Shown in pieces: positions 1 through 64,000 of a DNA stretch of 64,000 nucleotides. Numbering within the stretch: the stretch's first letter is position 1; each line of letters opens with the position of its first letter. The DNA lies in NCBI GenBank assembly GCA_017627955.1, contig JAGAFU010000023.1, forward strand, positions 39,756-103,755, in the 5' to 3' direction. Source of the stretch: Bacteroidales bacterium. GTDB taxonomy: Bacteria; Bacteroidota; Bacteroidia; Bacteroidales; UBA932. A program made the position numbers and the translations under genes. The notes below the pieces were generated by a model, which saw only the letters and a list, made by a program, of their open reading frames with translations, did not search any database and was not told the DNA's origin.

Positions 1-1
1 T

Positions 2-766
2 GCCCTTCTGCTTTCCTTCATGTTAGGAATAGGCATCATATTCACAGGTTCCACGCCCCTCAAGAAGGCATTCGATGACTTTGGCGAGATCATCAAGCTG
101 ACCATCGAGAAAGTGATTATCCCGATGCTTCCGCTCTACATCTTCACTATGATCTGCGAGATGGGAGCCCGGGGAGTCATCGGAGTGGTGCTCGGATCCG
201 GATTCAAGATCATCCTGACCGGCTTCGCACTTACCATCGTGTTCCTGGTGATCCAGTACTGCATCGCAGGGATCATAGCCGGCAAGAACCCTTTCAAATG
301 CCTCTGGAACATGGTTCCGGCGTACTTGACGGCATTCTCTATCTGCTCTTCCTCCGCGGCGATCCCCATGACCTCAGCCTGCACCCGCAAGAACGGAGTG
401 CGAGATGACATCGTGGACTTCACTATTCCTCTATGCTCGACCGTACACATGTGCGGATCGACAATCAAGCTCGCCGCCTCGGCGATAGCGGTCGCCTACC
501 TCACTGGCACCCCGATTCCTTTCGCCGTTTATGTCAACTTCGTCCTTCTCCAAGGAATAGCGGCGGTGGCCGCTCCGGGAGTGATGGGAGGAGTCCTGAT
601 GGCCTCGATCGGTCTGCTGGAGTCCGTGATGGGATTCTCCCCGGACCAGACCGCCTTGGTCATGACTCTTTACCTCGCGTTGGACGGCTACGGCCCCGGG
701 TGCAATGTGACAGGTGATGGCGCGATAGCCCTTGTTATAGATAAGTTCTTCGGTAAAGATAAATAA
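2..766 (+). CDS. Dicarboxylate/amino acid:cation symporter, 3' part
   Basis: C-terminal part of a DAACS-family (GltP/SstT/DctA-like) secondary transporter that would import an acidic amino acid or dicarboxylate with Na+ or H+ across the inner membrane. The frame is open to the left edge, so the true start lies outside the window; the first ATG at 20 is internal. Visible family signatures are the serine-rich hairpin motif SSSAAIP (about nt 349-370) and the late helix motif GPGCNVTGDGAIALVID (about nt 690-740), which corresponds to the family's NxxGD substrate and cation site. Hydrophobic segments cover most of the rest. The stop abuts the ATG of the following nitrilase gene, so the two are probably co-transcribed. 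Substrate cannot be decided from this fragment. Confidence 0.85.
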   Translation, partial: ALLLSFMLGIGIIFTGSTPLKKAFDDFGEIIKLTIEKVIIPMLPLYIFTMICEMGARGVIGVVLGSGFKIILTGFALTIVFLVIQYCIAGIIAGKNPFKCLWNMVPAYLTAFSICSSSAAIPMTSACTRKNGVRDDIVDFTIPLCSTVHMCGSTIKLAASAIAVAYLTGTPIPFAVYVNFVLLQGIAAVAAPGVMGGVLMASIGLLESVMGFSPDQTALVMTLYLALDGYGPGCNVTGDGAIALVIDKFFGKDK

Positions 767-2278
767 ATGAATATGAAAAGATTACTCATCCTGGCGATAA
801 GCCTTGCCGCTGTAGCGCTTCCCTCTTTCGGCGCTCCGATGAAGGCCCGTGTCATCCAGCAACCCTTCTCCCTCGACCGCCAAGGCCTTGACGCTTGCTT
901 CGAATGGACCATGGAAGAGCTCAGGAAATGTGACGAATCCCTCGACATCATCGTGCTGCCGGAGTTCTGTGAGGTTCCAGGCAACACGACCTCAAGGGAA
1001 GACTTTCTTGAGACCTCGAGGCGCAACGGCCCTGAAATACTCAAGCTCTGCGCCGAGACCGCAAAGCGTTGTAACTCACTGATTTTCGCCGGAGTCGTAG
1101 ACACCAGCTTGGAGGTCCCGAGAAACGCAATGTACGTCTTCGACAGGAACGGGGAGATCATCGGTGAATATTTCAAGGAGCACCTCACAAGGGGCGAGTG
1201 GGACAAGCTCGACATGAGGTACACCCAGGAATGGACGCAGCCTTATATTCTTGACATAGAAGGGGTTCGCTACGCTTTCATGACCTGCTACGACTTCTAT
1301 TTCTACGAGAATTACTCCAACATCGCACGTTGGAAGCCGGATGTCATTGTCGGAGTCTCGCACCAGCGCAGCGACACATTCCGGGCGTTGGACATCATCA
1401 ACACCTTCTGCGCCTACAACACCGGAGCCTATCTCGTCAGGGCATCGGTCTCAATGGGACTCGCCTCCGAACTCGGCGGCTGCTCATGCGTCGTCGCCCC
1501 TACAGGGGAAATACTCGGCACCCTCCGTTCTGAGGTGGCCAGCCTGGACGTGACCTTCGACCCCAAGAAGAAATACCTTAAGCCGGCCGGCTATGGCAAT
1601 CCGCCAGCGCTTCACTCCGAGTACATTGAGATCGGCCGCAGACCATGGAAATACCGTCCCGGCGGCGGGGCTATCGTTCCTCCTTTCGACGAGGCGCCCG
1701 CCAAGAGGCTCTGCGCGGTTGACGGCCTTTCATCCCTCGCTTCCGAGAGCCTTCTCGGGGCCCTCGGTGCCGCGGCGGCAGTCGGAGCTTCTGAAATATC
1801 ATTCGCTGTCAGCCCCACGGAAAACAGTTTCAAAGCCCTCGGCGAAATCCTGAGAAAACTTTCCTGCCATGCGATAATGAATATCCATCTTGACGGGAAG
1901 GCGTGGAGCATTGAAAGCATCAGGGAACTCCTCACCAACATATTCGTTTACGACGCCCTCGGACATGTCTATCTTACTTCTTCCGACAAAGCGACTCTCG
2001 CAGCCCTGAAAGAGACAGGAACCAAGATTCCGCTGTGCCTCGCTGGTAAAGAAGGCAAGGACATCGTCGATGAGGCCGCTTCTATCGGCTGCGCCGCCAT
2101 TGAGCTTCCTGCCGGGCTCATTGACGCTGAGATCGCCCGGAAAGCCGGGGAAAAAGGCTTGAGAGTAGGAGCGGTCGCCGGAACGAATGACGAGGCCGCC
2201 AAAGCTCTGGAGGCGGGTGCCCAAACCATCCTGACCGGAGATTATCTGGCGCTAACAAAATCCACCGGCCTGAAATAG
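767..2278 (+). CDS. Secreted nitrilase-superfamily hydrolase fused to a GDPD-like barrel
   Basis: Signal peptide (residues 1-23), then a carbon-nitrogen hydrolase domain (about 27-300) with the full Glu-Lys-Cys triad: Glu66 in LPEF, Lys137 in FKEHL and Cys174 in TCYDFYF. It should cleave an amide or nitrile bond outside the cytoplasm. The remaining 200 residues resemble the second half of a glycerophosphodiester phosphodiesterase TIM barrel (MNIHLDGK, then a C-terminal AQTILTGDYL like the family's GxDGIITDYP). The family's HRG and ExD/HD catalytic residues are not visible, so this part looks inactive. The gene starts directly after the symporter stop; Met at 773 is an equally good start. Co-location with a symporter and a glycoside hydrolase suggests scavenging of an amide-linked compound. 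Substrate unknown. Confidence 0.75.
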   Translation: MNMKRLLILAISLAAVALPSFGAPMKARVIQQPFSLDRQGLDACFEWTMEELRKCDESLDIIVLPEFCEVPGNTTSREDFLETSRRNGPEILKLCAETAKRCNSLIFAGVVDTSLEVPRNAMYVFDRNGEIIGEYFKEHLTRGEWDKLDMRYTQEWTQPYILDIEGVRYAFMTCYDFYFYENYSNIARWKPDVIVGVSHQRSDTFRALDIINTFCAYNTGAYLVRASVSMGLASELGGCSCVVAPTGEILGTLRSEVASLDVTFDPKKKYLKPAGYGNPPALHSEYIEIGRRPWKYRPGGGAIVPPFDEAPAKRLCAVDGLSSLASESLLGALGAAAAVGASEISFAVSPTENSFKALGEILRKLSCHAIMNIHLDGKAWSIESIRELLTNIFVYDALGHVYLTSSDKATLAALKETGTKIPLCLAGKEGKDIVDEAASIGCAAIELPAGLIDAEIARKAGEKGLRVGAVAGTNDEAAKALEAGAQTILTGDYLALTKSTGLK

Positions 2279-2296
2279 AACTATTTCCGAATAGAT

Positions 2297-4261
2297 ATGA
2301 GAAAGATTATATTGTTAGTTTCAGCAGCGTTGGCGATCTTCTCGTCTTGCGGGACACCCGTTCCTGAGGCCGAGGCTGACTCCCCTCTCTACAGCAGCCA
2401 CAAACCCTACACCCGGTGGTGGTGGTTCTCTTCCGAAATCGACAAGAAGGATGTTAGGGATCAACTCATCTGGCTCAAAGACCATGAGTTCGGAGGAGTG
2501 GAGATCGCCTGGGTGTATCCCATGTTCCTCAAAACTGACACTCCCCACCCCGACTTCCTTTCCCCGGAATGGAGCGAGCCGGTCGCATACGCCAAGAAAG
2601 TGGCTGATTCCCTGGGACTTGGATGCGACTACACCTACGGTACCCTATGGCCTTTCAGCGATGTGGATCTCCCGGAGGGTGACCAGACCCGCACCTATTC
2701 CGACTCCGTTGAAGTCGCCCGCAGACCTCTGACCTGGGACCACCCCAGAGAGGCCAGGATCCTCAACCACCTGGATCGGAAGGCTTTCGGACGATATGCC
2801 CAGAAGATGGATAAGGGCTTGGCCGAAGCCTACAAAGGATCCAAATCAGGAATATTCGTTGACTCCTGGGAGGTTGAGACGGATTATCTTTGGACTCCGG
2901 GTTTCGGAGAAGAGTTCAAAAAGCAGCATGGCTACGACATTGAGCCTTACATGAAAGAGCGCACCCTCAAGGACAAGTCCAACGAGGATGTCCTTTACGA
3001 CTACATGAAAACCATGTCCGGATACGTCTTGGACGAGTTCTACATCCCTTTCACTGAAAACGCCAGGGCTAACGGCGGTTTCTCAAGAGCCCAGTGCGGA
3101 GGGGCCCCCACCGACCTGCTGACAGCATTCACAGTCGTGGATATTCCTGAGACAGAGGCGATTCTATACGAGCCCTGCTTCAGCAAAATAGCCGCCTCGG
3201 CCGCAACTTTGGCCAGCAAGGACGCGGTCACCTCCGAGACCTTTACCTGCATGTACGGATGGACCAGCCTTCGCTACAAGAACGGCCACGGCCAAAGTCC
3301 CCACCAGGGACGGGAGCAGATCGCGGACCTGAAACTCGTGTGCGACGCCCTTTTCGCGACGGGAACGAACCAGATCATCTGGCACGGATTCGCTTTCAAC
3401 AAGGTCGGGAGGCTCGACAACTGGTTCTACACCACCTGCCAGGTCAGCACCAGGGATGAGGATAACCTCTCCGGAGAAGAGCTGACCAAGTTCAACCGCT
3501 ACATGACAACCGTCTCGGACTACATGCGTTCAGGTCGCAACTACAGCGACGTGGCGGTCTATATTCCTATGGAGGACGCCTGGATGGGCGGGCCATATCC
3601 GAAGGAAGTCACCGACAAGATGGCTTGGGCTCTCGGGGAATATGAGATGCGTTACATCAAAACCCCGGAGTCCCTCAAAGGACGCCAGCCCCTCTGGGTA
3701 AACGGCCATTTCCTTTCCTCGGCAAGCTACTCCGATGGGGTCCTGCGCTGCGGGGACGCGTTGTTCAAAGCCCTTTACGTCGATGTCAAGCACATGGACT
3801 ACTCCTCTCTCAAGAGCATCCTCGCCCTAGCCAAGCAGGGGCTCCCTGTCCTCGTCGCCAGCAGGCCTTCAGAGCCTGGCAAGATCAAGCACGAGGACTA
3901 CGATTCCCTTCTCGATGAGTTGTGCGCCCTTCCTTCAGTGTCTGAAAATGAAACTGTCATACCCGGTGAAGCTCTTGTGGAAGGGAAGGATATTCCCGAC
4001 TTCTGGTGCAGGGAAGACGGGAATACGATGTACATTTTCTTCGCAAATCCGCTCGCGAGCACGATCAGTTATCCGCTCGAATATTGTTACGCTTTCTCCG
4101 ACAAAGGCAGCCAGCGTGTTGTCACCATCAACCACCACGGCCGTAGCGACGAGGTCAAGCTGGATTTCCAACCGATGGAATCCATTCTGTTAAAAGCAGA
4201 TAAGAGCGGAGTGAAAAAGATTGACCTGGGATATTCGCCGACACGGCTTAAGGAAGATTAA
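2297..4261 (+). CDS. Putative glycoside hydrolase lipoprotein (GH106-like)
   Basis: Lipoprotein signal with lipobox Cys18 (IFSSC), so probably attached to the outer membrane. Just after it comes a tryptophan-rich RWWWFSS segment (residues 40-46), followed by KKDVRDQLIWLKDHEFGGVEI. This resembles the start of GH106 alpha-L-rhamnosidase-like proteins, where an (R/V)WWxW stretch precedes a barrel. At 654 residues it is shorter than usual GH106 proteins (about 850-1000) and seems to lack the C-terminal beta-sandwich. It follows the nitrilase gene after 18 bp on the same strand and its last 4 bp overlap the end of the convergent EamA gene. The family call rests on N-terminal resemblance only; catalytic residues were not assigned. 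A role in removing a terminal deoxy sugar is an inference. Confidence 0.6.
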   Translation: MRKIILLVSAALAIFSSCGTPVPEAEADSPLYSSHKPYTRWWWFSSEIDKKDVRDQLIWLKDHEFGGVEIAWVYPMFLKTDTPHPDFLSPEWSEPVAYAKKVADSLGLGCDYTYGTLWPFSDVDLPEGDQTRTYSDSVEVARRPLTWDHPREARILNHLDRKAFGRYAQKMDKGLAEAYKGSKSGIFVDSWEVETDYLWTPGFGEEFKKQHGYDIEPYMKERTLKDKSNEDVLYDYMKTMSGYVLDEFYIPFTENARANGGFSRAQCGGAPTDLLTAFTVVDIPETEAILYEPCFSKIAASAATLASKDAVTSETFTCMYGWTSLRYKNGHGQSPHQGREQIADLKLVCDALFATGTNQIIWHGFAFNKVGRLDNWFYTTCQVSTRDEDNLSGEELTKFNRYMTTVSDYMRSGRNYSDVAVYIPMEDAWMGGPYPKEVTDKMAWALGEYEMRYIKTPESLKGRQPLWVNGHFLSSASYSDGVLRCGDALFKALYVDVKHMDYSSLKSILALAKQGLPVLVASRPSEPGKIKHEDYDSLLDELCALPSVSENETVIPGEALVEGKDIPDFWCREDGNTMYIFFANPLASTISYPLEYCYAFSDKGSQRVVTINHHGRSDEVKLDFQPMESILLKADKSGVKKIDLGYSPTRLKED

Positions 4262-5184
4262 CTCCTTTGCCGTTGCCCGGCCAAGATAACGCCGGCAAGA
4301 ATAGCGACCGAGCCGATCATGGACACAGGGGTCATTCTCTCACCGAGGATGACCGCTGCTGTTATAAGAGTGAACACCGGATTGAGGTAAACATAGTTCG
4401 TTGATGTCACATTGCCAAGTTTAGACATAGCGACGTTCCATGCCACGAAACAAGCCAGGGACGCTATAAGCCCGAGGAACAGCAAGTTAAGATAAACTAC
4501 CGGCTGGCTGAGGATAGAAACGGAGAATGAGTCGGCGGACCCGGCAAGGAACGGGATAATGGTCAGCAGCCCGTAAAAGAACACCTTCCTGGTGGCCATC
4601 AGAGCTCCATAATCCTTTGTCATCTGGCCCATGAACATGCTGTAAAGCGCCCAGCACAGGGCGGCTCCTATAGACAGGAGATCCCCTTTCAGGGAAAGTT
4701 CCACGCTTGATCCTTCGAAAAGGACCATGGCCATACCGACAAGGGCGAGCAAAGTACCTCCGACGAGCGGGAATCCTAATTTGACATCCTCAAGACCGTC
4801 AGCGAACCTCCCTTTGAGAAACTTCCTGGCAATTAGCGTGAATAGTGCCGTGAAGACCGGTGCGACGCAAACGAGGAAAGCCACATTACTGGCCTGGGCG
4901 TATGCCAGGGCGGTATTCTCGGTCAGGAAATAAAACGAGCCCCCGGTGATTCCCAAAAACAGGAACACTAGCTCATCCGTCCAGCCGCGGGAAAACAATC
5001 TGGTCTCTCCTTTGCCGACGCAAAGCACCCAGATCCCGGTATAGGCAAGAGCGAAACGCACGGCGAAGATCGCGGCAGGATTCATTCCCGCGTTAATCAG
5101 TGTCTTGGTGCAGACAAAAGTCACCCCCCAGACCGCCACGACGGCCAGGGCAAGAAGATGAAACAAGGCTTTTCTTGATGACAT
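4258..5184 (-). CDS. EamA-family (DMT superfamily) transporter
   Basis: 308-residue inner-membrane protein with ten hydrophobic segments arranged as two EamA repeats (about residues 8-145 and 160-300), the normal size for RhaT/YdcZ-like drug/metabolite transporters. The N-terminal helix contains AVWGVTFVCTK, a typical first-helix motif (W-G-x-x-F). The second repeat ends VILGERMTPVSMIGSVAILAG-like, with the conserved glutamate of the family (GE). Likely exports a metabolite or amino acid; the substrate cannot be read from sequence. Convergent with the upstream glycoside hydrolase gene (4-bp overlap of ends) and divergent from the SGNH hydrolase gene, with 49 bp between starts. Confidence 0.85.
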   Translation of the reverse strand: MSSRKALFHLLALAVVAVWGVTFVCTKTLINAGMNPAAIFAVRFALAYTGIWVLCVGKGETRLFSRGWTDELVFLFLGITGGSFYFLTENTALAYAQASNVAFLVCVAPVFTALFTLIARKFLKGRFADGLEDVKLGFPLVGGTLLALVGMAMVLFEGSSVELSLKGDLLSIGAALCWALYSMFMGQMTKDYGALMATRKVFFYGLLTIIPFLAGSADSFSVSILSQPVVYLNLLFLGLIASLACFVAWNVAMSKLGNVTSTNYVYLNPVFTLITAAVILGERMTPVSMIGSVAILAGVILAGQRQRS

Positions 5185-5221
5185 TCAGTAAAATTCGCGC
5201 CGCCAATATACGAAAAATCCA

Positions 5222-5229
5222 TATCTTTA
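5222..5229 (+). promoter_or_regulatory. Putative -7 element of the SGNH hydrolase gene
   Basis: TATCTTTA matches the Bacteroidota -7 consensus TAnnTTTG at all but the last base. It ends only 4 bases before the ATG at 5234, so the transcript would have almost no leader. No clear -33 TTTG is visible. Confidence 0.35.
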
Positions 5230-5233
5230 CGTC

Positions 5234-5998
5234 ATGAAAAGAACGACCTTCACACTTATCGCCACCATTCTGGCGGCCTTATTTTCACTTTCAGGCAATA
5301 ATCTCCAGGCACAGGGGAAACGTGTCGTGTTCATAGGAGACTCAATCACTGACGGCAACTGGGGCTGCGTGTACGGCTATAAACCTACTTCCGCGGAGAG
5401 GAGCCACACGGACTTCAACCATATTTATGGCCACAGCTACATGATGCTTGTAGCCACCGATTTCCAAAGCAAGAAGCCCAAAGCTGGTTACCGATTTTTC
5501 AACCGGGGCTTCAGCGGCCACAAGTTATCCGACTTGGAGGGTCGTTGGAAGGAAGATGTCCTTGATCTCAATCCTGATGTCGTGTCAATCCTCATTGGGG
5601 TCAACGACATGTGGAACTATTTCAATGTCAAGCCTGGAGAGCGTTCCGCTTTTGATTTTGACTCTTGGAAAGAGCGTTACCGCACCCTGCTCATGAAGAC
5701 CAGGGAACAGAACCCCGCGGTGAAACTGGTTCTCTGCACGCCTTTCCTGGCAAAGGAAGGCTCAGCCGGTCTTCGGGTCGATTACGATGAACGGAAAGAG
5801 ATGGTCACCCGCATTGCCGGAATAGTCCGGGAACTCGCATCGGAGACTGGAGCTACCCTTGTCCCCTTCGACGAGCTCTTCGCAAAGCTCATAGAGACAG
5901 AGCCGGAGCCCTGCTACTGGATCTGGGACGGGATTCACCCCACCCCCGCCGGCCACCGCCGCATGGCCAACCTCTGGGAAAAGAAAGTCCGCCTCTGA
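5234..5998 (+). CDS. Secreted SGNH/GDSL-family hydrolase (esterase)
   Basis: Signal peptide of about 26 residues, then a complete SGNH hydrolase. Block I is FIGDSITDG with nucleophile Ser37; block III is GVNDMWNYF (Gly and Asn of the oxyanion hole are present); block V is DGIHPTPAGH with Asp232 and His235. At 254 residues it is a single-domain enzyme, typical of carbohydrate esterases that remove acetyl groups from glycans, though lipases share the fold. It acts in the periplasm or outside the cell. It is monocistronic: divergent from the transporter on the left and followed by the repeat-flanked transposase cassette on the right. Confidence 0.88.
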   Translation: MKRTTFTLIATILAALFSLSGNNLQAQGKRVVFIGDSITDGNWGCVYGYKPTSAERSHTDFNHIYGHSYMMLVATDFQSKKPKAGYRFFNRGFSGHKLSDLEGRWKEDVLDLNPDVVSILIGVNDMWNYFNVKPGERSAFDFDSWKERYRTLLMKTREQNPAVKLVLCTPFLAKEGSAGLRVDYDERKEMVTRIAGIVRELASETGATLVPFDELFAKLIETEPEPCYWIWDGIHPTPAGHRRMANLWEKKVRL

Positions 5999-6042
5999 AG
6001 CATCTAAATCCTCGACTAAACCTCATTAAACCGACCTACCGC

Positions 6043-6129
6043 TCCCCTCGTCCCACAAACACGGACGGAAGCGACGATATTGGCCTAAAACGCCGCCCTC
6101 GTCCTTGCTTTCAGGACGAGGGCGACACT
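6043..6129 (+). repeat. REP-like repeat, copy A
   Basis: Same sequence and orientation as 7926-8012 apart from a few differences in the first third. The second half is a perfect hairpin: 12-bp arms CGCCCTCGTCCT (6094-6105) and its complement (6113-6124) around a 7-base loop. The first part forms a weaker hairpin (CGTCC...GGACG). It lies 18 bases beyond the restored stop of the transposase (6148-6150). Confidence 0.85.
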
Positions 6130-6147
6130 ATCAACATAAGGGGGATA

Positions 6148-6384
6148 TCAAATTCGGTCGAGAGATTGTATGACTGAACTGACCGGGATCCCCGTTACGC
6201 GAGCCATTTGCTCCACATTAGAGGAAAAACGATATCTTAATTGCCTGAATAATTCTGTCAACTGCTCTTGTTCTAGACTCGAGACAGAACCAACACCAAA
6301 AAGAGCGCTACATAGATCTGGCAATGAGGCTATTATGATCTGATCTTTAAACGATGGGATCGAGGAATCTACTGAATTCTGCCT
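6148..6384 (-). pseudogene. Out-of-frame C-terminal part of the RAYT transposase
   Basis: Directly after the A8 tract the minus strand stays open for 78 codons in the +1 frame and ends at TGA 6148-6150. It encodes IASLPDLCSALFG, then LTELFRQLRYRFSS and ARVTGIPVSSVIQSLDRI. The last part looks like the small helix-turn-helix tail seen at the end of many Bacteroidota RAYT proteins. Joined to the upstream frame it gives a protein of 289 residues, a normal length for the family. Removing one A from the tract restores the frame, so this is either an indel mutation, an assembly error, or a slippage-controlled fusion. Confidence 0.75.
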
Positions 6385-7018
6385 TTTTTTTGGCTTTTGA
6401 AGAATTCATCAGGAAGTAATTGTACCGTTTAGGCGTTCTGAACACCGATTCTACGAACTTGACTTTAACATACGACTCCGGTAGAATATACCCATCTTTA
6501 CCAACCCGCAAATTTCCAGGAAGTTTAACTTTACTGTGGAGAAATCTAGCCTGATGCCTTCCAGAAAAACAACAAAGACTCTTTCCCTCGTGAGGATAAG
6601 CTTTGAAGAATGCCCCGCCTGTTCCCCATGGGTAAGAGAAGGGTTCAGCACAAATATTCGCAGCCACACAATTCATCTGGACGTATGCTATCGCTCTCTC
6701 CAAAGATTCATCTTCCAGACTCAATTCCTGAATATCATTCTTATTGCCTCGCAAGAGTTCTTTAACCCCATACTTCAGGCGGAAATATCTGGAATACTGC
6801 TTCTTAAGTTCATTGATAAACATCTCGGCCATCCATTTCTCGCATTCAAGCACAAAATGGACATGGTTAGACATCAAGATGAAAGCGAGTACAGACACTT
6901 TCAAGGTAAAAGCGACTACCGCGACAAGGTTCATCGCGACAACGAAATCATCAGAGTCCCTAAACCAAACCTTATCTTCAAGATGCTCAGTAGTAACCAG
7001 GTAGTATTTCATGATCAA
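6347..7018 (-). CDS. IS200-like / REP-associated tyrosine (Y1 HUH) transposase
   Basis: Single-strand DNA transposase of the Y1 HUH family. The HUH motif is MSNHVHFVLE with His52 and His54 for metal binding; the likely catalytic Tyr112 is in AYVQMNCVAANI, followed by FSYPWGTGG, which matches the RAYT pattern Y-x-x-x-N-P-V-x-A ... Y-P-W-S-S. FVESVFRTPKRYNYFL near residue 190 is also typical. The frame ends at 6347 shortly after AAAAAAAAG (6384-6391 on the other strand as T8); the expected C-terminus continues in another frame to 6148. The start ATG overlaps the TGA of the HD-like gene by 4 bases, so the two are translationally coupled. It would nick and join REP-type hairpins; activity of the truncated form is uncertain. 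Confidence 0.85.
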   Translation of the reverse strand: MIMKYYLVTTEHLEDKVWFRDSDDFVVAMNLVAVVAFTLKVSVLAFILMSNHVHFVLECEKWMAEMFINELKKQYSRYFRLKYGVKELLRGNKNDIQELSLEDESLERAIAYVQMNCVAANICAEPFSYPWGTGGAFFKAYPHEGKSLCCFSGRHQARFLHSKVKLPGNLRVGKDGYILPESYVKVKFVESVFRTPKRYNYFLMNSSKAKKKAEFSRFLDPIV

Positions 7019-7857
7019 AAAGGCAATTCTAGATCATCTTCAGATTCCCATTGTTCATCAGATTGTTCATAATACTCCAAGGCCAATGTGTCAGCATGCC
7101 ACTCATCAAACCACCTCATGACTTGCCTTGCATTGTCTTCCCGCAGCTCAGGGGAAAAATCGCCGGGAAGATGTTCCAGCTTATTATACCTACCAAGCAA
7201 CTCGATTGTCTGGCTATATTTTTCTATAAGATTATTTCTCTCTTTTTCGGAGATAGGGCGCAGTAGCAAACAGTCGTCATCTTCAGGAACACGTCGGGAT
7301 AATGTACCGTTCCTTCTGATTTTTATACCCACAACATAGTGTTTCTTCCAAGGCAAGGCATAATAATGAGGACCGTATGCCGCATCCGGGTCGTTGAGTA
7401 TTCTCAACTTGTCTTCCAAATCGTATATCAGGACATTCCGGGCGACTCGATTTGCCGCAATAGAATAGACCCACATACGATAGTCTTTCGTCATCTCCGT
7501 TTCAGACACTAGCCACTCATTCAGCTGATCCCCTTCCAAGTCTTGTGGCCTGTTGAGATTAAGGAGATCAGCCTCCGTCAAATCATCCGATGCTTTCAAA
7601 CGGAAAGGTTTGCCGGGATATACGAACAGATCCAAAGCCGGTTTCCACAGAGGAGATTCTTCTACATCACAAGAGAATAACCCCCTCGCATAAGAGGAGC
7701 CACCATAGACTTCGTGCATCAGGCCAACCACCATCTCATCGAAATTTCTGGCCTTTGCCATTACCCTAAAAGAGTGGGCTACAACAGGGATTCTGCCAGA
7801 TCCCCAATCCAATGACGTCAAGTCAAGGATACTTAGACATTGATTTAAGATCATCAT
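7015..7857 (-). CDS. HD-domain-like protein coupled to the RAYT transposase
   Basis: 280 residues, no signal peptide, acidic C-terminus (EQWESEDDLELPF). The N-terminal third resembles the RelA/SpoT-type HD phosphohydrolase fold: a first histidine in PVVAHSFRVM (His28), then VVGLMHEVYGGS where an HD would be expected (His48-Glu49, so HE instead of HD), and much later ARNVLIYDLEDKLRIL (Asp147), like the VKLADLxDN helix of that family. The residues between and after are not recognised. It has its own upstream repeat (7926-8012) and ends inside the transposase start codon, which strongly suggests a shared function or shared mobility. Whether it is an active nucleotide hydrolase is unknown; the HD-to-HE change argues for caution. 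Met at 7854 is an alternative start. Confidence 0.6.
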   Translation of the reverse strand: MMILNQCLSILDLTSLDWGSGRIPVVAHSFRVMAKARNFDEMVVGLMHEVYGGSSYARGLFSCDVEESPLWKPALDLFVYPGKPFRLKASDDLTEADLLNLNRPQDLEGDQLNEWLVSETEMTKDYRMWVYSIAANRVARNVLIYDLEDKLRILNDPDAAYGPHYYALPWKKHYVVGIKIRRNGTLSRRVPEDDDCLLLRPISEKERNNLIEKYSQTIELLGRYNKLEHLPGDFSPELREDNARQVMRWFDEWHADTLALEYYEQSDEQWESEDDLELPF

Positions 7858-7925
7858 GGTTTAAATTAGATTAAGATAACTTCCCCTAAATATAATCAAA
7901 TCTTCTGGACTTTTAACCAGAATGT

Positions 7926-8012
7926 TCCCCTCGTCCCAAAAATAGGGACGAAAGCGACGATATTGGCCTAAAACGCCGCCCTCGTCCTTGCTTTCAGGAC
8001 GAGGGCGACACT
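7926..8012 (+). repeat. REP-like repeat, copy B
   Basis: Direct copy of 6043-6129. It has the same perfect 12-bp hairpin with 7-base loop, and a better first hairpin (TCGTCCC and GGGACGA around 7 bases). The hairpins share the core CTCGTCC and are joined by GCGACGATATTGGCC. It sits between the HD-like gene start (7857) and the end of the GH31-GH78 gene (8049). Confidence 0.85.
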
Positions 8013-8048
8013 TATGTCAAACCGTGGTTACTAAACTCGAAGAAAAGG

Positions 8049-11000
8049 TTAAATCCGGGTTTGGAAGTGGTGATGGCCGCCGGTTATGACCGTAGGAGTT
8101 GATTCACCGGGGATATAGACTTCAGTACGAATGCCTTCCGGGACCTCGACATCCCATTTGAATATTCCATCCTCCACCTTCCAGGAGCTGGAGATCCTGC
8201 CCTGGACTGAATCATAGTGGCAGTTCACATATTCAAGTCCGGAGATAGGATAGGGCCTCAATTCAATCTCCGCGAATCCCGGCTTTAACGGCCGTATCCC
8301 CGCCAGGTACTCATATTCCCACGTGATCAGGTCGCCGAGAAGCATGACGTGGTTGCCAGAGTTCATCGCCGGATCGGCGGTGTCTCCGTTCCAAAGCTCC
8401 CAGATCGTGGTAGCCCCCCGGGCAGCCATATATCCCCAAGAAGGATAAGTGTCGTCAGAGGCGATCTTTAAAGCCAAATCAGGACGGCCGAACTCGGTCA
8501 AGGTTCTCATAAGCACCTGTATGCCAATAACTCCCGAGCTGACATGCCCTCCGAACTCTTTCTCGGTCTTATCCACCAAAGAAGCGAAAACCCTCGGTTG
8601 CTCCTGAGTCGGGACAAGTCCGTACCAGAGCGCCAACAGGTTGGCCGTCACAGTGTTATTGTCGTAATATCCCCCCTGCTGATTATAATAGGCACGGTTG
8701 AAGGCCTCCGTACTGGCCTTCCTCTCTGTCTCGAAATACTCCACATCTCCTGGATAGCCGGCGACAGGAGCGAGCTCCTTCATGACATCGCAATAATGAA
8801 TATAGTACGGAGTGGCTATGACCGCAGGAGCCGTGATACGTGTAGGATCTTGGGAATGAATCATTTCCAAGGACTCCGGTGGCATACACCAATCCCCGTA
8901 ATTGTCCTTTGTCATGATCCCGTCCACCATGTACCTGTCCTTCATGTAGGCAAGCCATTTCCTCATCGCAGGATAGTGCTTTACGATGACCTCCTCGTCT
9001 CCGAACCGCTGGTAAAGCATCCTGGCAGCGTCAATGAACAATCCAGGCCAAGTCATATTGTCAGGACGCACGGTCCAGAAATTTGGAGCCACGCTCGGGA
9101 GCTGCCCTTCCTCGTTCTGCTCCGTGGCGATGTCGTCCAGCCATTTGGCATAAAGGGCATGGTTGTCGAATATCCAACTCTCACCGTAGCAACCCGTGGC
9201 CCTGTCTCCCAGCCAGCCCATTCGTTCATCCCTCTGAGGGCAGTCGGTCGGCATCCCGCGATAGTTCCCACGGATTCCCCAGAAAGCGTTCTTATAAACC
9301 TGATTAATAACAGGATCCGAACATTCGAAATGGCCTGTCGTGGCCATCTTGTCATATATTACTTGCCCTTCGAAATCCTCAAGGGACGGCTCGTACGACA
9401 GCCCGCTAATCTCCACAAACCTGAATCCATGATACACGAAAAGCGGATGCCAGACAAACTCCTGATCATCCCCGGCGATGTAATAATCCCTCGCTTTGGC
9501 TGAACGAAGATTCTCGGTATATAGCTCACCATTCTCCTGAAGTGTCTCGGCGAAACGCATCTTCAGTGTATCGCCACGGCTCATGGTAGCCCGGACTTGA
9601 AGCCATCCAACCATGTTCTGACCCATGTCGAGAATATACCGTCCTCCACTTAAGCGACTAATTGCCACCGGCTTAACCAGATCCTGAACCTCGATGTTGG
9701 GATTATGCTGCGGAGTAAGCCTGCCGTAAGGAGCCTCGGCCGCCTCCGCCTGATGCCAAGCACTGTCATCATACGAAGGATCGAGCCATCCGCCAAGTTC
9801 CATCCTCGCGTCATAGATCTCTCCGTCATATTCATTGTTGGAGCGGATCGGGCCGTCGGCCGTCGCTTTCCAGCCCTTGCCACTTATGATCTTCTGGACA
9901 CTGCCGTCAGAATACTTAATCTCAAGTTGGAAAAGAAGACAAGGAAGTTGTTTGTCGTAATGTTTTGTTTTGTTGCCGGAGTTCAAATTCACCCGGACTC
10001 CCGGGAAACGCCCTGTACCAAGTATAACTCCTACCGCATTAGTTCCCTTTTGCAAAAGCCCGGTCACATCGAAACTATTGTAATACACGGTCTTATCATA
10101 GTTGGAGACAGTCGGCATCAGAACCTGCTCTTCCCCAACCTTGAACCCGTTGATATATGCCTCATAAAGGCCCAAGCCACAAATATGCAACCAAGCCTCA
10201 CCAACTGTCTTGCCCGACTGGAAAGTGGTTCTTAAGTATCTTGCGGGAAGGGACACATCGCCAGTCCTGACATCCTCCGGAGAAGTGATACCGATCCAAG
10301 ACGCTTCCCAACTGACCATCGGCTTCCTAAACACTATCTGGCAAGGCTTGGAGGTCTTCCCGGAGATCTTGGATTTCCCGGTCACAGGATTATACCTCAC
10401 CCTGCAATCGCTGTAAGAGGTTCCCTCACCATCAGGGAGATGGAGGGTCACATCGACAGGTTGATCTCCCGGAACTATCAGTATATCAATATGATCGCCC
10501 TCATCCATCGGGATGACAGCCCCAACCCTGGCATAAAGGGGGAACTCGTCGAGGGCATATTCCTTCTCAACGACAGAGCCCCCATGCAGGCGATCACGGG
10601 ATACCCATTCGGTCCAATCGTCCCCTTCTGGAAGAACAAAGGAAACATTTGAGTCATAATCAGTTATTGCCTTTGTGAAAAGATCCGGTCCCAGACGGTG
10701 GCTCTCCTGCTCGAAATCAACATCCCGAAGCAGAGTGCCGCCATTCAGATGAGCGTCAACGATTGTGGAAAAGATGTACGGGACAAGTTTCTTGTGGAGA
10801 AGTACCACGTCACGATAAATCTTACCTGCCTCCTCACCGTGCCACCATGCGAGATGGTTCTCAAACGGCTTATTGGCACCTCCGTTAACCATGCCTGCCG
10901 TAAGGGCTCCGAACTGTGCGTACCTTATGAGCTGCTCCTTGCCGGGAGCCGCTCCGTTGAATCCGCCCACCTCTGTTCCGACTGCACCGTAGCCATGTTC

Positions 11001-11828
11001 CGCTGAGGTGTAAATATTCTTGATTTGGGCTTTAAGGCCCTTCCATTCTCCGGAGAAATCACCGCACCAGCCAAGACTAAGCTTGTTCTTGCTGGAGTTA
11101 TCCGCATCACCCTGGAATGAATACGGTCTGGCCAAAATCATTCCCACGCCAGGACGACGGCTATTCACATAGTCGTACATGGCGTCATAGTAGAAATGCC
11201 TGTATTCCTTATTGGACATTTCCCCTACGCTGGTCACGACAGGCTCAGGAATGCTCAATTCTCCCTGGTCAACCTTGAAGCCATACACCCCTCCTTCCAT
11301 CACCTTGTCAAGCTGCGAATACCACCATGCGGTAGCCTCCGGATTCGTGAAATCGACATGAACTCCCGTGCCCTTCCACCAATTGTAAGGATTTCCACCA
11401 TTCACAACGAATCCATTGGAAACCGCCTCGTCATAATTGGAACTTTTATCTACCGGGCAATCCGCACTGACGGTATTCACACAGCCAGTCAGCCAAAGGA
11501 TCGAATGGACACCCTTGTCGAGAAGGCCGGAAGTCAGTTTCTGCGGCTCCGGATAACGGTTCGTGTCCCATGTGAAATTGTTGTAACTAGTGGACCAAGG
11601 GCTGTCTATTATGACTCCATCAACAGGAATATTCCTATCTAAATAACCATCAACCAAACGGTTCACCGCCTCCTGCGTGTTGAACTCATCCTCCCAGACG
11701 ATATGCCCCAAAGCCCACGCCGGAGTGACGGGAATATTATTATCTATATCCGACTCGGAATTGACTTTCGCGCACGAACCAGCAAGAACCACCAGCAGGG
11801 CGAACAGAATCGATTTTAAAGCTTTCAT
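8049..11828 (-). CDS. GH31-GH78 fusion lipoprotein (glycosidase + alpha-L-rhamnosidase)
   Basis: 1259 residues with lipobox Cys19 (LAGSC), so a surface or periplasmic lipoprotein. Residues about 36-480 are a GH31 barrel: nucleophile Asp187 in YGFKVDQGEL and acid/base Asp257 in LGWCGDFSG. The N-terminal beta-sandwich usual in GH31 is missing; the barrel begins almost directly after the signal. Residues about 505-1259 are a full GH78 alpha-L-rhamnosidase: N-terminal sandwich (WEASWIG, AWLHICGLGLYEAYING), then the six-hairpin barrel with CPQRDERMGW (Asp867, Glu868) and TTIWELWNGD (Glu1144, the expected base). It should cut two adjacent linkages, one rhamnosidic, in a rhamnose-containing glycan or glycoside. 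It is monocistronic and lies right of the mobile cassette. Confidence 0.88.
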   Translation of the reverse strand: MKALKSILFALLVVLAGSCAKVNSESDIDNNIPVTPAWALGHIVWEDEFNTQEAVNRLVDGYLDRNIPVDGVIIDSPWSTSYNNFTWDTNRYPEPQKLTSGLLDKGVHSILWLTGCVNTVSADCPVDKSSNYDEAVSNGFVVNGGNPYNWWKGTGVHVDFTNPEATAWWYSQLDKVMEGGVYGFKVDQGELSIPEPVVTSVGEMSNKEYRHFYYDAMYDYVNSRRPGVGMILARPYSFQGDADNSSKNKLSLGWCGDFSGEWKGLKAQIKNIYTSAEHGYGAVGTEVGGFNGAAPGKEQLIRYAQFGALTAGMVNGGANKPFENHLAWWHGEEAGKIYRDVVLLHKKLVPYIFSTIVDAHLNGGTLLRDVDFEQESHRLGPDLFTKAITDYDSNVSFVLPEGDDWTEWVSRDRLHGGSVVEKEYALDEFPLYARVGAVIPMDEGDHIDILIVPGDQPVDVTLHLPDGEGTSYSDCRVRYNPVTGKSKISGKTSKPCQIVFRKPMVSWEASWIGITSPEDVRTGDVSLPARYLRTTFQSGKTVGEAWLHICGLGLYEAYINGFKVGEEQVLMPTVSNYDKTVYYNSFDVTGLLQKGTNAVGVILGTGRFPGVRVNLNSGNKTKHYDKQLPCLLFQLEIKYSDGSVQKIISGKGWKATADGPIRSNNEYDGEIYDARMELGGWLDPSYDDSAWHQAEAAEAPYGRLTPQHNPNIEVQDLVKPVAISRLSGGRYILDMGQNMVGWLQVRATMSRGDTLKMRFAETLQENGELYTENLRSAKARDYYIAGDDQEFVWHPLFVYHGFRFVEISGLSYEPSLEDFEGQVIYDKMATTGHFECSDPVINQVYKNAFWGIRGNYRGMPTDCPQRDERMGWLGDRATGCYGESWIFDNHALYAKWLDDIATEQNEEGQLPSVAPNFWTVRPDNMTWPGLFIDAARMLYQRFGDEEVIVKHYPAMRKWLAYMKDRYMVDGIMTKDNYGDWCMPPESLEMIHSQDPTRITAPAVIATPYYIHYCDVMKELAPVAGYPGDVEYFETERKASTEAFNRAYYNQQGGYYDNNTVTANLLALWYGLVPTQEQPRVFASLVDKTEKEFGGHVSSGVIGIQVLMRTLTEFGRPDLALKIASDDTYPSWGYMAARGATTIWELWNGDTADPAMNSGNHVMLLGDLITWEYEYLAGIRPLKPGFAEIELRPYPISGLEYVNCHYDSVQGRISSSWKVEDGIFKWDVEVPEGIRTEVYIPGESTPTVITGGHHHFQTRI

Positions 11829-11884
11829 CTTGGGCTTTCAGGAATTGGATAGGCTCTCGCAAAGTATTGAAGATAATGTGGGAA

Positions 11885-12217
11885 CTAATTAAGAATGAAT
11901 GCAAATTGATCCAGATACTTGTTCAGGGACGCCAATTCGGCGAGATTGCGGGACAGGAAGGCGGCGCAGAACAATTCCCTGAATCGGCAGAGTTCTTCCC
12001 ACATGGCGCTTCTGAAAATTGTACTGCTCTCCGACCGTCCGTACTTGATGGTCAGGTCGATCAGTTCCTGTGCCCTGGCAAATGCCCCTTCCGCCCTGGA
12101 ATCCTTGCCTGCCTGGAGAGCCTTCAGTACGCGGGATGTCTCGCTGCCGATGTTGGCCATCTGCTGCGGGAAAGACATCTCGGCCCATCGGCCGTTTTCA
12201 AGGAAAGTGTGCTGCAT
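11885..12217 (-). CDS. Conserved hypothetical protein, alpha-helical
   Basis: 110 residues, predicted mostly helical, no signal peptide or membrane segment. Visible pattern: HTFLENGRWAEMSF, MANIGSETSR, FARAQELIDLTI, EELCRFRELFC. I recognise this as a recurrent small family found beside DUF5674 genes, but no function is known to me. Its ATG follows the TAG of the DUF5674 gene without a gap, so the pair is an operon and probably translated together. A toxin-antitoxin role is possible for such a small pair but nothing in the sequence proves it. Confidence 0.65.
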   Translation of the reverse strand: MQHTFLENGRWAEMSFPQQMANIGSETSRVLKALQAGKDSRAEGAFARAQELIDLTIKYGRSESSTIFRSAMWEELCRFRELFCAAFLSRNLAELASLNKYLDQFAFILN

Positions 12218-12559
12218 CTATCCAATAATGAACTGTTCGACAAGCCGTTTGATGGCTTCCCGTATATCCGGATCCAGCACATCCCGCGTAGGATTATTCT
12301 GCCAAGACCGGATGTTAATCAGGGAATCATATTCTATGAAATCCTCGCCCTCCTCTTCCGGATACAGGTTGAATCCCCATAAGTCCTCTTCTGCTGAACC
12401 ATTCTCCAGCAGCAAACGCTCCAAATCGGCATGCAGTTCGGCGTCAAGGGCCAAAGACCCCAGCCTCACATCGGCAACACACTTGATCATATCACCGAAC
12501 GTGTTCTCCGCCAAGGCCGCAAGTTCGGCTCGTGTTATTGATTTCTGAAGAATCTGCAT
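12218..12559 (-). CDS. DUF5674 family protein
   Basis: 113 residues starting MQILQKSITRAELAALAENTF. The pattern VADVRLGSLALDAELHADLERLLLE, then DLWGFNLYP, FIEYDSLINIR and a closing IREAIKRLVEQ matches my memory of DUF5674 (function unknown). The frame is open further upstream to 12601, but the added residues (MIPLFFITFVKTLT) are not part of the family and overlap a terminator-like hairpin's T tract, so the inner ATG at 12559 is preferred. First gene of a two-gene operon with the 110-residue protein. Confidence 0.7.
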   Translation of the reverse strand: MQILQKSITRAELAALAENTFGDMIKCVADVRLGSLALDAELHADLERLLLENGSAEEDLWGFNLYPEEEGEDFIEYDSLINIRSWQNNPTRDVLDPDIREAIKRLVEQFIIG

Positions 12560-12583
12560 GGTAAGCGTTTTCACAAAGGTAAT

Positions 12584-12619
12584 AAAAAAAAGAGGAATCA
12601 TCAGTGATGATAATTCCTC
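12584..12619 (-). terminator. Rho-independent terminator-like hairpin
   Basis: On the minus strand GAGGAAT...ATTCCTC (12592-12619, with a further CATC/GATG inner pairing and a small bulge) is followed by eight T. It lies 24 bases upstream of the DUF5674 start and terminates nothing visible now. It could be the former terminator of a tRNA or an attenuator. Confidence 0.55.
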
Positions 12620-12718
12620 AGTAGTAGACCAAACACTCCGAATCTCGAACCTCCGATTTCTGGAAGGGGCGTTGGAGATTCAGAGGTTTATAGATTATTG
12701 CGAAAAAGGCGATTAACA

Positions 12719-12750
12719 TTTTGTTATTAACATATTGTTAATTATCTTTG
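12719..12750 (+). promoter_or_regulatory. Promoter with internal palindrome for the ATPase operon
   Basis: -33 TTTG (12720-12723), 19-bp spacer and -7 TATCTTTG (12743-12750): a textbook Bacteroidota promoter, 16 bases before the ATG at 12767. The spacer contains the perfect palindrome ATTAACA-TAT-TGTTAAT (12726-12742), and a second imperfect ATTAACA...TGTTAT overlaps it on the left. Such a placement fits a repressor operator. Confidence 0.7.
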
Positions 12751-12766
12751 CGAAAAAGATACGGCC

Positions 12767-13912
12767 ATGCTTGAGAATCCCTTCATCTTGGAACCTTTTA
12801 AATCCAAGGCCTATTTCTGCGACAGAGAGAAAGAAACGGAGGAAATCATCCGCAATATTACAAATGGGCGGAATACGACGCTTATCTCTCCCCGAAGACT
12901 AGGAAAAACCGGCCTCATTTTTCGGGTGTTTGATGAGATGAAAGAAAGAAAACTGCCCTACGAAACCATCTATTGCGACATTAGCGATACCCTTTCCATC
13001 GAAGCGTTCATCAAGGTGATTTCCGAAGCAGTCGTCGGCAGACTCGGAAAACAGCAGAAGATTACAGCTTTTTTCAAGACACTGAAGAGCGTCCGTCCTT
13101 TGCTTGGCATCGACCCGCTGACCGGTTCTCCTCAAGTGTCGTTTACTTTTGCGGATGATAACCAAAAGCAAAGTACCCTTAAAGAGGTCTTGGGCTACCT
13201 TGAGAGTTATCCGCAGATGGTCGTGCTGGCCATCGACGAGTTCCAGCAAATCCGGGAATACGGAGATGTAAATATGGAAGCGATTCTGCGGAAGCATATC
13301 CAGCACCTGCATAATGTCCGTTTCATTTTTTGCGGAAGCAAGAAACACACGATGACCGATATGTTTACCAACGCCAAAAAACCGTTCTACGAAAGTACTG
13401 CCTTTTTATATCTTTCAAAGTTGCCTATACCGGTTTATTCGGCTTTCATCAAGGAGAAATTCGCATTGGCAGGGAAAACCATCGACGATGATTCCATCGG
13501 CTTTATCATTGAATGGACCAAAGATCATACTTATTATACGCAACGCTTGTGTAATGAGGTATTTTCCTTATCCGGGGAAGCCATTGGCCGGAAAGATATC
13601 GTGACGGCCATCCAAACGATTCTGGACTCTGAGAGAGATCGCTTTCAGGAAATCCGCCGGCTGGTTACCCGCTCCCAATGGAAGATGTTGGCGGCCATTG
13701 CCATGGAAGACAGCGTCTCGCAGATTACCTCCGCCGCTTTCCTTTCCAAGTACAAGATCTCTTCCGGGCCAACAGCGTTAAGAAACATCAAGGCCCTGAT
13801 AGACAAGGAGCTGGTATTGGCGACAACTACTGAAAACGGAACCGGGTACTCAGTCTATAATGTCTTCTTGTCCCGTTTTCTTGCGAATAACATTCAACAC
13901 TTACGGCCATGA
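12767..13912 (+). CDS. AAA-type ATP-binding protein (archaeal ATPase-like)
   Basis: 381 residues, cytoplasmic. Walker A variant SPRRLGKTG (41-49), Walker B VVLAIDEFQQI (about 151-161), then HNVRFIFCGS (sensor-1 like) and a C-terminal winged-helix region (about 290-375, with ITSAAFLSKYKISSGPTALRNIKALIDKELV). This is the architecture of the MNS/archaeal-ATPase branch of STAND-like P-loop ATPases, often linked to mobile or defence regions, with no defined substrate. Its last 4 bases overlap the ATG of a lipoprotein gene. It has its own promoter with a palindrome in the spacer. The pair lies between a copy of the tRNA-fMet T-arm and the tRNA itself, which hints at insertion. Confidence 0.75.
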   Translation: MLENPFILEPFKSKAYFCDREKETEEIIRNITNGRNTTLISPRRLGKTGLIFRVFDEMKERKLPYETIYCDISDTLSIEAFIKVISEAVVGRLGKQQKITAFFKTLKSVRPLLGIDPLTGSPQVSFTFADDNQKQSTLKEVLGYLESYPQMVVLAIDEFQQIREYGDVNMEAILRKHIQHLHNVRFIFCGSKKHTMTDMFTNAKKPFYESTAFLYLSKLPIPVYSAFIKEKFALAGKTIDDDSIGFIIEWTKDHTYYTQRLCNEVFSLSGEAIGRKDIVTAIQTILDSERDRFQEIRRLVTRSQWKMLAAIAMEDSVSQITSAAFLSKYKISSGPTALRNIKALIDKELVLATTTENGTGYSVYNVFLSRFLANNIQHLRP

Positions 13913-14523
13913 GTTATAAGTCTCTATTGTCTTCTGTGTGTCTTATAATCCTCTTTGTGGCATGCAGTGTGCGTGAATCCTGGCCGCCTAAGACAACAGG
14001 ACCCAATCTTCCTGTCCGTTATTGTGATATCAATAAGGAAGACAAGGACAAAACGATTATCGGTTATGCCTTGGTGGATACCTCAGCCGTGAATTGGTTG
14101 GTATCAATCTGGGTGGAAGGTGCCTGTGTTTACACCCCGGTCTTATCTGATATTCGAAAGACTGAACGGATCCTTCAACGAGCGTATCCGTCTGTTCAAG
14201 AACACGCCTATCACAAAGATGGTCACTTGTTTGAAGAGGGCGGTCTGAGAAACTTCGCGCGACAATATGTTTTTATGAAAAGCCCTGAGGGAAAGAAGTT
14301 CGTTTATGTGAACTTTGTCCTTCTACGTTGGTCCGACCTGGAAGATAAGGAGGCCCCTTTTTATGATCCGAATGACATGGACACTCCTCCGCCACCGCCA
14401 CCAACCCGCTTTGCACTCAGCCGTTATTGGCTTCGTGTTGATGATGGCGGGGATGGTTTTTGGCGCGCTATGCTGGACCTGGAAGATGGGATAGTAGAGA
14501 GGTTATTTATCAATGGACCGTAA
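13909..14523 (+). CDS. Hypothetical lipoprotein
   Basis: 204 residues with lipobox Cys19 (LFVACS). No family recognised. Features: a central domain with WLVSIWVEGACVYTPVLSDI, a proline run (six P in DTPPPPPPTRF), and a C-terminal DLEDGIVERLF. The start ATG overlaps the end of the ATPase gene (ATGA), so it is translated from the same message. An envelope component paired with a cytosolic ATPase is an unusual combination. Function unknown. Confidence 0.7.
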   Translation: MSYKSLLSSVCLIILFVACSVRESWPPKTTGPNLPVRYCDINKEDKDKTIIGYALVDTSAVNWLVSIWVEGACVYTPVLSDIRKTERILQRAYPSVQEHAYHKDGHLFEEGGLRNFARQYVFMKSPEGKKFVYVNFVLLRWSDLEDKEAPFYDPNDMDTPPPPPPTRFALSRYWLRVDDGGDGFWRAMLDLEDGIVERLFINGP

Positions 14524-14553
14524 TCCTGTTTGGCGTAAAAAACATCATTACCT

Positions 14554-14600
14554 AAAAAGCAGAAGAAGGCAACTCACTTTTGAGTCACCTTCTTCTGCTT
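14554..14600 (-). terminator. Rho-independent terminator of tRNA-fMet
   Basis: Perfect 13-bp arms AAGCAGAAGAAGG (14557-14569) and its complement (14588-14600), with an inner ACTCA/TGAGT pairing. On the minus strand it is followed by five T. It starts 3 bases after the tRNA 3' end. Confidence 0.85.
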
Positions 14601-14602
14601 CG

Positions 14603-14675
<73 letters not shown>

Positions 14676-14690
14676 GTGTTATTGGGACTG

Positions 14691-14721
14691 CAAAGGTAGG
14701 AATAAAACCTTAAAATGCAAA
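14691..14721 (-). promoter_or_regulatory. Promoter of tRNA-fMet
   Basis: On the minus strand: -33 TTTG (14718-14721), 19-bp spacer, -7 TACCTTTG (14691-14698). Perfect match to the Bacteroidota sigma-ABfr consensus, 15 bases before the tRNA 5' end. Confidence 0.75.
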
Positions 14722-14735
14722 ATTATTTTCCCTAA

Positions 14736-16139
14736 CTATTGTCCCAAAAAATCGATGATTCCTTGAATATCGCTGGCGCTGAATGACTTCTGTTCACCAG
14801 AAACCAGATTCTTGACATTGACCTGCCCAGCCTCCATCTCATTCCCTCCTGTGATCGAGAGGAACGGGATCGCCTTGCGGTCAGCATAGTCAAACTGCTT
14901 CTTCAGCTTGGATGAGTCCGGATAGACCTCAACGGCCACTCCCCTCTCCCTCAAGGCTTTTGCCACCGGCAAGACATAACGGACCTCGTCGGTACCCATA
15001 TTCGCGAAAAGCAAAGTCGTGGCCGACTTCAGCCCCGCGGGGAACTTGTCAAGTCCCTGGAGAACATCATAAATCCTGTCAGCGCCGAAACTGATTCCGA
15101 CTCCAGACATGTCCGGCAGGCCGAATATTCCAGTGAGATTATCATAACGTCCTCCGCCACAGATACTTCCGATAGCAAAATCAAGCGCCTTTACCTCGAA
15201 GATCGCACCCGTGTAGTAGTTCAGGCCGCGAGCAAGAGAAAGGTCGATCTCAACAGGAGCCGATACTCCAGCGGCATCGATCAGGCCAAACAGTTCCTCA
15301 AGCTCGTCCAAACCCTTCAGACCAGCCTCGGAAACAATACCAGAAGGAGACCCTCCATTCATCAGCTTCCGCATCGAAGCTATCTTTTCTGAAGTCGAGC
15401 CGGAAAGTTTCAGGATTTGTTCGATCACGGCTATAGCGCTGTCTGTCAAGCCCTTCTCCCTCATCTCATCCTCCACGGCCTCAATCCCGATCTTGTCAAG
15501 CTTATCTATCGCCACTGTGATATCGACGACCTTGTCCGGGAATCCGCAGATCTCAGCGAAGCCTGTCAGAACCTTGCGGTTGTTGATCTTGACAAGCACC
15601 CGCACGTCCAAAAGCGAGAACACCTGGTCCACGATCTGCACGAGCTCAAGCTCATTGATTTGGGACTTGGATCCGATCACATCCACGTCGCACTGGTAGA
15701 ACTCCCTGTAGCGGCCCTTCTGCGGACGATCGGCCCTCCAGACCGGTTGGATCTGGAACCGCTTGAACGGGAAGGACAACTCATTCTGATGCTGGACGAC
15801 ATAACGAGCGAATGGCACGGTCAGGTCGTATCGCAACCCTTTCTCACAAACTTCCTTAGACAAAGCGACTGAATTGACCGCTCCGTCGGAATCCCTGAAA
15901 GAGTCAAAGTCAACCTTGCCGAAGGCGTCTCCTGAGTTGAGAATCCTGAAAAGGAGCTTGTCCCCCTCCTCGCCATATTTGCCGAGAAGCGTGGACAGGT
16001 TCTCCATCGCAGGGGTATCTATCTGCGCGTAACCGAATGTGCGGAAAACGCTTTTTATTGTGTCGAAAATATAATTTCGGCCAGCCATTTCCTGCTGGCC
16101 GAAATCTCTGGTTCCTTTAGGTATTGATGGTTTCATCAA
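14736..16139 (-). CDS. hisS: Histidyl-tRNA synthetase
   Basis: Class II synthetase of 467 residues that charges tRNA-His in the cytoplasm. Motif 1 region starts at [11 protein letters not shown]. Motif 2 is [22 protein letters not shown] (about residues 115-136), and the histidine-specific loop is [11 protein letters not shown] (about 302-312), which contacts the histidyl adenylate. A C-terminal anticodon-binding domain follows (about 375-467, with [21 protein letters not shown]). Slightly longer than E. coli HisRS (424). Starts MMKPS; either Met is possible. Follows the beta-helix protein gene after 12 bp on the same strand, so it may share its transcript. Confidence 0.95.
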
Positions 16140-16151
16140 TAAAACAATAAT

Positions 16152-17729
16152 TTACAAAATCTGAGCCCCACAGCCCTCAAGGGCACCGAAGAGGTTGTAG
16201 GCCTCCTCGAAAGGATACTTGTTGGCGAACATGGTGACACGGACAATCTCACTTCCCTGCTGGTTGATGCCGAAGGCCCTGCGGACCTGGTTGGCGGCAG
16301 AGTTAGGATTGTAGCTGGAAGACTCAACTTTCTCGAGATTGGCGAAGCCCTTGAGATAAGGCTGGTTGATCTTCTTGACGAAGTTCTCATCAGTAAGCTC
16401 GACATTGCCGGACTCATTTATACCCTCGACATCCTCAAACTCGTCGCACTTGACATAAAGCCACATGTAAGACTGTGAAGGGATGATCATGTCAGCCACA
16501 TTCATGAAGAACTGGTTGTTGACGATATTGAGCTTACGCTTAGCGTCGACCTCCTTGTTGGAATCGTGGTGGGCGAAATCGATGGCTCCGAGGTTGGAGC
16601 AACCGAAGATGTTGTCATGGACATCCGAGTCAACCCTTGACATGAAACGGTAGCCGTAACCCATGTCCTCCATGACCTTGGTGCGGCACCAGCTGAAGAG
16701 CACGGTGTTGTGATGGAAATCGACAAAGCACTCGTTGGCGTCCTTGGTCATCGAGTCGATCTGGCAAGAGGCAAAGCAGTTGGCCACGAAGACGTTGTTG
16801 TAAATTTCCCACTTGCCACCTTTGTTCATGATCTGGATTCCGTAGAATGTGGCGTTGGCGATGACGCAGTTGCGGATCACGAGATGTCCCTCGACATGTC
16901 CGTGAATAGCCCTACGCTCCTGTGCGGCGCCACCAACCTTGGCGGTAGAAGGAGACTCGCCAACCATAAGCTTGCGACCGGTGAGGCAACCCTCGGGAGT
17001 ACCGGTGACAGGGTCAGTGGGATCAGCGGCGCAATAAAGAGACTGCTCACCCATATCAACAGAGAAACCATCAACCATGACAGTCTTGGCCCTGCTTCCG
17101 GAAACCTCGATGTTGATCCCGGCCTTTGAACCGTTCTTCGAAACGTGGCTAGGGTTAGTCTGAATGTAAGTCTTATAGACATAAGGATCCCTCTCGGAGA
17201 AGTCCTCGCTGTAGCCTCCCACCAGAGAGACATACTTGGTGATGTCTATGAAACCTTGATCGAGAGTGCCAGTATAGTTGCCGGCGGCCACGCAGATGAC
17301 GTCACCGTCAGAAGCCTCGTCAAGGGCCTTCTGGACATTCTTCAGAGGGGTCTCAGGAGATCTTCCGTCATTCTTGTTGGATCCAGCCGCGGAGACATAC
17401 CATGTCGAGCCGTTGCCCGCTTTCGCGCCGCCGCTTCTGCCTTCCGGAACATTCGAGGAAGAAGAGCTGGATTTCTTCGAGGAAGCGTTGTCAGCCGCGT
17501 TCTTCACACCTTTCTCAACAGCCTTCTCCGCCTTATCCAATGTTTTATGGACAGCCCTGTCAGCGCCCATCTTGATCTTGGTCTCGGCCGCATTCTTGGC
17601 GCGGCGCGTAATGTCATTGAGAATCTGCGCGGAAGCCACCTGTCCTGATGAGAAAATCAGGGCAACTCCGAGCAACATGGCAGGAATAGCCTTGCAAACG
17701 GTCTTGCGGATTGAGTCGTAGGTTTTCAT
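16152..17729 (-). CDS. Secreted right-handed beta-helix protein
   Basis: 525 residues from ATG 17729 (MKTYDSIRK), with a signal peptide ending near QVASAQ; the 15 upstream codons are judged untranslated. A lysine/alanine-rich helical stretch (about 40-80) and a serine run (SSKKSSSSSSN) lead to a DUF1565-like opening (WYVSAAGSNKNDGRSPETPLKNVQKAL, shown here in parts) and parallel beta-helix repeats (VIRNCVIANATFYGIQI, WEIYNNVFVANC, DFHHNTVLF). Such folds bind or cleave polysaccharides, but no lyase active-site residues could be placed. It is secreted to the periplasm or surface. It sits upstream of hisS and divergent from the GH3 gene. Confidence 0.75.
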   Translation of the reverse strand: MKTYDSIRKTVCKAIPAMLLGVALIFSSGQVASAQILNDITRRAKNAAETKIKMGADRAVHKTLDKAEKAVEKGVKNAADNASSKKSSSSSSNVPEGRSGGAKAGNGSTWYVSAAGSNKNDGRSPETPLKNVQKALDEASDGDVICVAAGNYTGTLDQGFIDITKYVSLVGGYSEDFSERDPYVYKTYIQTNPSHVSKNGSKAGINIEVSGSRAKTVMVDGFSVDMGEQSLYCAADPTDPVTGTPEGCLTGRKLMVGESPSTAKVGGAAQERRAIHGHVEGHLVIRNCVIANATFYGIQIMNKGGKWEIYNNVFVANCFASCQIDSMTKDANECFVDFHHNTVLFSWCRTKVMEDMGYGYRFMSRVDSDVHDNIFGCSNLGAIDFAHHDSNKEVDAKRKLNIVNNQFFMNVADMIIPSQSYMWLYVKCDEFEDVEGINESGNVELTDENFVKKINQPYLKGFANLEKVESSSYNPNSAANQVRRAFGINQQGSEIVRVTMFANKYPFEEAYNLFGALEGCGAQIL

Positions 17730-17831
17730 TTCTTGATAGTTAATTAAAGTCAATAATCGGTAATAATGTCGCAATATACTAAAAAAACAGATTTTTTTCG
17801 ATAACTTGCAGGGATTTTCAACTATTATGCC

Positions 17832-20510
17832 ATGCGTATTCTGCCAACCATAGGTTTGTTCTTGGCCACCGTCGCCTCGATGGCGCAGACTCGCCTGAAC
17901 GGAGATAACATAGATGATATTCTCAAATCCATGACGATTGAAGAGAAAGCCACCCTACTTGTCGGAGGCAATCCTAATTCACTGGTCAAGGGAGCAGGTG
18001 GAGGCACAAGGGCCATAGAGAGGCTAGGCATCCCGGCGACCGTGTTTTCCGACGGGCCGGCCGGGCTTAGGATAGACCCGGTCAGGGAAGGGACGGACAA
18101 GACATTCTACTGCACAGGCTTCCCGGTAGGCACCCTCATAGCCAGCTCCTGGGACACGGCTCTTGTCGAGAAGATGACAGCGGCCATGGGAAATGAAGTC
18201 CTTGAGCATGGAGTGGATGTCTTGCTGGCTCCAGGCATGAATATTCACCGCAATCCCCTCTGCGGCAGGAATTTCGAATACTTCTCCGAAGATCCGTTAT
18301 TGTCCGGAAAGATTGCCGCCGCATACGTCCGCGGCATCCAGTCCAACGGTGTGGGCACTTCGATAAAGCATTTCGCTGCCAACAACCAGGAGACCAACCG
18401 TACCGAGAACGACGCCAGGATCAGCCAACGGGCCCTGAGGGAGATCTATTTGAAGAATTTTGAGATAGCTGTCAAGGAATCCGATCCTTGGACCGTCATG
18501 AGTTCCTACAACAAACTGAACGGCGAATACACCCAGCAGAAAAAAGACTTGCTCACAACTGTCCTCAGGGACGAGTGGGGCTACAAGGGCATCGTCATCA
18601 CAGATTGGGGCTACAAGGAGAACACTGTCAAAGCCGTCAAGGCCGGCAACGATGTGATGGATCCCGGAGAGCAGTTCGAGATCGACAGGATCATCGCTGG
18701 AGTAAAGGATGGGAGGATCACCCCGGAAGAACTTGACCGCAACGTGAGGCGGGTCCTTGAATATATTGTCAAGACTCCACGTTTCAAAGGTTATGAATAT
18801 TCAGACAACCCCGACCTCAAGGCTCATGCGGCCATCGCCCGCGAAGCCGCCGGAGAGTCCATGGTCCTGCTTCGCAACGACCGCGGGACCCTGCCGCTCA
18901 GCGGCAACGAGAAAGTAGCCCTTTACGGTGTGTCGTCTGTCGATTTCGTGGCCGGCGGGACCGGCTCCGGAGAAGTCAACAAAGCCTATGTGGTGAACAT
19001 GCAGGATGCGCTGGAAGCCGCCGGATTCACCCTTGACGGCAAACTCAAGGAGTTCTACAAGCAGGCCAAAGGCTTCCAGTACGCGTCTTTCGCCATGGAA
19101 TATGAGGAGGACGGCGGCCGCCGCTCGAAGGAACTCGCGATATCACCCACAGCGATCGAGCAGCAGTCCAGGATGAACGATGTGGCCGTGATCGTGATCG
19201 GGCGCAACGCCGGAGAAGGAAGGGATCGCCTTAAAGAAGATTTTGAGCTCACAAGCGTAGAGCGGGAACTGATCCGGAATGTCAGCGAATCTTTCCGCCC
19301 CAGAGGAAAGAGGGTTGTCGTTATCCTGAATATCGGAGGCGTCATCGAGACAGCCTCTTGGAAAAACCTCGTCGACGCGATCCTGCTGCCTTGGTCACCA
19401 GGCCAGGAAGGCGCGAACGCGATCGCCGATGTCCTGACCGGCAAGGTCAACCCCTCTGGAAAGCTTCCCATGACCTTCCCCGCCAACTTCCTGGATGTCC
19501 CCTCATCCATGAATTTCCCTTATGAATACGACGAGAAAGACCCCGGGAAAAATTCCGGCGAGAACGTTGACTACACCCTTTATTCTGAAGATATCTGGGT
19601 GGGTTACAGGTATTTCCAGACAAAAGGGATGAGCGTTTCCTATCCTTTCGGATATGGCTTGAGCTACACTGATTTCTCTTATTCAAATCCTAAAGTCAAA
19701 GCCGGAGCGGACGGATTCACCGCTTCAGTGACTGTCACGAACACGGGATCCGCCGCCGGAAAGGAAGTCGTCGAAGTCTATGTTTCCGCTCCCGAAGGAG
19801 GCCTGGAGAAGCCCAGCCGTGAACTTAAGACTTTCGGGAAGACCAGGCTTCTCGCCCCGGGAGAGTCCCAGACTCTTGAATTCAAGGTCTCTGATTATGA
19901 GATGGCTTCCTTCAACGAGGGAACTTCCTCATGGGAGACAGCGGCCGGGAAATACTCTGTCCTCTTCTGCGCTTCTGTCTCAGATGTAAAGGCAGAAGGA
20001 TCCTTCGAGCGGAAAAAAGCCGCCTCATGGCCAGTCAACGACGCGCTTCAGATGACAGGTGGAGAATATTTCCCCGCCACCGACGCGGCGCCTAAGGGAG
20101 AAGGCCTGCTGTACACCTACCACGAAGGGGACTTCATGAGCGTGGAATCCGTCGCGGCATCTCCAGCCAAGTCGAGCGGGACCGCCGTTTCGATAAGTAC
20201 TGACCTCAAAGAGCGTGGGGACCATTTTGGCTTGATATTCAAAGGGTTGGTAAAGATAGAGCGCACCGGACTCTACAAAGTGACCCTTTCTTCGGACGAT
20301 GGGTCGAAGCTCTGGCTTGACGGGAAAGCCCTCGTCGATCTCAACAGGGACGGCGGTGGTCAAGGAGAGACGTGGATCAGGCTCGGAGCGGGATACCACA
20401 AAATAGAAGTCCAGTTCTTTGAGAACTTTGCCGAGGAATCACTGCGGATTGGCCTCAAAGGTCCGGGCATTTCAGTGGAGAATCTGCCCTCGGATGTTTT
20501 ATTCCATTAA
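17832..20510 (+). CDS. GH3 beta-glucosidase with C-terminal PA14-like domain
   Basis: 892 residues, signal peptide ending near SMAQ. GH3 barrel with nucleophile Asp258 in IVITDWGYKEN; substrate-side motifs KHFAANNQETNR and SSYNKLNGEYTQ are intact. The second GH3 alpha/beta sandwich (about 345-590) and the fibronectin-like domain (VSYPFGYGLSYTDF to about 720) follow. From about residue 755 a PA14-like carbohydrate-binding module is seen (GLYKVTLSSDDGSKLWLDGK, then GYHKIEVQFFEN). Most GH3 enzymes with PA14 carry it inserted in the sandwich; here it is terminal. Likely hydrolyses beta-linked glucose, or a related sugar, in the periplasm. Own promoter region, divergent from the beta-helix gene; 38 bp before sppA. 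Confidence 0.9.
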   Translation: MRILPTIGLFLATVASMAQTRLNGDNIDDILKSMTIEEKATLLVGGNPNSLVKGAGGGTRAIERLGIPATVFSDGPAGLRIDPVREGTDKTFYCTGFPVGTLIASSWDTALVEKMTAAMGNEVLEHGVDVLLAPGMNIHRNPLCGRNFEYFSEDPLLSGKIAAAYVRGIQSNGVGTSIKHFAANNQETNRTENDARISQRALREIYLKNFEIAVKESDPWTVMSSYNKLNGEYTQQKKDLLTTVLRDEWGYKGIVITDWGYKENTVKAVKAGNDVMDPGEQFEIDRIIAGVKDGRITPEELDRNVRRVLEYIVKTPRFKGYEYSDNPDLKAHAAIAREAAGESMVLLRNDRGTLPLSGNEKVALYGVSSVDFVAGGTGSGEVNKAYVVNMQDALEAAGFTLDGKLKEFYKQAKGFQYASFAMEYEEDGGRRSKELAISPTAIEQQSRMNDVAVIVIGRNAGEGRDRLKEDFELTSVERELIRNVSESFRPRGKRVVVILNIGGVIETASWKNLVDAILLPWSPGQEGANAIADVLTGKVNPSGKLPMTFPANFLDVPSSMNFPYEYDEKDPGKNSGENVDYTLYSEDIWVGYRYFQTKGMSVSYPFGYGLSYTDFSYSNPKVKAGADGFTASVTVTNTGSAAGKEVVEVYVSAPEGGLEKPSRELKTFGKTRLLAPGESQTLEFKVSDYEMASFNEGTSSWETAAGKYSVLFCASVSDVKAEGSFERKKAASWPVNDALQMTGGEYFPATDAAPKGEGLLYTYHEGDFMSVESVAASPAKSSGTAVSISTDLKERGDHFGLIFKGLVKIERTGLYKVTLSSDDGSKLWLDGKALVDLNRDGGGQGETWIRLGAGYHKIEVQFFENFAEESLRIGLKGPGISVENLPSDVLFH

Positions 20511-20548
20511 TAATCAGTGAATTTTAGTATAATCAAATTTTACCGGAT

Positions 20549-22381
20549 ATGCGTAAAAACGAATTTTTCAAATGGGTCCTTGCCGTGATTTGCGGCTTGC
20601 TCGTCTGGGGCATTGTGAAGGCCATTTTCTTTATCATGATGATAGGGTCGATCGCCGGGAGCTCTTCTTCGGGATCATCAACAGTGATTCCCAAGGAAGG
20701 TGTCCTGCTGATGGACATGAGCACCCTTGTCATCACCGAGCAGACAACCGAGGGTATGCCTTCAATGTCACTGGGCGCCAGTGGTCTTGGGGGTAGCTCC
20801 ATGACTTCTTATGTCGGTCTCCACGACGCCGTGATGGCTATCCGCAAGGCGGCTGAGGATCCTGGAGTAAAACTCATTCTCCTCAAGACCGACAACATGG
20901 CCACTGACCTCACGACCATCGGTGAGATCAGGGTGGCCCTGTCCGAGTTCCGCAAGAGCGGGAAGGCCGTAGTCGCCTATGGAGAGGCCTACACGTCAGG
21001 AAGTTACTATCTGGCATCAGTCGCTGACAAGATCTACAGCACCAGCCATCATGGCGGCAACAACTTCATGCTCGGCCTGGGTGGCAGGATGATATTCCTC
21101 AAGGATCTGTTGGACAAACTTGGAGTGAACTACCAGCTCATCCGTCATGGCAAGTACAAGAGCGCGGGAGAGATGTACATCATGAACGCGCCCAGCCCCG
21201 AGAACATGGAGCAGAACCAGGTGATGGTGAACTCAATGTGGAATACTGTCGCGGAGGAGACCGCCCAGGCCAGGGGAATCAGCGTCGACTCGCTCAACTA
21301 CTTCATTGACAACCTCTCGATCAACTTCCCCGAGGACCTTGTCAAGCATAACCTTGCCGATGAGATACTCTCCGTCGAGGGCTACAAGGAAAAGATGGCC
21401 GTCCTTGCCGGAAAGGAAAAGTTCAAAGATGTCAAGTTCATCCCGTTCAAGGATTACACCACAGCCAAGGTGAAACCCAATATCGCCGCCAAGAAGAAGA
21501 TCGCCGTGATCTATGCCAACGGGAACATCGTAGAGCAGGAGGATCCCAACAATATCTCCGGTGACCGTTTCGCCAACATCATCGCTAAAGTCCGCGCCGA
21601 CTCCACTGTGAAGGCGGTGGTGCTAAGGGTTAACTCCCCCGGAGGAACCGTCCTCGCGGCAAGCAAGATCAAGGAAGAGATCGACCTTACCAGGGCCGTC
21701 AAGCCCGTCATCGCTTCTTATGGCGCTTATGCAGCTTCAGGAGGCTATTGGATATCAAATAGTTGCGACCACATTTTCTCAGGTGCGGCGACATTGACGG
21801 GATCAATCGGATGCTTCTCCGCGATTCCCGAGTTCAGCAAGACCGTCAAGGACATAGCGCATGTCAACGTCGTCTCCGTCAACTCCCACAAGCATTCGGA
21901 CATGATCTCGCTGATGAGACCTTTCGACGAGGAGGAGACCAAATCGATGCAGGTGTATGTTGACGACATTTACACCAATTTTGTGAATATCGTCGCTGAA
22001 GGTCGCGACATGACCTACGAGGCTGTTGACGAGATCGCCCAGGGACGAGTCTGGACAGGCGCTGACGCTTTGAAGATCGGTCTTGTGGACGAGATCGGCA
22101 CCCTCGAGGACGCGATCGCCTATGCCGCCTCCATGGGTGGCGACCCGGACGTGAACTCCTGGAATATCGTCGGCTATCCGAAGCCGCTCACCATGATGCA
22201 ACAGATAATGGCCCAGATCGGAGGCAAGAGTCCCGATGCCGAGGACGTTGTCGAGAATATTATGGAAGGTACTCCTTTTGAGGGGATCGCCAAGAACCTA
22301 CTCGATTGGCAGAGGTCCTGGACAAAGAGTAATGGTCAGCTTGTGTTCGCCAGACTTCCTTTCGAGATCGACGTCCGTTAA
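20549..22381 (+). CDS. sppA: Signal peptide peptidase SppA, 67K type
   Basis: Inner-membrane serine protease that degrades cleaved signal peptides. 610 residues with one N-terminal membrane anchor (about 10-32). The fold is a tandem ClpP-like repeat. The catalytic lysine is Lys204 in RHGKYKSAGEMY in the N-terminal repeat and the nucleophile is Ser397 in GAYAASGGYWIS in the C-terminal repeat, the same Ser-Lys arrangement as E. coli SppA. Length matches the 67K family (about 600). Its last 84 bases overlap the 3' end of tilS on the other strand. Confidence 0.93.
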   Translation: MRKNEFFKWVLAVICGLLVWGIVKAIFFIMMIGSIAGSSSSGSSTVIPKEGVLLMDMSTLVITEQTTEGMPSMSLGASGLGGSSMTSYVGLHDAVMAIRKAAEDPGVKLILLKTDNMATDLTTIGEIRVALSEFRKSGKAVVAYGEAYTSGSYYLASVADKIYSTSHHGGNNFMLGLGGRMIFLKDLLDKLGVNYQLIRHGKYKSAGEMYIMNAPSPENMEQNQVMVNSMWNTVAEETAQARGISVDSLNYFIDNLSINFPEDLVKHNLADEILSVEGYKEKMAVLAGKEKFKDVKFIPFKDYTTAKVKPNIAAKKKIAVIYANGNIVEQEDPNNISGDRFANIIAKVRADSTVKAVVLRVNSPGGTVLAASKIKEEIDLTRAVKPVIASYGAYAASGGYWISNSCDHIFSGAATLTGSIGCFSAIPEFSKTVKDIAHVNVVSVNSHKHSDMISLMRPFDEEETKSMQVYVDDIYTNFVNIVAEGRDMTYEAVDEIAQGRVWTGADALKIGLVDEIGTLEDAIAYAASMGGDPDVNSWNIVGYPKPLTMMQQIMAQIGGKSPDAEDVVENIMEGTPFEGIAKNLLDWQRSWTKSNGQLVFARLPFEIDVR

Positions 22382-23749
22382 AGAGACAGACTCATCTACC
22401 CTATAGCCCACAAGGGCCAGGACATGGGAGCCTTCGCCAGCGATGACGAGGGCTCTTTCTTTTTGCGAGGCGGTGAACTTCAGGTCATTGAACATGTCGC
22501 TGAGCTTCTTGCGGCGACCATTCATGCCCAAGGGACGCATCCAATCTCCAGCCTTCCAGCGACGGACAGTGAAAGGGAATCCGAGATTGGCGACTGTTGT
22601 CCCTTCGGGTTGCTTAAGACTCTCAACCTTAGCCATTTTCACCAAGAACTGGGCTCCACCTACTGAATATGCGCCCGGTCCGGGGACTTCGATCATCGAC
22701 ACCGCATCCGCAGAACCCGTGTCCGACAAGATTGATATGCCGTTCCTGGAAGTGATGGCGATATGGGTCGGGGAATGGAACTGGCGTCCGCTGAAGGTCT
22801 TGCCACTCTTGATCAGTTCAGTCAAATCCCCGATCACAGCCTCATTGAAACCATACGGTTCAAGGATCCTGTACAGAACGTACTCCCAATGCCGGATCTC
22901 CTTTAACTTATCGACATTAACACTGGTTACTCCTGTCGTAGGCGAGGCTTCCCCGGCCTCCCAGCGCTTCGCGCCCTGTCCGGGAAAATGGTCGGCCGTG
23001 GGAACCTCGCCTATGACAGAGGGAGTCAATCCGCTAAAATAGTCGTCAGCGATTTCCTGAGCCTGGGAGAAGCGACGCATGTCGGAATTGAGGGTGTCCA
23101 GGAAAGACGGATTGACCTTGGCGAACAATGGAAACACCTCATTACGAATGAGATTCCTCTTGTAGGCCGAATCGGCATTGGTACTGTCCTCCCTCCACTT
23201 CAAGCCTTTCGCCAAGGCATATTCCCGAATCTCCTCTCGCGAGAAGCCAAGCAGCGGCCGGATAACCGGAGCTGAGGATCCCCGCAAAGGTGAGATCTCC
23301 CGCATTCCGCATATTCCTTTAAGCCCTGTACCCCTCAAAAGGTTGAGAATCAAGGTCTCAGCGTTATCATTGGCATTATGGGCCACCGCGACAGCCCGGA
23401 ATCCCTCTTTCTCGCAAAGAGAGGCGAACCATCCGTACCGAAGCTCCCTGGCAGCCATTTCTACGCTGACCCCATGGCTCCGGGAATATTCCAGAGTATC
23501 GAAATCGGATTTAATGAAGCGGACCCCATGAGACTCCGCCCAATCCCGGACAAAGGCTTCGTCCCCGTCACTCTCCTCTCCCCTCAGATGGAAATTACAG
23601 TGAGCCAACGCGATGTCATACCCTCGACGGACTTCAAGGAAAAGATCCGCCATAACCATGGAGTCGATCCCTCCGCTTACAGCGAGAAGGACCGCCCCTT
23701 CTTTTCCGGGAAGCAGTCCGTCCAGACATATTCCGAAACGGTCCCGCAT
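22298..23749 (-). CDS. tilS: tRNA(Ile)-lysidine synthase
   Basis: Modifies C34 of the CAU-anticodon tRNA-Ile to lysidine, changing its codon from AUG to AUA. The PP-loop is LAVSGGIDSMV (residues 22-32); further family motifs are HCNFHLRGEES and AHNANDNAETLILNLLRGTGLKG. A middle domain and the C-terminal TilS domain (VRRWKAGDWMRPLGMNGRRKKLSDMF, shown in part) complete the protein, 483 residues. Third gene after proS and the DUF3078 gene on the minus strand (12-bp gap). Its 3' end runs 84 bp into sppA, in convergent orientation. Confidence 0.93.
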   Translation of the reverse strand: MRDRFGICLDGLLPGKEGAVLLAVSGGIDSMVMADLFLEVRRGYDIALAHCNFHLRGEESDGDEAFVRDWAESHGVRFIKSDFDTLEYSRSHGVSVEMAARELRYGWFASLCEKEGFRAVAVAHNANDNAETLILNLLRGTGLKGICGMREISPLRGSSAPVIRPLLGFSREEIREYALAKGLKWREDSTNADSAYKRNLIRNEVFPLFAKVNPSFLDTLNSDMRRFSQAQEIADDYFSGLTPSVIGEVPTADHFPGQGAKRWEAGEASPTTGVTSVNVDKLKEIRHWEYVLYRILEPYGFNEAVIGDLTELIKSGKTFSGRQFHSPTHIAITSRNGISILSDTGSADAVSMIEVPGPGAYSVGGAQFLVKMAKVESLKQPEGTTVANLGFPFTVRRWKAGDWMRPLGMNGRRKKLSDMFNDLKFTASQKERALVIAGEGSHVLALVGYRVDESVSLTDVDLERKSGEHKLTITLCPGPLPIE

Positions 23750-23761
23750 CAGATCCCGGTC

Positions 23762-24862
23762 TTATTTCTTGTTTGTGAACGAGTAGGTGAAGCCGAACTG
23801 AAGGAATTCCTTGAGCTGCACAGTCTTATGCCCGTTCGGGAAATCATCTTCCACGATCAGGATCGTGTCGTCGTAGATCAGGTTCGTGGTGAGATTCAAC
23901 GAGAAGAGTTTGCTGAGCTTCCAAATAATGGTGTTGTCCCAGTTGACTCGGAAGTTCTTCGGATTCTTCAGATAATTGGAGAAAAGGATCAGGTTGCTGT
24001 TGACGTTGAACTTGTCATTGATGTTGAATTTGACATTGGTCGTCAACTGCGCACCAAGAGCGAATGTGGCTGGCTTGTAATAATTTCCGGTGATGAAGTA
24101 CACCCCTGCGTCATCCTTCTCGTCCGGATACTGGTCCGTGTCCTCGAACTTATCCTTTCTCGCCATACCGTAGTTCTTCCTCAACTTCTCGTTCATGACG
24201 ACCGTGGTACTTCCGGTAAGAGGCGCGAAATTGACAGTCAGCCACTTGGTCGGCACCCAGGCCACACCAAGTCCCAAAGTCACATAAGCCGGTGAAAGGA
24301 ATCCCGATTTGAGGACTCTCGCGTCTCTCCACTGCTTCGGAGTCGGCTCCTCGTCGGCCTGGACGGCCGGAGTAGGATAGATCCATCCGTTGGTGGACTG
24401 GTTGAGGAAGGTGAAATTGGCAGTGTAGCTGAGTTTCTCCTTGACCTTGTAGCCCCAGGTACTGGTAAAGAAAGTCCTGTCGACACTCTTCTGGACGATA
24501 GGCTTGTCCTTGGAATACAGGAAGCCGTAGTCGAACTCAAGATGGTTGTTCCAGTATTTCTTGTCCCTGGCCCAGTTGGCGTCACCCCTAATGATGGAGT
24601 TGAGCGTGTAGTTGTTATTACCGCCGGCGGCCCAGCTGGTGAAACTGGTCTGTGCGAAATTAAGAGTGGTCGTGAGCGTGTTGGTCCAATAGACTGGCTT
24701 TGGAGGAGCGACCACCACTTCGGGAGTATCAGCGAGAAGCTTGGCTGCCTCGGCAGCGGCGGCCTGAGCATCCTTTTTGGTATTGTCATTCTGGGCAAAA
24801 GCGCTCACGCTGAATGACAGCGCCATGATGATCATGAGCGTATGACCGTAAAACTTTCTCAT
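23762..24862 (-). CDS. DUF3078 outer-membrane beta-barrel protein
   Basis: 366 residues from ATG 24862 (MRKFYGHTLM), signal peptide ending AFAQ. The upstream open frame overlaps proS and is rejected. After an alanine-rich linker come WTNTLTTTLNFAQTSFTSWAAGGNNNYTLN and alternating aromatic beta-strands through a terminal LQFGFTYSFTNKK, ending in the phenylalanine-rich strand common in outer-membrane barrels. This pattern is the DUF3078 family, Bacteroidota-specific, function unknown. Gene order proS-DUF3078-tilS on one strand with gaps of 35 and 12 bp suggests co-transcription. Confidence 0.8.
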   Translation of the reverse strand: MRKFYGHTLMIIMALSFSVSAFAQNDNTKKDAQAAAAEAAKLLADTPEVVVAPPKPVYWTNTLTTTLNFAQTSFTSWAAGGNNNYTLNSIIRGDANWARDKKYWNNHLEFDYGFLYSKDKPIVQKSVDRTFFTSTWGYKVKEKLSYTANFTFLNQSTNGWIYPTPAVQADEEPTPKQWRDARVLKSGFLSPAYVTLGLGVAWVPTKWLTVNFAPLTGSTTVVMNEKLRKNYGMARKDKFEDTDQYPDEKDDAGVYFITGNYYKPATFALGAQLTTNVKFNINDKFNVNSNLILFSNYLKNPKNFRVNWDNTIIWKLSKLFSLNLTTNLIYDDTILIVEDDFPNGHKTVQLKEFLQFGFTYSFTNKK

Positions 24863-24897
24863 TCTGTTTCTGTTTTGACTATCAAACAAATGATGGA

Positions 24898-26376
24898 TCA
24901 ATAAGATATCGCGAAGACTACCCTTTGCTTTGAGGGCTTGCCGGAGAAGATGTCCTTCCCCTCTTCCTCGCAAACGAAGCTGTCCACGGGGATGCACCTG
25001 ATCGTCGCCTTGGTCGCATCCTTGATTGCCTGCTCGGTCTCAGCGGTCCCGTCCCAATGGCAGAGAAGGAACTTGCCGGTGCCGATTTTTTCCTGGAACT
25101 CCTCCCAGCTGTCACATTTCTCCACATTGGCCTCCCTGAAATCGAAAGCTTTCTTGTAGATGTTAGCCTGGATGTCATCCAGAAGAGAAGCTATGGACTT
25201 CTCCAGTCCCTCAAGGGCGACAGTCTGCTTCTCCAGGGTGTCCCTGCGGTGAATCTCGACCGTACCGCTGTCCAGGTCACGGGGTCCCATAGCCAACCTC
25301 ACGGGCACTCCCTTCAATTCCCATTCCGCGAATTTGAAACCGGGACGCAAATTGTCACGGTCATCGATCTTGACAGAGTGTCCTTCCGCCTCCAGGGCCT
25401 TCTTCAGCTGGCCCATCTTCTCAAGGATTCTCTCCTGCTCCTCAGGAGTCTTGAATATGGGGACCATGACCACCTGGATCGGGGCGAGCTTCGGAGGGAG
25501 AACGAGTCCGTTATCGTCACCGTGGGCCATCACAAGGGCTCCCATCAAACGAGTTGACACTCCCCATGATGTCGCCCAAACGTATTGGAGCTGGCCTTCC
25601 TTATCGGTGTACTGCACATCAAACGACTTCGCGAAATTCTGGCCGAGGAAGTGGGAAGTACCTGCCTGCAAAGCTTTTCCGTCCTGCATCATACCCTCGA
25701 TGGTCAGTGTGTCAAGCGCTCCGGCGAAACGCTCGTTGGGGCTCTTGTGTCCGACTATAACCGGCAAGGCCATATATTCCCTCGCGAACTTGGCATACAC
25801 CTGGACCATTCTCTGCGCCTCCTCGATGGCCTCCTGGGCAGTGGCGTGGGCAGTATGTCCTTCCTGCCAGAGGAACTCCGCGGTACGCAGGAAAAGCCTC
25901 GTGCGCATCTCCCAACGGACGACATTGGCCCACTGGTTGCACATGATGGGCAGATCCCTCCAGGACTTGATCCAGTTTTTGTAGGTGCTCCAGATAATTG
26001 TCTCGGAAGTGGGGCGGACTATGAGTTCCTCCTCAAGTTTCGCCTCGGGATCAACGACGACACCCTTTCCGGCCGGATCGTTCATCAGCCTGTGATGCGT
26101 AACGACGGCGCATTCCTTGGCGAAACCTGCCACATGCTCCGCCTCCCTGCTGAAGAACGACTTCGGGATGAACAGGGGGAAATAAGCGTTCACGGCGCCT
26201 GTCTCCTTGAACATATCGTCCAATGTCCTCTGCATTTTCTCCCAGATGGCGTATCCGTAGGGCTTGATTACCATGCACCCTCTCACGGGTGATTGCTCCG
26301 CCAGATCCGCTTTCACGACCAAGTCATTGTACCATTGAGAATAATTCTCCGACCTCTTTGTCACTTCCTTTGCCAT
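24898..26376 (-). CDS. proS: Prolyl-tRNA synthetase
   Basis: Class II synthetase charging tRNA-Pro, 492 residues. Catalytic core motifs: [17 protein letters not shown], then [23 protein letters not shown], with motif 2 ([25 protein letters not shown] in parts) and [16 protein letters not shown]. This is the archaeal/eukaryotic-type ProRS (no YbaK-like editing insertion, C-terminal extension after the anticodon domain), which is the form normally found in Bacteroidota. Likely first gene of proS-DUF3078-tilS. Confidence 0.95.
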
Positions 26377-26536
26377 ATCTTAAAATAGTTTGCTGTTCTA
26401 GTCATTTATTGTTATTATTGTGCGAATAATATATTCGGTACGGATTTTGTTTATTGTGAAACATTAATAAAAAAGTACCGTTCGCAAAGCGGTAGCGAAG
26501 TTACGAATTTATTGTCAAATTATAGGAGATTCAAAA

Positions 26537-27796
26537 ATGAAAACACGCGTAATCCTTTACTTCTCGGCGCTTCTGGCACTGACATCGTGTGGTTCAGCGG
26601 CGCGCTACGCCAGTGATACCTCCTCCCAGAGGTATCAGGATGGAATCTACTATACTCCCGAAGCTGATGCTGCGGGCATGGCATCCGTGGCCCAGAACCA
26701 GGAGGAGACCGACCTGCTGGTGGCCAAGACTAAAAGCTCTCCGATCTTCATGAAGAGCGGAGAGAAAGTCGACACTTTGTTCATTCCGAATGACAAGGTT
26801 GCCAAGATAGATTTCAACAAGACGGAAAACACGACTTCCGTCTACCTGTATGACAATGGCTGGGACACATGGGCCGCCTACCAACCCTGGTACGCCACCT
26901 CATGGTACTCATGGCATCGTCCGTACTACTCCTCTATCTACTGGGGATATGATCCCTGGTATTACGGCGGATGGTATGACCCTTGGTACTACCGTCCTTA
27001 CTATCACTTCGGCTGGTATGACCCTTGGTACTATCGTCCGTATTACCACTACGGTTGGTACGGCGGATGGTATGACCCCTGGTTCTATGATCCCTGGTAC
27101 TATGATCCTTGGTATTACGGCGGATGGTATGGTGGTTACTCCTGGCATCACTACGGCTGGGGTCACGGCCATGGTCCCCATTGGGGAGGCATCGGAGGCG
27201 GAGACAGGGTCTACAGGCCCAGGATTTCCACAACCGGAAGCGCGACGAGGAGCGGTATAGGCTCTTCCGCAAGGTCCGCTGGAGTCAGGAGCTCGTCCAT
27301 GACAAGGTCGAGGACCGGTGCCGCAAGCACAAGGACCTCCACCGCCACAAGGTCTTCCAGCAGGTCAAGCGGAGCATCGAGATCATCCATGTCTTCCGTG
27401 GCCAGGACCGCGAGGCCTAACGCCGGCCAGGCTGTGAGATCATCATCATCGTCGGCAGGAACCCGTTCGAGCGTCGGAACCTCCAGGCCCAGCTACAGCC
27501 GTTCCACTTCAGGGACGACCTACAGCAGGCCTTCCTCATCTTCTTCCATGAGCCGTTCCAGCGGCACCAGCAGCGGAAGCTACAGGTCTTCCTCTACCAC
27601 CCGCTCTTCCAGCTCGGGCAGCTACTCCAGGAGCTCCGGAAGCTACTCATCCGGTAGCAGCACAAGGAGTTCCAGTGGAAGTTACTCTTCCGGCAGCAGC
27701 TCAAGAAGCTCCGGCGGATATAGTGGCGGTGGCTACAGCGGAGGCGGCAGCTCATCTGGCGGAGGCAGGAGCTCCGGCGGGGGCGGCAGAAGATAA
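26537..27796 (+). CDS. Lipoprotein with Tyr/Trp-rich repeats and Ser/Arg/Gly-rich tail
   Basis: 419 residues, lipobox Cys18 (LTSCG). Residues about 20-100 form a small folded domain (SPIFMKSGEKVDTLFIPNDK). Residues about 115-220 are built from tandem units of the form YDPWYYGGW or YDPWYYRPYYH, at least six copies, followed by a His/Gly stretch. Residues about 230-419 are almost only Ser, Arg, Gly, Thr and Tyr. Strong ribosome-binding site AGGAG upstream of ATG. Anchored in the outer membrane; a sticky, aromatic-rich surface or matrix role is plausible but unproven. Upstream of the OmpP1-like gene on the same strand. Confidence 0.75.
   Translation: MKTRVILYFSALLALTSCGSAARYASDTSSQRYQDGIYYTPEADAAGMASVAQNQEETDLLVAKTKSSPIFMKSGEKVDTLFIPNDKVAKIDFNKTENTTSVYLYDNGWDTWAAYQPWYATSWYSWHRPYYSSIYWGYDPWYYGGWYDPWYYRPYYHFGWYDPWYYRPYYHYGWYGGWYDPWFYDPWYYDPWYYGGWYGGYSWHHYGWGHGHGPHWGGIGGGDRVYRPRISTTGSATRSGIGSSARSAGVRSSSMTRSRTGAASTRTSTATRSSSRSSGASRSSMSSVARTARPNAGQAVRSSSSSAGTRSSVGTSRPSYSRSTSGTTYSRPSSSSSMSRSSGTSSGSYRSSSTTRSSSSGSYSRSSGSYSSGSSTRSSSGSYSSGSSSRSSGGYSGGGYSGGGSSSGGGRSSGGGGRR
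26940..27140 (+). repeat. In-frame tandem repeats encoding YDPWYY units
   Basis: Degenerate direct repeats around TATGACCCTTGGTACTA inside the lipoprotein gene; unit length varies between about 18 and 48 bases. Such arrays change copy number easily, so the protein length may vary between strains. Confidence 0.65.
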
Positions 27797-27859
27797 CGCT
27801 CTCCCCTTCCATTGAATATCAACTGTTTCCCTAATTTAAACTATCAAAATCCAATTGAA

Positions 27860-29548
27860 ATGAAAAAGACCTTTATTGCAATAACACTCATGCTGACCGC
27901 TATTTCGGCGGGAGCACAGACGATGTACGACGCTCTGACTTACAGCCAGAACATTTATAACGGCACCGCTCGCTCCATCGGCATGGGCAACGCCATGACA
28001 GCTGTCGGTGGAGATCTCGGATCTGTCGGGATCAACCCGGCCGGCTCGGCGGTGTTCAACTACTCGCAGTTCACACTCTCTCCTAACGTCACGATCAGTT
28101 CCATGAACGCGTCGTGGAGCCCGTACACAGTCAACGGGGAAGACACCTTCACTGGAGCGACACGCAAGAACCTCTCAAGGTTCACGATGCCGAACGTCGG
28201 AGCGACCATTAATTTCAACACAGGTAGGAGAAGCGGCCTTGTCGGGGTCACCTACGGCTTCATCGTCAATAGTGTGAACAACTACACTGGCCAGATGATG
28301 ACCGGAGGAAGGAACGACAAGACCAGCTACCAGAGCTCTATGGCCGTTGATGCTGACGGCTTCGACATCGACTTCCTCAACGGCTATCTGGACGCTGACG
28401 GAAAGTCCATCGATGACTGGATGCATCCCTACCAAAACGTTGATGACAGAGGGCAATACGCTCCGTGGAATGTCATCACCAACGCCCAGGCCGGGGCTAT
28501 CGCCAACTATGGTGATCCGAACGACCCTGACTATTACTGGCGCTACATCGCCGCCACTGAGGGATTTACCCAGACATCTGACAAGGATGAGTATGGGAAC
28601 TACATCTACGACATATTCCTTGGCGGCCCGCTCAACCAGTCATACGGGAGAAAGGTCACCGGCAACAAGACCGACGCGTTGCTTAACATCGGATTCAACT
28701 TCAACAACAAATTCTTCTTGGGAGCCAACCTGGGTGTGACAAGCCTCACCTACAACTACGATGAGTATTTCAAGGAGGCCGCTGTTGATCCCGCCGACTT
28801 CAGGATTGATTACGAAGAGACAAGCACCTACTTCACGGACTATCGTACTCGTTATTCATATTCGGCGGACGGCACCGGGGTCTATGCCAAGATCGGATTC
28901 ATCGCTCTCCCCGCCGAGGGTTTGAGGATCGGTGCCGCTGTTCAGACACCCACGACCTTGTTCATCGATGAGATCTGGCGCCAGTCCACTGACGTCAACT
29001 ACCAGAACTCGGCCTACAATGGCACAGCGACTTCCCCCGAGGGTAATTTCTCATATAGGCTGAGGACTCCTTTCAGGGCCAATGCCGGAATCGCGTATAC
29101 CTTCATGGGAATGGCCTTGTTGAGCGCTGATTATGAGATCACAGACTATAGCGCGATGAAATTCATGGAGCGTGACAGCAACTGGAGTGACTCCTTCGAC
29201 GCTGTCAACGGCAACATCGCCAGCAGCATGGGAATCGCCCACAGCCTCAGGGTTGGAGCTGAGTTCAAGCCGATGCCTGAATTCGCGATCAGGGCAGGTT
29301 ACAACTTCATGACGACCCCTGAATATACCGGCAACACGACCTTGAACGATGTGCTTCACACCTTCTCAGTCGGTGTCGGATATTATTCAAAGGGCTCCTT
29401 CTTCGCCGATCTCGCAGCACGGTACATGGCCTTCTCCGATGAGGACATCTTCCCTTATAACGATTACCTGACGGACGTTGTGTCCCCCAGGATCCTCAAC
29501 AAGAGGGAGAGGCTGGACATCACCGCCACAATCGGCTGGAGATTCTAG
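27860..29548 (+). CDS. OmpP1/FadL-like outer-membrane protein
   Basis: 562 residues from ATG 27860 (MKKTFIAITL), signal peptide ending SAGAQ; the longer open frame before it starts with a non-conserved leader. The mature N-terminus has the hallmark GTARSIGMGNAMTAVGGDLGSVGINPAG-type segment (positions about 36-60), as in OmpP1/FadL/TodX proteins, followed by a long barrel and a last strand ending LDITATIGWRF with C-terminal Phe. Likely transports hydrophobic compounds across the outer membrane. Its end overlaps by 4 bases the end of the convergent wbqC gene. Confidence 0.8.
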   Translation: MKKTFIAITLMLTAISAGAQTMYDALTYSQNIYNGTARSIGMGNAMTAVGGDLGSVGINPAGSAVFNYSQFTLSPNVTISSMNASWSPYTVNGEDTFTGATRKNLSRFTMPNVGATINFNTGRRSGLVGVTYGFIVNSVNNYTGQMMTGGRNDKTSYQSSMAVDADGFDIDFLNGYLDADGKSIDDWMHPYQNVDDRGQYAPWNVITNAQAGAIANYGDPNDPDYYWRYIAATEGFTQTSDKDEYGNYIYDIFLGGPLNQSYGRKVTGNKTDALLNIGFNFNNKFFLGANLGVTSLTYNYDEYFKEAAVDPADFRIDYEETSTYFTDYRTRYSYSADGTGVYAKIGFIALPAEGLRIGAAVQTPTTLFIDEIWRQSTDVNYQNSAYNGTATSPEGNFSYRLRTPFRANAGIAYTFMGMALLSADYEITDYSAMKFMERDSNWSDSFDAVNGNIASSMGIAHSLRVGAEFKPMPEFAIRAGYNFMTTPEYTGNTTLNDVLHTFSVGVGYYSKGSFFADLAARYMAFSDEDIFPYNDYLTDVVSPRILNKRERLDITATIGWRF

Positions 29549-30189
29549 AAAGTTTTCAAAAAGCAGATGGAATCGGGACCTTCGTTGAAAAGGAGGTCCA
29601 TGATAGAGAGATCTGAAATGAAACCGTACTTTCGGGCAAAGACCTGGAAGTACGGTTTTTCCAATCCCAGATCCTTAAGCACGGTGTTGGGGCGCTTCGG
29701 ATGCAGCACCTCCCGATAGTCATCAACGCCTGATGATGGTTGGAAGGTGTCGGTCAGGCGAAGATCGGCGGCGATGCCGGTCTTGTCAAGGAAGAAGCGT
29801 ATTATCCTCAGATCCAGCTCAAAAAGAGTCTCCGGACGGGAATCCAGAATGGCGAAAAGGTCGTCTTTGTAATAATCGAAATAAGCGGAGGACTCGTATG
29901 CGGAGGCGATCGCCCGCTTGGTCTTCAACACCCACGGGGTGGAATAATCCACCTTTATCTCCGTGATGGGCAACTCATGGGAGCCTTCGTGTACAATCGG
30001 GAAATTGAGGTAGGCGGGACCGTCAGCCGCTAGAATCCTGCAACGGTTACGCCAGGACTGCTTCTGATAATTCTCGCAAGCCTCTATATAGACAACGGAA
30101 GGAATGGTGTTTTCCGAAGAAATAACCATTCCTTTAGCTATCAGCGAGAAATAACTGATCGGGGGAAAATAGGCTATGCCCAACAGCAT
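29545..30189 (-). CDS. WbqC-family protein
   Basis: 214 residues. The start MLLGIAYFPPISYF and the segments IEACENYQKQSWRNRCRI, LNFPIVHEGSHELPI and TPWVLKTKRAIASAYESSAYFDYY are the pattern of the WbqC family (PF08889), linked to O-antigen and other polysaccharide gene clusters, where it is thought to modify sugars. The reaction is not firmly known. It follows lpxA after 9 bp, so it is the last gene of the lipid A cluster, which fits a role in LPS. Confidence 0.85.
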   Translation of the reverse strand: MLLGIAYFPPISYFSLIAKGMVISSENTIPSVVYIEACENYQKQSWRNRCRILAADGPAYLNFPIVHEGSHELPITEIKVDYSTPWVLKTKRAIASAYESSAYFDYYKDDLFAILDSRPETLFELDLRIIRFFLDKTGIAADLRLTDTFQPSSGVDDYREVLHPKRPNTVLKDLGLEKPYFQVFARKYGFISDLSIMDLLFNEGPDSICFLKTF

Positions 30190-30198
30190 GTCTGTCGC

Positions 30199-31011
30199 CT
30201 ATTCGATCGGCGTCCTGTCGTTTGGATCGCTCGCTCGGATGATGCCGCGCTTGGAGTTCCTGATGAAATCGAGAATCGTATCCCTCTCCTCGCTCTGGGG
30301 GAAACCCGCCTCAACTTTGGCGCAACCGTCAGTGATGTTGAGTCCGGCGTAGTAGATAGTGTCATATATGTCCTTGATGGAACGGATTGTGTCTGAAGAG
30401 AATCCGCGGCGGCGAAGTCCGACGATATTCACTCCCACGTAGCTGAGGGGCTCATGCCCGCAAAGAGCGTACGGAGGGACATCCTTGTTGATCCTAGACA
30501 TTCCACCTACCATGGCGTGGCATCCTACCTTGGAGAACTGATGGGCTTTGGCACCTCCACCGATAATAGCCCAATCGTCAACCACGGTCTCGCCGGCCAG
30601 TCCAACATAACTGACCAAAATGCAATGGTCACCGATCACGCAATCATGAGCGACATGGGAATAAGACATTATCAATGTGTTGTTTCCAACCTTTGTGATA
30701 TACTTTCCGCTAGCCTTGGTGCCGCGGTTGATGGTGGCGCACTCCCTGACGGTGACATTATCACCAAGCTCTACCGAGGTGACCTCGCCTTCAAATTTAA
30801 GGTCCTGAGGAACGGCACCTACAACGGCACCAGGGTAAATCTGGCAGTTCTTGCCCATCTTGACATACTGGAAAACTGTGGCGTGCGGGAAAATCTTGCA
30901 CCCGTCGCCGATCTCGACATCATCGTCCACAAAAGCGAAGGGGCCGATCTCAATGTTATCGCCGAGCTTTGCTTTCGGACTTACGGATGCGAGTGGTGAG
31001 ATATTATTCAT
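30199..31011 (-). CDS. lpxA: Acyl-ACP:UDP-N-acetylglucosamine O-acyltransferase
   Basis: First enzyme of lipid A synthesis: moves a 3-hydroxyacyl chain from ACP to UDP-GlcNAc O-3. 270 residues of left-handed beta-helix hexapeptide repeats (V/I-x-I-G-D motifs from residue 10 onward) and a C-terminal helical domain. The catalytic His122 lies in YSHVAHDCVIG (His125 in E. coli). Residues GGAKAHQFSKVGCHAMVGG match the ruler/donor region. Preceded by lpxC (16-bp gap), followed by wbqC. Confidence 0.95.
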   Translation of the reverse strand: MNNISPLASVSPKAKLGDNIEIGPFAFVDDDVEIGDGCKIFPHATVFQYVKMGKNCQIYPGAVVGAVPQDLKFEGEVTSVELGDNVTVRECATINRGTKASGKYITKVGNNTLIMSYSHVAHDCVIGDHCILVSYVGLAGETVVDDWAIIGGGAKAHQFSKVGCHAMVGGMSRINKDVPPYALCGHEPLSYVGVNIVGLRRRGFSSDTIRSIKDIYDTIYYAGLNITDGCAKVEAGFPQSEERDTILDFIRNSKRGIIRASDPNDRTPIE

Positions 31012-31027
31012 TATACTTCTGTTATGA

Positions 31028-31945
31028 TTATCTTGATAAAGCGAGCCGGACGGCTTTGGCCATCGCGGTATTGATAGTGTGCCCGGGCTTGAATGCCTCT
31101 ACCTTGGCCAAAAGCCTTCCTCCTGACAGGGCCAGGTCACCAATGAGGTCCAGCAGTTTATGCCTCCCGCACTCATCGGGGAAACGGAGCTGAAGGTTGT
31201 TCAGATACCCGTTCTCGTTGATGGCAAGTTTCGGGACATTGAACAGGGAAGAAAGCCTCTCGACTTGATCTTCCGTGACCGGATGCTCCACGATCACTAT
31301 GGCATTGTCGACATCGCCTCCCTTGACCAGATTATTCTGGAAAAGGTATTCGATCTCATGGAAAAACACGAAAGTCCTGCATGGCGCCAGCTCGGTGGCA
31401 TAGTCAACACCTTCATTCCAGCAAGCCTTCTGGACTCCAAGGACTTTTGAGCCGAAATCAACCGTCAAGGAGATGGAAGGAGTATCCGACGGGGTTATTT
31501 TGATATATGACCCGGATTTATCATCCTTTACCTCAATTACTTCTGGTATGGAAATATATTCTTTAGGGGCATCCTGCTCGACAAGGCCGTCGGCGAGAAT
31601 GGCTTCCGCATAGGACCTCGCGCTTCCGTCCAGAATCGGGACCTCCACATTGTCGATGTCCACGAAAACATTATCCACACCCATGCCGGATAAAGCAGAC
31701 ATGAGATGCTCTATGGTTGAGACAGAAGCTCCGCCTTCAGAGATGGTGGTACTTCTGGCCGTGGAAGAGACATTTTCGGCGAGAGCGCGCACGATGGCGT
31801 CATTTCCCAGGTCTATCCTTCTGAAAACAATACCTGTACCAGCAGGAGCGGGTTTCAGGACCATGCTGGCGACTTGTCCCGTGTGGAGACCTTTACCATT
31901 GAACTCGTGCTCGCGAGAAAGGGTTTTTTGTTTGAGTCGGGTCAT
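31028..31945 (-). CDS. lpxC: UDP-3-O-acyl-N-acetylglucosamine deacetylase, LpxC only
   Basis: Committed step of lipid A synthesis, a zinc amidase. 305 residues. Metal ligands: His80 in STIEHLMSAL, His262 and Asp266 in HKLLDLIGDLALSG; general acid/base Glu79 and His289 (KPGHTINTAMAKA). In most Bacteroidota the gene continues into a FabZ dehydratase (total about 460 residues). Here the frame stops right after the LpxC domain and lpxA begins 16 bp later, so FabZ must be encoded elsewhere. It has its own -7 box at 31987-31994. Confidence 0.95.
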   Translation of the reverse strand: MTRLKQKTLSREHEFNGKGLHTGQVASMVLKPAPAGTGIVFRRIDLGNDAIVRALAENVSSTARSTTISEGGASVSTIEHLMSALSGMGVDNVFVDIDNVEVPILDGSARSYAEAILADGLVEQDAPKEYISIPEVIEVKDDKSGSYIKITPSDTPSISLTVDFGSKVLGVQKACWNEGVDYATELAPCRTFVFFHEIEYLFQNNLVKGGDVDNAIVIVEHPVTEDQVERLSSLFNVPKLAINENGYLNNLQLRFPDECGRHKLLDLIGDLALSGGRLLAKVEAFKPGHTINTAMAKAVRLALSR

Positions 31946-31986
31946 AAAAAATCTTGTCGGCCTACCTTACTGCAAAAAGTAGTCCG

Positions 31987-31994
31987 CAAAGATA
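31987..31994 (-). promoter_or_regulatory. -7 element upstream of lpxC
   Basis: Minus-strand TATCTTTG, a full match to TAnnTTTG, 41 bases before the lpxC start; ATTG at 32014-32017 is a 3-of-4 match to -33 at 19-bp spacing. lpxC-lpxA-wbqC may be transcribed independently of lpxD. Confidence 0.55.
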
Positions 31995-32022
31995 CGAAGT
32001 AATAATTAATATACAATGATTA

Positions 32023-33009
32023 CTATTTTCCCTGGCTGCGGAACACCGCGTAGCTGCGCATGTAGTTCTTGAAGTTGATTGCCGGGGAACCGAGCAGAGT
32101 CTGGCCAGGCTCCTTGACATTGCCGATCACTCCGGCCTGGGCACCGAAGGTCGTATTGTCCGCGATTTCAAGATGCCCGGCGATGCCCACCTGGCCAGCC
32201 AGAATACAATTCTTGCCGATCTTGGTGGATCCGGCAATCCCGCACTGGGCAGCCATGACGGTGTTATCCCCTATCTGGACGTTATGGGCGATCTGGCACA
32301 GGTTGTCGATCTTCACTCCGTTGCCGATGATTGTAGATTCCATCTCGGACCTGTCAATGGTGGTCCCGGCTCCGATCTCGACATTGTCCCCGATGATCAC
32401 ATTGCCAAGATGCTCGATCTTCTCCCAAGTTCCGTCCGGGAGCGGGGCGTTGCCGAATCCGTCAGAGCCGATCACGGCATTCGCGTGGATGATCACATTG
32501 TTCCCTATCACCATCCCCGGGTAAATCACCACGCCGGGATAGATGATGCAATGCTCTCCGATGACAGTATTGTCCCCGACATAGACATTCTCGAATATCT
32601 TGGTATAGTTCCCTATCTTGGCATGATGTCCCACATAGGAGTGGCTTCCGAGATAGACTTTCTTTCCGAACTTGGTGGTCAGGAACCACGATGAGCGGAA
32701 GCCCCTGTGCCGACGGTCGGTACGCTTTTGCGTGGCGGCATATTTCAGAAGATCCGCCAGGGACTTGTAAGCGTCCTCAACCCGGATCAGGGTCGGAGTG
32801 ACCTTCTCTTTGGGCTGGAAATCATTGTTGACCAGCAGGACGCTGGCCTTGCATGTGTAGACGTATTTCTCGTATTTCGGGTTGGCAAAGAAGCAAAGCT
32901 GACCGCTTTTACCATGCTCTATCTTCGCAAATGAGGTAACCTTCGCCTGAGGGTCGCCTTCAACCGTTCCACCTAGCACTTTGGCCAATTGCTTCGCTGT
33001 GAATTCCAT
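32023..33009 (-). CDS. lpxD: UDP-3-O-(3-hydroxyacyl)glucosamine N-acyltransferase
   Basis: Third lipid A enzyme: adds the N-linked hydroxyacyl chain. 328 residues: N-terminal uridine-binding domain (about 1-100; [28 protein letters not shown]), then hexapeptide repeats of a left-handed beta-helix ([15 protein letters not shown] onward), with the catalytic histidine in [15 protein letters not shown] and a short C-terminal helix. Slightly shorter than E. coli LpxD (341). First gene of the lpxD-lpxC-lpxA-wbqC series, divergent from rimP with 134 bp between the starts. Confidence 0.95.
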
Positions 33010-33082
33010 ATTTCGTCAAATGAGCTCTTGTTAAATCTTTACAAAGTTAAGCATTTTATTTTCATTTTACCCAAATTATAGT

Positions 33083-33131
33083 TACCTTTGCAATGTTGTG
33101 AGAGATAGGTGACGTCAGGCGTCTCCTATCT
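33083..33131 (+). promoter_or_regulatory. rimP-nusA-infB promoter and leader hairpin
   Basis: -7 box TACCTTTG (33083-33090) is followed by a hairpin in the leader: arms GATAGGTGACG (33104-33114) and CGTCTCCTATC (33120-33130), 11 bp with one mismatch and a 5-base loop, then a T-rich run (TTTGTTTT) just before the ATG at 33144. The shape is that of an attenuator or translation-control hairpin. Confidence 0.5.
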
Positions 33132-33143
33132 TTGTTTTATGAC

Positions 33144-33614
33144 ATGGACAAGAATTTGATCATAAAGACAATCGAGCCCGCGGTCAAGGACCGGGGCTGT
33201 TTCATCGTGGATGTCACCTTGAGCAAAGACAACGATGTGACGCTCACGATCGAGAAAGAGACGGGAGATGTCGACCTTGAGGACTGTGTCGCGTTGAACG
33301 ACGCTTTCCTTGCCGCGTTCGACAAGGATGCGGAAGATTACTCCCTGACGGTTTCCTCGGCCGGTCTGGACCAGCCTTTCAAGGTGAGGGGACAGTTTGT
33401 CAAGGCCGCCGGTTCCAAGGTCGTGGTCCTGCTGAAGGGAGGCCGCAAGCTGACTGGGATCCTGACTGGATCGGACGACGATGGAATATCGTTGCGCCAT
33501 ATCACCATGGAGATTCCGGAAGGGAAAAAGAAAAAGGTCGCTGTTGAGCGCGAAGACCGGATAGAGTTCTCCGAGATCAATTCTGTCACGCCACATGTTG
33601 AATTCAAAAAATAG
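33144..33614 (+). CDS. rimP: Ribosome maturation factor RimP
   Basis: 156 residues needed for 30S subunit maturation. N-terminal alpha/beta domain with EPAVKDRGCFIVDVTLSKDNDVTLTIE (in parts) and the motif VSSAGLDQPFKVRGQF, then an SH3-like C-terminal domain (GGRKLTGILTGSDDDGISL). The frame is open to TTG 33132, but ATG 33144 gives the family's usual start (MDKNLIIKTIEP). First gene of rimP-nusA-infB, a conserved order; nusA starts 12 bp after its stop. Confidence 0.93.
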   Translation: MDKNLIIKTIEPAVKDRGCFIVDVTLSKDNDVTLTIEKETGDVDLEDCVALNDAFLAAFDKDAEDYSLTVSSAGLDQPFKVRGQFVKAAGSKVVVLLKGGRKLTGILTGSDDDGISLRHITMEIPEGKKKKVAVEREDRIEFSEINSVTPHVEFKK

Positions 33615-33626
33615 CTGATACATAAA

Positions 33627-34892
33627 ATGGAAAAGAAAGACGTAATCACTTTAATTGACGCCTTCAAGGACTTCAAGGAAGAGAAGAACATCGACAGGCC
33701 CGTGATGATGGGCGTTCTCAAGGACGTGTTCCTGACCCAGATCGCAAAGACCTATGGTTCCTCCGACAACTTCGACGTGATCATCAACGTCGACAAGGGA
33801 GACTGCGAGATCTACCAGAATTTCGACATTGTCGAGGAGGTCGAGAACCCGAACACCCAGATCACCCTTGACCAGATCAAGGAGGAGACCGGTGAGGACG
33901 ACTATGAGATCGGAGATGTCTATACCAAGAAGCTTTCCCTCGCCTCCTTCGGGCGCAGAGGCATCTTGAACATCAGGCAGAACCTGCAGGGAAGGATCAT
34001 GGACATCGACAAGGCGAATGTCTTCAAGGAGTATTCCGACAAGGTCGGCGAGATCTTCACCGGAGAGATTTACCAGACATGGTCCAAAGAGGTCATCATC
34101 CTTGACGAGGACAGCAACGAGCTCCATCTTCCTAAAAACGAGCAGATTCCGGGAGAGCGTTTCAAGAAGGGAGACACCATCCGCGCCATCATCAAGAGCG
34201 TTGAGATGAAGAACAACACCACGCCTTACATCACCTTGTCAAGAACTTCGAACGAGTTCCTTGAGAAGCTCTTCGAGCTGGAGGTCCCCGAGATCTTCGA
34301 CGGACTGATCACCATCAAGAAGGTGGTCCGGGTACCTGGTGAGAGGGCCAAGGTCGCTGTCGAGTCTTACGACGAGAGGATCGATCCTATCGGAGCCTGC
34401 ATCGGTGTGAAGGGATCCAGGATAATCGGCATCGTGCGCGAGCTTCGCAACGAGAATATCGATGTTCTCCAATGGACATCCAACACCCAGCTTCTTATCC
34501 AGAGGGCGCTGAACCCCGCAAGGGTCTCCTCGATCGACCTTGGGAATTCTCCCGAGGACAAGATCAAGGTCTACATGCAGCCTGACGAGGTCAAGAAGGG
34601 TATCGGCCGTGGTGGTTGCAACATCAAACTCGCCGGTATGCTTGTGGGAAGGGAAATCGAGGTCTGGAGAGAGCTCTCGAAGGAAGAGATCCAGGAAGAG
34701 GAAGATGTCCTTCTCGACGATTTCAGCAACGAGATCGACCAGTGGGTCATCGACCGCCTCAAAGCCATCGGATGCGACACAGCGAAGAGCGTCCTCGCCT
34801 TCTCTCCTGAGGACATCGCCAAGAGGGCGGACCTCGAGGATGAGACTGTCGCTGATGTGTTCAATATCTTGAAGGCCGAATTTGAGGACTAA
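33627..34892 (+). CDS. nusA: Transcription termination/antitermination factor NusA
   Basis: 421 residues: RNA polymerase-binding N-terminal domain (1-125; FGRRGILNIRQNLQGRI at its end), S1 domain (about 135-205), two KH domains (about 230-345; GACIGVKGSRIIGIVRELRNENIDV, and GRGGCNIKLAGMLVGREI) and a short acidic C-terminus with one helical repeat (AKSVLAFSPEDIAKRADLEDE). Shorter than E. coli NusA (495), which carries two acidic repeats; this length is normal for Bacteroidota. Between rimP (12 bp) and infB (30 bp). Confidence 0.95.
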   Translation: MEKKDVITLIDAFKDFKEEKNIDRPVMMGVLKDVFLTQIAKTYGSSDNFDVIINVDKGDCEIYQNFDIVEEVENPNTQITLDQIKEETGEDDYEIGDVYTKKLSLASFGRRGILNIRQNLQGRIMDIDKANVFKEYSDKVGEIFTGEIYQTWSKEVIILDEDSNELHLPKNEQIPGERFKKGDTIRAIIKSVEMKNNTTPYITLSRTSNEFLEKLFELEVPEIFDGLITIKKVVRVPGERAKVAVESYDERIDPIGACIGVKGSRIIGIVRELRNENIDVLQWTSNTQLLIQRALNPARVSSIDLGNSPEDKIKVYMQPDEVKKGIGRGGCNIKLAGMLVGREIEVWRELSKEEIQEEEDVLLDDFSNEIDQWVIDRLKAIGCDTAKSVLAFSPEDIAKRADLEDETVADVFNILKAEFED

Positions 34893-34922
34893 ATAAGGAT
34901 TTATTAATATAAGGGGTTGAAT

Positions 34923-37799
34923 ATGGGAGAAATCAGACTTAACAAGCTTATAAGGACATACAATATCGGACTTCAGAATCTCGTGGATTTTCTGAGCAGC
35001 CAGGGTGTGGAAGTTGACGCCAACCCTAATGCCAAGATTTCCGACGAGCATCTTCCCGCTATCGAGAAACAATTCGGGAAGGATCTGGAGATGAAGAAGG
35101 CTTCAGAGAAAGTCGACATAAAGTTGAACGAGATTCTTGAGCGCACGGCCAAGAAACAGCAGGATGCCGAGAAGGATGATGACTTCGACGAGCCTGTCAG
35201 GGAGACGGTCATAAAGAGCAATGTCTTCACACCTAAAGAGAAGATTGAGCCGAAACCGGCTCCCGCGCCAGCACCCGCACCCGCTCCGGCACCTGAGCCC
35301 GAGCCCGTTCCGGAGCCGGAACCCGAACCGGAATCGGAACCCGAGCCGGAGCCTGTTCCTGAACCGGAGCCCGCACCGGAACCGGAACCGGTAAAAGAGC
35401 CTGTAAAGGAACCTGTTCCTGAACCGGAGCCCGTAAAGATGCCTGAAAGCGAGAAAGAGTCTGAAAACGAGCCTGTCAAAGGCACGGACATCTCCACTGA
35501 GACTTCCAAGGAGGACACATCCGCCACAACCCCTGCGGAAAAATCCGACATCAAACCAGTGGAGAAAAGCGCCGAGCCAGCGAAGGTGACAGAAAAGGAA
35601 GAAGTCAATGCCCAGACCAAGGAAGACTCCCCCACGGGATTCAAGGTTCTCGGCAAGATTGACATGTCGCAGTTCGAGAAGAAGAGCGGAAAGAAGAGGG
35701 AGAGAATAGCGAAAGGCAGCCAGAAGGTTGATGTCGCCAAGGAAGGCAAGCAGGCCGACAACAATTCCAGGAAAGACAAGAAAGACAACCGCTCCGCCCA
35801 AGAGCAGGGCAAGGGTGGCCGCAAGCGCGGACGCGGGTCCGACCGCTTCAAGCCAGCCATGACCGAGGAGGAGCAGGAGGCGATGCAGAAGGAGATCCAG
35901 AAGCAGGTCAAAGAGACCTACGCCAGGATGAATGACAACAAGAAGAACAACTTCGGAGCCAAATACCGCAAGGAGAAGAGGGAGCAGGCCGCAGCCAGGA
36001 CCCAGGAGGAGATGGCCCAGGTGATGGCGGAGAAGACTGTGTTGAAAGTCACCGAGTTCGTCACGGTCAACGACCTGGCGACCTTGATGAACAACACTCC
36101 CGTCATCGATGTCATCAAGGCCTGCATGGATCTTGGACTCATGGTCTCGATCAACCAGAGGCTCGACGCTGAGGCGCTGGTGCTTGTCGCCGAGCAGTTC
36201 GGCTACAAGGTCGAGTTCGTCACGGCTGATCTCACCGAGGAGATTGACAGCAGTGACAATCAGGAGGAAAGCGAGGAGGATCTCATCTCTCGTCCCCCGG
36301 TGATCACTGTCATGGGTCATGTCGACCATGGTAAGACTTCACTCCTTGACTATATTCGCAAATCCAACGTGATCGCCGGCGAGGCTGGAGGTATCACCCA
36401 GCACATCGGAGCTTACAACGTGAAGCTTCCTGACGGCAGGAGGATAACCTTCCTCGACACTCCGGGACACGAGGCCTTCACCGCCATGCGAGCCAGGGGT
36501 GCCCAGCTGACCGACCTCGCGATCATCATCATCGCGGCCGATGACGCCGTGATGCCACAGACCGTGGAGGCTATCAACCATGCCCAAGCCGCAGGAGTCC
36601 CTATGGTATTCGCGATAAACAAGATAGACAAGCCTGGCGCGATGCCCGAGAAGATCTACCAGCAACTCTCCCAGATGAATATCCTGACAGAGGCATGGGG
36701 AGGAAAGTACCAGAGCCAGGAGATCTCCGCGAAGAAGGGATTGAACGTCGACAAACTGCTTGAGAAAGTGTTGCTTGAGACTGATTTGCTGGATCTCAAG
36801 GCCAATCCCAAGAAGAATGGTGTCGGAGCCGTGATTGAGTCCTCGCTCGACAAGGGACGTGGATACCTCGCCACAGTCCTGGTCCAGAACGGTACGCTCA
36901 GAACCGGAGACATGGTCTTGAGCGGATGCTACTACGGACGTATCAAAGCCATGTTCAACGAGCGTGGCCAAAAGGTCAATGAGGCAGGTCCTTCAACTCC
37001 TGTCAGCATCCTCGGACTCAACGGAGCCCCCAGCGCTGGAGACAAGTTCAATGTCATGCCGGACGAGAAGGAGGCGAAGGCCATCGCCAACAAACGCGAG
37101 CAGCTGATCCGCATCCAGGGCATTAAGACCCAGAAGCACATGACTCTCGAAGAGATCGGAAGGCGTATCGCCATCGGCAACTTCAAGGAGCTCAACGTCA
37201 TCGTCAAGGGTGATGTGGACGGTTCTGTGGAAGCCCTGTCCGATTCCCTCATCAAGCTCTCCACAGAGCAGGTCAGGGTCAATGTTATCCACAAGGCCGT
37301 CGGAGCTATCTCAGAATCTGACGTCATCCTCGCTGAGGCATCTGATGCCGTCATCATCGGCTTCCAGGTGCGTCCTTCGACAGACGCCAGAAAGACAGCC
37401 GACGAGCAGGGAATCGAAATCCGCCTGTACTCGGTCATCTACGACGCGATCAACGACGTCAAGGATGGTATCGAGGGTATGCTCGAGCCTATCAAGAAAG
37501 AGGAGGTCACCGGTACAGCCGAGGTCAAGCAGACATTCAAGATCTCAAAGGTCGGAACCATCGCTGGCTGCCTTGTCAAGGATGGCAAGATCGCTAAGAC
37601 ATCCCAGTGCCGCCTTATCCGTGACGGTATCGTCGTCTACACCGGCGACATCGCCAGCCTCAAGCGGAACAAGGACGACGCCAAGGAGGTCAGTGCCGGA
37701 ATGGAGTGTGGTATCGGCATCGAGAAGTTCAACGACATCAAGGTCGGTGACATGATCGAAGCCTTCGTCATCACCGAGATCAAGCAGACTCTGGACTAG
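34923..37799 (+). CDS. infB: Translation initiation factor IF-2
   Basis: 958 residues; delivers fMet-tRNA to the 30S subunit. ATG 34923 (MGEIRLNKL) is preferred over an upstream in-frame TTG. N-terminal IF2N helix ([19 protein letters not shown]), then a long charged linker with a Pro/Glu array (about 110-178), basic GGRKRGRG, a second IF2N-like segment (about 385-440), and the GTPase domain with G1 GHVDHGKTS (about 464-472), DTPGHEAF and NKID. C-terminal domains bind fMet-tRNA. Last gene of rimP-nusA-infB; ends 7 bp from the end of convergent folP. Confidence 0.95.
35245..35450 (+). repeat. Pro-Glu/Pro-Ala dipeptide repeat inside infB
   Basis: About 68 codons dominated by alternating Pro-Ala then Pro-Glu ([20 protein letters not shown] and similar). 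It is an extended, acidic spacer between the N-terminal helix and the GTPase part of IF-2. Confidence 0.8.
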
Positions 37800-37806
37800 T
37801 AAGTCG

Positions 37807-38625
37807 TCAATCGAATCCCAGATAGACATCAATCGTCTGGCGGGCAGGGGCGACATCGTGGACACGGAGAATCGAAGCCCCTCCCTGGAGAGCAAGGAGA
37901 TTGGCCGCGCAAGTGGCTGGCAGCGCCTCCGAGGGAGTGATGCCCAAAGGCTTATAAAGAAAACTCTTACGGGACAGGCCGGCCAGTATTGGCCGGCCAA
38001 ATTCCTTGAATTCAGCAAGTTCCTTCAGCAGGGTCCAGTTCTGGGAAACTGTCTTCGCGAAACCAAACCCCGGATCGAGGATCCATTCCCGAACCCCGAA
38101 ATGATCAGCCGTCTGGGCAATATTCATGAAAAAGGATTTGATGTCCGCGACCACGTCATCATAATCCGTCAGAGACCCCATATCTTTCGGAGTGCCCCTC
38201 GTGTGCATGGCCACATAAGGGAGTCCGAGTTCCGAGACAGTCTTCCACATCGGCGCGGAACCGCCGCTCACATCATTGACAATCAATGGACCAACAACGT
38301 CGAATGACCTGGAGATGATCCCAGGGCGGAAAGAGTCCACCGAAAGAGATAGACCGGGACGCTCGGAAGCGAGCAGACTCAAGGCCGGGCCCAACCTGTC
38401 CCATTCCACATCCTCGCTTACCGGGTCAGATCCGGGTCTGGTCGAGCACGCTCCAAGGTCGATGATGTCAGCTCCCTCTGAGATCATCGTATCGATCCTG
38501 GACAGGAAAAGGCCAGGGTCGAAGGTGCCATCCTCACCAAGAAAACGGCTGCCTTTGAAGAAAGAATCGTCAGTGAGGTTCACGATCCCCATGACGCGAA
38601 TATTTCCACATTCTTCTCGACCCAT
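37807..38625 (-). CDS. folP: Dihydropteroate synthase
   Basis: Folate synthesis: joins p-aminobenzoate to 6-hydroxymethyl-dihydropterin pyrophosphate; the target of sulfonamides. 272 residues, TIM barrel. Strand 1 motif reads MGIVNLTDDSFFKGSRF instead of the usual NxTPDSFxDGG, so the conserved Pro is Asp. The second signature GADIIDLGACSTRPGSDPVSEDVEW is typical, as are DVSGG, MHTRGTPKDM and ILDPGFGFAKT. The start at 38625 gives 11 residues before MGIVNL; the Met at 38592 is the alternative. Convergent with infB, divergent from tmk. Confidence 0.92.
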   Translation of the reverse strand: MGREECGNIRVMGIVNLTDDSFFKGSRFLGEDGTFDPGLFLSRIDTMISEGADIIDLGACSTRPGSDPVSEDVEWDRLGPALSLLASERPGLSLSVDSFRPGIISRSFDVVGPLIVNDVSGGSAPMWKTVSELGLPYVAMHTRGTPKDMGSLTDYDDVVADIKSFFMNIAQTADHFGVREWILDPGFGFAKTVSQNWTLLKELAEFKEFGRPILAGLSRKSFLYKPLGITPSEALPATCAANLLALQGGASILRVHDVAPARQTIDVYLGFD

Positions 38626-38631
38626 ATTCTA

Positions 38632-38660
38632 CAAAAATAGGTAAAAAATAGATATATTTG
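38632..38660. promoter_or_regulatory. Divergent promoter region of folP and tmk
   Basis: Minus strand -7 TATTTTTG (38632-38639) points to folP; plus strand -7 TATATTTG (38653-38660) points to tmk, whose ATG is 25 bases further. Neither has a clear TTTG at -33. Confidence 0.5.
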
Positions 38661-38685
38661 TAGATAACTTTTATTCGAAAGCGAG

Positions 38686-39372
38686 ATGCTGATTGTTCTG
38701 GAAGGATTGGACGGCGCTGGGAAGTCCACGCAAGTCAGGAAATTAAGGGCCTATCTTGAAGAGGTCTGCCCCAAACCAATGGAGTATATCCATTTCCCCA
38801 GATATAACGCGCCCGTGTATGGGGACCTCATAAGCAGGTTTCTCAGAGGGGATTTCGGTTCCAATGAGACTGTGCACCCGCAGCTTGTCGCGCTGCTGTT
38901 CGCCGAGGACAGGCATGGAGCGGCACAAGGAATCAAAGACATCCTTTCGCAAGGCGGCACGGTCCTTCTCGACAGGTATGTGTATTCCAACATAGCATAC
39001 CAATGCGCCAAGCTTGACAATCCGAACGAGAGGGAGGACCTCCGGGAATGGATTCTGAACACGGAGTTCGGAGCCTTCGGCTTGCCGAGGCCTGACCTCA
39101 ACATTTTTCTCGACGTGCCGATCGGCTTCGTTGAGAACAGCCTGGAAAAGAGCAGGAAAGGCTCTGACAGGGACTACCTCAAAGGAGGCACGGACATCCA
39201 TGAGGCAAGTATTGACTTTCAGAAAAGAGTTAGGGAAATATACCTGAGGCAAGCTTCTGTCGATCCCGGTCTGATAACTGTCGACTGCGCCGACGAGGAT
39301 GGCGGGATGCTCCCCCCGGACGAAATATTCTCCAAAATCAAGGCTCTTACGAATAAATTTCTGACAGACTGA
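38686..39372 (+). CDS. tmk: Thymidylate kinase
   Basis: Phosphorylates dTMP to dTDP. 228 residues. P-loop GLDGAGKST (7-15), DR(Y/F) motif LLDRYVYSNIAYQ with the catalytic Asp-Arg, and the later SRKGSDRDYL lid region. Sequence KPMEYIHFPRYN is the nucleotide-binding FP(R)Y loop. Slightly longer than E. coli Tmk (213). Its TGA shares one base with the ATG of the next gene (TGATG), so translation is coupled to the BT_3928-like protein. Confidence 0.93.
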   Translation: MLIVLEGLDGAGKSTQVRKLRAYLEEVCPKPMEYIHFPRYNAPVYGDLISRFLRGDFGSNETVHPQLVALLFAEDRHGAAQGIKDILSQGGTVLLDRYVYSNIAYQCAKLDNPNEREDLREWILNTEFGAFGLPRPDLNIFLDVPIGFVENSLEKSRKGSDRDYLKGGTDIHEASIDFQKRVREIYLRQASVDPGLITVDCADEDGGMLPPDEIFSKIKALTNKFLTD

Positions 39373-40583
39373 TGGGAAAAAGCGTATCAAACAGGGCACG
39401 GCGATTGTGTGCCTTCATCATTGGCCTGGTGTTTCTCCTGGCCGGAATATTCAAACTCCTGGACCCCGTCGGGGCAGGATTGGTGGTTGAGGAATATTAC
39501 AGGTTCCTTGGACTGTCATCACTCTTGCCCACAGCCAAGATCACGGGAGTCTCACTGGCTCTCCTTGAATCACTTCTGGGCGCGGCTCTGATTTCCGGCA
39601 TCTGGAGAAAGGCTGTCGCCATCGCCACTACCGTCCTGGTTGTCGCGTTTACCCTTTTGACTCTAGCCTTGGCAATATTCAACCCCACCATGGACTGCGG
39701 TTGCTTCGGTGAGGTCATACACCTCTCCAACTTACAGACCTTCCTGAAGAACATCGTCCTTCTCATACTGGCTATCATCGCCTTCGTTCCCTTCAAGGAT
39801 CTCGGCAGCCCCAAGAAACGCAAATATGTGTCTTTCTTCATAGCCGCGGCATCGATAGCTTGCTTCACGATCTATTCCCTCAACTCCATTCCCCTCGTTG
39901 ATTACACGTCCTTCACCCCCGGAAGCGAGCTGGTCGCCAGCGATGGTGGCGGCCAGGAGTTCATGTCCACCTTCATTTATGAGAAAAACGGAGAGGAGGG
40001 CGCGTTCACCCTGGACAAGCTTCCGGACTCAACTTGGACGTATCTGCGTACCGAGACCATAAAATTGAGCAGATCGAAGACAAACCGTGAGCCTCCCGTG
40101 CTCGCTTTCACCGACTCGACGGGTAATTACAAGGACGAGCTGGCCGCCACCGGGAATGTCCTGGTCCTTTCAGTCAATGCCCCTCTCAAGCTGAAAGGTG
40201 ATGACTGGACACGCCTGTCGGCCGTCACCGAGGGAGCGAGAAAAGCCGGGATCACACCTCTGCTTCTTATCAACGGGACCAAGTCAAGGCTTGACAAGAT
40301 AACGACGATAGTTCCCGAAGCCAAGAATCTGCTCGAGCCGAGCATGTACTTCTCGGACAGGAAGACCTTGCTATCGATGAACCGTTCCAACGGCGGAGCC
40401 ACCTGGTTCAACGACGGCGTGCTGATCCGCAAGTTCCACTCAAGCGACCTTCCGTCCGACGAGGCTCTTCTTGAGATGACAGGCGCCGACCCGACTGAAG
40501 TCATGCTTCAGACGAGCACCAAAGGACGCCTGCGTTTCCAAGGATTCCTGCTTTACACTTTAGCCCTGATGTTACTGATTTAA
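39372..40583 (+). CDS. BT_3928-family membrane protein (DoxX/MauE-like)
   Basis: 403 residues. Four N-terminal membrane helices form a DoxX/MauE-like domain (about 10-140; FLLAGIFKLLDPVGAG, then DCGCFGEVIHLSNLQTFLKN with a Cys-Gly-Cys pair as in MauE). A fifth helix (about 155-172) leads to a soluble C-terminal domain of about 210 residues and a last hydrophobic tail. The family is Bacteroidota-specific and of unknown function; the CGC pair suggests thiol-disulfide chemistry. Lies between tmk (1-base overlap) and purB (11-bp gap). Confidence 0.8.
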   Translation: MGKSVSNRARRLCAFIIGLVFLLAGIFKLLDPVGAGLVVEEYYRFLGLSSLLPTAKITGVSLALLESLLGAALISGIWRKAVAIATTVLVVAFTLLTLALAIFNPTMDCGCFGEVIHLSNLQTFLKNIVLLILAIIAFVPFKDLGSPKKRKYVSFFIAAASIACFTIYSLNSIPLVDYTSFTPGSELVASDGGGQEFMSTFIYEKNGEEGAFTLDKLPDSTWTYLRTETIKLSRSKTNREPPVLAFTDSTGNYKDELAATGNVLVLSVNAPLKLKGDDWTRLSAVTEGARKAGITPLLLINGTKSRLDKITTIVPEAKNLLEPSMYFSDRKTLLSMNRSNGGATWFNDGVLIRKFHSSDLPSDEALLEMTGADPTEVMLQTSTKGRLRFQGFLLYTLALMLLI

Positions 40584-40594
40584 CCGGATTCGCG

Positions 40595-41959
40595 ATGACA
40601 GAATTGAATTCCCTTACAGCCGTCTCCCCAATTGACGGACGCTACTCATCCAAAACAGCCCCGCTCAGGGAGTATTTCAGTGAATATGCCCTCATCCGCT
40701 ACAGGGTGCGTGTAGAGGTCGAGTATTTCATCGCGTTGTGCCAGATCCCCCTCCCCCAGCTTGCCAGCTTCGGAGAAGGCACCGGACGGGCTAAGGAAGA
40801 TCTTTTCAAGGATCTGAGGAGCCTCTATCTCGACATGACGCCCGAGGACGCCGCCCAGGTCAAGGAGATAGAGAAAATCACCAACCATGATGTCAAAGCC
40901 GTTGAATACCACATCAAACGGAACTTTGACAACCTGGGGCTCGCCAGATGGAAAGAATTCATCCATTTCGGTCTGACTTCCCAGGATATCAACAACACAT
41001 CGCAGCCCCTCATGCTCAAGGAAGCCCTTGAGAATGAATATATTCCCGCATTAAAAGAGGTCATCTCGATCCTGATGGCAGATGCGGAAGAGTGGAAAGA
41101 CATCCCGATGCTCGCCAAGACTCATGGCCAACCGGCGACTCCCACCAGGCTCGGAAAAGAGATCCAGGTCTTCGTCGCCCGCCTTGAGGAGCAGACGCGC
41201 CAGTTTGACAGCCTTACTTATCCGGCGAAGTTCGGAGGCGCCACAGGCAACATGAACGCTCACAAGGTAGCATATCCCAGAATCGACTGGAAATCATTCG
41301 CTGATTCTTTCGTGGCGTCACTCGGGCTCAACCGCTCGTACCCTACAACGCAGATCGAGCACTATGACAATCTCGCCGCCATCTTCGATTGTCTTCGCAG
41401 GATCAACACGATCCTTATCGATCTTTGCCGCGACATCTGGACCTACATTTCCATGGAATATTTCCGCCAGAGAGTCGTCAAGGGGGAGGTTGGATCCTCC
41501 GCCATGCCGCACAAAGTCAACCCGATAGACTTCGAAAACGCCGAAGGCAATCTCGGCATGGCCAACGCGGTCCTGACTTTCCTGTCAATGAAGCTGCCTA
41601 TCTCAAGGCTTCAGAGGGATCTGACCGACTCTACGGTCCAGAGAAACATCGGGGTTCCGGTAGCCCATGGGATGATAGCGCTGGCCTCCCTGAAAAAGGG
41701 ACTCGGCAAACTCATCTTGAACAAGGACGCCATCGACGCCGACCTGCACCGCAACTGGGCGGTAGTCGCCGAGGCGCTGCAGACTATCCTGCGTCGGGAA
41801 GGATATCCCAATCCTTATGAGACATTGAAAGCCCTGACAAGGACTGGGGCCGCTATCGACGAGAAGACGATCGCCGACTTCATTGACACGCTTGAAGTCA
41901 GCGAGGAAGTCAAGGCGGAAATGCGAGCCATCTCCCCCTGGACCTACACTGGACTTTAA
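40595..41959 (+). CDS. purB: Adenylosuccinate lyase
   Basis: Cleaves SAICAR and adenylosuccinate in purine synthesis. 454 residues, all-helical fumarase-fold enzyme. N-terminal AVSPIDGRYSSKTAPLREYFSE, active-site stretch THGQPATPTRLGKE and signature loop GSSAMPHKVNPIDFENAEGN with the catalytic serine. This is the E. coli-like PurB type (456 residues). Third gene after tmk and the BT_3928-like gene; ends 6 bp from a convergent gene. Confidence 0.95.
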   Translation: MTELNSLTAVSPIDGRYSSKTAPLREYFSEYALIRYRVRVEVEYFIALCQIPLPQLASFGEGTGRAKEDLFKDLRSLYLDMTPEDAAQVKEIEKITNHDVKAVEYHIKRNFDNLGLARWKEFIHFGLTSQDINNTSQPLMLKEALENEYIPALKEVISILMADAEEWKDIPMLAKTHGQPATPTRLGKEIQVFVARLEEQTRQFDSLTYPAKFGGATGNMNAHKVAYPRIDWKSFADSFVASLGLNRSYPTTQIEHYDNLAAIFDCLRRINTILIDLCRDIWTYISMEYFRQRVVKGEVGSSAMPHKVNPIDFENAEGNLGMANAVLTFLSMKLPISRLQRDLTDSTVQRNIGVPVAHGMIALASLKKGLGKLILNKDAIDADLHRNWAVVAEALQTILRREGYPNPYETLKALTRTGAAIDEKTIADFIDTLEVSEEVKAEMRAISPWTYTGL

Positions 41960-41965
41960 TTCTGA

Positions 41966-42289
41966 TTATTCGACAACGTAGACATCGTCGCCGGGTTCGG
42001 CGAAACCGAAGTTCTCCCTGGCATAACGTTCCAGGGAGTCTTTGTCTGATGTGAGGCCACGAATCTGGGTATCCATGTCACTGATCTCCTTGTTGTACTT
42101 CATGATCAGCTTGTCCTGACGCTTGATTTCCGCGCCGGCTCTCACCCAACGGACAATGTTGTTCTGGTTGACGAAACCAACCAGAAGAATGAATATTCCC
42201 GTAGCCACTATGGCATAACGGATAAAGGAGCGCTTTTCCGCGTTCTTCCCGTCGTTGTCACGATCCCAGATGTCCCTGAACTTTCCCAT
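41966..42289 (-). CDS. Septum formation initiator (FtsB/DivIC-like) protein
   Basis: 107 residues: short basic cytosolic start, one membrane helix (about 24-43, IRYAIVATGIFILLVGFVNQ), then a coiled coil (about 50-85, GAEIKRQDKLIMKYNKEISD) and the ending LERYARENFGFAEPGDDVYVVE, a variant of the family's YARExLGmVkpgExvy. It would join FtsL and FtsQ in the divisome at midcell. Divergent from the nucleotidyltransferase gene over a shared promoter region. Confidence 0.85.
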   Translation of the reverse strand: MGKFRDIWDRDNDGKNAEKRSFIRYAIVATGIFILLVGFVNQNNIVRWVRAGAEIKRQDKLIMKYNKEISDMDTQIRGLTSDKDSLERYARENFGFAEPGDDVYVVE

Positions 42290-42307
42290 TGGCCTAGACG
42301 TTATTAA

Positions 42308-42327
42308 CGCGAAAATAGTTATTTTTG
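42308..42327. promoter_or_regulatory. Back-to-back -7 elements (divIC-like / nucleotidyltransferase)
   Basis: CGCGAAAATAGTTATTTTTG holds a plus-strand -7 box TATTTTTG (42320-42327) and a minus-strand near-match TATTTTCG (42310-42317), 2 bp apart. The same 20-bp arrangement recurs at 47731-47750. Confidence 0.55.
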
Positions 42328-42370
42328 TAGAATAAAAGTCAACACTGGACTAATTAAACAATAATCAGAT

Positions 42371-43309
42371 ATGAAACCCACACTACTAGTGCTCGCGGCA
42401 GGCATGGGAAGCCGCTACGGAGGATTGAAACAGATGGATGGAGTCGGCCCCAGCGGAGAGACTATCATCGATTACTCGATTTATGACGCGGTGGAAGCCG
42501 GATTCGGCAAAGTCGTCTACATCGTCAGGAAATATTTCCTGGAGCAATTCAAGGAGACCGTAAAGAGCAAATATTCCGGGATCCTCTGCCCTGACGGGAC
42601 TCCCCTTGAGTTTGACTTCGTGATCCAGGAGCTGGACAAGATTCCCGCCAGGTTCACCCTCAACCCGGAAAGGGAAAAGCCCTGGGGAACAGCCCACGCG
42701 GTGCTGATGGCCAAAGATGTCATCCATGAGCCTTTCGCCGTGATCAATGGCGACGATTTCTACGGCAAAGAGTCTTTCAAGATCATCGCCGAATGGTTGA
42801 AGAACCATGAGGGAAGCGAAGGAGTCTGCTCGATCGTCGGATTCGAGCTCGACAACACCCTTTCCGAGTTCGGAAAAGTTTCCCGCGGCATCTGCCACTA
42901 CGACGAGAACAAGAACCTCACCAGCGTCGTGGAGTTTGTCAACGTGGGTGCGGGACAGGACGGCAAGGTGTACGGAGACAACACCGTAACCGGTGAGACC
43001 AATGTCGAGGTGGATGCCAAAGCCCTCTGCTCCATGAATATGTGGGGATTCACCCCGGACTACTTCAAGCTCAGCTGGGAAGTTTTCGAGAAGTTCTTGG
43101 AAACCAACATAATGGAGCTCAAGAAGGAATATTACATTCCCTACGCCGTCGACTACATCATGAAGAACAACGGCTACAAGTGCGAGGTCCTCTCCACTCC
43201 CGCCCGCTGGTTCGGAGTGACTTACAAAGAAGATCGTCCCGGAGTCGTGGCCAAGTTCCAGGAGCTTGCCGACAAGGGAATCTATCCAACTCCACTTTGG
43301 AAAAAATAA
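42371..43309 (+). CDS. Sugar-phosphate nucleotidyltransferase-like protein
   Basis: 312 residues, GT-A/NTP-transferase fold. Nucleotide-binding start VLAAGMGSRYGGLKQMDGVGPSGE resembles GlmU/RmlA-type GxGxR...K signatures. AVINGDDFYGKESFK contains the metal-binding Asp and DVIHEP-like segments around it. The substrate is not decided: members of this group in Bacteroidota are annotated only as nucleotidyltransferases. Two bases separate its stop from the CPBP protease ATG, so the two are one transcript; promoter box at 42320-42327. Confidence 0.8.
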   Translation: MKPTLLVLAAGMGSRYGGLKQMDGVGPSGETIIDYSIYDAVEAGFGKVVYIVRKYFLEQFKETVKSKYSGILCPDGTPLEFDFVIQELDKIPARFTLNPEREKPWGTAHAVLMAKDVIHEPFAVINGDDFYGKESFKIIAEWLKNHEGSEGVCSIVGFELDNTLSEFGKVSRGICHYDENKNLTSVVEFVNVGAGQDGKVYGDNTVTGETNVEVDAKALCSMNMWGFTPDYFKLSWEVFEKFLETNIMELKKEYYIPYAVDYIMKNNGYKCEVLSTPARWFGVTYKEDRPGVVAKFQELADKGIYPTPLWKK

Positions 43310-43311
43310 CC

Positions 43312-44253
43312 ATGTCATTTTTCAAGCCTCGTAAAGTCGAGAAGAACTACGATCTTCTCTCCTCCTGCTCCTGGTACACCCCGGATGTGGGAGGCCTGTT
43401 CGCCGTCCTCGGATGGTTTCTCGCCGGTCTTATCATAGCCGCCTTGATAACGGCCCCCATGATGCTGGGAGGATCGATCCCCATGTATTATGTCATGCTG
43501 ATCCTTTATCCCCTTCAGTTTGTCGCCGTATTCATATTCGTCAGGATCAAAAGTTCCAGGGATATGACCTTCGAGACCGGATATGCCCTTGACAGCAACC
43601 ACTTCGGCAAATGGGGCGGGACCTTTCTCGCCGTGGCCGTCTCGGTCGCGACAATAGCCGCCGGGATGATGCTGGAAGTCGTGAACCAACACCTTCCGGA
43701 CACGAAAGGGACCATCATGGAACAAATGGCCCAGATGATGGAAGGCCCTCTGTGGGCTAACCTGATCACGATGAGCATCATGGCCCCAATATGCGAGGAA
43801 TGGTTGTGCAGGGGCGTCATCTTGAGAGGATTGCTTAATTACCGTCACAAGTTCCCGGCGGTTGAAGGCGAAAGGACAAGAGGCATGAGTCCCGCTCTCG
43901 CGATTGTCATCTCAGCGATATTCTTCGCCGCGATCCACGGCAATGTATGGCAAGGGATCACCGCTTTCGCGATCGGATGCCTTTTCGGATACGTGTATTA
44001 CAGGACAGGATCCCTCAAGATGACGATGTTGATGCACTGCGTCAACAACACCTTCGCCGTTCTAGTGGGAAAGTATGGTTCAGAGGCCATCAAGGACGCC
44101 AAGAGCATCCTGGAGGTCGTCTCTGTCTGGCAATATGTCATAATCTTCGCCGCCAGCGCGGCCTTCCTGTGGCTCCTCGTCAACTATCTGAGGAAAATCA
44201 CCCTTCAGGATCCCCAAGGCAACTGCGACGTGATTCCCTCATCCGCTGAATAA
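43312..44253 (+). CDS. CPBP-family intramembrane metalloprotease
   Basis: 313 residues, several membrane helices (from about residue 30). The three CPBP (Rce1/Abi) motifs are intact: Glu162-Glu163-x3-Arg167 (EEWLCRGVIL), His209 in FFAAIHGN, and His242/Asn246 in HCVNN. They form the catalytic glutamate site in the membrane. The group includes prenyl-protein endopeptidases and bacterial proteases tied to bacteriocin immunity and stress; the substrate here is unknown. Starts 2 bp after the nucleotidyltransferase and ends before a bidirectional terminator. Confidence 0.9.
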   Translation: MSFFKPRKVEKNYDLLSSCSWYTPDVGGLFAVLGWFLAGLIIAALITAPMMLGGSIPMYYVMLILYPLQFVAVFIFVRIKSSRDMTFETGYALDSNHFGKWGGTFLAVAVSVATIAAGMMLEVVNQHLPDTKGTIMEQMAQMMEGPLWANLITMSIMAPICEEWLCRGVILRGLLNYRHKFPAVEGERTRGMSPALAIVISAIFFAAIHGNVWQGITAFAIGCLFGYVYYRTGSLKMTMLMHCVNNTFAVLVGKYGSEAIKDAKSILEVVSVWQYVIIFAASAAFLWLLVNYLRKITLQDPQGNCDVIPSSAE

Positions 44254-44299
44254 GTTGGTTGATGGTGGCGATGCGCCCCGCCATCAACAGGAACAACAA

Positions 44300-44334
44300 A
44301 AAAGAGCTGGCTGAAAATATCAGCCAGCTCTTTT
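44300..44334. terminator. Bidirectional Rho-independent terminator
   Basis: Perfect 15-bp stem AAAAGAGCTGGCTGA / its complement with loop AAATA. T runs occur on both strands (TTTT downstream on plus, and the AAAA side on minus). It separates the CPBP gene (+) from pnp (-). Confidence 0.92.
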
Positions 44335-44352
44335 ATTTAATGCTTGTATTTA

Positions 44353-46710
44353 CTAGAAGTACTCCTCAGTGGTGTCGTTAGCGGGCTCGGGACGGTCCTT
44401 CGGGCCATTATTGTGGCCGAAGTTCCTGCGCTCGCCGCCACGACGCTCGTCACGGCCACCGCGACGGTCGTTTCCACCACGACGCTCTCCGCCAGCATGA
44501 CGGTCGCCACCATTACGGCGCTCTCCGCCATTACCGTTACCTCCGTTTCTGCGAGGCGCGCGGCTCGGCTCCGTGTAGCCTTCCGGCTTGGGCTGGAGAG
44601 CCCTCATCGAAAGCCTCATCTTGCCGGTCTTCTGGTCGATCTCAAGCAGCTTGACATCAACTTCCTGTCCGACAGCGAGAACATCCTCGACATTCTCAGT
44701 CTTGTTCCAAGCGATCTCGGAGACATGGAGAAGGCCTTCCTTGCCAGGAAGAATCTCAACGAACGCTCCGAACTCAAGGATGGAGACGATCTTGCCGTGA
44801 TAAGTCTGGCCGACCTCGGGAACAGCGCAGATGCCCTGGATCCAGTCATAAGCTTTCTTCATGGCCTCGGCGTCGTTCGTGGCGATGTCCACGACACCCT
44901 TTCCGTCAACCTCGTCAATGTTCACGACAGCACCGGTCTCGGCCTGGATCTTCTGGATGGTCTCGCCACCCTTTCCGATGACAGCACCGATGAACTCCTT
45001 GGCGATCTCGAAGGAGATGATCCTCGGGACGAACGGCTTGTAATCCTCACGAGGCTTGTCGATGCACTTCATCATCTCACCCATGATGTGCATCCTGCCC
45101 TCATGAGCCTGCTTCAAAGCCTTGGCAAGAACATCATAAGAAAGGCCATCGACCTTGATATCCATCTGGGTAGCGGTGATACCGTCCTTTGTCCCGGCCA
45201 CCTTGAAATCCATGTCGCCGAGGTGATCCTCATCACCGAGGATGTCGGTCAGGATGGCATAACGGCCGTTAGGATCCTTCTCGTCTGTGATAAGACCCAT
45301 AGCCACACCAGCCACAGGCTTGGAGATCTTGACACCGGCATCCATCAGAGCAAGGCAACCTCCGCAGATGGAAGCCTGTGAGGATGAGCCGTTTGACTCA
45401 AGAATATCAGAGACGACACGCACAGCGTAAGGGAATTCAGGGGCCTTAGGCATGACAGCCTTAAGGGCTCTGTAAGCCAGGTTGCCATGGCCGATCTCAC
45501 GACGGCCGACACTCCTCTGAGGCTTGGCCTCGCCAGTGGCGAAAGGAGGGAAATTATAGTGGAGCATGAACTGCTGGTCTCCCTGGATGAGGACCTCGTC
45601 CATCTCTTTCATGTCAAGCTTGGTGCCGAGGGTGACGGAGGCCAGAGCCTGGGTCTCTCCTCTTGTGAATATGGCAGAGCCGTGGGCGCAAGGGAGATAA
45701 TCAACCTCACACCAGATCGGGCGAACCTCAGTGGTATGACGGCCGTCAACACGCAGCCCCTCGTCGAGAACGAGGTTGCGGAGGGCCTCCCTCTGCTCGT
45801 TTCCGAAATAGCGGTCGATCATCATCTTCTTCTTCTCAACCTCTTCCTCAGTCAGGCCAAGAGACTCGATAGCCTCAGCCTTGATGGCCTCGAAGCCATC
45901 CTCGCGCTCATGCTTGGGCCTCGCGGACTTGGCAAGGGCGTAGCACTTGTCATAAGCGAAGTCGTGGATCTTCTTCTTGATCTCCTCGTCTTCCTCGTCA
46001 TGAGGATAGTCGCGCTTGTTGACGTCGGTGCCAAGCTCATGCATGAGCTCTTTCTGCACGCGGCAGTGGCGCTTGATCTCCTCGTGGGCGAACTTGATTG
46101 CGTCAAGCATCACATCCTCAGGAACTTCCTTCATCTCACCCTCGACCATCATGATGTTCTCCTCGGTGGCGGCGACCATGAGCTCAAGGTCGGCGTTCTC
46201 CATCTCTGAGAAAGTCGGGTTGATGACGAATTTGCCGTCGATACGGCAGACCCTGACCTCGGAGACTGGACCTCCGAAAGGCAGGTCAGAAGTAGCGAGA
46301 GCGCAAGATGCGGCCAGGCCGGCGAGAGCGTCGGGCTGGATGTCTTTCTCGGCGGAGATCAGGTTGACATTGACGAAGACCTCAAGGTGGAAATCGTCAG
46401 GCCACAGGGGGCGGATAGGACGATCCACAAGACGGGAGACCAGAACCTCATAGTCCGAAGGACGGCTCTCTCTCTTGAGGAAACCTCCAGGGAAACGGCC
46501 CGCGGCGTAATATTTCTCCCTATAGTCGACTGTAAGGGGCATGAAATCAGTGCCTTCCTTAACTTCTTTCGCGCAGGTGACAGTGGCGAGGAGCATTGTG
46601 CCTCCCATCTTGACCACCGCGGAACCGGCCGCCTGCTTGGCGAGCTTGCCGGTCTCGATCTCGATTACCCGACCGTCGGATAACTCGATTTTCTTTGTAA
46701 TGACGTTCAT
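44353..46710 (-). CDS. pnp: Polyribonucleotide nucleotidyltransferase
   Basis: 3'-5' phosphorolytic exoribonuclease, trimeric, part of the RNA degradation machinery. 785 residues: two RNase PH domains with a helical linker (about 1-545; [16 protein letters not shown]-like and [15 protein letters not shown] motifs seen), a KH domain with [19 protein letters not shown] (about 560), an S1 domain (about 625-695) and a tail of about 75 residues rich in Arg-Gly-Gly ([16 protein letters not shown] and similar), longer than in E. coli (711 total). RGG tails bind RNA and can drive condensate formation. Downstream of rpsO, as in most bacteria, with a terminator between them. Confidence 0.95.
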
Positions 46711-46732
46711 TTAACTGCTTTTACCGCTATTT

Positions 46733-46775
46733 CAAAAAATAAAGGGATGGCCGCTTTAAGCGCACCAATCCCTTT
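46733..46775 (-). terminator. Terminator between rpsO and pnp
   Basis: On the minus strand AAAGGGAT-TGG...CC-ATCCCTTT forms a stem (46741-46775) with one bulge and an inner GCGCTT/AGCG pairing, followed by a T-rich tract. It would end most rpsO transcripts; partial read-through could feed pnp. Confidence 0.75.
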
Positions 46776-46794
46776 GAGTGTTCCTATCGTATGC

Positions 46795-47070
46795 TTATCG
46801 ACGGAGACCGAGCTCCTTGATAATGCTTCTGTATCTCTCGATGTCGGTCTTCTGGAGATAGTCCAGGAGCTGACGTCTCTTACCTACGAGGCGGAGAAGG
46901 GAACGGCGCGTCACAACGTCCTTCTTGTTCTTCTTCACGTGCTCAGTGAGGTGATTGATACGGTAGGAAAATAAAGCAACTTGACTCTCAGGTGAGCCGG
47001 TGTCTGTATTAGACTTCCCGTACTTTGCGAAAATCTCTTGCTTCTTGTCGGCTTGTAAATACTCTGCCAT
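46795..47070 (-). CDS. rpsO: 30S ribosomal protein S15
   Basis: 91 residues, normal S15 length (89). Pattern: [39 protein letters not shown], then [27 protein letters not shown], ending LGLRR. It binds the central domain of 16S rRNA early in 30S assembly. Strong promoter with -7 box at 47117-47124, terminator at 46741-46775, pnp next on the same strand. Confidence 0.97.
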
Positions 47071-47116
47071 TTCGCAAAAAATTAATTGTTTAAACTGTTA
47101 AAAATAAATTAGCCCG

Positions 47117-47147
47117 CAAAGATAGTCATTTTTCGCGACAATGCAAG
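47117..47147 (-). promoter_or_regulatory. Promoter of rpsO
   Basis: Minus strand: -7 TATCTTTG (47117-47124), 19-bp spacer, -33 CTTG (47144-47147; one mismatch to TTTG). The leader to the ATG at 47070 is about 40 bases, long enough for S15 autoregulation. Confidence 0.6.
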
Positions 47148-47155
47148 AGACTGTC

Positions 47156-47713
47156 TTAAATCAACCTGTATTTCCTCAATTCTTTTTCTTTAAGGCGATG
47201 TCTCGGGCAAAGGCTTTCCAAAAGAGCATGGAACTCAGGGCCATGGTTGGGATGACGCAGGTGGCAAAGCTCATGGAGGATCACATAGTCCCGCAGATTC
47301 TCCGGGACTCTGACGAGATTGAGATTCAGATTGATATTCCCTTTCCGGGAACAGCTGCCCCAATTCGAGACATTGTGCTTGATCCGGACCTGGTTGTATT
47401 CGAACGAATATTTCTTCGCGAGTTCCGAGAGTCTGGCGGGCAGGACCCGCTTCGCCTCCGCCCTCATCGCCTCTATTTCCAATGGGGTCGGCACCGGTTC
47501 GTCCTTAAACTTTTCCGACTGACGATCAATCGTTTCCAAAACCCATTGACGCTTCGCCAGGAAGAAATTAAAAGCGGTTTTGTACGGCACGATCCATGGC
47601 ATGGAGACTGTCACTCCCCTGCGTGGGCTCACCCTTAAGGTAATCCTCCGGGAGCGGCGGTTTTTCCGGAAAACCACGGTTCCGATGTCAGGATCTTCGT
47701 ATACTTTCTCCAT
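47156..47713 (-). CDS. YgjP-like zinc metallopeptidase domain protein
   Basis: 185 residues, DUF45/YgjP group of SprT-like gluzincins. Zinc site HELCHLRHPNHGPEF (His147, Glu148, His151, with His157 as third ligand). Also typical are the N-terminal SRRITLRVSPRRGVTVSMPW and NWGSCSRKGNINLNLNL. No signal peptide, so cytosolic. The biological substrate is unknown. Divergent from the fucosidase gene over shared -7 boxes. Confidence 0.88.
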   Translation of the reverse strand: MEKVYEDPDIGTVVFRKNRRSRRITLRVSPRRGVTVSMPWIVPYKTAFNFFLAKRQWVLETIDRQSEKFKDEPVPTPLEIEAMRAEAKRVLPARLSELAKKYSFEYNQVRIKHNVSNWGSCSRKGNINLNLNLVRVPENLRDYVILHELCHLRHPNHGPEFHALLESLCPRHRLKEKELRKYRLI

Positions 47714-47730
47714 AGACGCTGTAAAAGTTC

Positions 47731-47750
47731 CGCGAAAATAGCTATTTTTG
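47731..47750. promoter_or_regulatory. Back-to-back -7 elements (ygjP-like / fucosidase)
   Basis: CGCGAAAATAGCTATTTTTG: plus -7 TATTTTTG (47743-47750) for the GH29 gene and minus near-match TATTTTCG (47733-47740) for the YgjP-like gene. Differs from 42308-42327 by one base. Confidence 0.55.
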
Positions 47751-47776
47751 TCTACTTATTCAGTTAAATTAACGTT

Positions 47777-49105
47777 ATGAATACATTAAAAACCATAATC
47801 GCGGCTGTTGCCCTGGCGATCTGCGCGGCGACTGCCAGCGCCCAGACATACACTCCCTCGGAGGGCAACCTGCAAGCCCGGAAAGATTTTGTGAATGAGC
47901 GTTTCGGAATATTCCTCCACTGGGGAATCTACGCTTCCTACGCCCAGGGCGAATGGTACCTCAACACCGGCAAGCTCAACAAGGACGAGTACGCCAAGGC
48001 CGCGAGCGCTTTCTACCCCATCAATTTCAATGCGGAAGAGTGGGTCAAGGCTTTCAAGGATGCCGGAGCTGGTTATGTGACAATCACTTCCCGCCACCAC
48101 GACGGGTTCTCGATGTTCGACACGAAGGCCTCCGACTACAACATCGTCAAAGCCACTCCATACGGGAAGGACGTGATGAAGGAGCTCGACCAGGCCTGCC
48201 TTAAGGAAGGACTCAACCTGCAGTTCTACTACTCCATCCTGGACTGGATCAGGGAAGACTATCCTCTGGGAGAGTCCGGACGGTTCTCCGGCCGTAAGGG
48301 AGACTCACAGGACTACGACAGCTACTTCGCTTTCATGAAAGCCCAGGTCAAGGAGCTCCTCACCCAGTACCATACCCGCGCCCTTTGGTTCGACGGCTAC
48401 TGGGACCACAAGAGGGACGCGGTTCCCTTCGACTGGAGGATGCCGGAGTTCTACGAATACATCCATTCAATTGACCCCGACTGCCTGATCTGCAACAACC
48501 ACCACATCGCCCCGATCGTCGGAGAAGACTACCAGACCTTCGAAAGGGATCTCCCCGGCAGGAACACAGCCGGATATTCCGAAGGACAGGAAGTCAGCCA
48601 GCTCATCCCGGTCGAGATGTGCCAGACGATGAATCACTCATGGGGATATAGCGTCGCCGATCAGGACTACAAGTCAGTCGGAACCTTGGTCCGCCTGCTC
48701 GCCCAATGCGTCTCGATGAACTGCAATATGCTCATGAATATCGGACCCCAGGCCAATGGGGAAATTCCGGCCGCCGCGCTTGAGCGCCTGAAGGGAATGG
48801 GAGAATGGATGAAGGTCAACAGCGAGTCCATCAAGGGCTGCGGCCCCGGCCCTATAGCCGAGCAGGAGTGGGGTGTCAGCACAGCCCCCATCGGGAACGC
48901 TAAGACATTCTACCTCCACCTGTTCAAGTCTCCCGGAGCGGTGATCGAGATCCCAGTCTCGAAAAGGGCCCGGGTGCTGAGTGTCACGGCCTTGTCCGAC
49001 GGGAGCAAGATCGCCACAAAGAAAGTTGGCGAAAGGCTTTTCGTCACTGTTCCAGGCGAGTTGCCTGCTGACTCCGACTATGTCATAAAAGTAACTCTCA
49101 AATAA
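47777..49105 (+). CDS. GH29 alpha-L-fucosidase
   Basis: 442 residues, signal peptide ending ATASAQ. GH29 barrel: FGIFLHWGIYASYAQGEWY, YVTITSRHHDGFSMFDTKASDYNIV (in parts), nucleophile Asp206 in ALWFDGYWDH, ICNNHH. A C-terminal beta domain is present but short. It removes alpha-linked fucose from host or plant glycans in the periplasm. First gene of a three-gene unit: its stop shares one base with the ATG of a TapB-like gene, which in turn overlaps the second. Promoter box at 47743-47750. Confidence 0.92.
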   Translation: MNTLKTIIAAVALAICAATASAQTYTPSEGNLQARKDFVNERFGIFLHWGIYASYAQGEWYLNTGKLNKDEYAKAASAFYPINFNAEEWVKAFKDAGAGYVTITSRHHDGFSMFDTKASDYNIVKATPYGKDVMKELDQACLKEGLNLQFYYSILDWIREDYPLGESGRFSGRKGDSQDYDSYFAFMKAQVKELLTQYHTRALWFDGYWDHKRDAVPFDWRMPEFYEYIHSIDPDCLICNNHHIAPIVGEDYQTFERDLPGRNTAGYSEGQEVSQLIPVEMCQTMNHSWGYSVADQDYKSVGTLVRLLAQCVSMNCNMLMNIGPQANGEIPAAALERLKGMGEWMKVNSESIKGCGPGPIAEQEWGVSTAPIGNAKTFYLHLFKSPGAVIEIPVSKRARVLSVTALSDGSKIATKKVGERLFVTVPGELPADSDYVIKVTLK

Positions 49106-49803
49106 TGAGGTATTTCCTTAGTATTTTGCTTCTTTCCGCCCTTTCGTTAGGGATCATCCGGGCGGAAACTCCTATCTCAAAAAACGGTTATTTCTGCGCC
49201 AAGCCAGGGACTGTCCTCCGTTATGAGCGATATGCCCCGGACGGCAAGCATTGGTGGAACCAGAGCACGAAGATCGACTCGACAGCTTTTGGGGAAGACG
49301 GGACCATTAAAGTCGGTTTCACCAGCACGGTCAAATCAATCGACGTAAAGGCTCCGATCAAAGGATCGGTCTCATCCTGTGCCTTTGTCCGCAAGGATGG
49401 CACAGTTGAGATCAACATAGCCGAAGCCGCCGCCACGGTGGCAAAGAACAGGTACTCGGCCTTCAAATTCAAGGCTTCCGGAGGCATGTCTTCCTTGTCC
49501 CCAAATGTCAAACCCGGGGACACGCTTGATGAGATTCATGGCAAAGTCGAGTGTGCCGGCATGAAACTGACCATCGACTACACCGAGAGCAAAGTGTTGA
49601 GGAGGGAGAAAGTGACTGTACCCGCCGGGACATTTGACTGCATCGTCGTGCAAGAGCGGAAGGTCGAGAAAGCCCCCCTGATGAAAAGGGACAGTATCAC
49701 TCTGACTTGGTACGCTCTCGGATACGGTTTCGTGCGCCATGACTCACTCTTACCGGATGGAAGCGTGGAAAGCTCCGAGCAACTAGTCTCCATAAGCCAT
49801 TGA
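49105..49803 (+). CDS. TapB-like (DUF3108-type) exported protein, paralogue 1
   Basis: 232 residues, signal peptide ending IIRA. Pattern: PGTVLRYERYAPDGKHWW, VNIAEAA-like centre, and VTVPAGTFDCIVVQERK followed by TWYALGYGFVRHDSLL. VPAGTFDC is the hallmark of TapB/DUF3108-like periplasmic proteins, of unknown function. About 45 percent of residues, by eye, match the next gene product, so the pair arose by tandem duplication. Starts within the fucosidase stop codon (one-base overlap). Confidence 0.7.
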   Translation: MRYFLSILLLSALSLGIIRAETPISKNGYFCAKPGTVLRYERYAPDGKHWWNQSTKIDSTAFGEDGTIKVGFTSTVKSIDVKAPIKGSVSSCAFVRKDGTVEINIAEAAATVAKNRYSAFKFKASGGMSSLSPNVKPGDTLDEIHGKVECAGMKLTIDYTESKVLRREKVTVPAGTFDCIVVQERKVEKAPLMKRDSITLTWYALGYGFVRHDSLLPDGSVESSEQLVSISH

Positions 49804-50477
49804 TATTGACGATTCTCATATTCCTCTTGGCATCCATCATGCCGGTCCAGCCCCGCGAGGCGTATTTCAACACTTCGGAAGGGACTGTCCTGACGTACGA
49901 GCGGATAGAGACAAAAACAGGCAAACGGTGGTGGAGCCACACGGAGACCGTGGATTCCGTCATAGCCACACCAAACGGAGGAGCGATTGTCCACATGACC
50001 GTGAAAATGATTCCGGACAAGAAGAAAGTCCCCATTAAGAAACCCGTGTCTTCATCAGCGGTTATCCGCCCCGACGGGACTGTCGAAGTCAACGTCGCCG
50101 AGCTCGCGGGCGAGACCGCCAATCAGAAATTCTCGGCATTCAACTTCAAGACTACCGGAGGAGTCTCCCTCCTGTCGCCAAGTCTCAAGGCGGGCGACTC
50201 GCTTAAGGATATTCACTCAAAAGTGACCTGGAAGGCGTTCAGTTACAGCATCAACTACATAAAACGGAAAGTGATCCGCGAAGAGCGGATCACTGTTCCG
50301 GCAGGAACTTTCGACTGCATAGTGCTGGAGGAATGGAAGGTCGAGAAAGGCCCTCTGTCCAATGACACCCACAGGAACCTCAACTGGTACGCCCTAGGGT
50401 ACGGACTCATCCGGCACGACACCTTCTATTCGGATGGAGTCCAAACCACAGAGTGGCTGGTCTCCGTGAAGAGATAA
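49800..50477 (+). CDS. TapB-like (DUF3108-type) exported protein, paralogue 2
   Basis: 225 residues starting with TTG (MILTILIFLLASIMPVQPREA, signal peptide). The TTG overlaps the TGA of paralogue 1 as TTGA, so re-initiation is likely; no ATG is available without losing the signal peptide. Same layout: EGTVLTYERIETKTGKRWW, SSAVIRPDGTVEVNVAEL, ITVPAGTFDCIVLEEWK, NWYALGYGLIRHDT. Probably the two proteins act together or bind related ligands. Ends 5 bp from the convergent SDR gene. Confidence 0.7.
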   Translation: MILTILIFLLASIMPVQPREAYFNTSEGTVLTYERIETKTGKRWWSHTETVDSVIATPNGGAIVHMTVKMIPDKKKVPIKKPVSSSAVIRPDGTVEVNVAELAGETANQKFSAFNFKTTGGVSLLSPSLKAGDSLKDIHSKVTWKAFSYSINYIKRKVIREERITVPAGTFDCIVLEEWKVEKGPLSNDTHRNLNWYALGYGLIRHDTFYSDGVQTTEWLVSVKR

Positions 50478-50482
50478 GACTC

Positions 50483-51322
50483 CTAAACTCCTCCGAAAGC
50501 GCTGTAGCCGCCGTCAACAGGAATCACGACGCCTGTGACGAAAGAGGAGATATCACTTAGCAGATACAGCATCGTACCGACCAGGTCTTCCGGTTCCCCG
50601 AACTTATGGGTCGGTGTGTTCGCTATGATCTTCTTTCCCCTGGGCTTCAATGCGCCGGTCTCCTCGTCAGTGAGCAGGAAACGGTTCTGGTCCGTGAGGA
50701 AGAATCCGGGGGCGATGGCGTTGCAGCGGATGCCCATCTGGGCCACGTGCACGGCGTACCACTGGGTGAAATTGTTGATCGCTCCCTTGGCCGCCGAATA
50801 CGCGGGGATCTTTGTGAGAGGGCGTATCGAGTTCATCGAGGAAATGTTCAGGACATTTCCTTTCCCGGCCTCCAGCATGTCTTTGGTGAAGATCATCGTG
50901 GCCAGCAAAGTACCCTTGAAATTAAGGTCGAACACCTGGTCGAAACCAGACAGGTCAAGGCCATAGAAAGTGTCCGTCAGGTCATCCCCGGGACTCATCT
51001 GCTCCACTTTGCTGGTGGCTTTGGGAGAGTTGCCGCCGGCACAGTTGATCAGGATGTCCACCTTGCCGAGCTTCTCATGAATCTGTTCCAGGGCGGCCTC
51101 AAGGGCAGCTTTGTCAAGGGTACTTGCGGAAATGCCAAGGCATTTGACTCCGAATTCTTTTGCGATCGCTTCACCTTTTTCCGGATTGGAAGTTGAGCGA
51201 CTGATAACGGCGAGATTGACACCAGCCTGGGCCAGCCCCCTCGTCAAAGCGGTTCCGATTACTCCGAAACCACCGGTTATCACACAATTTCGACCCTTCA
51301 GGTCATCAAATGAATATCTCAT
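50483..51322 (-). CDS. SDR-family oxidoreductase (D-mannonate oxidoreductase-like)
   Basis: 279 residues from ATG 51322 (MRYSFDDLKG); the upstream extension is not conserved. Rossmann motif TGGFGVIGTAL (16-26), NCAGG (93-97), catalytic Ser161, Tyr175 and Lys179 (YSAAKGA). The sequence PGFFLTDQNRFLL and GVVIPVDGGYSAFGGV fits the branch of SDRs annotated as D-mannonate oxidoreductase or fructuronate reductase in Bacteroidota, so a role in uronate catabolism is likely but not proven. Convergent with the TapB-like pair. Confidence 0.85.
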   Translation of the reverse strand: MRYSFDDLKGRNCVITGGFGVIGTALTRGLAQAGVNLAVISRSTSNPEKGEAIAKEFGVKCLGISASTLDKAALEAALEQIHEKLGKVDILINCAGGNSPKATSKVEQMSPGDDLTDTFYGLDLSGFDQVFDLNFKGTLLATMIFTKDMLEAGKGNVLNISSMNSIRPLTKIPAYSAAKGAINNFTQWYAVHVAQMGIRCNAIAPGFFLTDQNRFLLTDEETGALKPRGKKIIANTPTHKFGEPEDLVGTMLYLLSDISSFVTGVVIPVDGGYSAFGGV

Positions 51323-51497
51323 GGCTTTTAGTTTTCTTACCGCATAGTTACGAAAAAAGATCGAGATTTCCGATGTAATCGTGATAAACATTTTTTTCGT
51401 GAATACACTTTATATGCGTGTAATAGTTCATTCTCTTAAAGTGACCGCTCTGCCAGGCTTGCCATTATTGGCCATGATCGCATGATTTGCGGGCCGG

Positions 51498-53078
51498 TCA
51501 GCCTTCAAGGGACTTTTTCCATTCGGCCGGATTCAGGCCTGTCATCTCCTTGAAGTTACGATAGAAGGCGCTGCGAGAAGAAAAACCGCTTTCCACGGCG
51601 ATTTCCGTGACACTCATTTGAGGATTATCCTTCATCAGTTTCTGCGCGTAGCGGACACGGTAGCCGTTAATCATGTTAGAGAAATTATCACCGGAAAGGC
51701 TCTTGATGATAGCGCTGATATACGTCCTGTTGGTGGCCAGACGGGCGGCGATGTCAGTGACTCGAAGATCCGGCTGCTTGAAAAGTTCCTCTTTTTCAAT
51801 GATTTGAGCAAGTTGTTCCGTGAGTTGCAACGAGACCGGTGTGCCTTCCGTTCCCTCCACAGGAACTGACCTGTCTTTCTTCCAGATGATAAGGATTGCT
51901 CCTGCCGAGAGCAGCAGCAGGCAAATGGCAAGGATCCAGGGCAAGGGGAATACGGATTTTGACCTCGCTTCCGTGCGGAATGCCCAGATCTCCCGGCTGG
52001 TGATGAAATTTTGCGTTGAGGCGCTCTTCCCCACATTCCCGCCCGGCAACACAATGGTTCCGTCAGGGAGCAAAGCAAAAGCGTCTGGTTGCGGGAAGGA
52101 ACCCTTAATTTCCGTCAGCGTCACTTCAGCCTTGTCGCCATCGAAAATGGGATCATAACAGATGCGAGCCACGCAGACATTCCTTTCGGGGTCAAAACCT
52201 ATTGAATAGGCGCTCCGCCGGCTGCGGTCAACGGCCAGTTGACCCCAGACATAGTCCCCGGCTTCCGAGCACGCCGGAAGCGGCTGGTCTGTTTCCAGCA
52301 AGGAAAAATGTTCACCCTCTATGTGCAGGATGCCCCACTCTTGTCTTTCCCGGTGCCTTGCCAGCACCAGGAAGGCGTATTCACCGATGGAAAGGGAGGT
52401 CCCGCGAGAGACACATTCCCACTCATCCAGCAATGGTTCATGAAAAGGATCTCCGTTCAAACGGTCCACTGTGCCGTCTGATGGATTACCGTAATTATCC
52501 CGGCCGGAAAAGATAATAGCGTTGTCTTCAGAAGAAGCCAGAATCAAGGGAATGCTGCGCTGTACCGTAACCTCCTTCAAGAAAGAGAAGCCTTCTCCGG
52601 GAATATAGATTTCAACCGCGTCCGGTGCGTACCAATTGCCGCTTACCACCGCTCTTCCATCCGGTAAGGCCATGGCAGACACCCCCGACCGTTTGCGGTC
52701 CAAGACGCCTTCAGCGGTAAAACTGTGCGTGACAGGGTCGTATATTTCCACGCCCCAGCTCTGGCCGATCCCAAAGGCTTCCGCGCTGCCGCCGCCCAAC
52801 ATCACCTTCCCGTCAGGCAGAAGGGTGAAGAATCCGTGGTCGTGGGGGTATTTCATAGGAACATCATGCCACGTTCCATCCTTTAGATACCAGGTCGACG
52901 GCGACGGCAAAAATCCGTCCGTATGTCCGCCAAAGAGGGTGAGTTCCCCATTCAGGGTTATAGCGCACACCGTGTGCAGAGGCTGCGGCAGATCAGGGAA
53001 CCGCTCCGCCCCGCCGCCGGTGCTATGTGAGCAAGCGGCGGTGAGCACGGCGATCAGGATGAGGGATAAGCGCTTCAC
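51498..53078 (-). CDS. Membrane-anchored kelch-type AraC-family regulator
   Basis: 526 residues, start codon GTG. Lipoprotein-like signal with Cys17 (TAACS), then kelch-like beta-propeller repeats (about 35-360; LTLFGGHTDGF, KVMLGGGSAEAFG, GRAVVSGNWYAP, AIIFSGRDNYG, TIVLPGGNVG), one membrane helix (about 374-396, WILAICLLLLSAGAILIIW), and an AraC/XylS helix-turn-helix domain at the C-terminus (about 420-526; DIAARLATNRTYISAIIKS, VTEIAVESGFSSRSAFYRNFKEMTG). So a periplasmic sensor and a cytosolic DNA-binding domain in one chain. It follows the fimbrillin-like gene by 18 bp, with a -7-like box TATCTTTG (53084-53091) 5 bases before the start. Probably controls its own operon. Confidence 0.75.
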   Translation of the reverse strand: MKRLSLILIAVLTAACSHSTGGGAERFPDLPQPLHTVCAITLNGELTLFGGHTDGFLPSPSTWYLKDGTWHDVPMKYPHDHGFFTLLPDGKVMLGGGSAEAFGIGQSWGVEIYDPVTHSFTAEGVLDRKRSGVSAMALPDGRAVVSGNWYAPDAVEIYIPGEGFSFLKEVTVQRSIPLILASSEDNAIIFSGRDNYGNPSDGTVDRLNGDPFHEPLLDEWECVSRGTSLSIGEYAFLVLARHRERQEWGILHIEGEHFSLLETDQPLPACSEAGDYVWGQLAVDRSRRSAYSIGFDPERNVCVARICYDPIFDGDKAEVTLTEIKGSFPQPDAFALLPDGTIVLPGGNVGKSASTQNFITSREIWAFRTEARSKSVFPLPWILAICLLLLSAGAILIIWKKDRSVPVEGTEGTPVSLQLTEQLAQIIEKEELFKQPDLRVTDIAARLATNRTYISAIIKSLSGDNFSNMINGYRVRYAQKLMKDNPQMSVTEIAVESGFSSRSAFYRNFKEMTGLNPAEWKKSLEG

Positions 53079-53096
53079 TATCGCAAAGATAGCGAA

Positions 53097-54482
53097 TTAT
53101 TCATAGTCTTGGACTAGACGCAGGGCAGCAAAGTTGGAGAAATAAAAGCTATTGTTACCCAAATTTGAACTGCCAAAGCCCAACGTTGTGCCGGAGCCGC
53201 CTATTGTCGCCCAAAGACGGACCGTCCCATTGGTCTCTGAATGGGTTTCATCAATATAGAGATAAACGGTAGCGCCAACATTATATGTCCAATCTCTATC
53301 GCCCCGGTCTCTATAATAGCCTCCGGCTCCCATTGCCACATAGTTGTCGTTGCAATTGAATTTTACGCCGTTGTTTGAGCCGGTAACCCACTCACGCTCG
53401 CTGGCATAGAATAGTTCCTGTACTTCCGCGCGGGTGGGAATGCGCCATCCTGGCCATGTCGCTCCGGCGGTTCCTCCTTCCGTATTATCCACATTCTGGT
53501 CATACGAGTATTCGCTGGACGATCCTACATTGAATTCCGCCCATTTGACACTCAGTCCAAGATTTTTCCAGGAATGCCCGTTCGTGGAACCTGTCGCTGA
53601 AGCCGTCGCCATGTCGGAAGTGAGGGTAATCGTCTTTCCATAGACAGTTCCCGGCGTGTAATTGGTTGTATTGGTTGACACCAACCGGGTGTATTGGCCT
53701 CCGTCCTCATCCTCGGCATGCGCCATCAGGCTCGTGGAAGTACTGTTGTAAACGGCAAAATAGCCGGCATACGTTCCGCTTTCATCGTCTTCAGCAGTGA
53801 CATTCACCACATCTGTGGAAGGGTCACTTCCGCTTACGGTTCCGTTCGCGGCAATGCTTACAGTCTTGTACACTCCGCCAGCTGAATCCATACCGATGGT
53901 TGTGATGGCTTTTGATGTGCTTACGAAACGGAAACGTAGATAACTCAAGATGTGCGTGGCAAGGTTCCCGATAGTCGCGGTGGTCTGGTTTGCGGTCAGC
54001 TCAATGGCTGATCCTTTGAGAATGTCGTGTTCAAGGGCATCGGCCAGGGTGCTTCCTCCTGGAGTGTTAAGGTTCAGGGTGATGACGCCTGACGATACGC
54101 TCACGAAGCCCTTGTCCAGGGATGTCTTACTCACCGCATAAGGAATATATGTCCCGGCAACGACCGGATCCGTGGAAGAGAAGCTTCCGGAGCTTGTTCC
54201 GGCCCCGGCCGTAAGGGTGAGCGCAATGGTTGTCCCGTCGTTTTTAATCAGGAAAATCTGATCGCCGGTTTCCCAAATGGCGTCTGTAGATCCATAAGAA
54301 ACCCTTGTTCCAGATTCATCGGTTACTTCCTGATTCCTGGTTACGGCAGAGACTCTGATCGTGACGTTGTCTTCCGAGTTGTCCTGAAGAGAAAGGTTTT
54401 GTGTATCAAGTAATTCCTGTGCGCATCCTGCCACAATGACCGCTAATATAGCTGTAGATGCGTTTAATATGATCCGTTTCAT
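53097..54482 (-). CDS. Fimbrillin-like surface lipoprotein with FISUMP domain
   Basis: 461 residues from ATG 54482 (MKRIILNAST), lipobox Cys20 (VAGCAQ). The N-terminal part (30-290) has the fimbrillin-like pattern: VTIRVSAVTRN, GTRVSYGSTDAIWETGDQIFL, GSFSSTDPVVAGTYIPYAV. From about residue 300 a FISUMP/DUF1566-like domain follows (HSWKNLGLSVKWAEFNVG, WPGWRIPTRAEVQELF, ALRLVQDYE), typical of Bacteroidota surface proteins. An outer-membrane, surface-exposed protein, perhaps a fimbrial subunit or tip. Four bases after the 53-residue gene and 18 bases before the kelch-AraC regulator, so the three are one operon. Confidence 0.75.
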   Translation of the reverse strand: MKRIILNASTAILAVIVAGCAQELLDTQNLSLQDNSEDNVTIRVSAVTRNQEVTDESGTRVSYGSTDAIWETGDQIFLIKNDGTTIALTLTAGAGTSSGSFSSTDPVVAGTYIPYAVSKTSLDKGFVSVSSGVITLNLNTPGGSTLADALEHDILKGSAIELTANQTTATIGNLATHILSYLRFRFVSTSKAITTIGMDSAGGVYKTVSIAANGTVSGSDPSTDVVNVTAEDDESGTYAGYFAVYNSTSTSLMAHAEDEDGGQYTRLVSTNTTNYTPGTVYGKTITLTSDMATASATGSTNGHSWKNLGLSVKWAEFNVGSSSEYSYDQNVDNTEGGTAGATWPGWRIPTRAEVQELFYASEREWVTGSNNGVKFNCNDNYVAMGAGGYYRDRGDRDWTYNVGATVYLYIDETHSETNGTVRLWATIGGSGTTLGFGSSNLGNNSFYFSNFAALRLVQDYE

Positions 54483-54486
54483 AATC

Positions 54487-54648
54487 TTACCAAATAGTAC
54501 CGTTATCATCCGCATCACTTTCATTAACTCCGGATCCAGACAAACTGGCTCCATTGCCGCTGATGGAAAGGATCCCCCCTTCCATCTGGATTCTAAACAC
54601 CTCGGTTTCAGGTGAAGAATAGCATTCTTTCCTTTTTGTTTTAGTCAT
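54487..54648 (-). CDS. Small protein of 53 residues upstream of a fimbrillin-like gene
   Basis: Starts MTKTKRKECYSSPETEVFRI and ends ESDADDNGTIW. The pattern (basic start, YSSPETEVFRIQMEGGILSISG, Ser/Gly/Asp tail) is that of short peptides found next to fimbrillin-like lipoprotein genes in Bacteroidales; no function is known to me. It is followed after 4 bases by the lipoprotein ATG. -7 box TATATTTG at 54671-54678 (minus). It has no signal peptide. Confidence 0.6.
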   Translation of the reverse strand: MTKTKRKECYSSPETEVFRIQMEGGILSISGNGASLSGSGVNESDADDNGTIW

Positions 54649-54670
54649 GTCTTCGCATTTATTAACTGCG

Positions 54671-54678
54671 CAAATATA
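54671..54678 (-). promoter_or_regulatory. -7 element of the surface-protein operon
   Basis: Minus-strand TATATTTG, full match to TAnnTTTG, 22 bases before the 53-residue gene; no TTTG at -33. A 13-base C tract (54767-54779 read as G on plus) lies about 95 bases upstream. Confidence 0.5.
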
Positions 54679-54766
54679 AAGAACACGACTATCCCTTCTG
54701 TCCCGCTATAACAAAACCAATATCCCAAATTGTTAAATGATTTGAGATGCTATTTTGTCTTGAATC

Positions 54767-54779
54767 GGGGGGGGGGGGG
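54767..54779. repeat. Homopolymer of 13 G (plus strand)
   Basis: Uninterrupted G13/C13 tract in the intergenic region between the end of gnd and the surface-protein operon. The longest homopolymer noticed in the window. Slippage-prone; also a common site of assembly error. Confidence 0.9.
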
Positions 54780-54828
54780 CAAACAGGCCTTCCCTGCACC
54801 TGGGAAGGTATTGGTGGAAGAAAATGGA

Positions 54829-56286
54829 TCAGGCAGTATAAGTTCCTGACACAGTGTCGCCGCCGTGGCCTGTCCAGTTGGTGTGGAAGAACTCGCCGCG
54901 GGGACGGTCCGTCCTCTCGTAGGTGTGGGCGCCGAAATAATCCCTCTGGGCCTGTAGCATGTTGGCCGGAAGTCTCTCGGTGCGGTAACCGTCGTAATAT
55001 TCAAGGGCAGCCGTCATGCAAGGAGCCGGAACACCATTGACAATAGCCTGCGAGACGACATTTCTCCAGCCCTTCTGGGCATCCGAGAGTTTCTCCTTGA
55101 AATAAGGATCCAGCAGGATGTTCGCCAGGGCGGGATTCTTGTCGAAAGCCTCCTTTATCTTCCCGAGGAAGACGCTCCTGATTATGCAGCCGCCTCTCCA
55201 CAGAAGGGCGATCCCGCCATAGTTAAGATCCCAGCCATATTCCTTCGCGGCGGCCCTCATAAGGGAATATCCTTGGGCGTAAGAGACAACCTTGGAAGCG
55301 AAAAGCGCCCGGCGAAGGTCCTCCAGGAAAGCCTTCCTGTCGCCAGTAAACCGCACAGGCTCAGGTCCTTCCAGAATCTTGGAGGCTTCCACCCTCTCCT
55401 CCTTCAAAGCGGAGAGGCAGCGGGCATAGACCGACTCGCTGATCAGCGTCAGCGGCTCGCCCAGGTCAAGGGCGGAGATAGCGGTCCATTTGCCGGTCCC
55501 CTTCTGGCCAGCCGTGTCGAGAATATAATCAAGCACATAGCGTCCGTCCTCATCTTTCTTGGCGAGGATGTCGCGGGTGATCTCTATCAGGTAGCTGTCG
55601 AGGTCTCCTTTGTTCCACTCGGCGAAAGTCTCGTGCATCTCCTCATTGGTCATCCCAAGGATGTCCTTCATGATCTGGTAGCACTCGCAGATCAGCTGGA
55701 TGTCCCCGTACTCGATGCCGTTGTGGACCATCTTGACAAAGTGGCCCGCTCCGCCCTGGCCAACCCAGTCGCAGCAGGGGGTGCCGTCGGCTACCTTAGC
55801 GCTTATTTCCTGGAATATAGGCTTCACAAAAGGCCATGCGGCGGGAGATCCGCCCGGCATCATGGAAGGGCCCTTCAGAGCGCCTTCCTCTCCACCGGAG
55901 ACTCCGGTGCCAATATATAGAAGTCCCTTGCTTTCAACATATTCCGTCCTTCTCGCAGTGTCGGGGAAATGGGTGTTGCCACCGTCGATGATAATGTCAC
56001 CCTTATCCAGGAGAGGGATCAGTTTCTCGATGAAGTCATCGACCGGCTTCCCGGCCTTGACCATCAGGAAAACCTTGCGGGGACTCTTCAAAGAAGCTAT
56101 GAAGTCCTCCAGCGAATGCGCTCCATAGAAGTTAAGGCCCTTGCCTCGACCTTCCATGAAATGGTCAACTTTCTCAACCGTACGGTTATACACGCTGACA
56201 TGGAAGCCCTTGCTCTCCATGTTCAACGCCAGGTTCTCACCCATCACCGCCAATCCTACAAGTCCGATGTCTGATACCGCTTTCAT
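54829..56286 (-). CDS. gnd: 6-phosphogluconate dehydrogenase, decarboxylating
   Basis: Oxidises 6-phosphogluconate to ribulose-5-phosphate with CO2 release. 485 residues, full length. N-terminal Rossmann start GLVGLAVMGENLALNMESKGF, ILDTAGQKGTGKWTAISALDLG (in parts), active-site GGSPAAW and GGEEGALKGPSMMPGG, and the C-terminal helical dimer domain. Last gene of a four-gene minus-strand operon GH2-kinase-LarA-like-gnd (64 bp after the LarA-like gene). The context suggests use of gluconate or other sugar acids rather than only the pentose pathway. Confidence 0.95.
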   Translation of the reverse strand: MKAVSDIGLVGLAVMGENLALNMESKGFHVSVYNRTVEKVDHFMEGRGKGLNFYGAHSLEDFIASLKSPRKVFLMVKAGKPVDDFIEKLIPLLDKGDIIIDGGNTHFPDTARRTEYVESKGLLYIGTGVSGGEEGALKGPSMMPGGSPAAWPFVKPIFQEISAKVADGTPCCDWVGQGGAGHFVKMVHNGIEYGDIQLICECYQIMKDILGMTNEEMHETFAEWNKGDLDSYLIEITRDILAKKDEDGRYVLDYILDTAGQKGTGKWTAISALDLGEPLTLISESVYARCLSALKEERVEASKILEGPEPVRFTGDRKAFLEDLRRALFASKVVSYAQGYSLMRAAAKEYGWDLNYGGIALLWRGGCIIRSVFLGKIKEAFDKNPALANILLDPYFKEKLSDAQKGWRNVVSQAIVNGVPAPCMTAALEYYDGYRTERLPANMLQAQRDYFGAHTYERTDRPRGEFFHTNWTGHGGDTVSGTYTA

Positions 56287-56350
56287 TTCTTACTATCTAT
56301 TATTTCTGATTATTATTCATTTATCGCGGTGACGACTGGCATGCCAGCCG

Positions 56351-57631
56351 TCATGATTTGAATCGTGAAGGATACGCCCAGAGCCCGAGGGCGGGATTGG
56401 AGATGTAATAAACCTCCTCGCCATCAGGCATCATGTTCCATCCATCTGTCATTTTATCAATAGGATACCGCCTCAAAGCCTCATCCAAGTCACCCCAGGC
56501 GAATCCAACGCTTTCTATCTCTTCCCTGGTCATATCCGGACCGGGGCAATATGTGATCCTGAACCGCCCCTCAGACGATCCATGGATCAAGTGAGCCGAG
56601 GCCCCGAGGTTATCCTGCAAGTCCTTGTTGGCGGCTGTCGCCTCCAAGGTGTGAGGAGTGCCTTTGTAGCCATATTTCCGGATCAAGGAATCAATGGTGG
56701 GGTCTTCCCCGAACTCCTTCAGAGCCGGAGCCAGGATCACCAGATCCGCCCCATCAGCGAGAGCCATGCGAGTCCTGTAGACCGCCTTGTTGCCGAGCCA
56801 GGTGCTCTTGAACTCCGACGGATCCAGATACACGACACATTTGCGGATCTCATGGTCCACCATTATGAAATTGGTCTCCAAAGAAAGCGCGGAAGCCTTC
56901 TCGAAGCACTCGAAATCATCTCCGATGAAAAGTCCCCTCGTCACCATCTCCCCGGTCCTGGAGTCCTTATCCCTGACCGTAAGCACATAGACTATAGGGA
57001 GTTCCGGAATAAAATGAGTCCTGGCATATTCCAGGACATCACGAACCGGAGTCTTAGCCCGGCCCATGATCCTCTCCATCCCGTAGGAAGCTCCCAGGAA
57101 ATGGCTCTTGTTGATGCCCTCGGATCCTCCAACCCCCACGAAAATATTCTTCGTGTAATTGGCCATTCCGATTACCTCATGGGGGACAACTTGGCCTATA
57201 GATAGAATAAGGTCAATAGAAGGATCGAGAAGGAGCTTGTTGACCTGGGCCGGCCAGGTGTAACTGACCTTGCCTTCGGAAACCTCTTCGACATAACTTG
57301 CCGGCACTTCCCCGACTGTGACAACATCGTTTCTCCAGTCATGGACCCGGAACTTCTCAAGCGGAACCCCTTGATACATAGAGGCTATCTGCTCCTCCGT
57401 CATAGGAGAATGGGTACCGAGAGCCGGCATCACATCTGTCAGAGAGTCTCCGAAATAATCATTCACCATGGATGTGATGGGGCCGGCGTACGAGTTCAGC
57501 CTGGTGTAATCGGGTGGGATAGCCAAAACTCTTTTACGGGGACCTATCCGGTCGAAAACATCCTTCAACGCGGCCCGGACCTCATCCGCCGTGATGACAT
57601 CTGTCTTTGTTCCCTTGGCGTAATATAGCAT
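56351..57631 (-). CDS. LarA-family nickel-dependent hydroxyacid racemase/epimerase
   Basis: 426 residues, same length as lactate racemase LarA (424). Conserved cofactor-site residues with the LarA spacing: DYTR (41-44), His74 (GTHSPM), His151 (VVPHEV), Lys161 (NYTKN, the residue that binds the nickel-pincer cofactor) and His177 (KSHF); the distances 151-161-177 equal those of His174-Lys184-His200 in LarA. The LarA superfamily includes lactate, malate and hydroxyglutarate racemases and gluconate 2-epimerase. Neighbours (sugar kinase 3 bp upstream, gnd downstream) favour a sugar acid such as gluconate. Cofactor genes larB/C/E are not in this window. Confidence 0.85.
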   Translation of the reverse strand: MLYYAKGTKTDVITADEVRAALKDVFDRIGPRKRVLAIPPDYTRLNSYAGPITSMVNDYFGDSLTDVMPALGTHSPMTEEQIASMYQGVPLEKFRVHDWRNDVVTVGEVPASYVEEVSEGKVSYTWPAQVNKLLLDPSIDLILSIGQVVPHEVIGMANYTKNIFVGVGGSEGINKSHFLGASYGMERIMGRAKTPVRDVLEYARTHFIPELPIVYVLTVRDKDSRTGEMVTRGLFIGDDFECFEKASALSLETNFIMVDHEIRKCVVYLDPSEFKSTWLGNKAVYRTRMALADGADLVILAPALKEFGEDPTIDSLIRKYGYKGTPHTLEATAANKDLQDNLGASAHLIHGSSEGRFRITYCPGPDMTREEIESVGFAWGDLDEALRRYPIDKMTDGWNMMPDGEEVYYISNPALGLWAYPSRFKS

Positions 57632-57634
57632 AAC

Positions 57635-58714
57635 CTAGCGTTTTACCCTAGCGTTGCCGTTCCAGATGCTCCAGACCTGCTCCTCATCGGCTGGTTGTGC
57701 GTAATCTGTCAGGAAAGTCGTGGCGAGGGCGCCGCAAGCCCATCCGAACTGGATCCATTTCTCAGGCTCCCAGCCTCTCAAGATGGCGTACAAAAGACCT
57801 CCGACAAAGCCGTCTCCCCCACCGATACGATCCAGGACATGGATCTCGCGTGGCTCCACGACATGCCAAGTCTCCCCTTCCAGCATTATCGCTCCCCAAT
57901 TGTGGCTGTTGGTGTTGTTCACCTGCCTCAAAGTGGTGGCGAAAACCTTGGCTGAAGGATATTCAGCTTTAACCCGGCGGATCATCTCCTTGAAGCCGTC
58001 GATCTTGGCAGCGATGTCTTTCCCTCCGGCCTCCGGGCCCTGGATGCCGAGACAAAGCTGGAAGTCTTCCTCATTGCCGATCAGGATGTCCGCAAGGGAG
58101 CAAATCTCGCTAAAAACAGCGCGGAGCTCTTCCTCGCGACCAACCCAGAAAGACGCCCTGTAGTTGAGGTCGAAACTGATCGCGGAGCCATATTCCTTGG
58201 CTTTGCGAGCTATTTCAAGGCAGAACCGGCTGGTGTCCGGACTCAGGGCGGCGATAAGGCCGGAAAGATGTACTATCTGGACGCCTTCCTTCCCGAACAC
58301 CCTGTCAAGATCGAAATCCTTGACATTCAATGTCCTACCGACTTCCCCAGCACGATCATTCCAGACTCTCGGGCCGCGGGAGCCGTAGCCGCCGTCGGCC
58401 ACATTGATCTGGTGGCGATACCCCCAAGGACCGCCCTGGGGAACCTCAGGCCCCTCGAAATCCATCCCGCGGGAGCGTAGATTGGACTTTATGAAAGCGG
58501 CGAAAGGACTGCCTTCTACGAAAGCGGTCAGGACTTTCACCGGAAGGCCAAGATAAGATGATATGCTGGCCACATTGGTCTCGGCGCTCGTCGCCTGGAG
58601 GCGGAAAACGTCACTCGAATGGACAGGCTGCCCGCTGTCCGGGCATAAACGCAACCCCATGCTGGTAGGGACCAGCATGGAGTAGCGGCAGTTTTCCCGA
58701 AGATGGCTATTCAT
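57635..58714 (-). CDS. PfkB-family sugar kinase (2-keto-3-deoxygluconate kinase-like)
   Basis: 359 residues, ribokinase fold. The nucleotide-binding C-terminal motif is DRIGGGDGFVGGLLYA, a variant of DTxGAGD with the catalytic Asp kept, and the variant GGGD is common in KDG kinases. DLNYRASFW and ILIGNEEDF are typical of the family. Residues about 35-60 (ATSAETNVASISSYLGLPVKV) replace the usual GG motif. Starts 2 bp after the GH2 stop and is followed by the LarA-like gene after 3 bp, so it most likely phosphorylates a keto acid from the same pathway. Confidence 0.85.
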   Translation of the reverse strand: MNSHLRENCRYSMLVPTSMGLRLCPDSGQPVHSSDVFRLQATSAETNVASISSYLGLPVKVLTAFVEGSPFAAFIKSNLRSRGMDFEGPEVPQGGPWGYRHQINVADGGYGSRGPRVWNDRAGEVGRTLNVKDFDLDRVFGKEGVQIVHLSGLIAALSPDTSRFCLEIARKAKEYGSAISFDLNYRASFWVGREEELRAVFSEICSLADILIGNEEDFQLCLGIQGPEAGGKDIAAKIDGFKEMIRRVKAEYPSAKVFATTLRQVNNTNSHNWGAIMLEGETWHVVEPREIHVLDRIGGGDGFVGGLLYAILRGWEPEKWIQFGWACGALATTFLTDYAQPADEEQVWSIWNGNARVKR

Positions 58715-58716
58715 CG

Positions 58717-60597
58717 TTATTCTTTCTCCATTGACTTGATTATGCCCTCATTGACGGCGCGGAGTTTCTTCTCGTCCATCTTGATGACCTTGCGGTCATA
58801 AGTCATCAGGCCGTTGACCTCGATCTCGACGTCGGTGGTCTGGGTATAGACAGCGGCGGAGCAACCCTGCTTGATGAGCTGCTTAAGCTGCTCGGCGAAA
58901 TCGGCATATTCAGCCAGGACCTCGTCACCGCTCTTGTACTGGACATATCCCCAGTTCTTGTCGGCCTGCCAGAGGTGACCCTCAACCGGGAAGCCGATGC
59001 CACCATACTCACCCAGCACATTGATCATGGCCTTGTCCCACATCCTGAAAGCGGGATAAGGGTAATGGTGGTTGTCCAGGATGTCTCCGACACCCTCTTC
59101 CCAGTTTCCACCGGAAGACTGGTTGACAAGACGGGTGGGATCGGTCTTCTTCGTGAAGGCAACGACATCCTTGGTGTCGAACTGGCTCCAGGCCTCGTTG
59201 AAAGGCACCCAGACGGCGATGCACTGGAACTTCTTGAACTGGTTCAGGATCTCTCCCCACTCCTTGTAATAATTGGCCTTGGCCTCGGGGGATGCCGGCC
59301 AGTCTTCACCTTCTCCATAATAATACATACCCCATCCCTTGCTCACGGCGAAGGAAGGCATGTCCTGCCACACGATCATTCCGAGCTGGTCGCAGTAATA
59401 ATACCAGCGGTCGGGCTCGACCTTGACGTGCTTGCGGATCATGTTGAAGCCGAAATCCTTGGTCTTCTGAATATCAAACTTGAGAGCCTCATCGGTCGGG
59501 GCGGTGTAAAGCCCGTCGGGCCACCATCCCTGGTCGAGGGGGCCAAGCTGGAAGATAGCATCGCCGTTCAAACCCATCAGAAGGGTGTTGCCGTTCTTCC
59601 TGTAGGCGGAGACTTCCCTCATCGGAGCGTAAGCTGCCACCCTGTCGATTACCTTTCCGGCACGAAGTATTTGAATATCAAGGCCATAAATATAAGGAGA
59701 CTCCGGAGACCAGAGTTTGGGGTTCCTGACGTTGAGGGTCACTGTACCTCCAGGAACCGTCATCCCTGAAGCCAGGACTGAATACATCCCGTCCGCGGCG
59801 GGCTTGGCGGCATTGGCGGTCTCGGTCGAATAGCCTATGCCTCCGTCAAGAAGGTAGACCTTGACGACATCGCCCTCCTGGACACCGGCGGCGTCCACGG
59901 TGACATTGATAGCCTTGTCAGCGACGCAAGACACGACATTGTAGTCGGTGATATGCGAGGGAGCGACAGGTTCGATCCACACGCTCTGCCATATTCCCGA
60001 GACAGAAGTGTACCAGATGCCGTTAGGGTTCTTGACCTGCTTGCCGCGAGGCTGGAAATCATTGTCGGAAGCGTCCTCAACCCTCACAACGAGGGAGTTG
60101 GCCCCGCTCTTGACATAAGGCGTGACATCCAGCGAGAAACGGGTGTAACCGCCGGTGTGGGAACCGACCTTTATGTCGTTGACGAAGACCTCAGCCTTCC
60201 AGTCAACCGCGTCGAAATTGAGGATCAACCTCTTCCCCTTCCACGCCGAAGGGACCGAGAACGAGGTGCTGTACCAAAGGGCATCATCCGGGGTCAAGGC
60301 TTTACCGACTCCCGAGAGAGACGACTCGATAGCGAAAGGGACAAGGATCTTACCGTCAAAAGTCTTGGGGCAAGCCTCGGATTTCGCCGTCACAGCATAA
60401 TCCCATAAACCGTTGAGTGACTTCCAGTCAGGTCTGAGCATCTGGGGACGGGGGTACTCGGGACGGGCGTTTGTGGGGGAGACTTCCTCGGCCCACTTGG
60501 TCTTGATCCTGTTTCCGGCGGGGGCCCAGCCCTGGGCGGAGATCGTTCCGGCAACCGCTACGAGAGCGGCAAGAAGAGTGATGAATCTTGGTTTCAT
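58717..60597 (-). CDS. GH2 beta-glycosidase (galactosidase/glucuronidase)
   Basis: 626 residues from ATG 60597 (MKPRFITLLA), signal peptide ending TISAQ. Sugar-binding domain with DWKSLNGLWDYAV and LNFDAVDWKAEVFVND, immunoglobulin-like domain, then the barrel with acid/base Glu468 in VPFNEAWSQ and nucleophile Glu530 in NVLGEYGGIG. Shorter than E. coli LacZ. Exact linkage is unclear; the coupling to a KDG-like kinase and LarA-like gene points to release of an acidic sugar, thus glucuronidase-like. First gene of the four-gene operon; -7 box TATCTTTG at 60632-60639. Confidence 0.9.
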   Translation of the reverse strand: MKPRFITLLAALVAVAGTISAQGWAPAGNRIKTKWAEEVSPTNARPEYPRPQMLRPDWKSLNGLWDYAVTAKSEACPKTFDGKILVPFAIESSLSGVGKALTPDDALWYSTSFSVPSAWKGKRLILNFDAVDWKAEVFVNDIKVGSHTGGYTRFSLDVTPYVKSGANSLVVRVEDASDNDFQPRGKQVKNPNGIWYTSVSGIWQSVWIEPVAPSHITDYNVVSCVADKAINVTVDAAGVQEGDVVKVYLLDGGIGYSTETANAAKPAADGMYSVLASGMTVPGGTVTLNVRNPKLWSPESPYIYGLDIQILRAGKVIDRVAAYAPMREVSAYRKNGNTLLMGLNGDAIFQLGPLDQGWWPDGLYTAPTDEALKFDIQKTKDFGFNMIRKHVKVEPDRWYYYCDQLGMIVWQDMPSFAVSKGWGMYYYGEGEDWPASPEAKANYYKEWGEILNQFKKFQCIAVWVPFNEAWSQFDTKDVVAFTKKTDPTRLVNQSSGGNWEEGVGDILDNHHYPYPAFRMWDKAMINVLGEYGGIGFPVEGHLWQADKNWGYVQYKSGDEVLAEYADFAEQLKQLIKQGCSAAVYTQTTDVEIEVNGLMTYDRKVIKMDEKKLRAVNEGIIKSMEKE

Positions 60598-60631
60598 TAT
60601 TTGTGTCAATTAATATGTCAAGTGTTATCTA

Positions 60632-60670
60632 CAAAGATACTCAATTCACACGAATTTTTTATTAAATTTG
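60632..60670. promoter_or_regulatory. Divergent promoter region of the GH2 operon and cstA
   Basis: Minus -7 TATCTTTG (60632-60639) for GH2; plus -7 TAAATTTG (60663-60670) for cstA, ending 6 bases before the cstA ATG, so the cstA transcript would be nearly leaderless. No clear -33 boxes. Confidence 0.5.
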
Positions 60671-60676
60671 TGTGAT

Positions 60677-62149
60677 ATGATTTCTCTAGTCCTGTGCATC
60701 ATCGCCCTGGTCCTGGGTTACCTCCTCTACGGCAAGTTCGTGGAGAAGGTTTTCGGACCCGACAGCTCCCGTCCTACCCCGGCCGTTTCGAAGGCCGACG
60801 GTGTTGACTTCGTAGCCTTGCCGACGTGGAAAGTATTCATGATCCAGTTCCTCAACATCGCTGGAACCGGTCCCATCTTCGGAGCCATCATGGGAGCCAA
60901 GTTCGGACCTGCCGCCTACTTGTGGATAGTGTTCGGCTGCATTTTCGCGGGAGCTGTCCATGATTATCTCTCCGGCATGCTTTCCGTTAGGCACGACGGA
61001 GTCGGGCTGCCGGAAATTATCGGAATATACCTTGGCAAAGGGGTTAAGAATGTCGCCCTGGTATTCACTGTCCTGCTTCTGATCCTGGTCGCGGCGGTCT
61101 TCGTCTACAGCCCGGCTATCATCCTGGGAGACATGACCGGCGACGGGGCCAGAGGATCCGTCATGCTCTGGGTAGTCATCATCTTCGCCTATTACTTCAT
61201 CGCGACGATGCTCCCCATCGACAAGATCATCGGGAAAATCTATCCCCTTTTCGCTTTCGCGTTGATATTCATGGCGCTTGCCCTGTTGGTCGGGCTCTTT
61301 GTCAAGTGGCCCTCCATCCCTGAGCTCTGGGACGGCCTTGAGAATATGGGCCCCTCCGTGGGCGTCAAGGGCCAGCCTATATTCCCTTGCCTATTCATCA
61401 CCATCGCCTGCGGAGCGATCAGCGGCTTCCACGCCACCCAGAGTCCCCTGATGGCCCGCTGCATCGAGGACGAGAAACTCGGAAGGCCTATCTTCTACGG
61501 ATCAATGATCACCGAGGGCCTTGTCGCCCTGGTCTGGGCCGCTGTCTCTTCCTACTTCTTCTTCGACGGAGGAGCCGCCGAATGCGGTTCAGACTTATCC
61601 GCGGCCGCTCCCACAGTGGTGACGACGGTCTCTAAGTCATGGCTTGGCCTGCTCGGCGGAATACTTGCCATCCTCGGAGTGGTAGCTGCCCCCATCACCA
61701 GTGGAGACACTGCCCTGAGAAGTTCCAGGCTCATCATAGCGGACTTCCTCAAGATGGACCAGAAGCCCATCGGGAAGCGTTTGTTGATAAGCATTCCCCT
61801 ATTCATTGTCACCGCCCTCCTGCTTTGGTTCAACATCGCCGATTCAAGCGGATTCAACACGATCTGGAGATACTTCGGCTGGGCCAACCAGACCTTGGCA
61901 GTGTTCACTCTCTGGGCTATAACCGTCTACCTCATCTCGGCCAAGAAAGGTTACAGCTACCTCATCAGCGGCATTCCCGCCGCCTTCATGACTGCGGTCA
62001 GCGTCACCTTTATCCTGGTGGACAAGGTGGGCTTCGGCATCAACGCCGCGACAGCTCCATGGATCGGGCTCGCGACCTTCGCCGTCGCCGCCGCCGTGAT
62101 CTCCGGCCTCAAGATGAGGCATGACAATAAACTGAAAGACAACAAATAA
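60677..62149 (+). CDS. Carbon starvation protein CstA-like pyruvate/peptide transporter
   Basis: 490 residues with about 13 hydrophobic helices. ATG 60677 (MISLVLCIIALVLGYLLYGK) matches family starts; the frame before it begins with TTG and is ignored. CstA motifs include KFVEKVFGPD, FLNIAGTGPIFGAIMGAKFG, HDYLSGMLSVRHDG and GFHATQSPLMARC. Members import pyruvate (BtsT) or peptides in starvation. Shorter than E. coli CstA (701), as in the short CstA branch. Only 12 bp lie between its stop and the HerA-like gene ATG, so the two are likely one unit. Confidence 0.9.
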   Translation: MISLVLCIIALVLGYLLYGKFVEKVFGPDSSRPTPAVSKADGVDFVALPTWKVFMIQFLNIAGTGPIFGAIMGAKFGPAAYLWIVFGCIFAGAVHDYLSGMLSVRHDGVGLPEIIGIYLGKGVKNVALVFTVLLLILVAAVFVYSPAIILGDMTGDGARGSVMLWVVIIFAYYFIATMLPIDKIIGKIYPLFAFALIFMALALLVGLFVKWPSIPELWDGLENMGPSVGVKGQPIFPCLFITIACGAISGFHATQSPLMARCIEDEKLGRPIFYGSMITEGLVALVWAAVSSYFFFDGGAAECGSDLSAAAPTVVTTVSKSWLGLLGGILAILGVVAAPITSGDTALRSSRLIIADFLKMDQKPIGKRLLISIPLFIVTALLLWFNIADSSGFNTIWRYFGWANQTLAVFTLWAITVYLISAKKGYSYLISGIPAAFMTAVSVTFILVDKVGFGINAATAPWIGLATFAVAAAVISGLKMRHDNKLKDNK

Positions 62150-62161
62150 ACATTACAGGAT

Positions 62162-63805
62162 ATGTACGACTCCACCCGCGGGCTTTGGATAGCCCATTGC
62201 GAAAACGGACCTCTCTCGATTGTCGGGAAGATGGCCAACAGACACGGACTTGTGGCCGGAGCCACCGGTACCGGAAAGACCGTCACCTTGCAGGTCATGG
62301 CCGAAAGTTTCTGCCAGGCCGGTGTCCCTTGCTTCATGGCAGACATGAAGGGCGACCTCTCTGGAATATCCCAGGCTGGTCGTACCAGCGGCTTCATCGA
62401 GAAGAGAATGCCTGAGTTCGGGATTGAGAATCCCCAGTTCCAGAGCTGCCCGGTGAGGTTCTACGATGTGTTCGGAGAGCAGGGCCATCCGATGAGGTGC
62501 ACCATCTCCCAGATGGGTCCCCAGCTCCTGACTCGTATCCTCGGGCTCACTGATGCCCAGGAGGGAGTTCTCAACATCATGTTCCGTATCGCCGATGAAA
62601 GAGGTCTCCTGCTTGACGACATCAAGGACATGCGGGCTTGCCTGACCTATATTTCCCAGCACGCCTCCGAGTATTCACAGGTATATGGCAATATCGCCAC
62701 GGCATCTGTCGGAGGCATCCAGAGAGCCCTTCTGACCCTTGAGAACGAGGGAGCGGACAAGCTTTTCGGCCAGCCGTCGTTCGACATCTACGACCTTCTC
62801 TCGACAGAGGGAGGCAAGGGGGTAATGAGCGTCCTCGCCGCCGACAAGCTGATGCTCAAGCCGAAACTCTACTCAACCTTCCTTCTCTGGCTGCTGTCAG
62901 AACTTTATGTCACGCTCCCCGAGGTCGGAGACATGGATCTGCCGAAACTGGTCTTCTTCTTCGACGAGGCCCACATGCTCTTCGACGACACGACCAAGGC
63001 CCTTACCGACAAGATCGAGCAGGTTGTCCGCCTTATCCGAAGCAAGGGTGTCGGAGTCTATTTCGTGACCCAGAGCCCGACTGACATCCCGTACAACATC
63101 CTCGGCCAGCTCGGAAACCGCGTCCAGCACGCTTTGAGGGCTTTCACGCCCAGGGACCAAAAGGCTGTCCAGGTCGCGGCTGACACTTTCAGGACCAACC
63201 CCACGTTCAACACTTATGAGGCTATAACCAACCTCGAGACCGGAGAGGCGCTGGTATCCTTCCTCGACGAAAAGGGAGCGCCCAGCATCGTGGAGAAGGC
63301 CAAGATCCTGTTCCCGTTGAGCCAGATCGGGGCGATCTCAGAAAGCCAGAGGGACCAGATCATCAAGCAGTCAAGGGTTTACGGCAAATACGACAAACTC
63401 ATCGAGCGTGAGAGCGCCTTCGAAGTCCTGATGGCTGAGAAAGAGGCTGAGGCTAAGCGGAAAGAAGATGAGGCCGGAAAGGGAAAGAAAGGCAGGGATG
63501 CAGCTGTCCCCGTGGATGATGCCGTACCAGAGAAAGCCGCGAAATCCACCAAGGCAGCGAAAGTTCCTTCGACCAAGAAGAAGAGCGGGATCATGAGTAA
63601 GGTAGTCAAGGCTGTGATCACTGCCGTGACCGCTACAGCCGCCACGGCGATCGGCAATGAGGTCTCCAACAAGGTGACAGGCAAGAAGTCCAAGACCACC
63701 ACGAAAGACAGCGCAGGCAAGGTCGTCAAGAACGCCACCAGCGCCGCCACCAGGACAATCTCCCGAGAAATCACCCGCTCAATCCTCGGCAACCTGATCA
63801 AGTAG
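62162..63805 (+). CDS. HerA-like ATPase (DUF853)
   Basis: 547 residues. Walker A GATGTGKT (33-40), SFCQAGVPCFMADMKGDLSG, Walker B KLVFFFDEAHMLFDD (about 256-270), and VGVYFVTQSPTDIPYNILGQLGNRVQHALR in the arginine-finger region (parts). This is the DUF853 branch of HerA/FtsK-type DNA translocases; the cellular job is not settled. From about residue 430 a Lys/Ala-rich tail is appended (KRKEDEAGKGKKGRD, KKKSGIMSKVVKAVITAVTAT). Same strand as cstA, 12 bp away. No HerA partner nuclease (NurA) is seen here. Confidence 0.85.
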   Translation: MYDSTRGLWIAHCENGPLSIVGKMANRHGLVAGATGTGKTVTLQVMAESFCQAGVPCFMADMKGDLSGISQAGRTSGFIEKRMPEFGIENPQFQSCPVRFYDVFGEQGHPMRCTISQMGPQLLTRILGLTDAQEGVLNIMFRIADERGLLLDDIKDMRACLTYISQHASEYSQVYGNIATASVGGIQRALLTLENEGADKLFGQPSFDIYDLLSTEGGKGVMSVLAADKLMLKPKLYSTFLLWLLSELYVTLPEVGDMDLPKLVFFFDEAHMLFDDTTKALTDKIEQVVRLIRSKGVGVYFVTQSPTDIPYNILGQLGNRVQHALRAFTPRDQKAVQVAADTFRTNPTFNTYEAITNLETGEALVSFLDEKGAPSIVEKAKILFPLSQIGAISESQRDQIIKQSRVYGKYDKLIERESAFEVLMAEKEAEAKRKEDEAGKGKKGRDAAVPVDDAVPEKAAKSTKAAKVPSTKKKSGIMSKVVKAVITAVTATAATAIGNEVSNKVTGKKSKTTTKDSAGKVVKNATSAATRTISREITRSILGNLIK

Positions 63806-63823
63806 CCGCCATCCTGAAGGTAT

Positions 63824-63850
63824 TGTCATCCTGAGCGAAGCGAAGGATCT
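63824..63850. repeat. Dispersed repeat containing TCCTGAGCGAAGCGAAGGA
   Basis: 27 bases in the 3' flank of the HerA-like gene. This sequence is familiar as a high-copy interspersed repeat in many Bacteroidota genomes; it has ATCCT/AGGAT arms. An 11-base partial copy (CATCCTGAAGG) lies just to its left. Confidence 0.6.
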
Positions 63851-63936
63851 GTGACCCGCTGTCTAGTCCTGAAATAAGTTTACCGATGTTGAACAATAAT
63901 TAGTTAGGACGAAGATGTCCTGATATCGGTTTACAG

Positions 63937-63971
63937 TAATGTGGCGAATATACGACATTTTCGCCACATTA
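63937..63971. repeat. Perfect 12-bp inverted repeat at the window end
   Basis: Arms TAATGTGGCGAA (63937-63948) and TTCGCCACATTA (63960-63971) with an 11-base loop. No gene starts or ends within 130 bases on the left. A minus-strand TATATTCG (near -7 consensus) lies in the loop. Could be a regulator site or the end of a mobile element that continues past the window. Confidence 0.5.
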
Positions 63972-64000
63972 TTATTGTGGCACCGCCGCCTCGCATCGCC

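What the first reader, a model, noticed from the sequence alone, without database searches (positions are those of the whole stretch)
6043..8012. Repeat-bounded RAYT transposase with a coupled HD-like partner
Seen: two direct 87-bp hairpin repeats enclose exactly two genes, an HUH (HVH, Tyr112) transposase and an HD-like protein, overlapping by 4 bases. The cassette is richer in A+T than its neighbours. Known: RAYTs usually stand alone and act on REP hairpins as single domesticated genes. A translationally coupled HD-like protein inside the repeats is not something I recognise. Inference: the HD-like protein could act on nucleotides or DNA ends in the same process, making a two-gene REP mobility or defence module.
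Basis: partly seen in the sequence, partly recalled or inferred. Interest (0 to 1): 0.8.

Follow-up and report, generated by a model that had tools for sequence, protein, structure and literature searches.

The report
Two-gene REP transposase unit, pseudo-hydrolase partner
In some Bacteroidales bacteria, a gene for a hairpin-cutting DNA enzyme comes paired with a gene for a protein that looks like a worn-out stress-signal hydrolase, and the pair sits between matching DNA hairpins like one insertable unit whose second part may steer the first.

Summary
Two 87-bp direct repeats (95% identical, each two hairpins) enclose two genes: a RAYT-type Y1/HUH transposase and, directly upstream, a 280-aa protein. 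Searches with that protein alone gave 14 distinct loci (12 in the window's genus, two named only as Bacteroidales); 14 of 14 have a RAYT or its remnant directly 3'. Sixty other RAYT loci of the genus, taken from the best matches, have none. The pair lies at six genomic places. At the window's place two relatives lack both genes and both repeats; at another, two genomes with 91%-identical flanks carry units only about 70% alike.

The window's own RAYT frame is broken at an A8 run. Related hairpins lie at eight other places in its genome. Verdict: a new, two-gene variant of the REPtron; the partner's function is inferred.

The parts
6005..6011 (+). TAAATCC, left outer border of the insertion; the same 7-mer lies at the right border and one copy (TATATCC) at the empty site of G042
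   Evidence: also at both borders in L038
6043..6129 (.). left 87-bp direct repeat: doublet of two hairpins, the second imperfect
6148..6399 (-). rest of the RAYT C-terminal helical domain, in another frame from the N-terminal part
6347..7012 (-). RAYT (Y1/HUH transposase), main frame from the ATG at 7012; HUH = NHVH, Tyr110
   Evidence: fold of the intact relative in L038:
6384..6391 (-). run of eight A on the coding strand at which the RAYT frame breaks
7015..7857 (-). partner: diverged small-alarmone-hydrolase fold (280 aa), acidic C-terminal tail ending ELPF
7926..8012 (.). right 87-bp direct repeat: doublet of two hairpins, centres 51 nt apart
8050..8056 (+). TAAATCC, right outer border; overlaps the stop codon of the neighbouring GH31-GH78 gene

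Best explanation
This is a two-gene REPtron: a RAYT that nicks and rejoins single-stranded DNA at its own hairpin doublets (inferred from its family), plus a dedicated partner encoded just before it. Shown by sequence: the pairing, the bounding doublets, the whole-unit empty site, the difference of whole units at one place between shared flanks, the predicted fold of the partner, the loss of its catalytic residues, and purifying selection on it. Inferred: the partner no longer hydrolyses alarmones; it works as a binding subunit that steers or gates the RAYT, perhaps keeping the old nucleotide pocket as a sensor, and in the lineages with an -LPF tail by engaging the host proteins that dock on the SSB tail at exposed single-stranded DNA. 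The doublets let the unit, rarely, enter or leave a site as a whole.
Against: No interaction was tested. The -LPF tail is in 6 of 13 members with a readable C-terminus, three more end in -SF, four (L041, L042, G157, G290) in neither, so it cannot be the core function. In four loci (window, G090, G457, G453) the RAYT frame is broken while the partner is intact. Six of ten partners keep His, His, Glu and Asp and might still hold a metal. Foldseek gives no hit at E 0.001 or below (best 0.11), and of the two 7smg stretches the stronger alone has E 0.005. The doublets of L047 fold little better than shuffles (30 and 7 of 200 as stable). 0% of 200 bootstrap trees have the partner-linked RAYTs as one group. 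All genomes here appear to be metagenome assemblies.
Confidence: 0.55

Rival explanations
1. The partner is still an enzyme (alarmone, nucleotide or NADPH hydrolase with altered chemistry) that changes the nucleotide state of the cell while the RAYT acts.
For: SAH fold; both histidines invariant; 6 of 10 keep His, His, Glu and the metal Asp.
Against: The Asp of the HD pair is Glu or Ala in all 10; the Glu-Asp pair is lost in 10 of 10; the later metal Asp is Lys or Ser in 4 of 10.
Confidence: 0.15
2. The partner is only a passenger gene caught between the doublets, with no role in the RAYT reaction.
For: Other RAYT cassettes of the genus hold unrelated ORFs inside their repeats: DUF2147 (L143), TSCPD (L107), an HTH protein (L112), unknowns (L106, L110, L151). 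The partner stays intact in four loci with a broken RAYT.
Against: Those others were seen at one locus each of the 60 read; this pairing is 14 of 14 over members down to 39% identity and six places, with start and stop codons close or overlapping.
Confidence: 0.17
3. A defence or toxin-antitoxin module: SAH proteins are often found with toxic alarmone synthetases.
For: That association of SAHs (abstract start of PMC9765508, listing); patchy distribution, 12 of 400 genus genomes.
Against: No synthetase in the unit; no PADLOC match; hydrolase residues lost; no member confirmed in viral contigs.
Confidence: 0.07
4. A decaying relic: the unit was once mobile and its reading frames survive only by recent common descent.
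For: RAYT broken or cut short in 5 of 14 loci: window, G090, G457, G453, G045.
Against: In 9 of 14 loci the RAYT is open over (nearly) its full length; dN/dS is well under 1 for both genes.
Confidence: 0.06

Closest known systems
REPtron (tnpAREP/RAYT gene flanked by REP hairpins)
   Same: Y1/HUH transposase of the RAYT kind; flanked by hairpins that differ from RAYT to RAYT; related solo hairpins elsewhere in the genome.
   Different: Two genes, not one. Doublets are direct repeats with hairpins about 52 nt apart, whereas Nunvar 2010 describes two REPs in inverted orientation (PMC2817692, passages). [quoted passage not shown]
Small alarmone hydrolases (7smg of Bacteroides caccae, MESH1, Rel hydrolase domain)
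   Same: Domain of about residues 1-230 by profile and fold; an ordinary SAH of the same genus aligns along it (L168).
   Different: Catalytic Glu-Asp lost in 10 of 10; insert with LPWKKH; long, mostly acidic tail.
IS200/IS605 elements (IS608, ISDra2)
   Same: Predicted fold of the transposase domain; accessory gene next to tnpA, as with tnpB (abstract start of PMC8612924, listing).
   Different: No family search relates the accessory gene to TnpB; ends are double-hairpin direct repeats; the RAYT has an extra C-terminal helical domain.

Membership tests
RAYT / TnpAREP | Y1_Tnp domain with HUH and one Tyr | tested here: met
   PF01797 27.7 bits, cut-off 23; NHVH and Tyr invariant; Foldseek prob 1.00 to IS608, ISDra2 and, at rank 42 (E 0.02), to 4er8, a REP-associated transposase (model of the L038 RAYT)
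RAYT / TnpAREP | NCBIfam REP_Tyr_transpos curated cut-off | tested here: not met
   38.7 bits against a cut-off of 80, E 8.7e-10: a diverged member or a sister family
RAYT / TnpAREP | gene flanked by hairpins of its own kind | tested here: met
   45 of 60 other RAYT loci of the genus have a direct repeat on both sides
RAYT / TnpAREP | GTAG/GTGG tetranucleotide at the foot of the hairpin | not tested
   no systematic search made; Bacteroidetes subclass 2.6 is reported without it (PMC6006769, passages)
Small alarmone hydrolase | HD-type SAH fold | tested here: met
Small alarmone hydrolase | HDxxED and metal ligands (motif recalled; seen as HDVIED in L168 and HDTIED in 7smg) | tested here: not met
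   0 of 10 partners have the HD pair, 0 of 10 the Glu-Asp pair
Small alarmone hydrolase | alarmone hydrolysis | not testable with these tools
   needs protein
IS200/IS605-like mobile unit | unit found at several places, with empty sites | tested here: met
   six places; empty site shown at one of them; none obtained at a second
IS200/IS605-like mobile unit | cleavage at a short target and hairpin-guided ends | not testable with these tools
   needs biochemistry
known anti-phage defence system | match to a PADLOC profile | tested here: not met
   no match for either protein up to E 1

The most novel reading that the evidence does not exclude
The partner is a former alarmone hydrolase turned sensor: it binds an alarmone or other nucleotide and, through an SSB-like tail, docks at stalled or gapped replication forks, so that the RAYT is licensed to cut and move its hairpin doublets, and the whole two-gene unit, only under starvation or fork stress. 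It would be the first stress-gated, two-component REP mobiliser.
Probability: 0.15. Interest if true: 0.82.

Novelty: new variant of a known kind. Interest (0 to 1): 0.6.

Why it matters
TnpAREP/RAYT proteins are described as domesticated transposases that behave like housekeeping genes and whose way of spreading REPs is still to be worked out (PMC8266576, passages). A dedicated, conserved second protein offers a handle on that, and a doublet-bounded unit with an empty site lets one test whether a REPtron can move as a whole. The partner is also a natural pseudo-hydrolase, a chance to see the alarmone-hydrolase fold used for binding rather than catalysis.

Tried and rejected
Family libraries: the partner has no match up to E 1 in NCBIfam, PHROGs or PADLOC and only sub-cut-off Pfam matches (best E 0.02); a profile of 11 members was needed to find the SAH link. 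Phages: one scan of viral contigs with two peptide patterns, 33 pattern matches, none confirmed. Wider spread: 395 genomes of the phylum gave, besides the window's own, two 20-bit hits, both to ordinary SAHs; G451 in the genus was likewise an ordinary SAH and was dropped from the count. These scans find near relatives; distant partners away from RAYTs could be missed. The RAYT profile A5 found no solved structure by sequence; its fold did.

Second empty site: the DAHP-synthase flank of L042 was looked up in 151 genomes (123 matched) and 30 loci read; L042's other neighbour is not found beside it there, so nothing follows. L041 and L042 were first counted as two places; both follow a GH20 gene and their left flanks align, so they count as one.

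Against frequent jumping: in six of the seven pairs of related stand-alone RAYTs that I compared, a long flank is shared on at least one side; only L108/L154 shares little beyond the gene. Empty-site direction is not settled: in the adjoining flanks G042 is closer to the window's genome (90% and 89%) than L038 is (78% and 84%), yet L038 has the unit and G042 does not; a stretch further left (3742-4257) gives the opposite order (68% against 89%). Precise loss in G042 or exchange between the other two would both fit. Programmed frameshift or slippage at the A8 run: cannot be told from one assembly.

Papers: eight searches; no title or abstract start in their capped listings shows a RAYT with a coupled HD or SAH protein. 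Preprints and most subscription papers are not in that library; one paper asked for was not held.

Full report
What is there. The window is part of a 2.58-Mb, 60-contig genome. On the minus strand, a 280-aa gene (7015-7857) is followed at once by a RAYT (6347-7012), between two direct repeats at 6043-6129 and 7926-8012. The repeats are 95% identical over 87 bp. Each is a doublet of hairpins; as single strands both copies fold better than 200 of 200 shuffles. The unit is poorer in GC than its neighbours on both sides.

How often the two genes go together. I searched with the partner, not with the RAYT, so the RAYT neighbour was not built in. One protein search of 150 genomes found 4, the window's own included. 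A scan of genome contigs (84,980 species) with four partners as a profile, through two peptide patterns, found 10 loci, all titled Bacteroidales or Bacteroidia, many from rumen series by their names. An 11-member profile over 400 genomes of the genus hit 13; one (G451) proved an ordinary SAH and was dropped. Together there are 14 distinct loci: the window, L038-L047, G157, G290 and the remnant G045; L041 and L042 are known only as Bacteroidales. In 14 of 14 a RAYT or its remnant lies directly 3'. Nine of these RAYTs are open over (nearly) their full length; those of the window, G090, G457, G453 and G045 are not. In 395 genomes of the phylum no further true member was seen.

RAYTs by themselves are common: 82 of 150 genomes. 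I fetched 60 loci from the top of that list, leaving out those with the partner, with up to 3 kb on each side. None of the 60 has the partner; 45 have a direct repeat on both sides within 2.5 kb, 37 of them close to the gene. Of 68 repeat copies of 70 nt or more, a strict scan sees two hairpins in 33; in 30 of these the centres are 51-53 nt apart, in 3 it is 26; 0 of 170 shuffled copies have two. So hairpin doublets about 52 nt apart, near five turns of B-DNA (recalled), are frequent around RAYTs of this genus, with stems that differ from locus to locus. The second gene is the exception. On a tree of 71 RAYTs (60 and 11 partner-linked; the remnants L039, L044 and G045 were left out) the label needs three changes, against 10.4 in shuffles. 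One origin with losses is not excluded, but 0% of 200 bootstrap trees show one group, and near-copies help such clustering.

Among the partner loci, repeats on both sides were found in the window, L038, L042, L043, L045 and L047; in L041, L044 and L046 the search showed a hairpin pair on one side only, and in L039 and L040 it found no pair at all, though one doublet each is visible upstream of the partner (model matches in G457 and G090).

Does the unit move? Flanking genes show six places: GDSL hydrolase | GH78 (window, L038-L040); MFS or pectinesterase | GH97 (L043-L047); 3' of a GH20 gene (L041, L042); and one each in G157, G290 and the remnant G045. At the first place G042 has both flanks but neither gene nor repeat: window 3742-6011 and 8049-9540 adjoin there, and G017 is likewise empty. 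The 7-mer TAAATCC stands at both outer borders in the window and in L038, and once, as TATATCC, in G042. The missing stretch is about 2,045 bp. At the GH97 place L046 and L047 share both flanks at 91%, while the units between them are only 69-70% alike where they align at all and their hairpins differ: one unit seems to have replaced another. Window and L038 are 92-97% alike in RAYT and repeats where the flanking genes average 78% (left) and 84% (right), though single 200-bp windows of flank reach 90%; two thirds of the partner gene between them are only 57-64% alike. I read this as recombination within and around the unit. On the other side, most related stand-alone RAYTs that I compared share a flank, so moving looks rare.

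The repeats elsewhere. A covariance model built from six doublets finds ten places in this genome at E below 0.01: two here, six other full-length doublets (two of them used to build the model) and two single hairpins. None of the eight others has a RAYT within 1.5 kb, by tblastn with 16 queries. They look like a small REPIN-like family.

The tail. Six of 13 members end in an acidic stretch with -LPF, three more in -SF, four in neither. The host SSB ends DDLPF. Among 335 ORFs of 150 aa or more from the window and the 60 loci (longest-first, some perhaps not genes), one ends in [LIV]PF: this protein. The SSB tip binds many genome-maintenance proteins, its Pro-Phe filling a pocket (PMC7913777, passages); Ssb restrains IS608 (PMC5371812, passages). 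A link to fork proteins is a fair guess for those lineages only.

Place among known things. The RAYT is a diverged member: Pfam cut-off met, NCBIfam cut-off not met, predicted fold of IS608, ISDra2 and 4er8. What differs from published REPtrons, as far as the passages I read go, is the second gene, the direct-repeat doublets and the whole-unit empty site. I call it a new variant of a known kind.

Noticed in passing
L143, L107, L112, L106, L110, L151: Other RAYT cassettes of the genus hold unrelated ORFs between their repeats (DUF2147, TSCPD, an HTH protein, unknowns): doublet-bounded cargo may be more general.
   Followed up: partly
L104:3980-6255 against L113:2256-2518 (numbered along the RAYT strand): Two closely related RAYT loci agree up to the downstream doublet; then one has about 2.3 kb where the other has about 0.26 kb, before they agree again.
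   Followed up: no
L021:1172-1639: A tandem array of hairpin units with an exact 52-nt step beside a RAYT; shorter arrays in L016, L022 and L024.
   Followed up: no
window 7015-7670 against L038: Two thirds of the partner gene are replaced by a very different allele while the RAYT stays alike: localised recombination, perhaps diversifying.
   Followed up: partly
L059:1461-1794, reverse-strand numbering (G045): A deletion joins about the first 32 residues of the partner in frame to the C-terminal domain of the RAYT, at a shared Ser-Phe-Arg stretch.
   Followed up: partly
L168:2640-3245: An ordinary SAH of the same genus with intact HDVIED and a C-terminal stretch matching the start of the GcrA family (28.9 bits, cut-off 26.9).
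   Followed up: partly
window 8049-11828: One 1,259-aa ORF joins a GH31 to a GH78 (alpha-L-rhamnosidase) part; L039 has the same fusion, while in L038 the GH78 part is an ORF of its own, 791 aa.
   Followed up: partly
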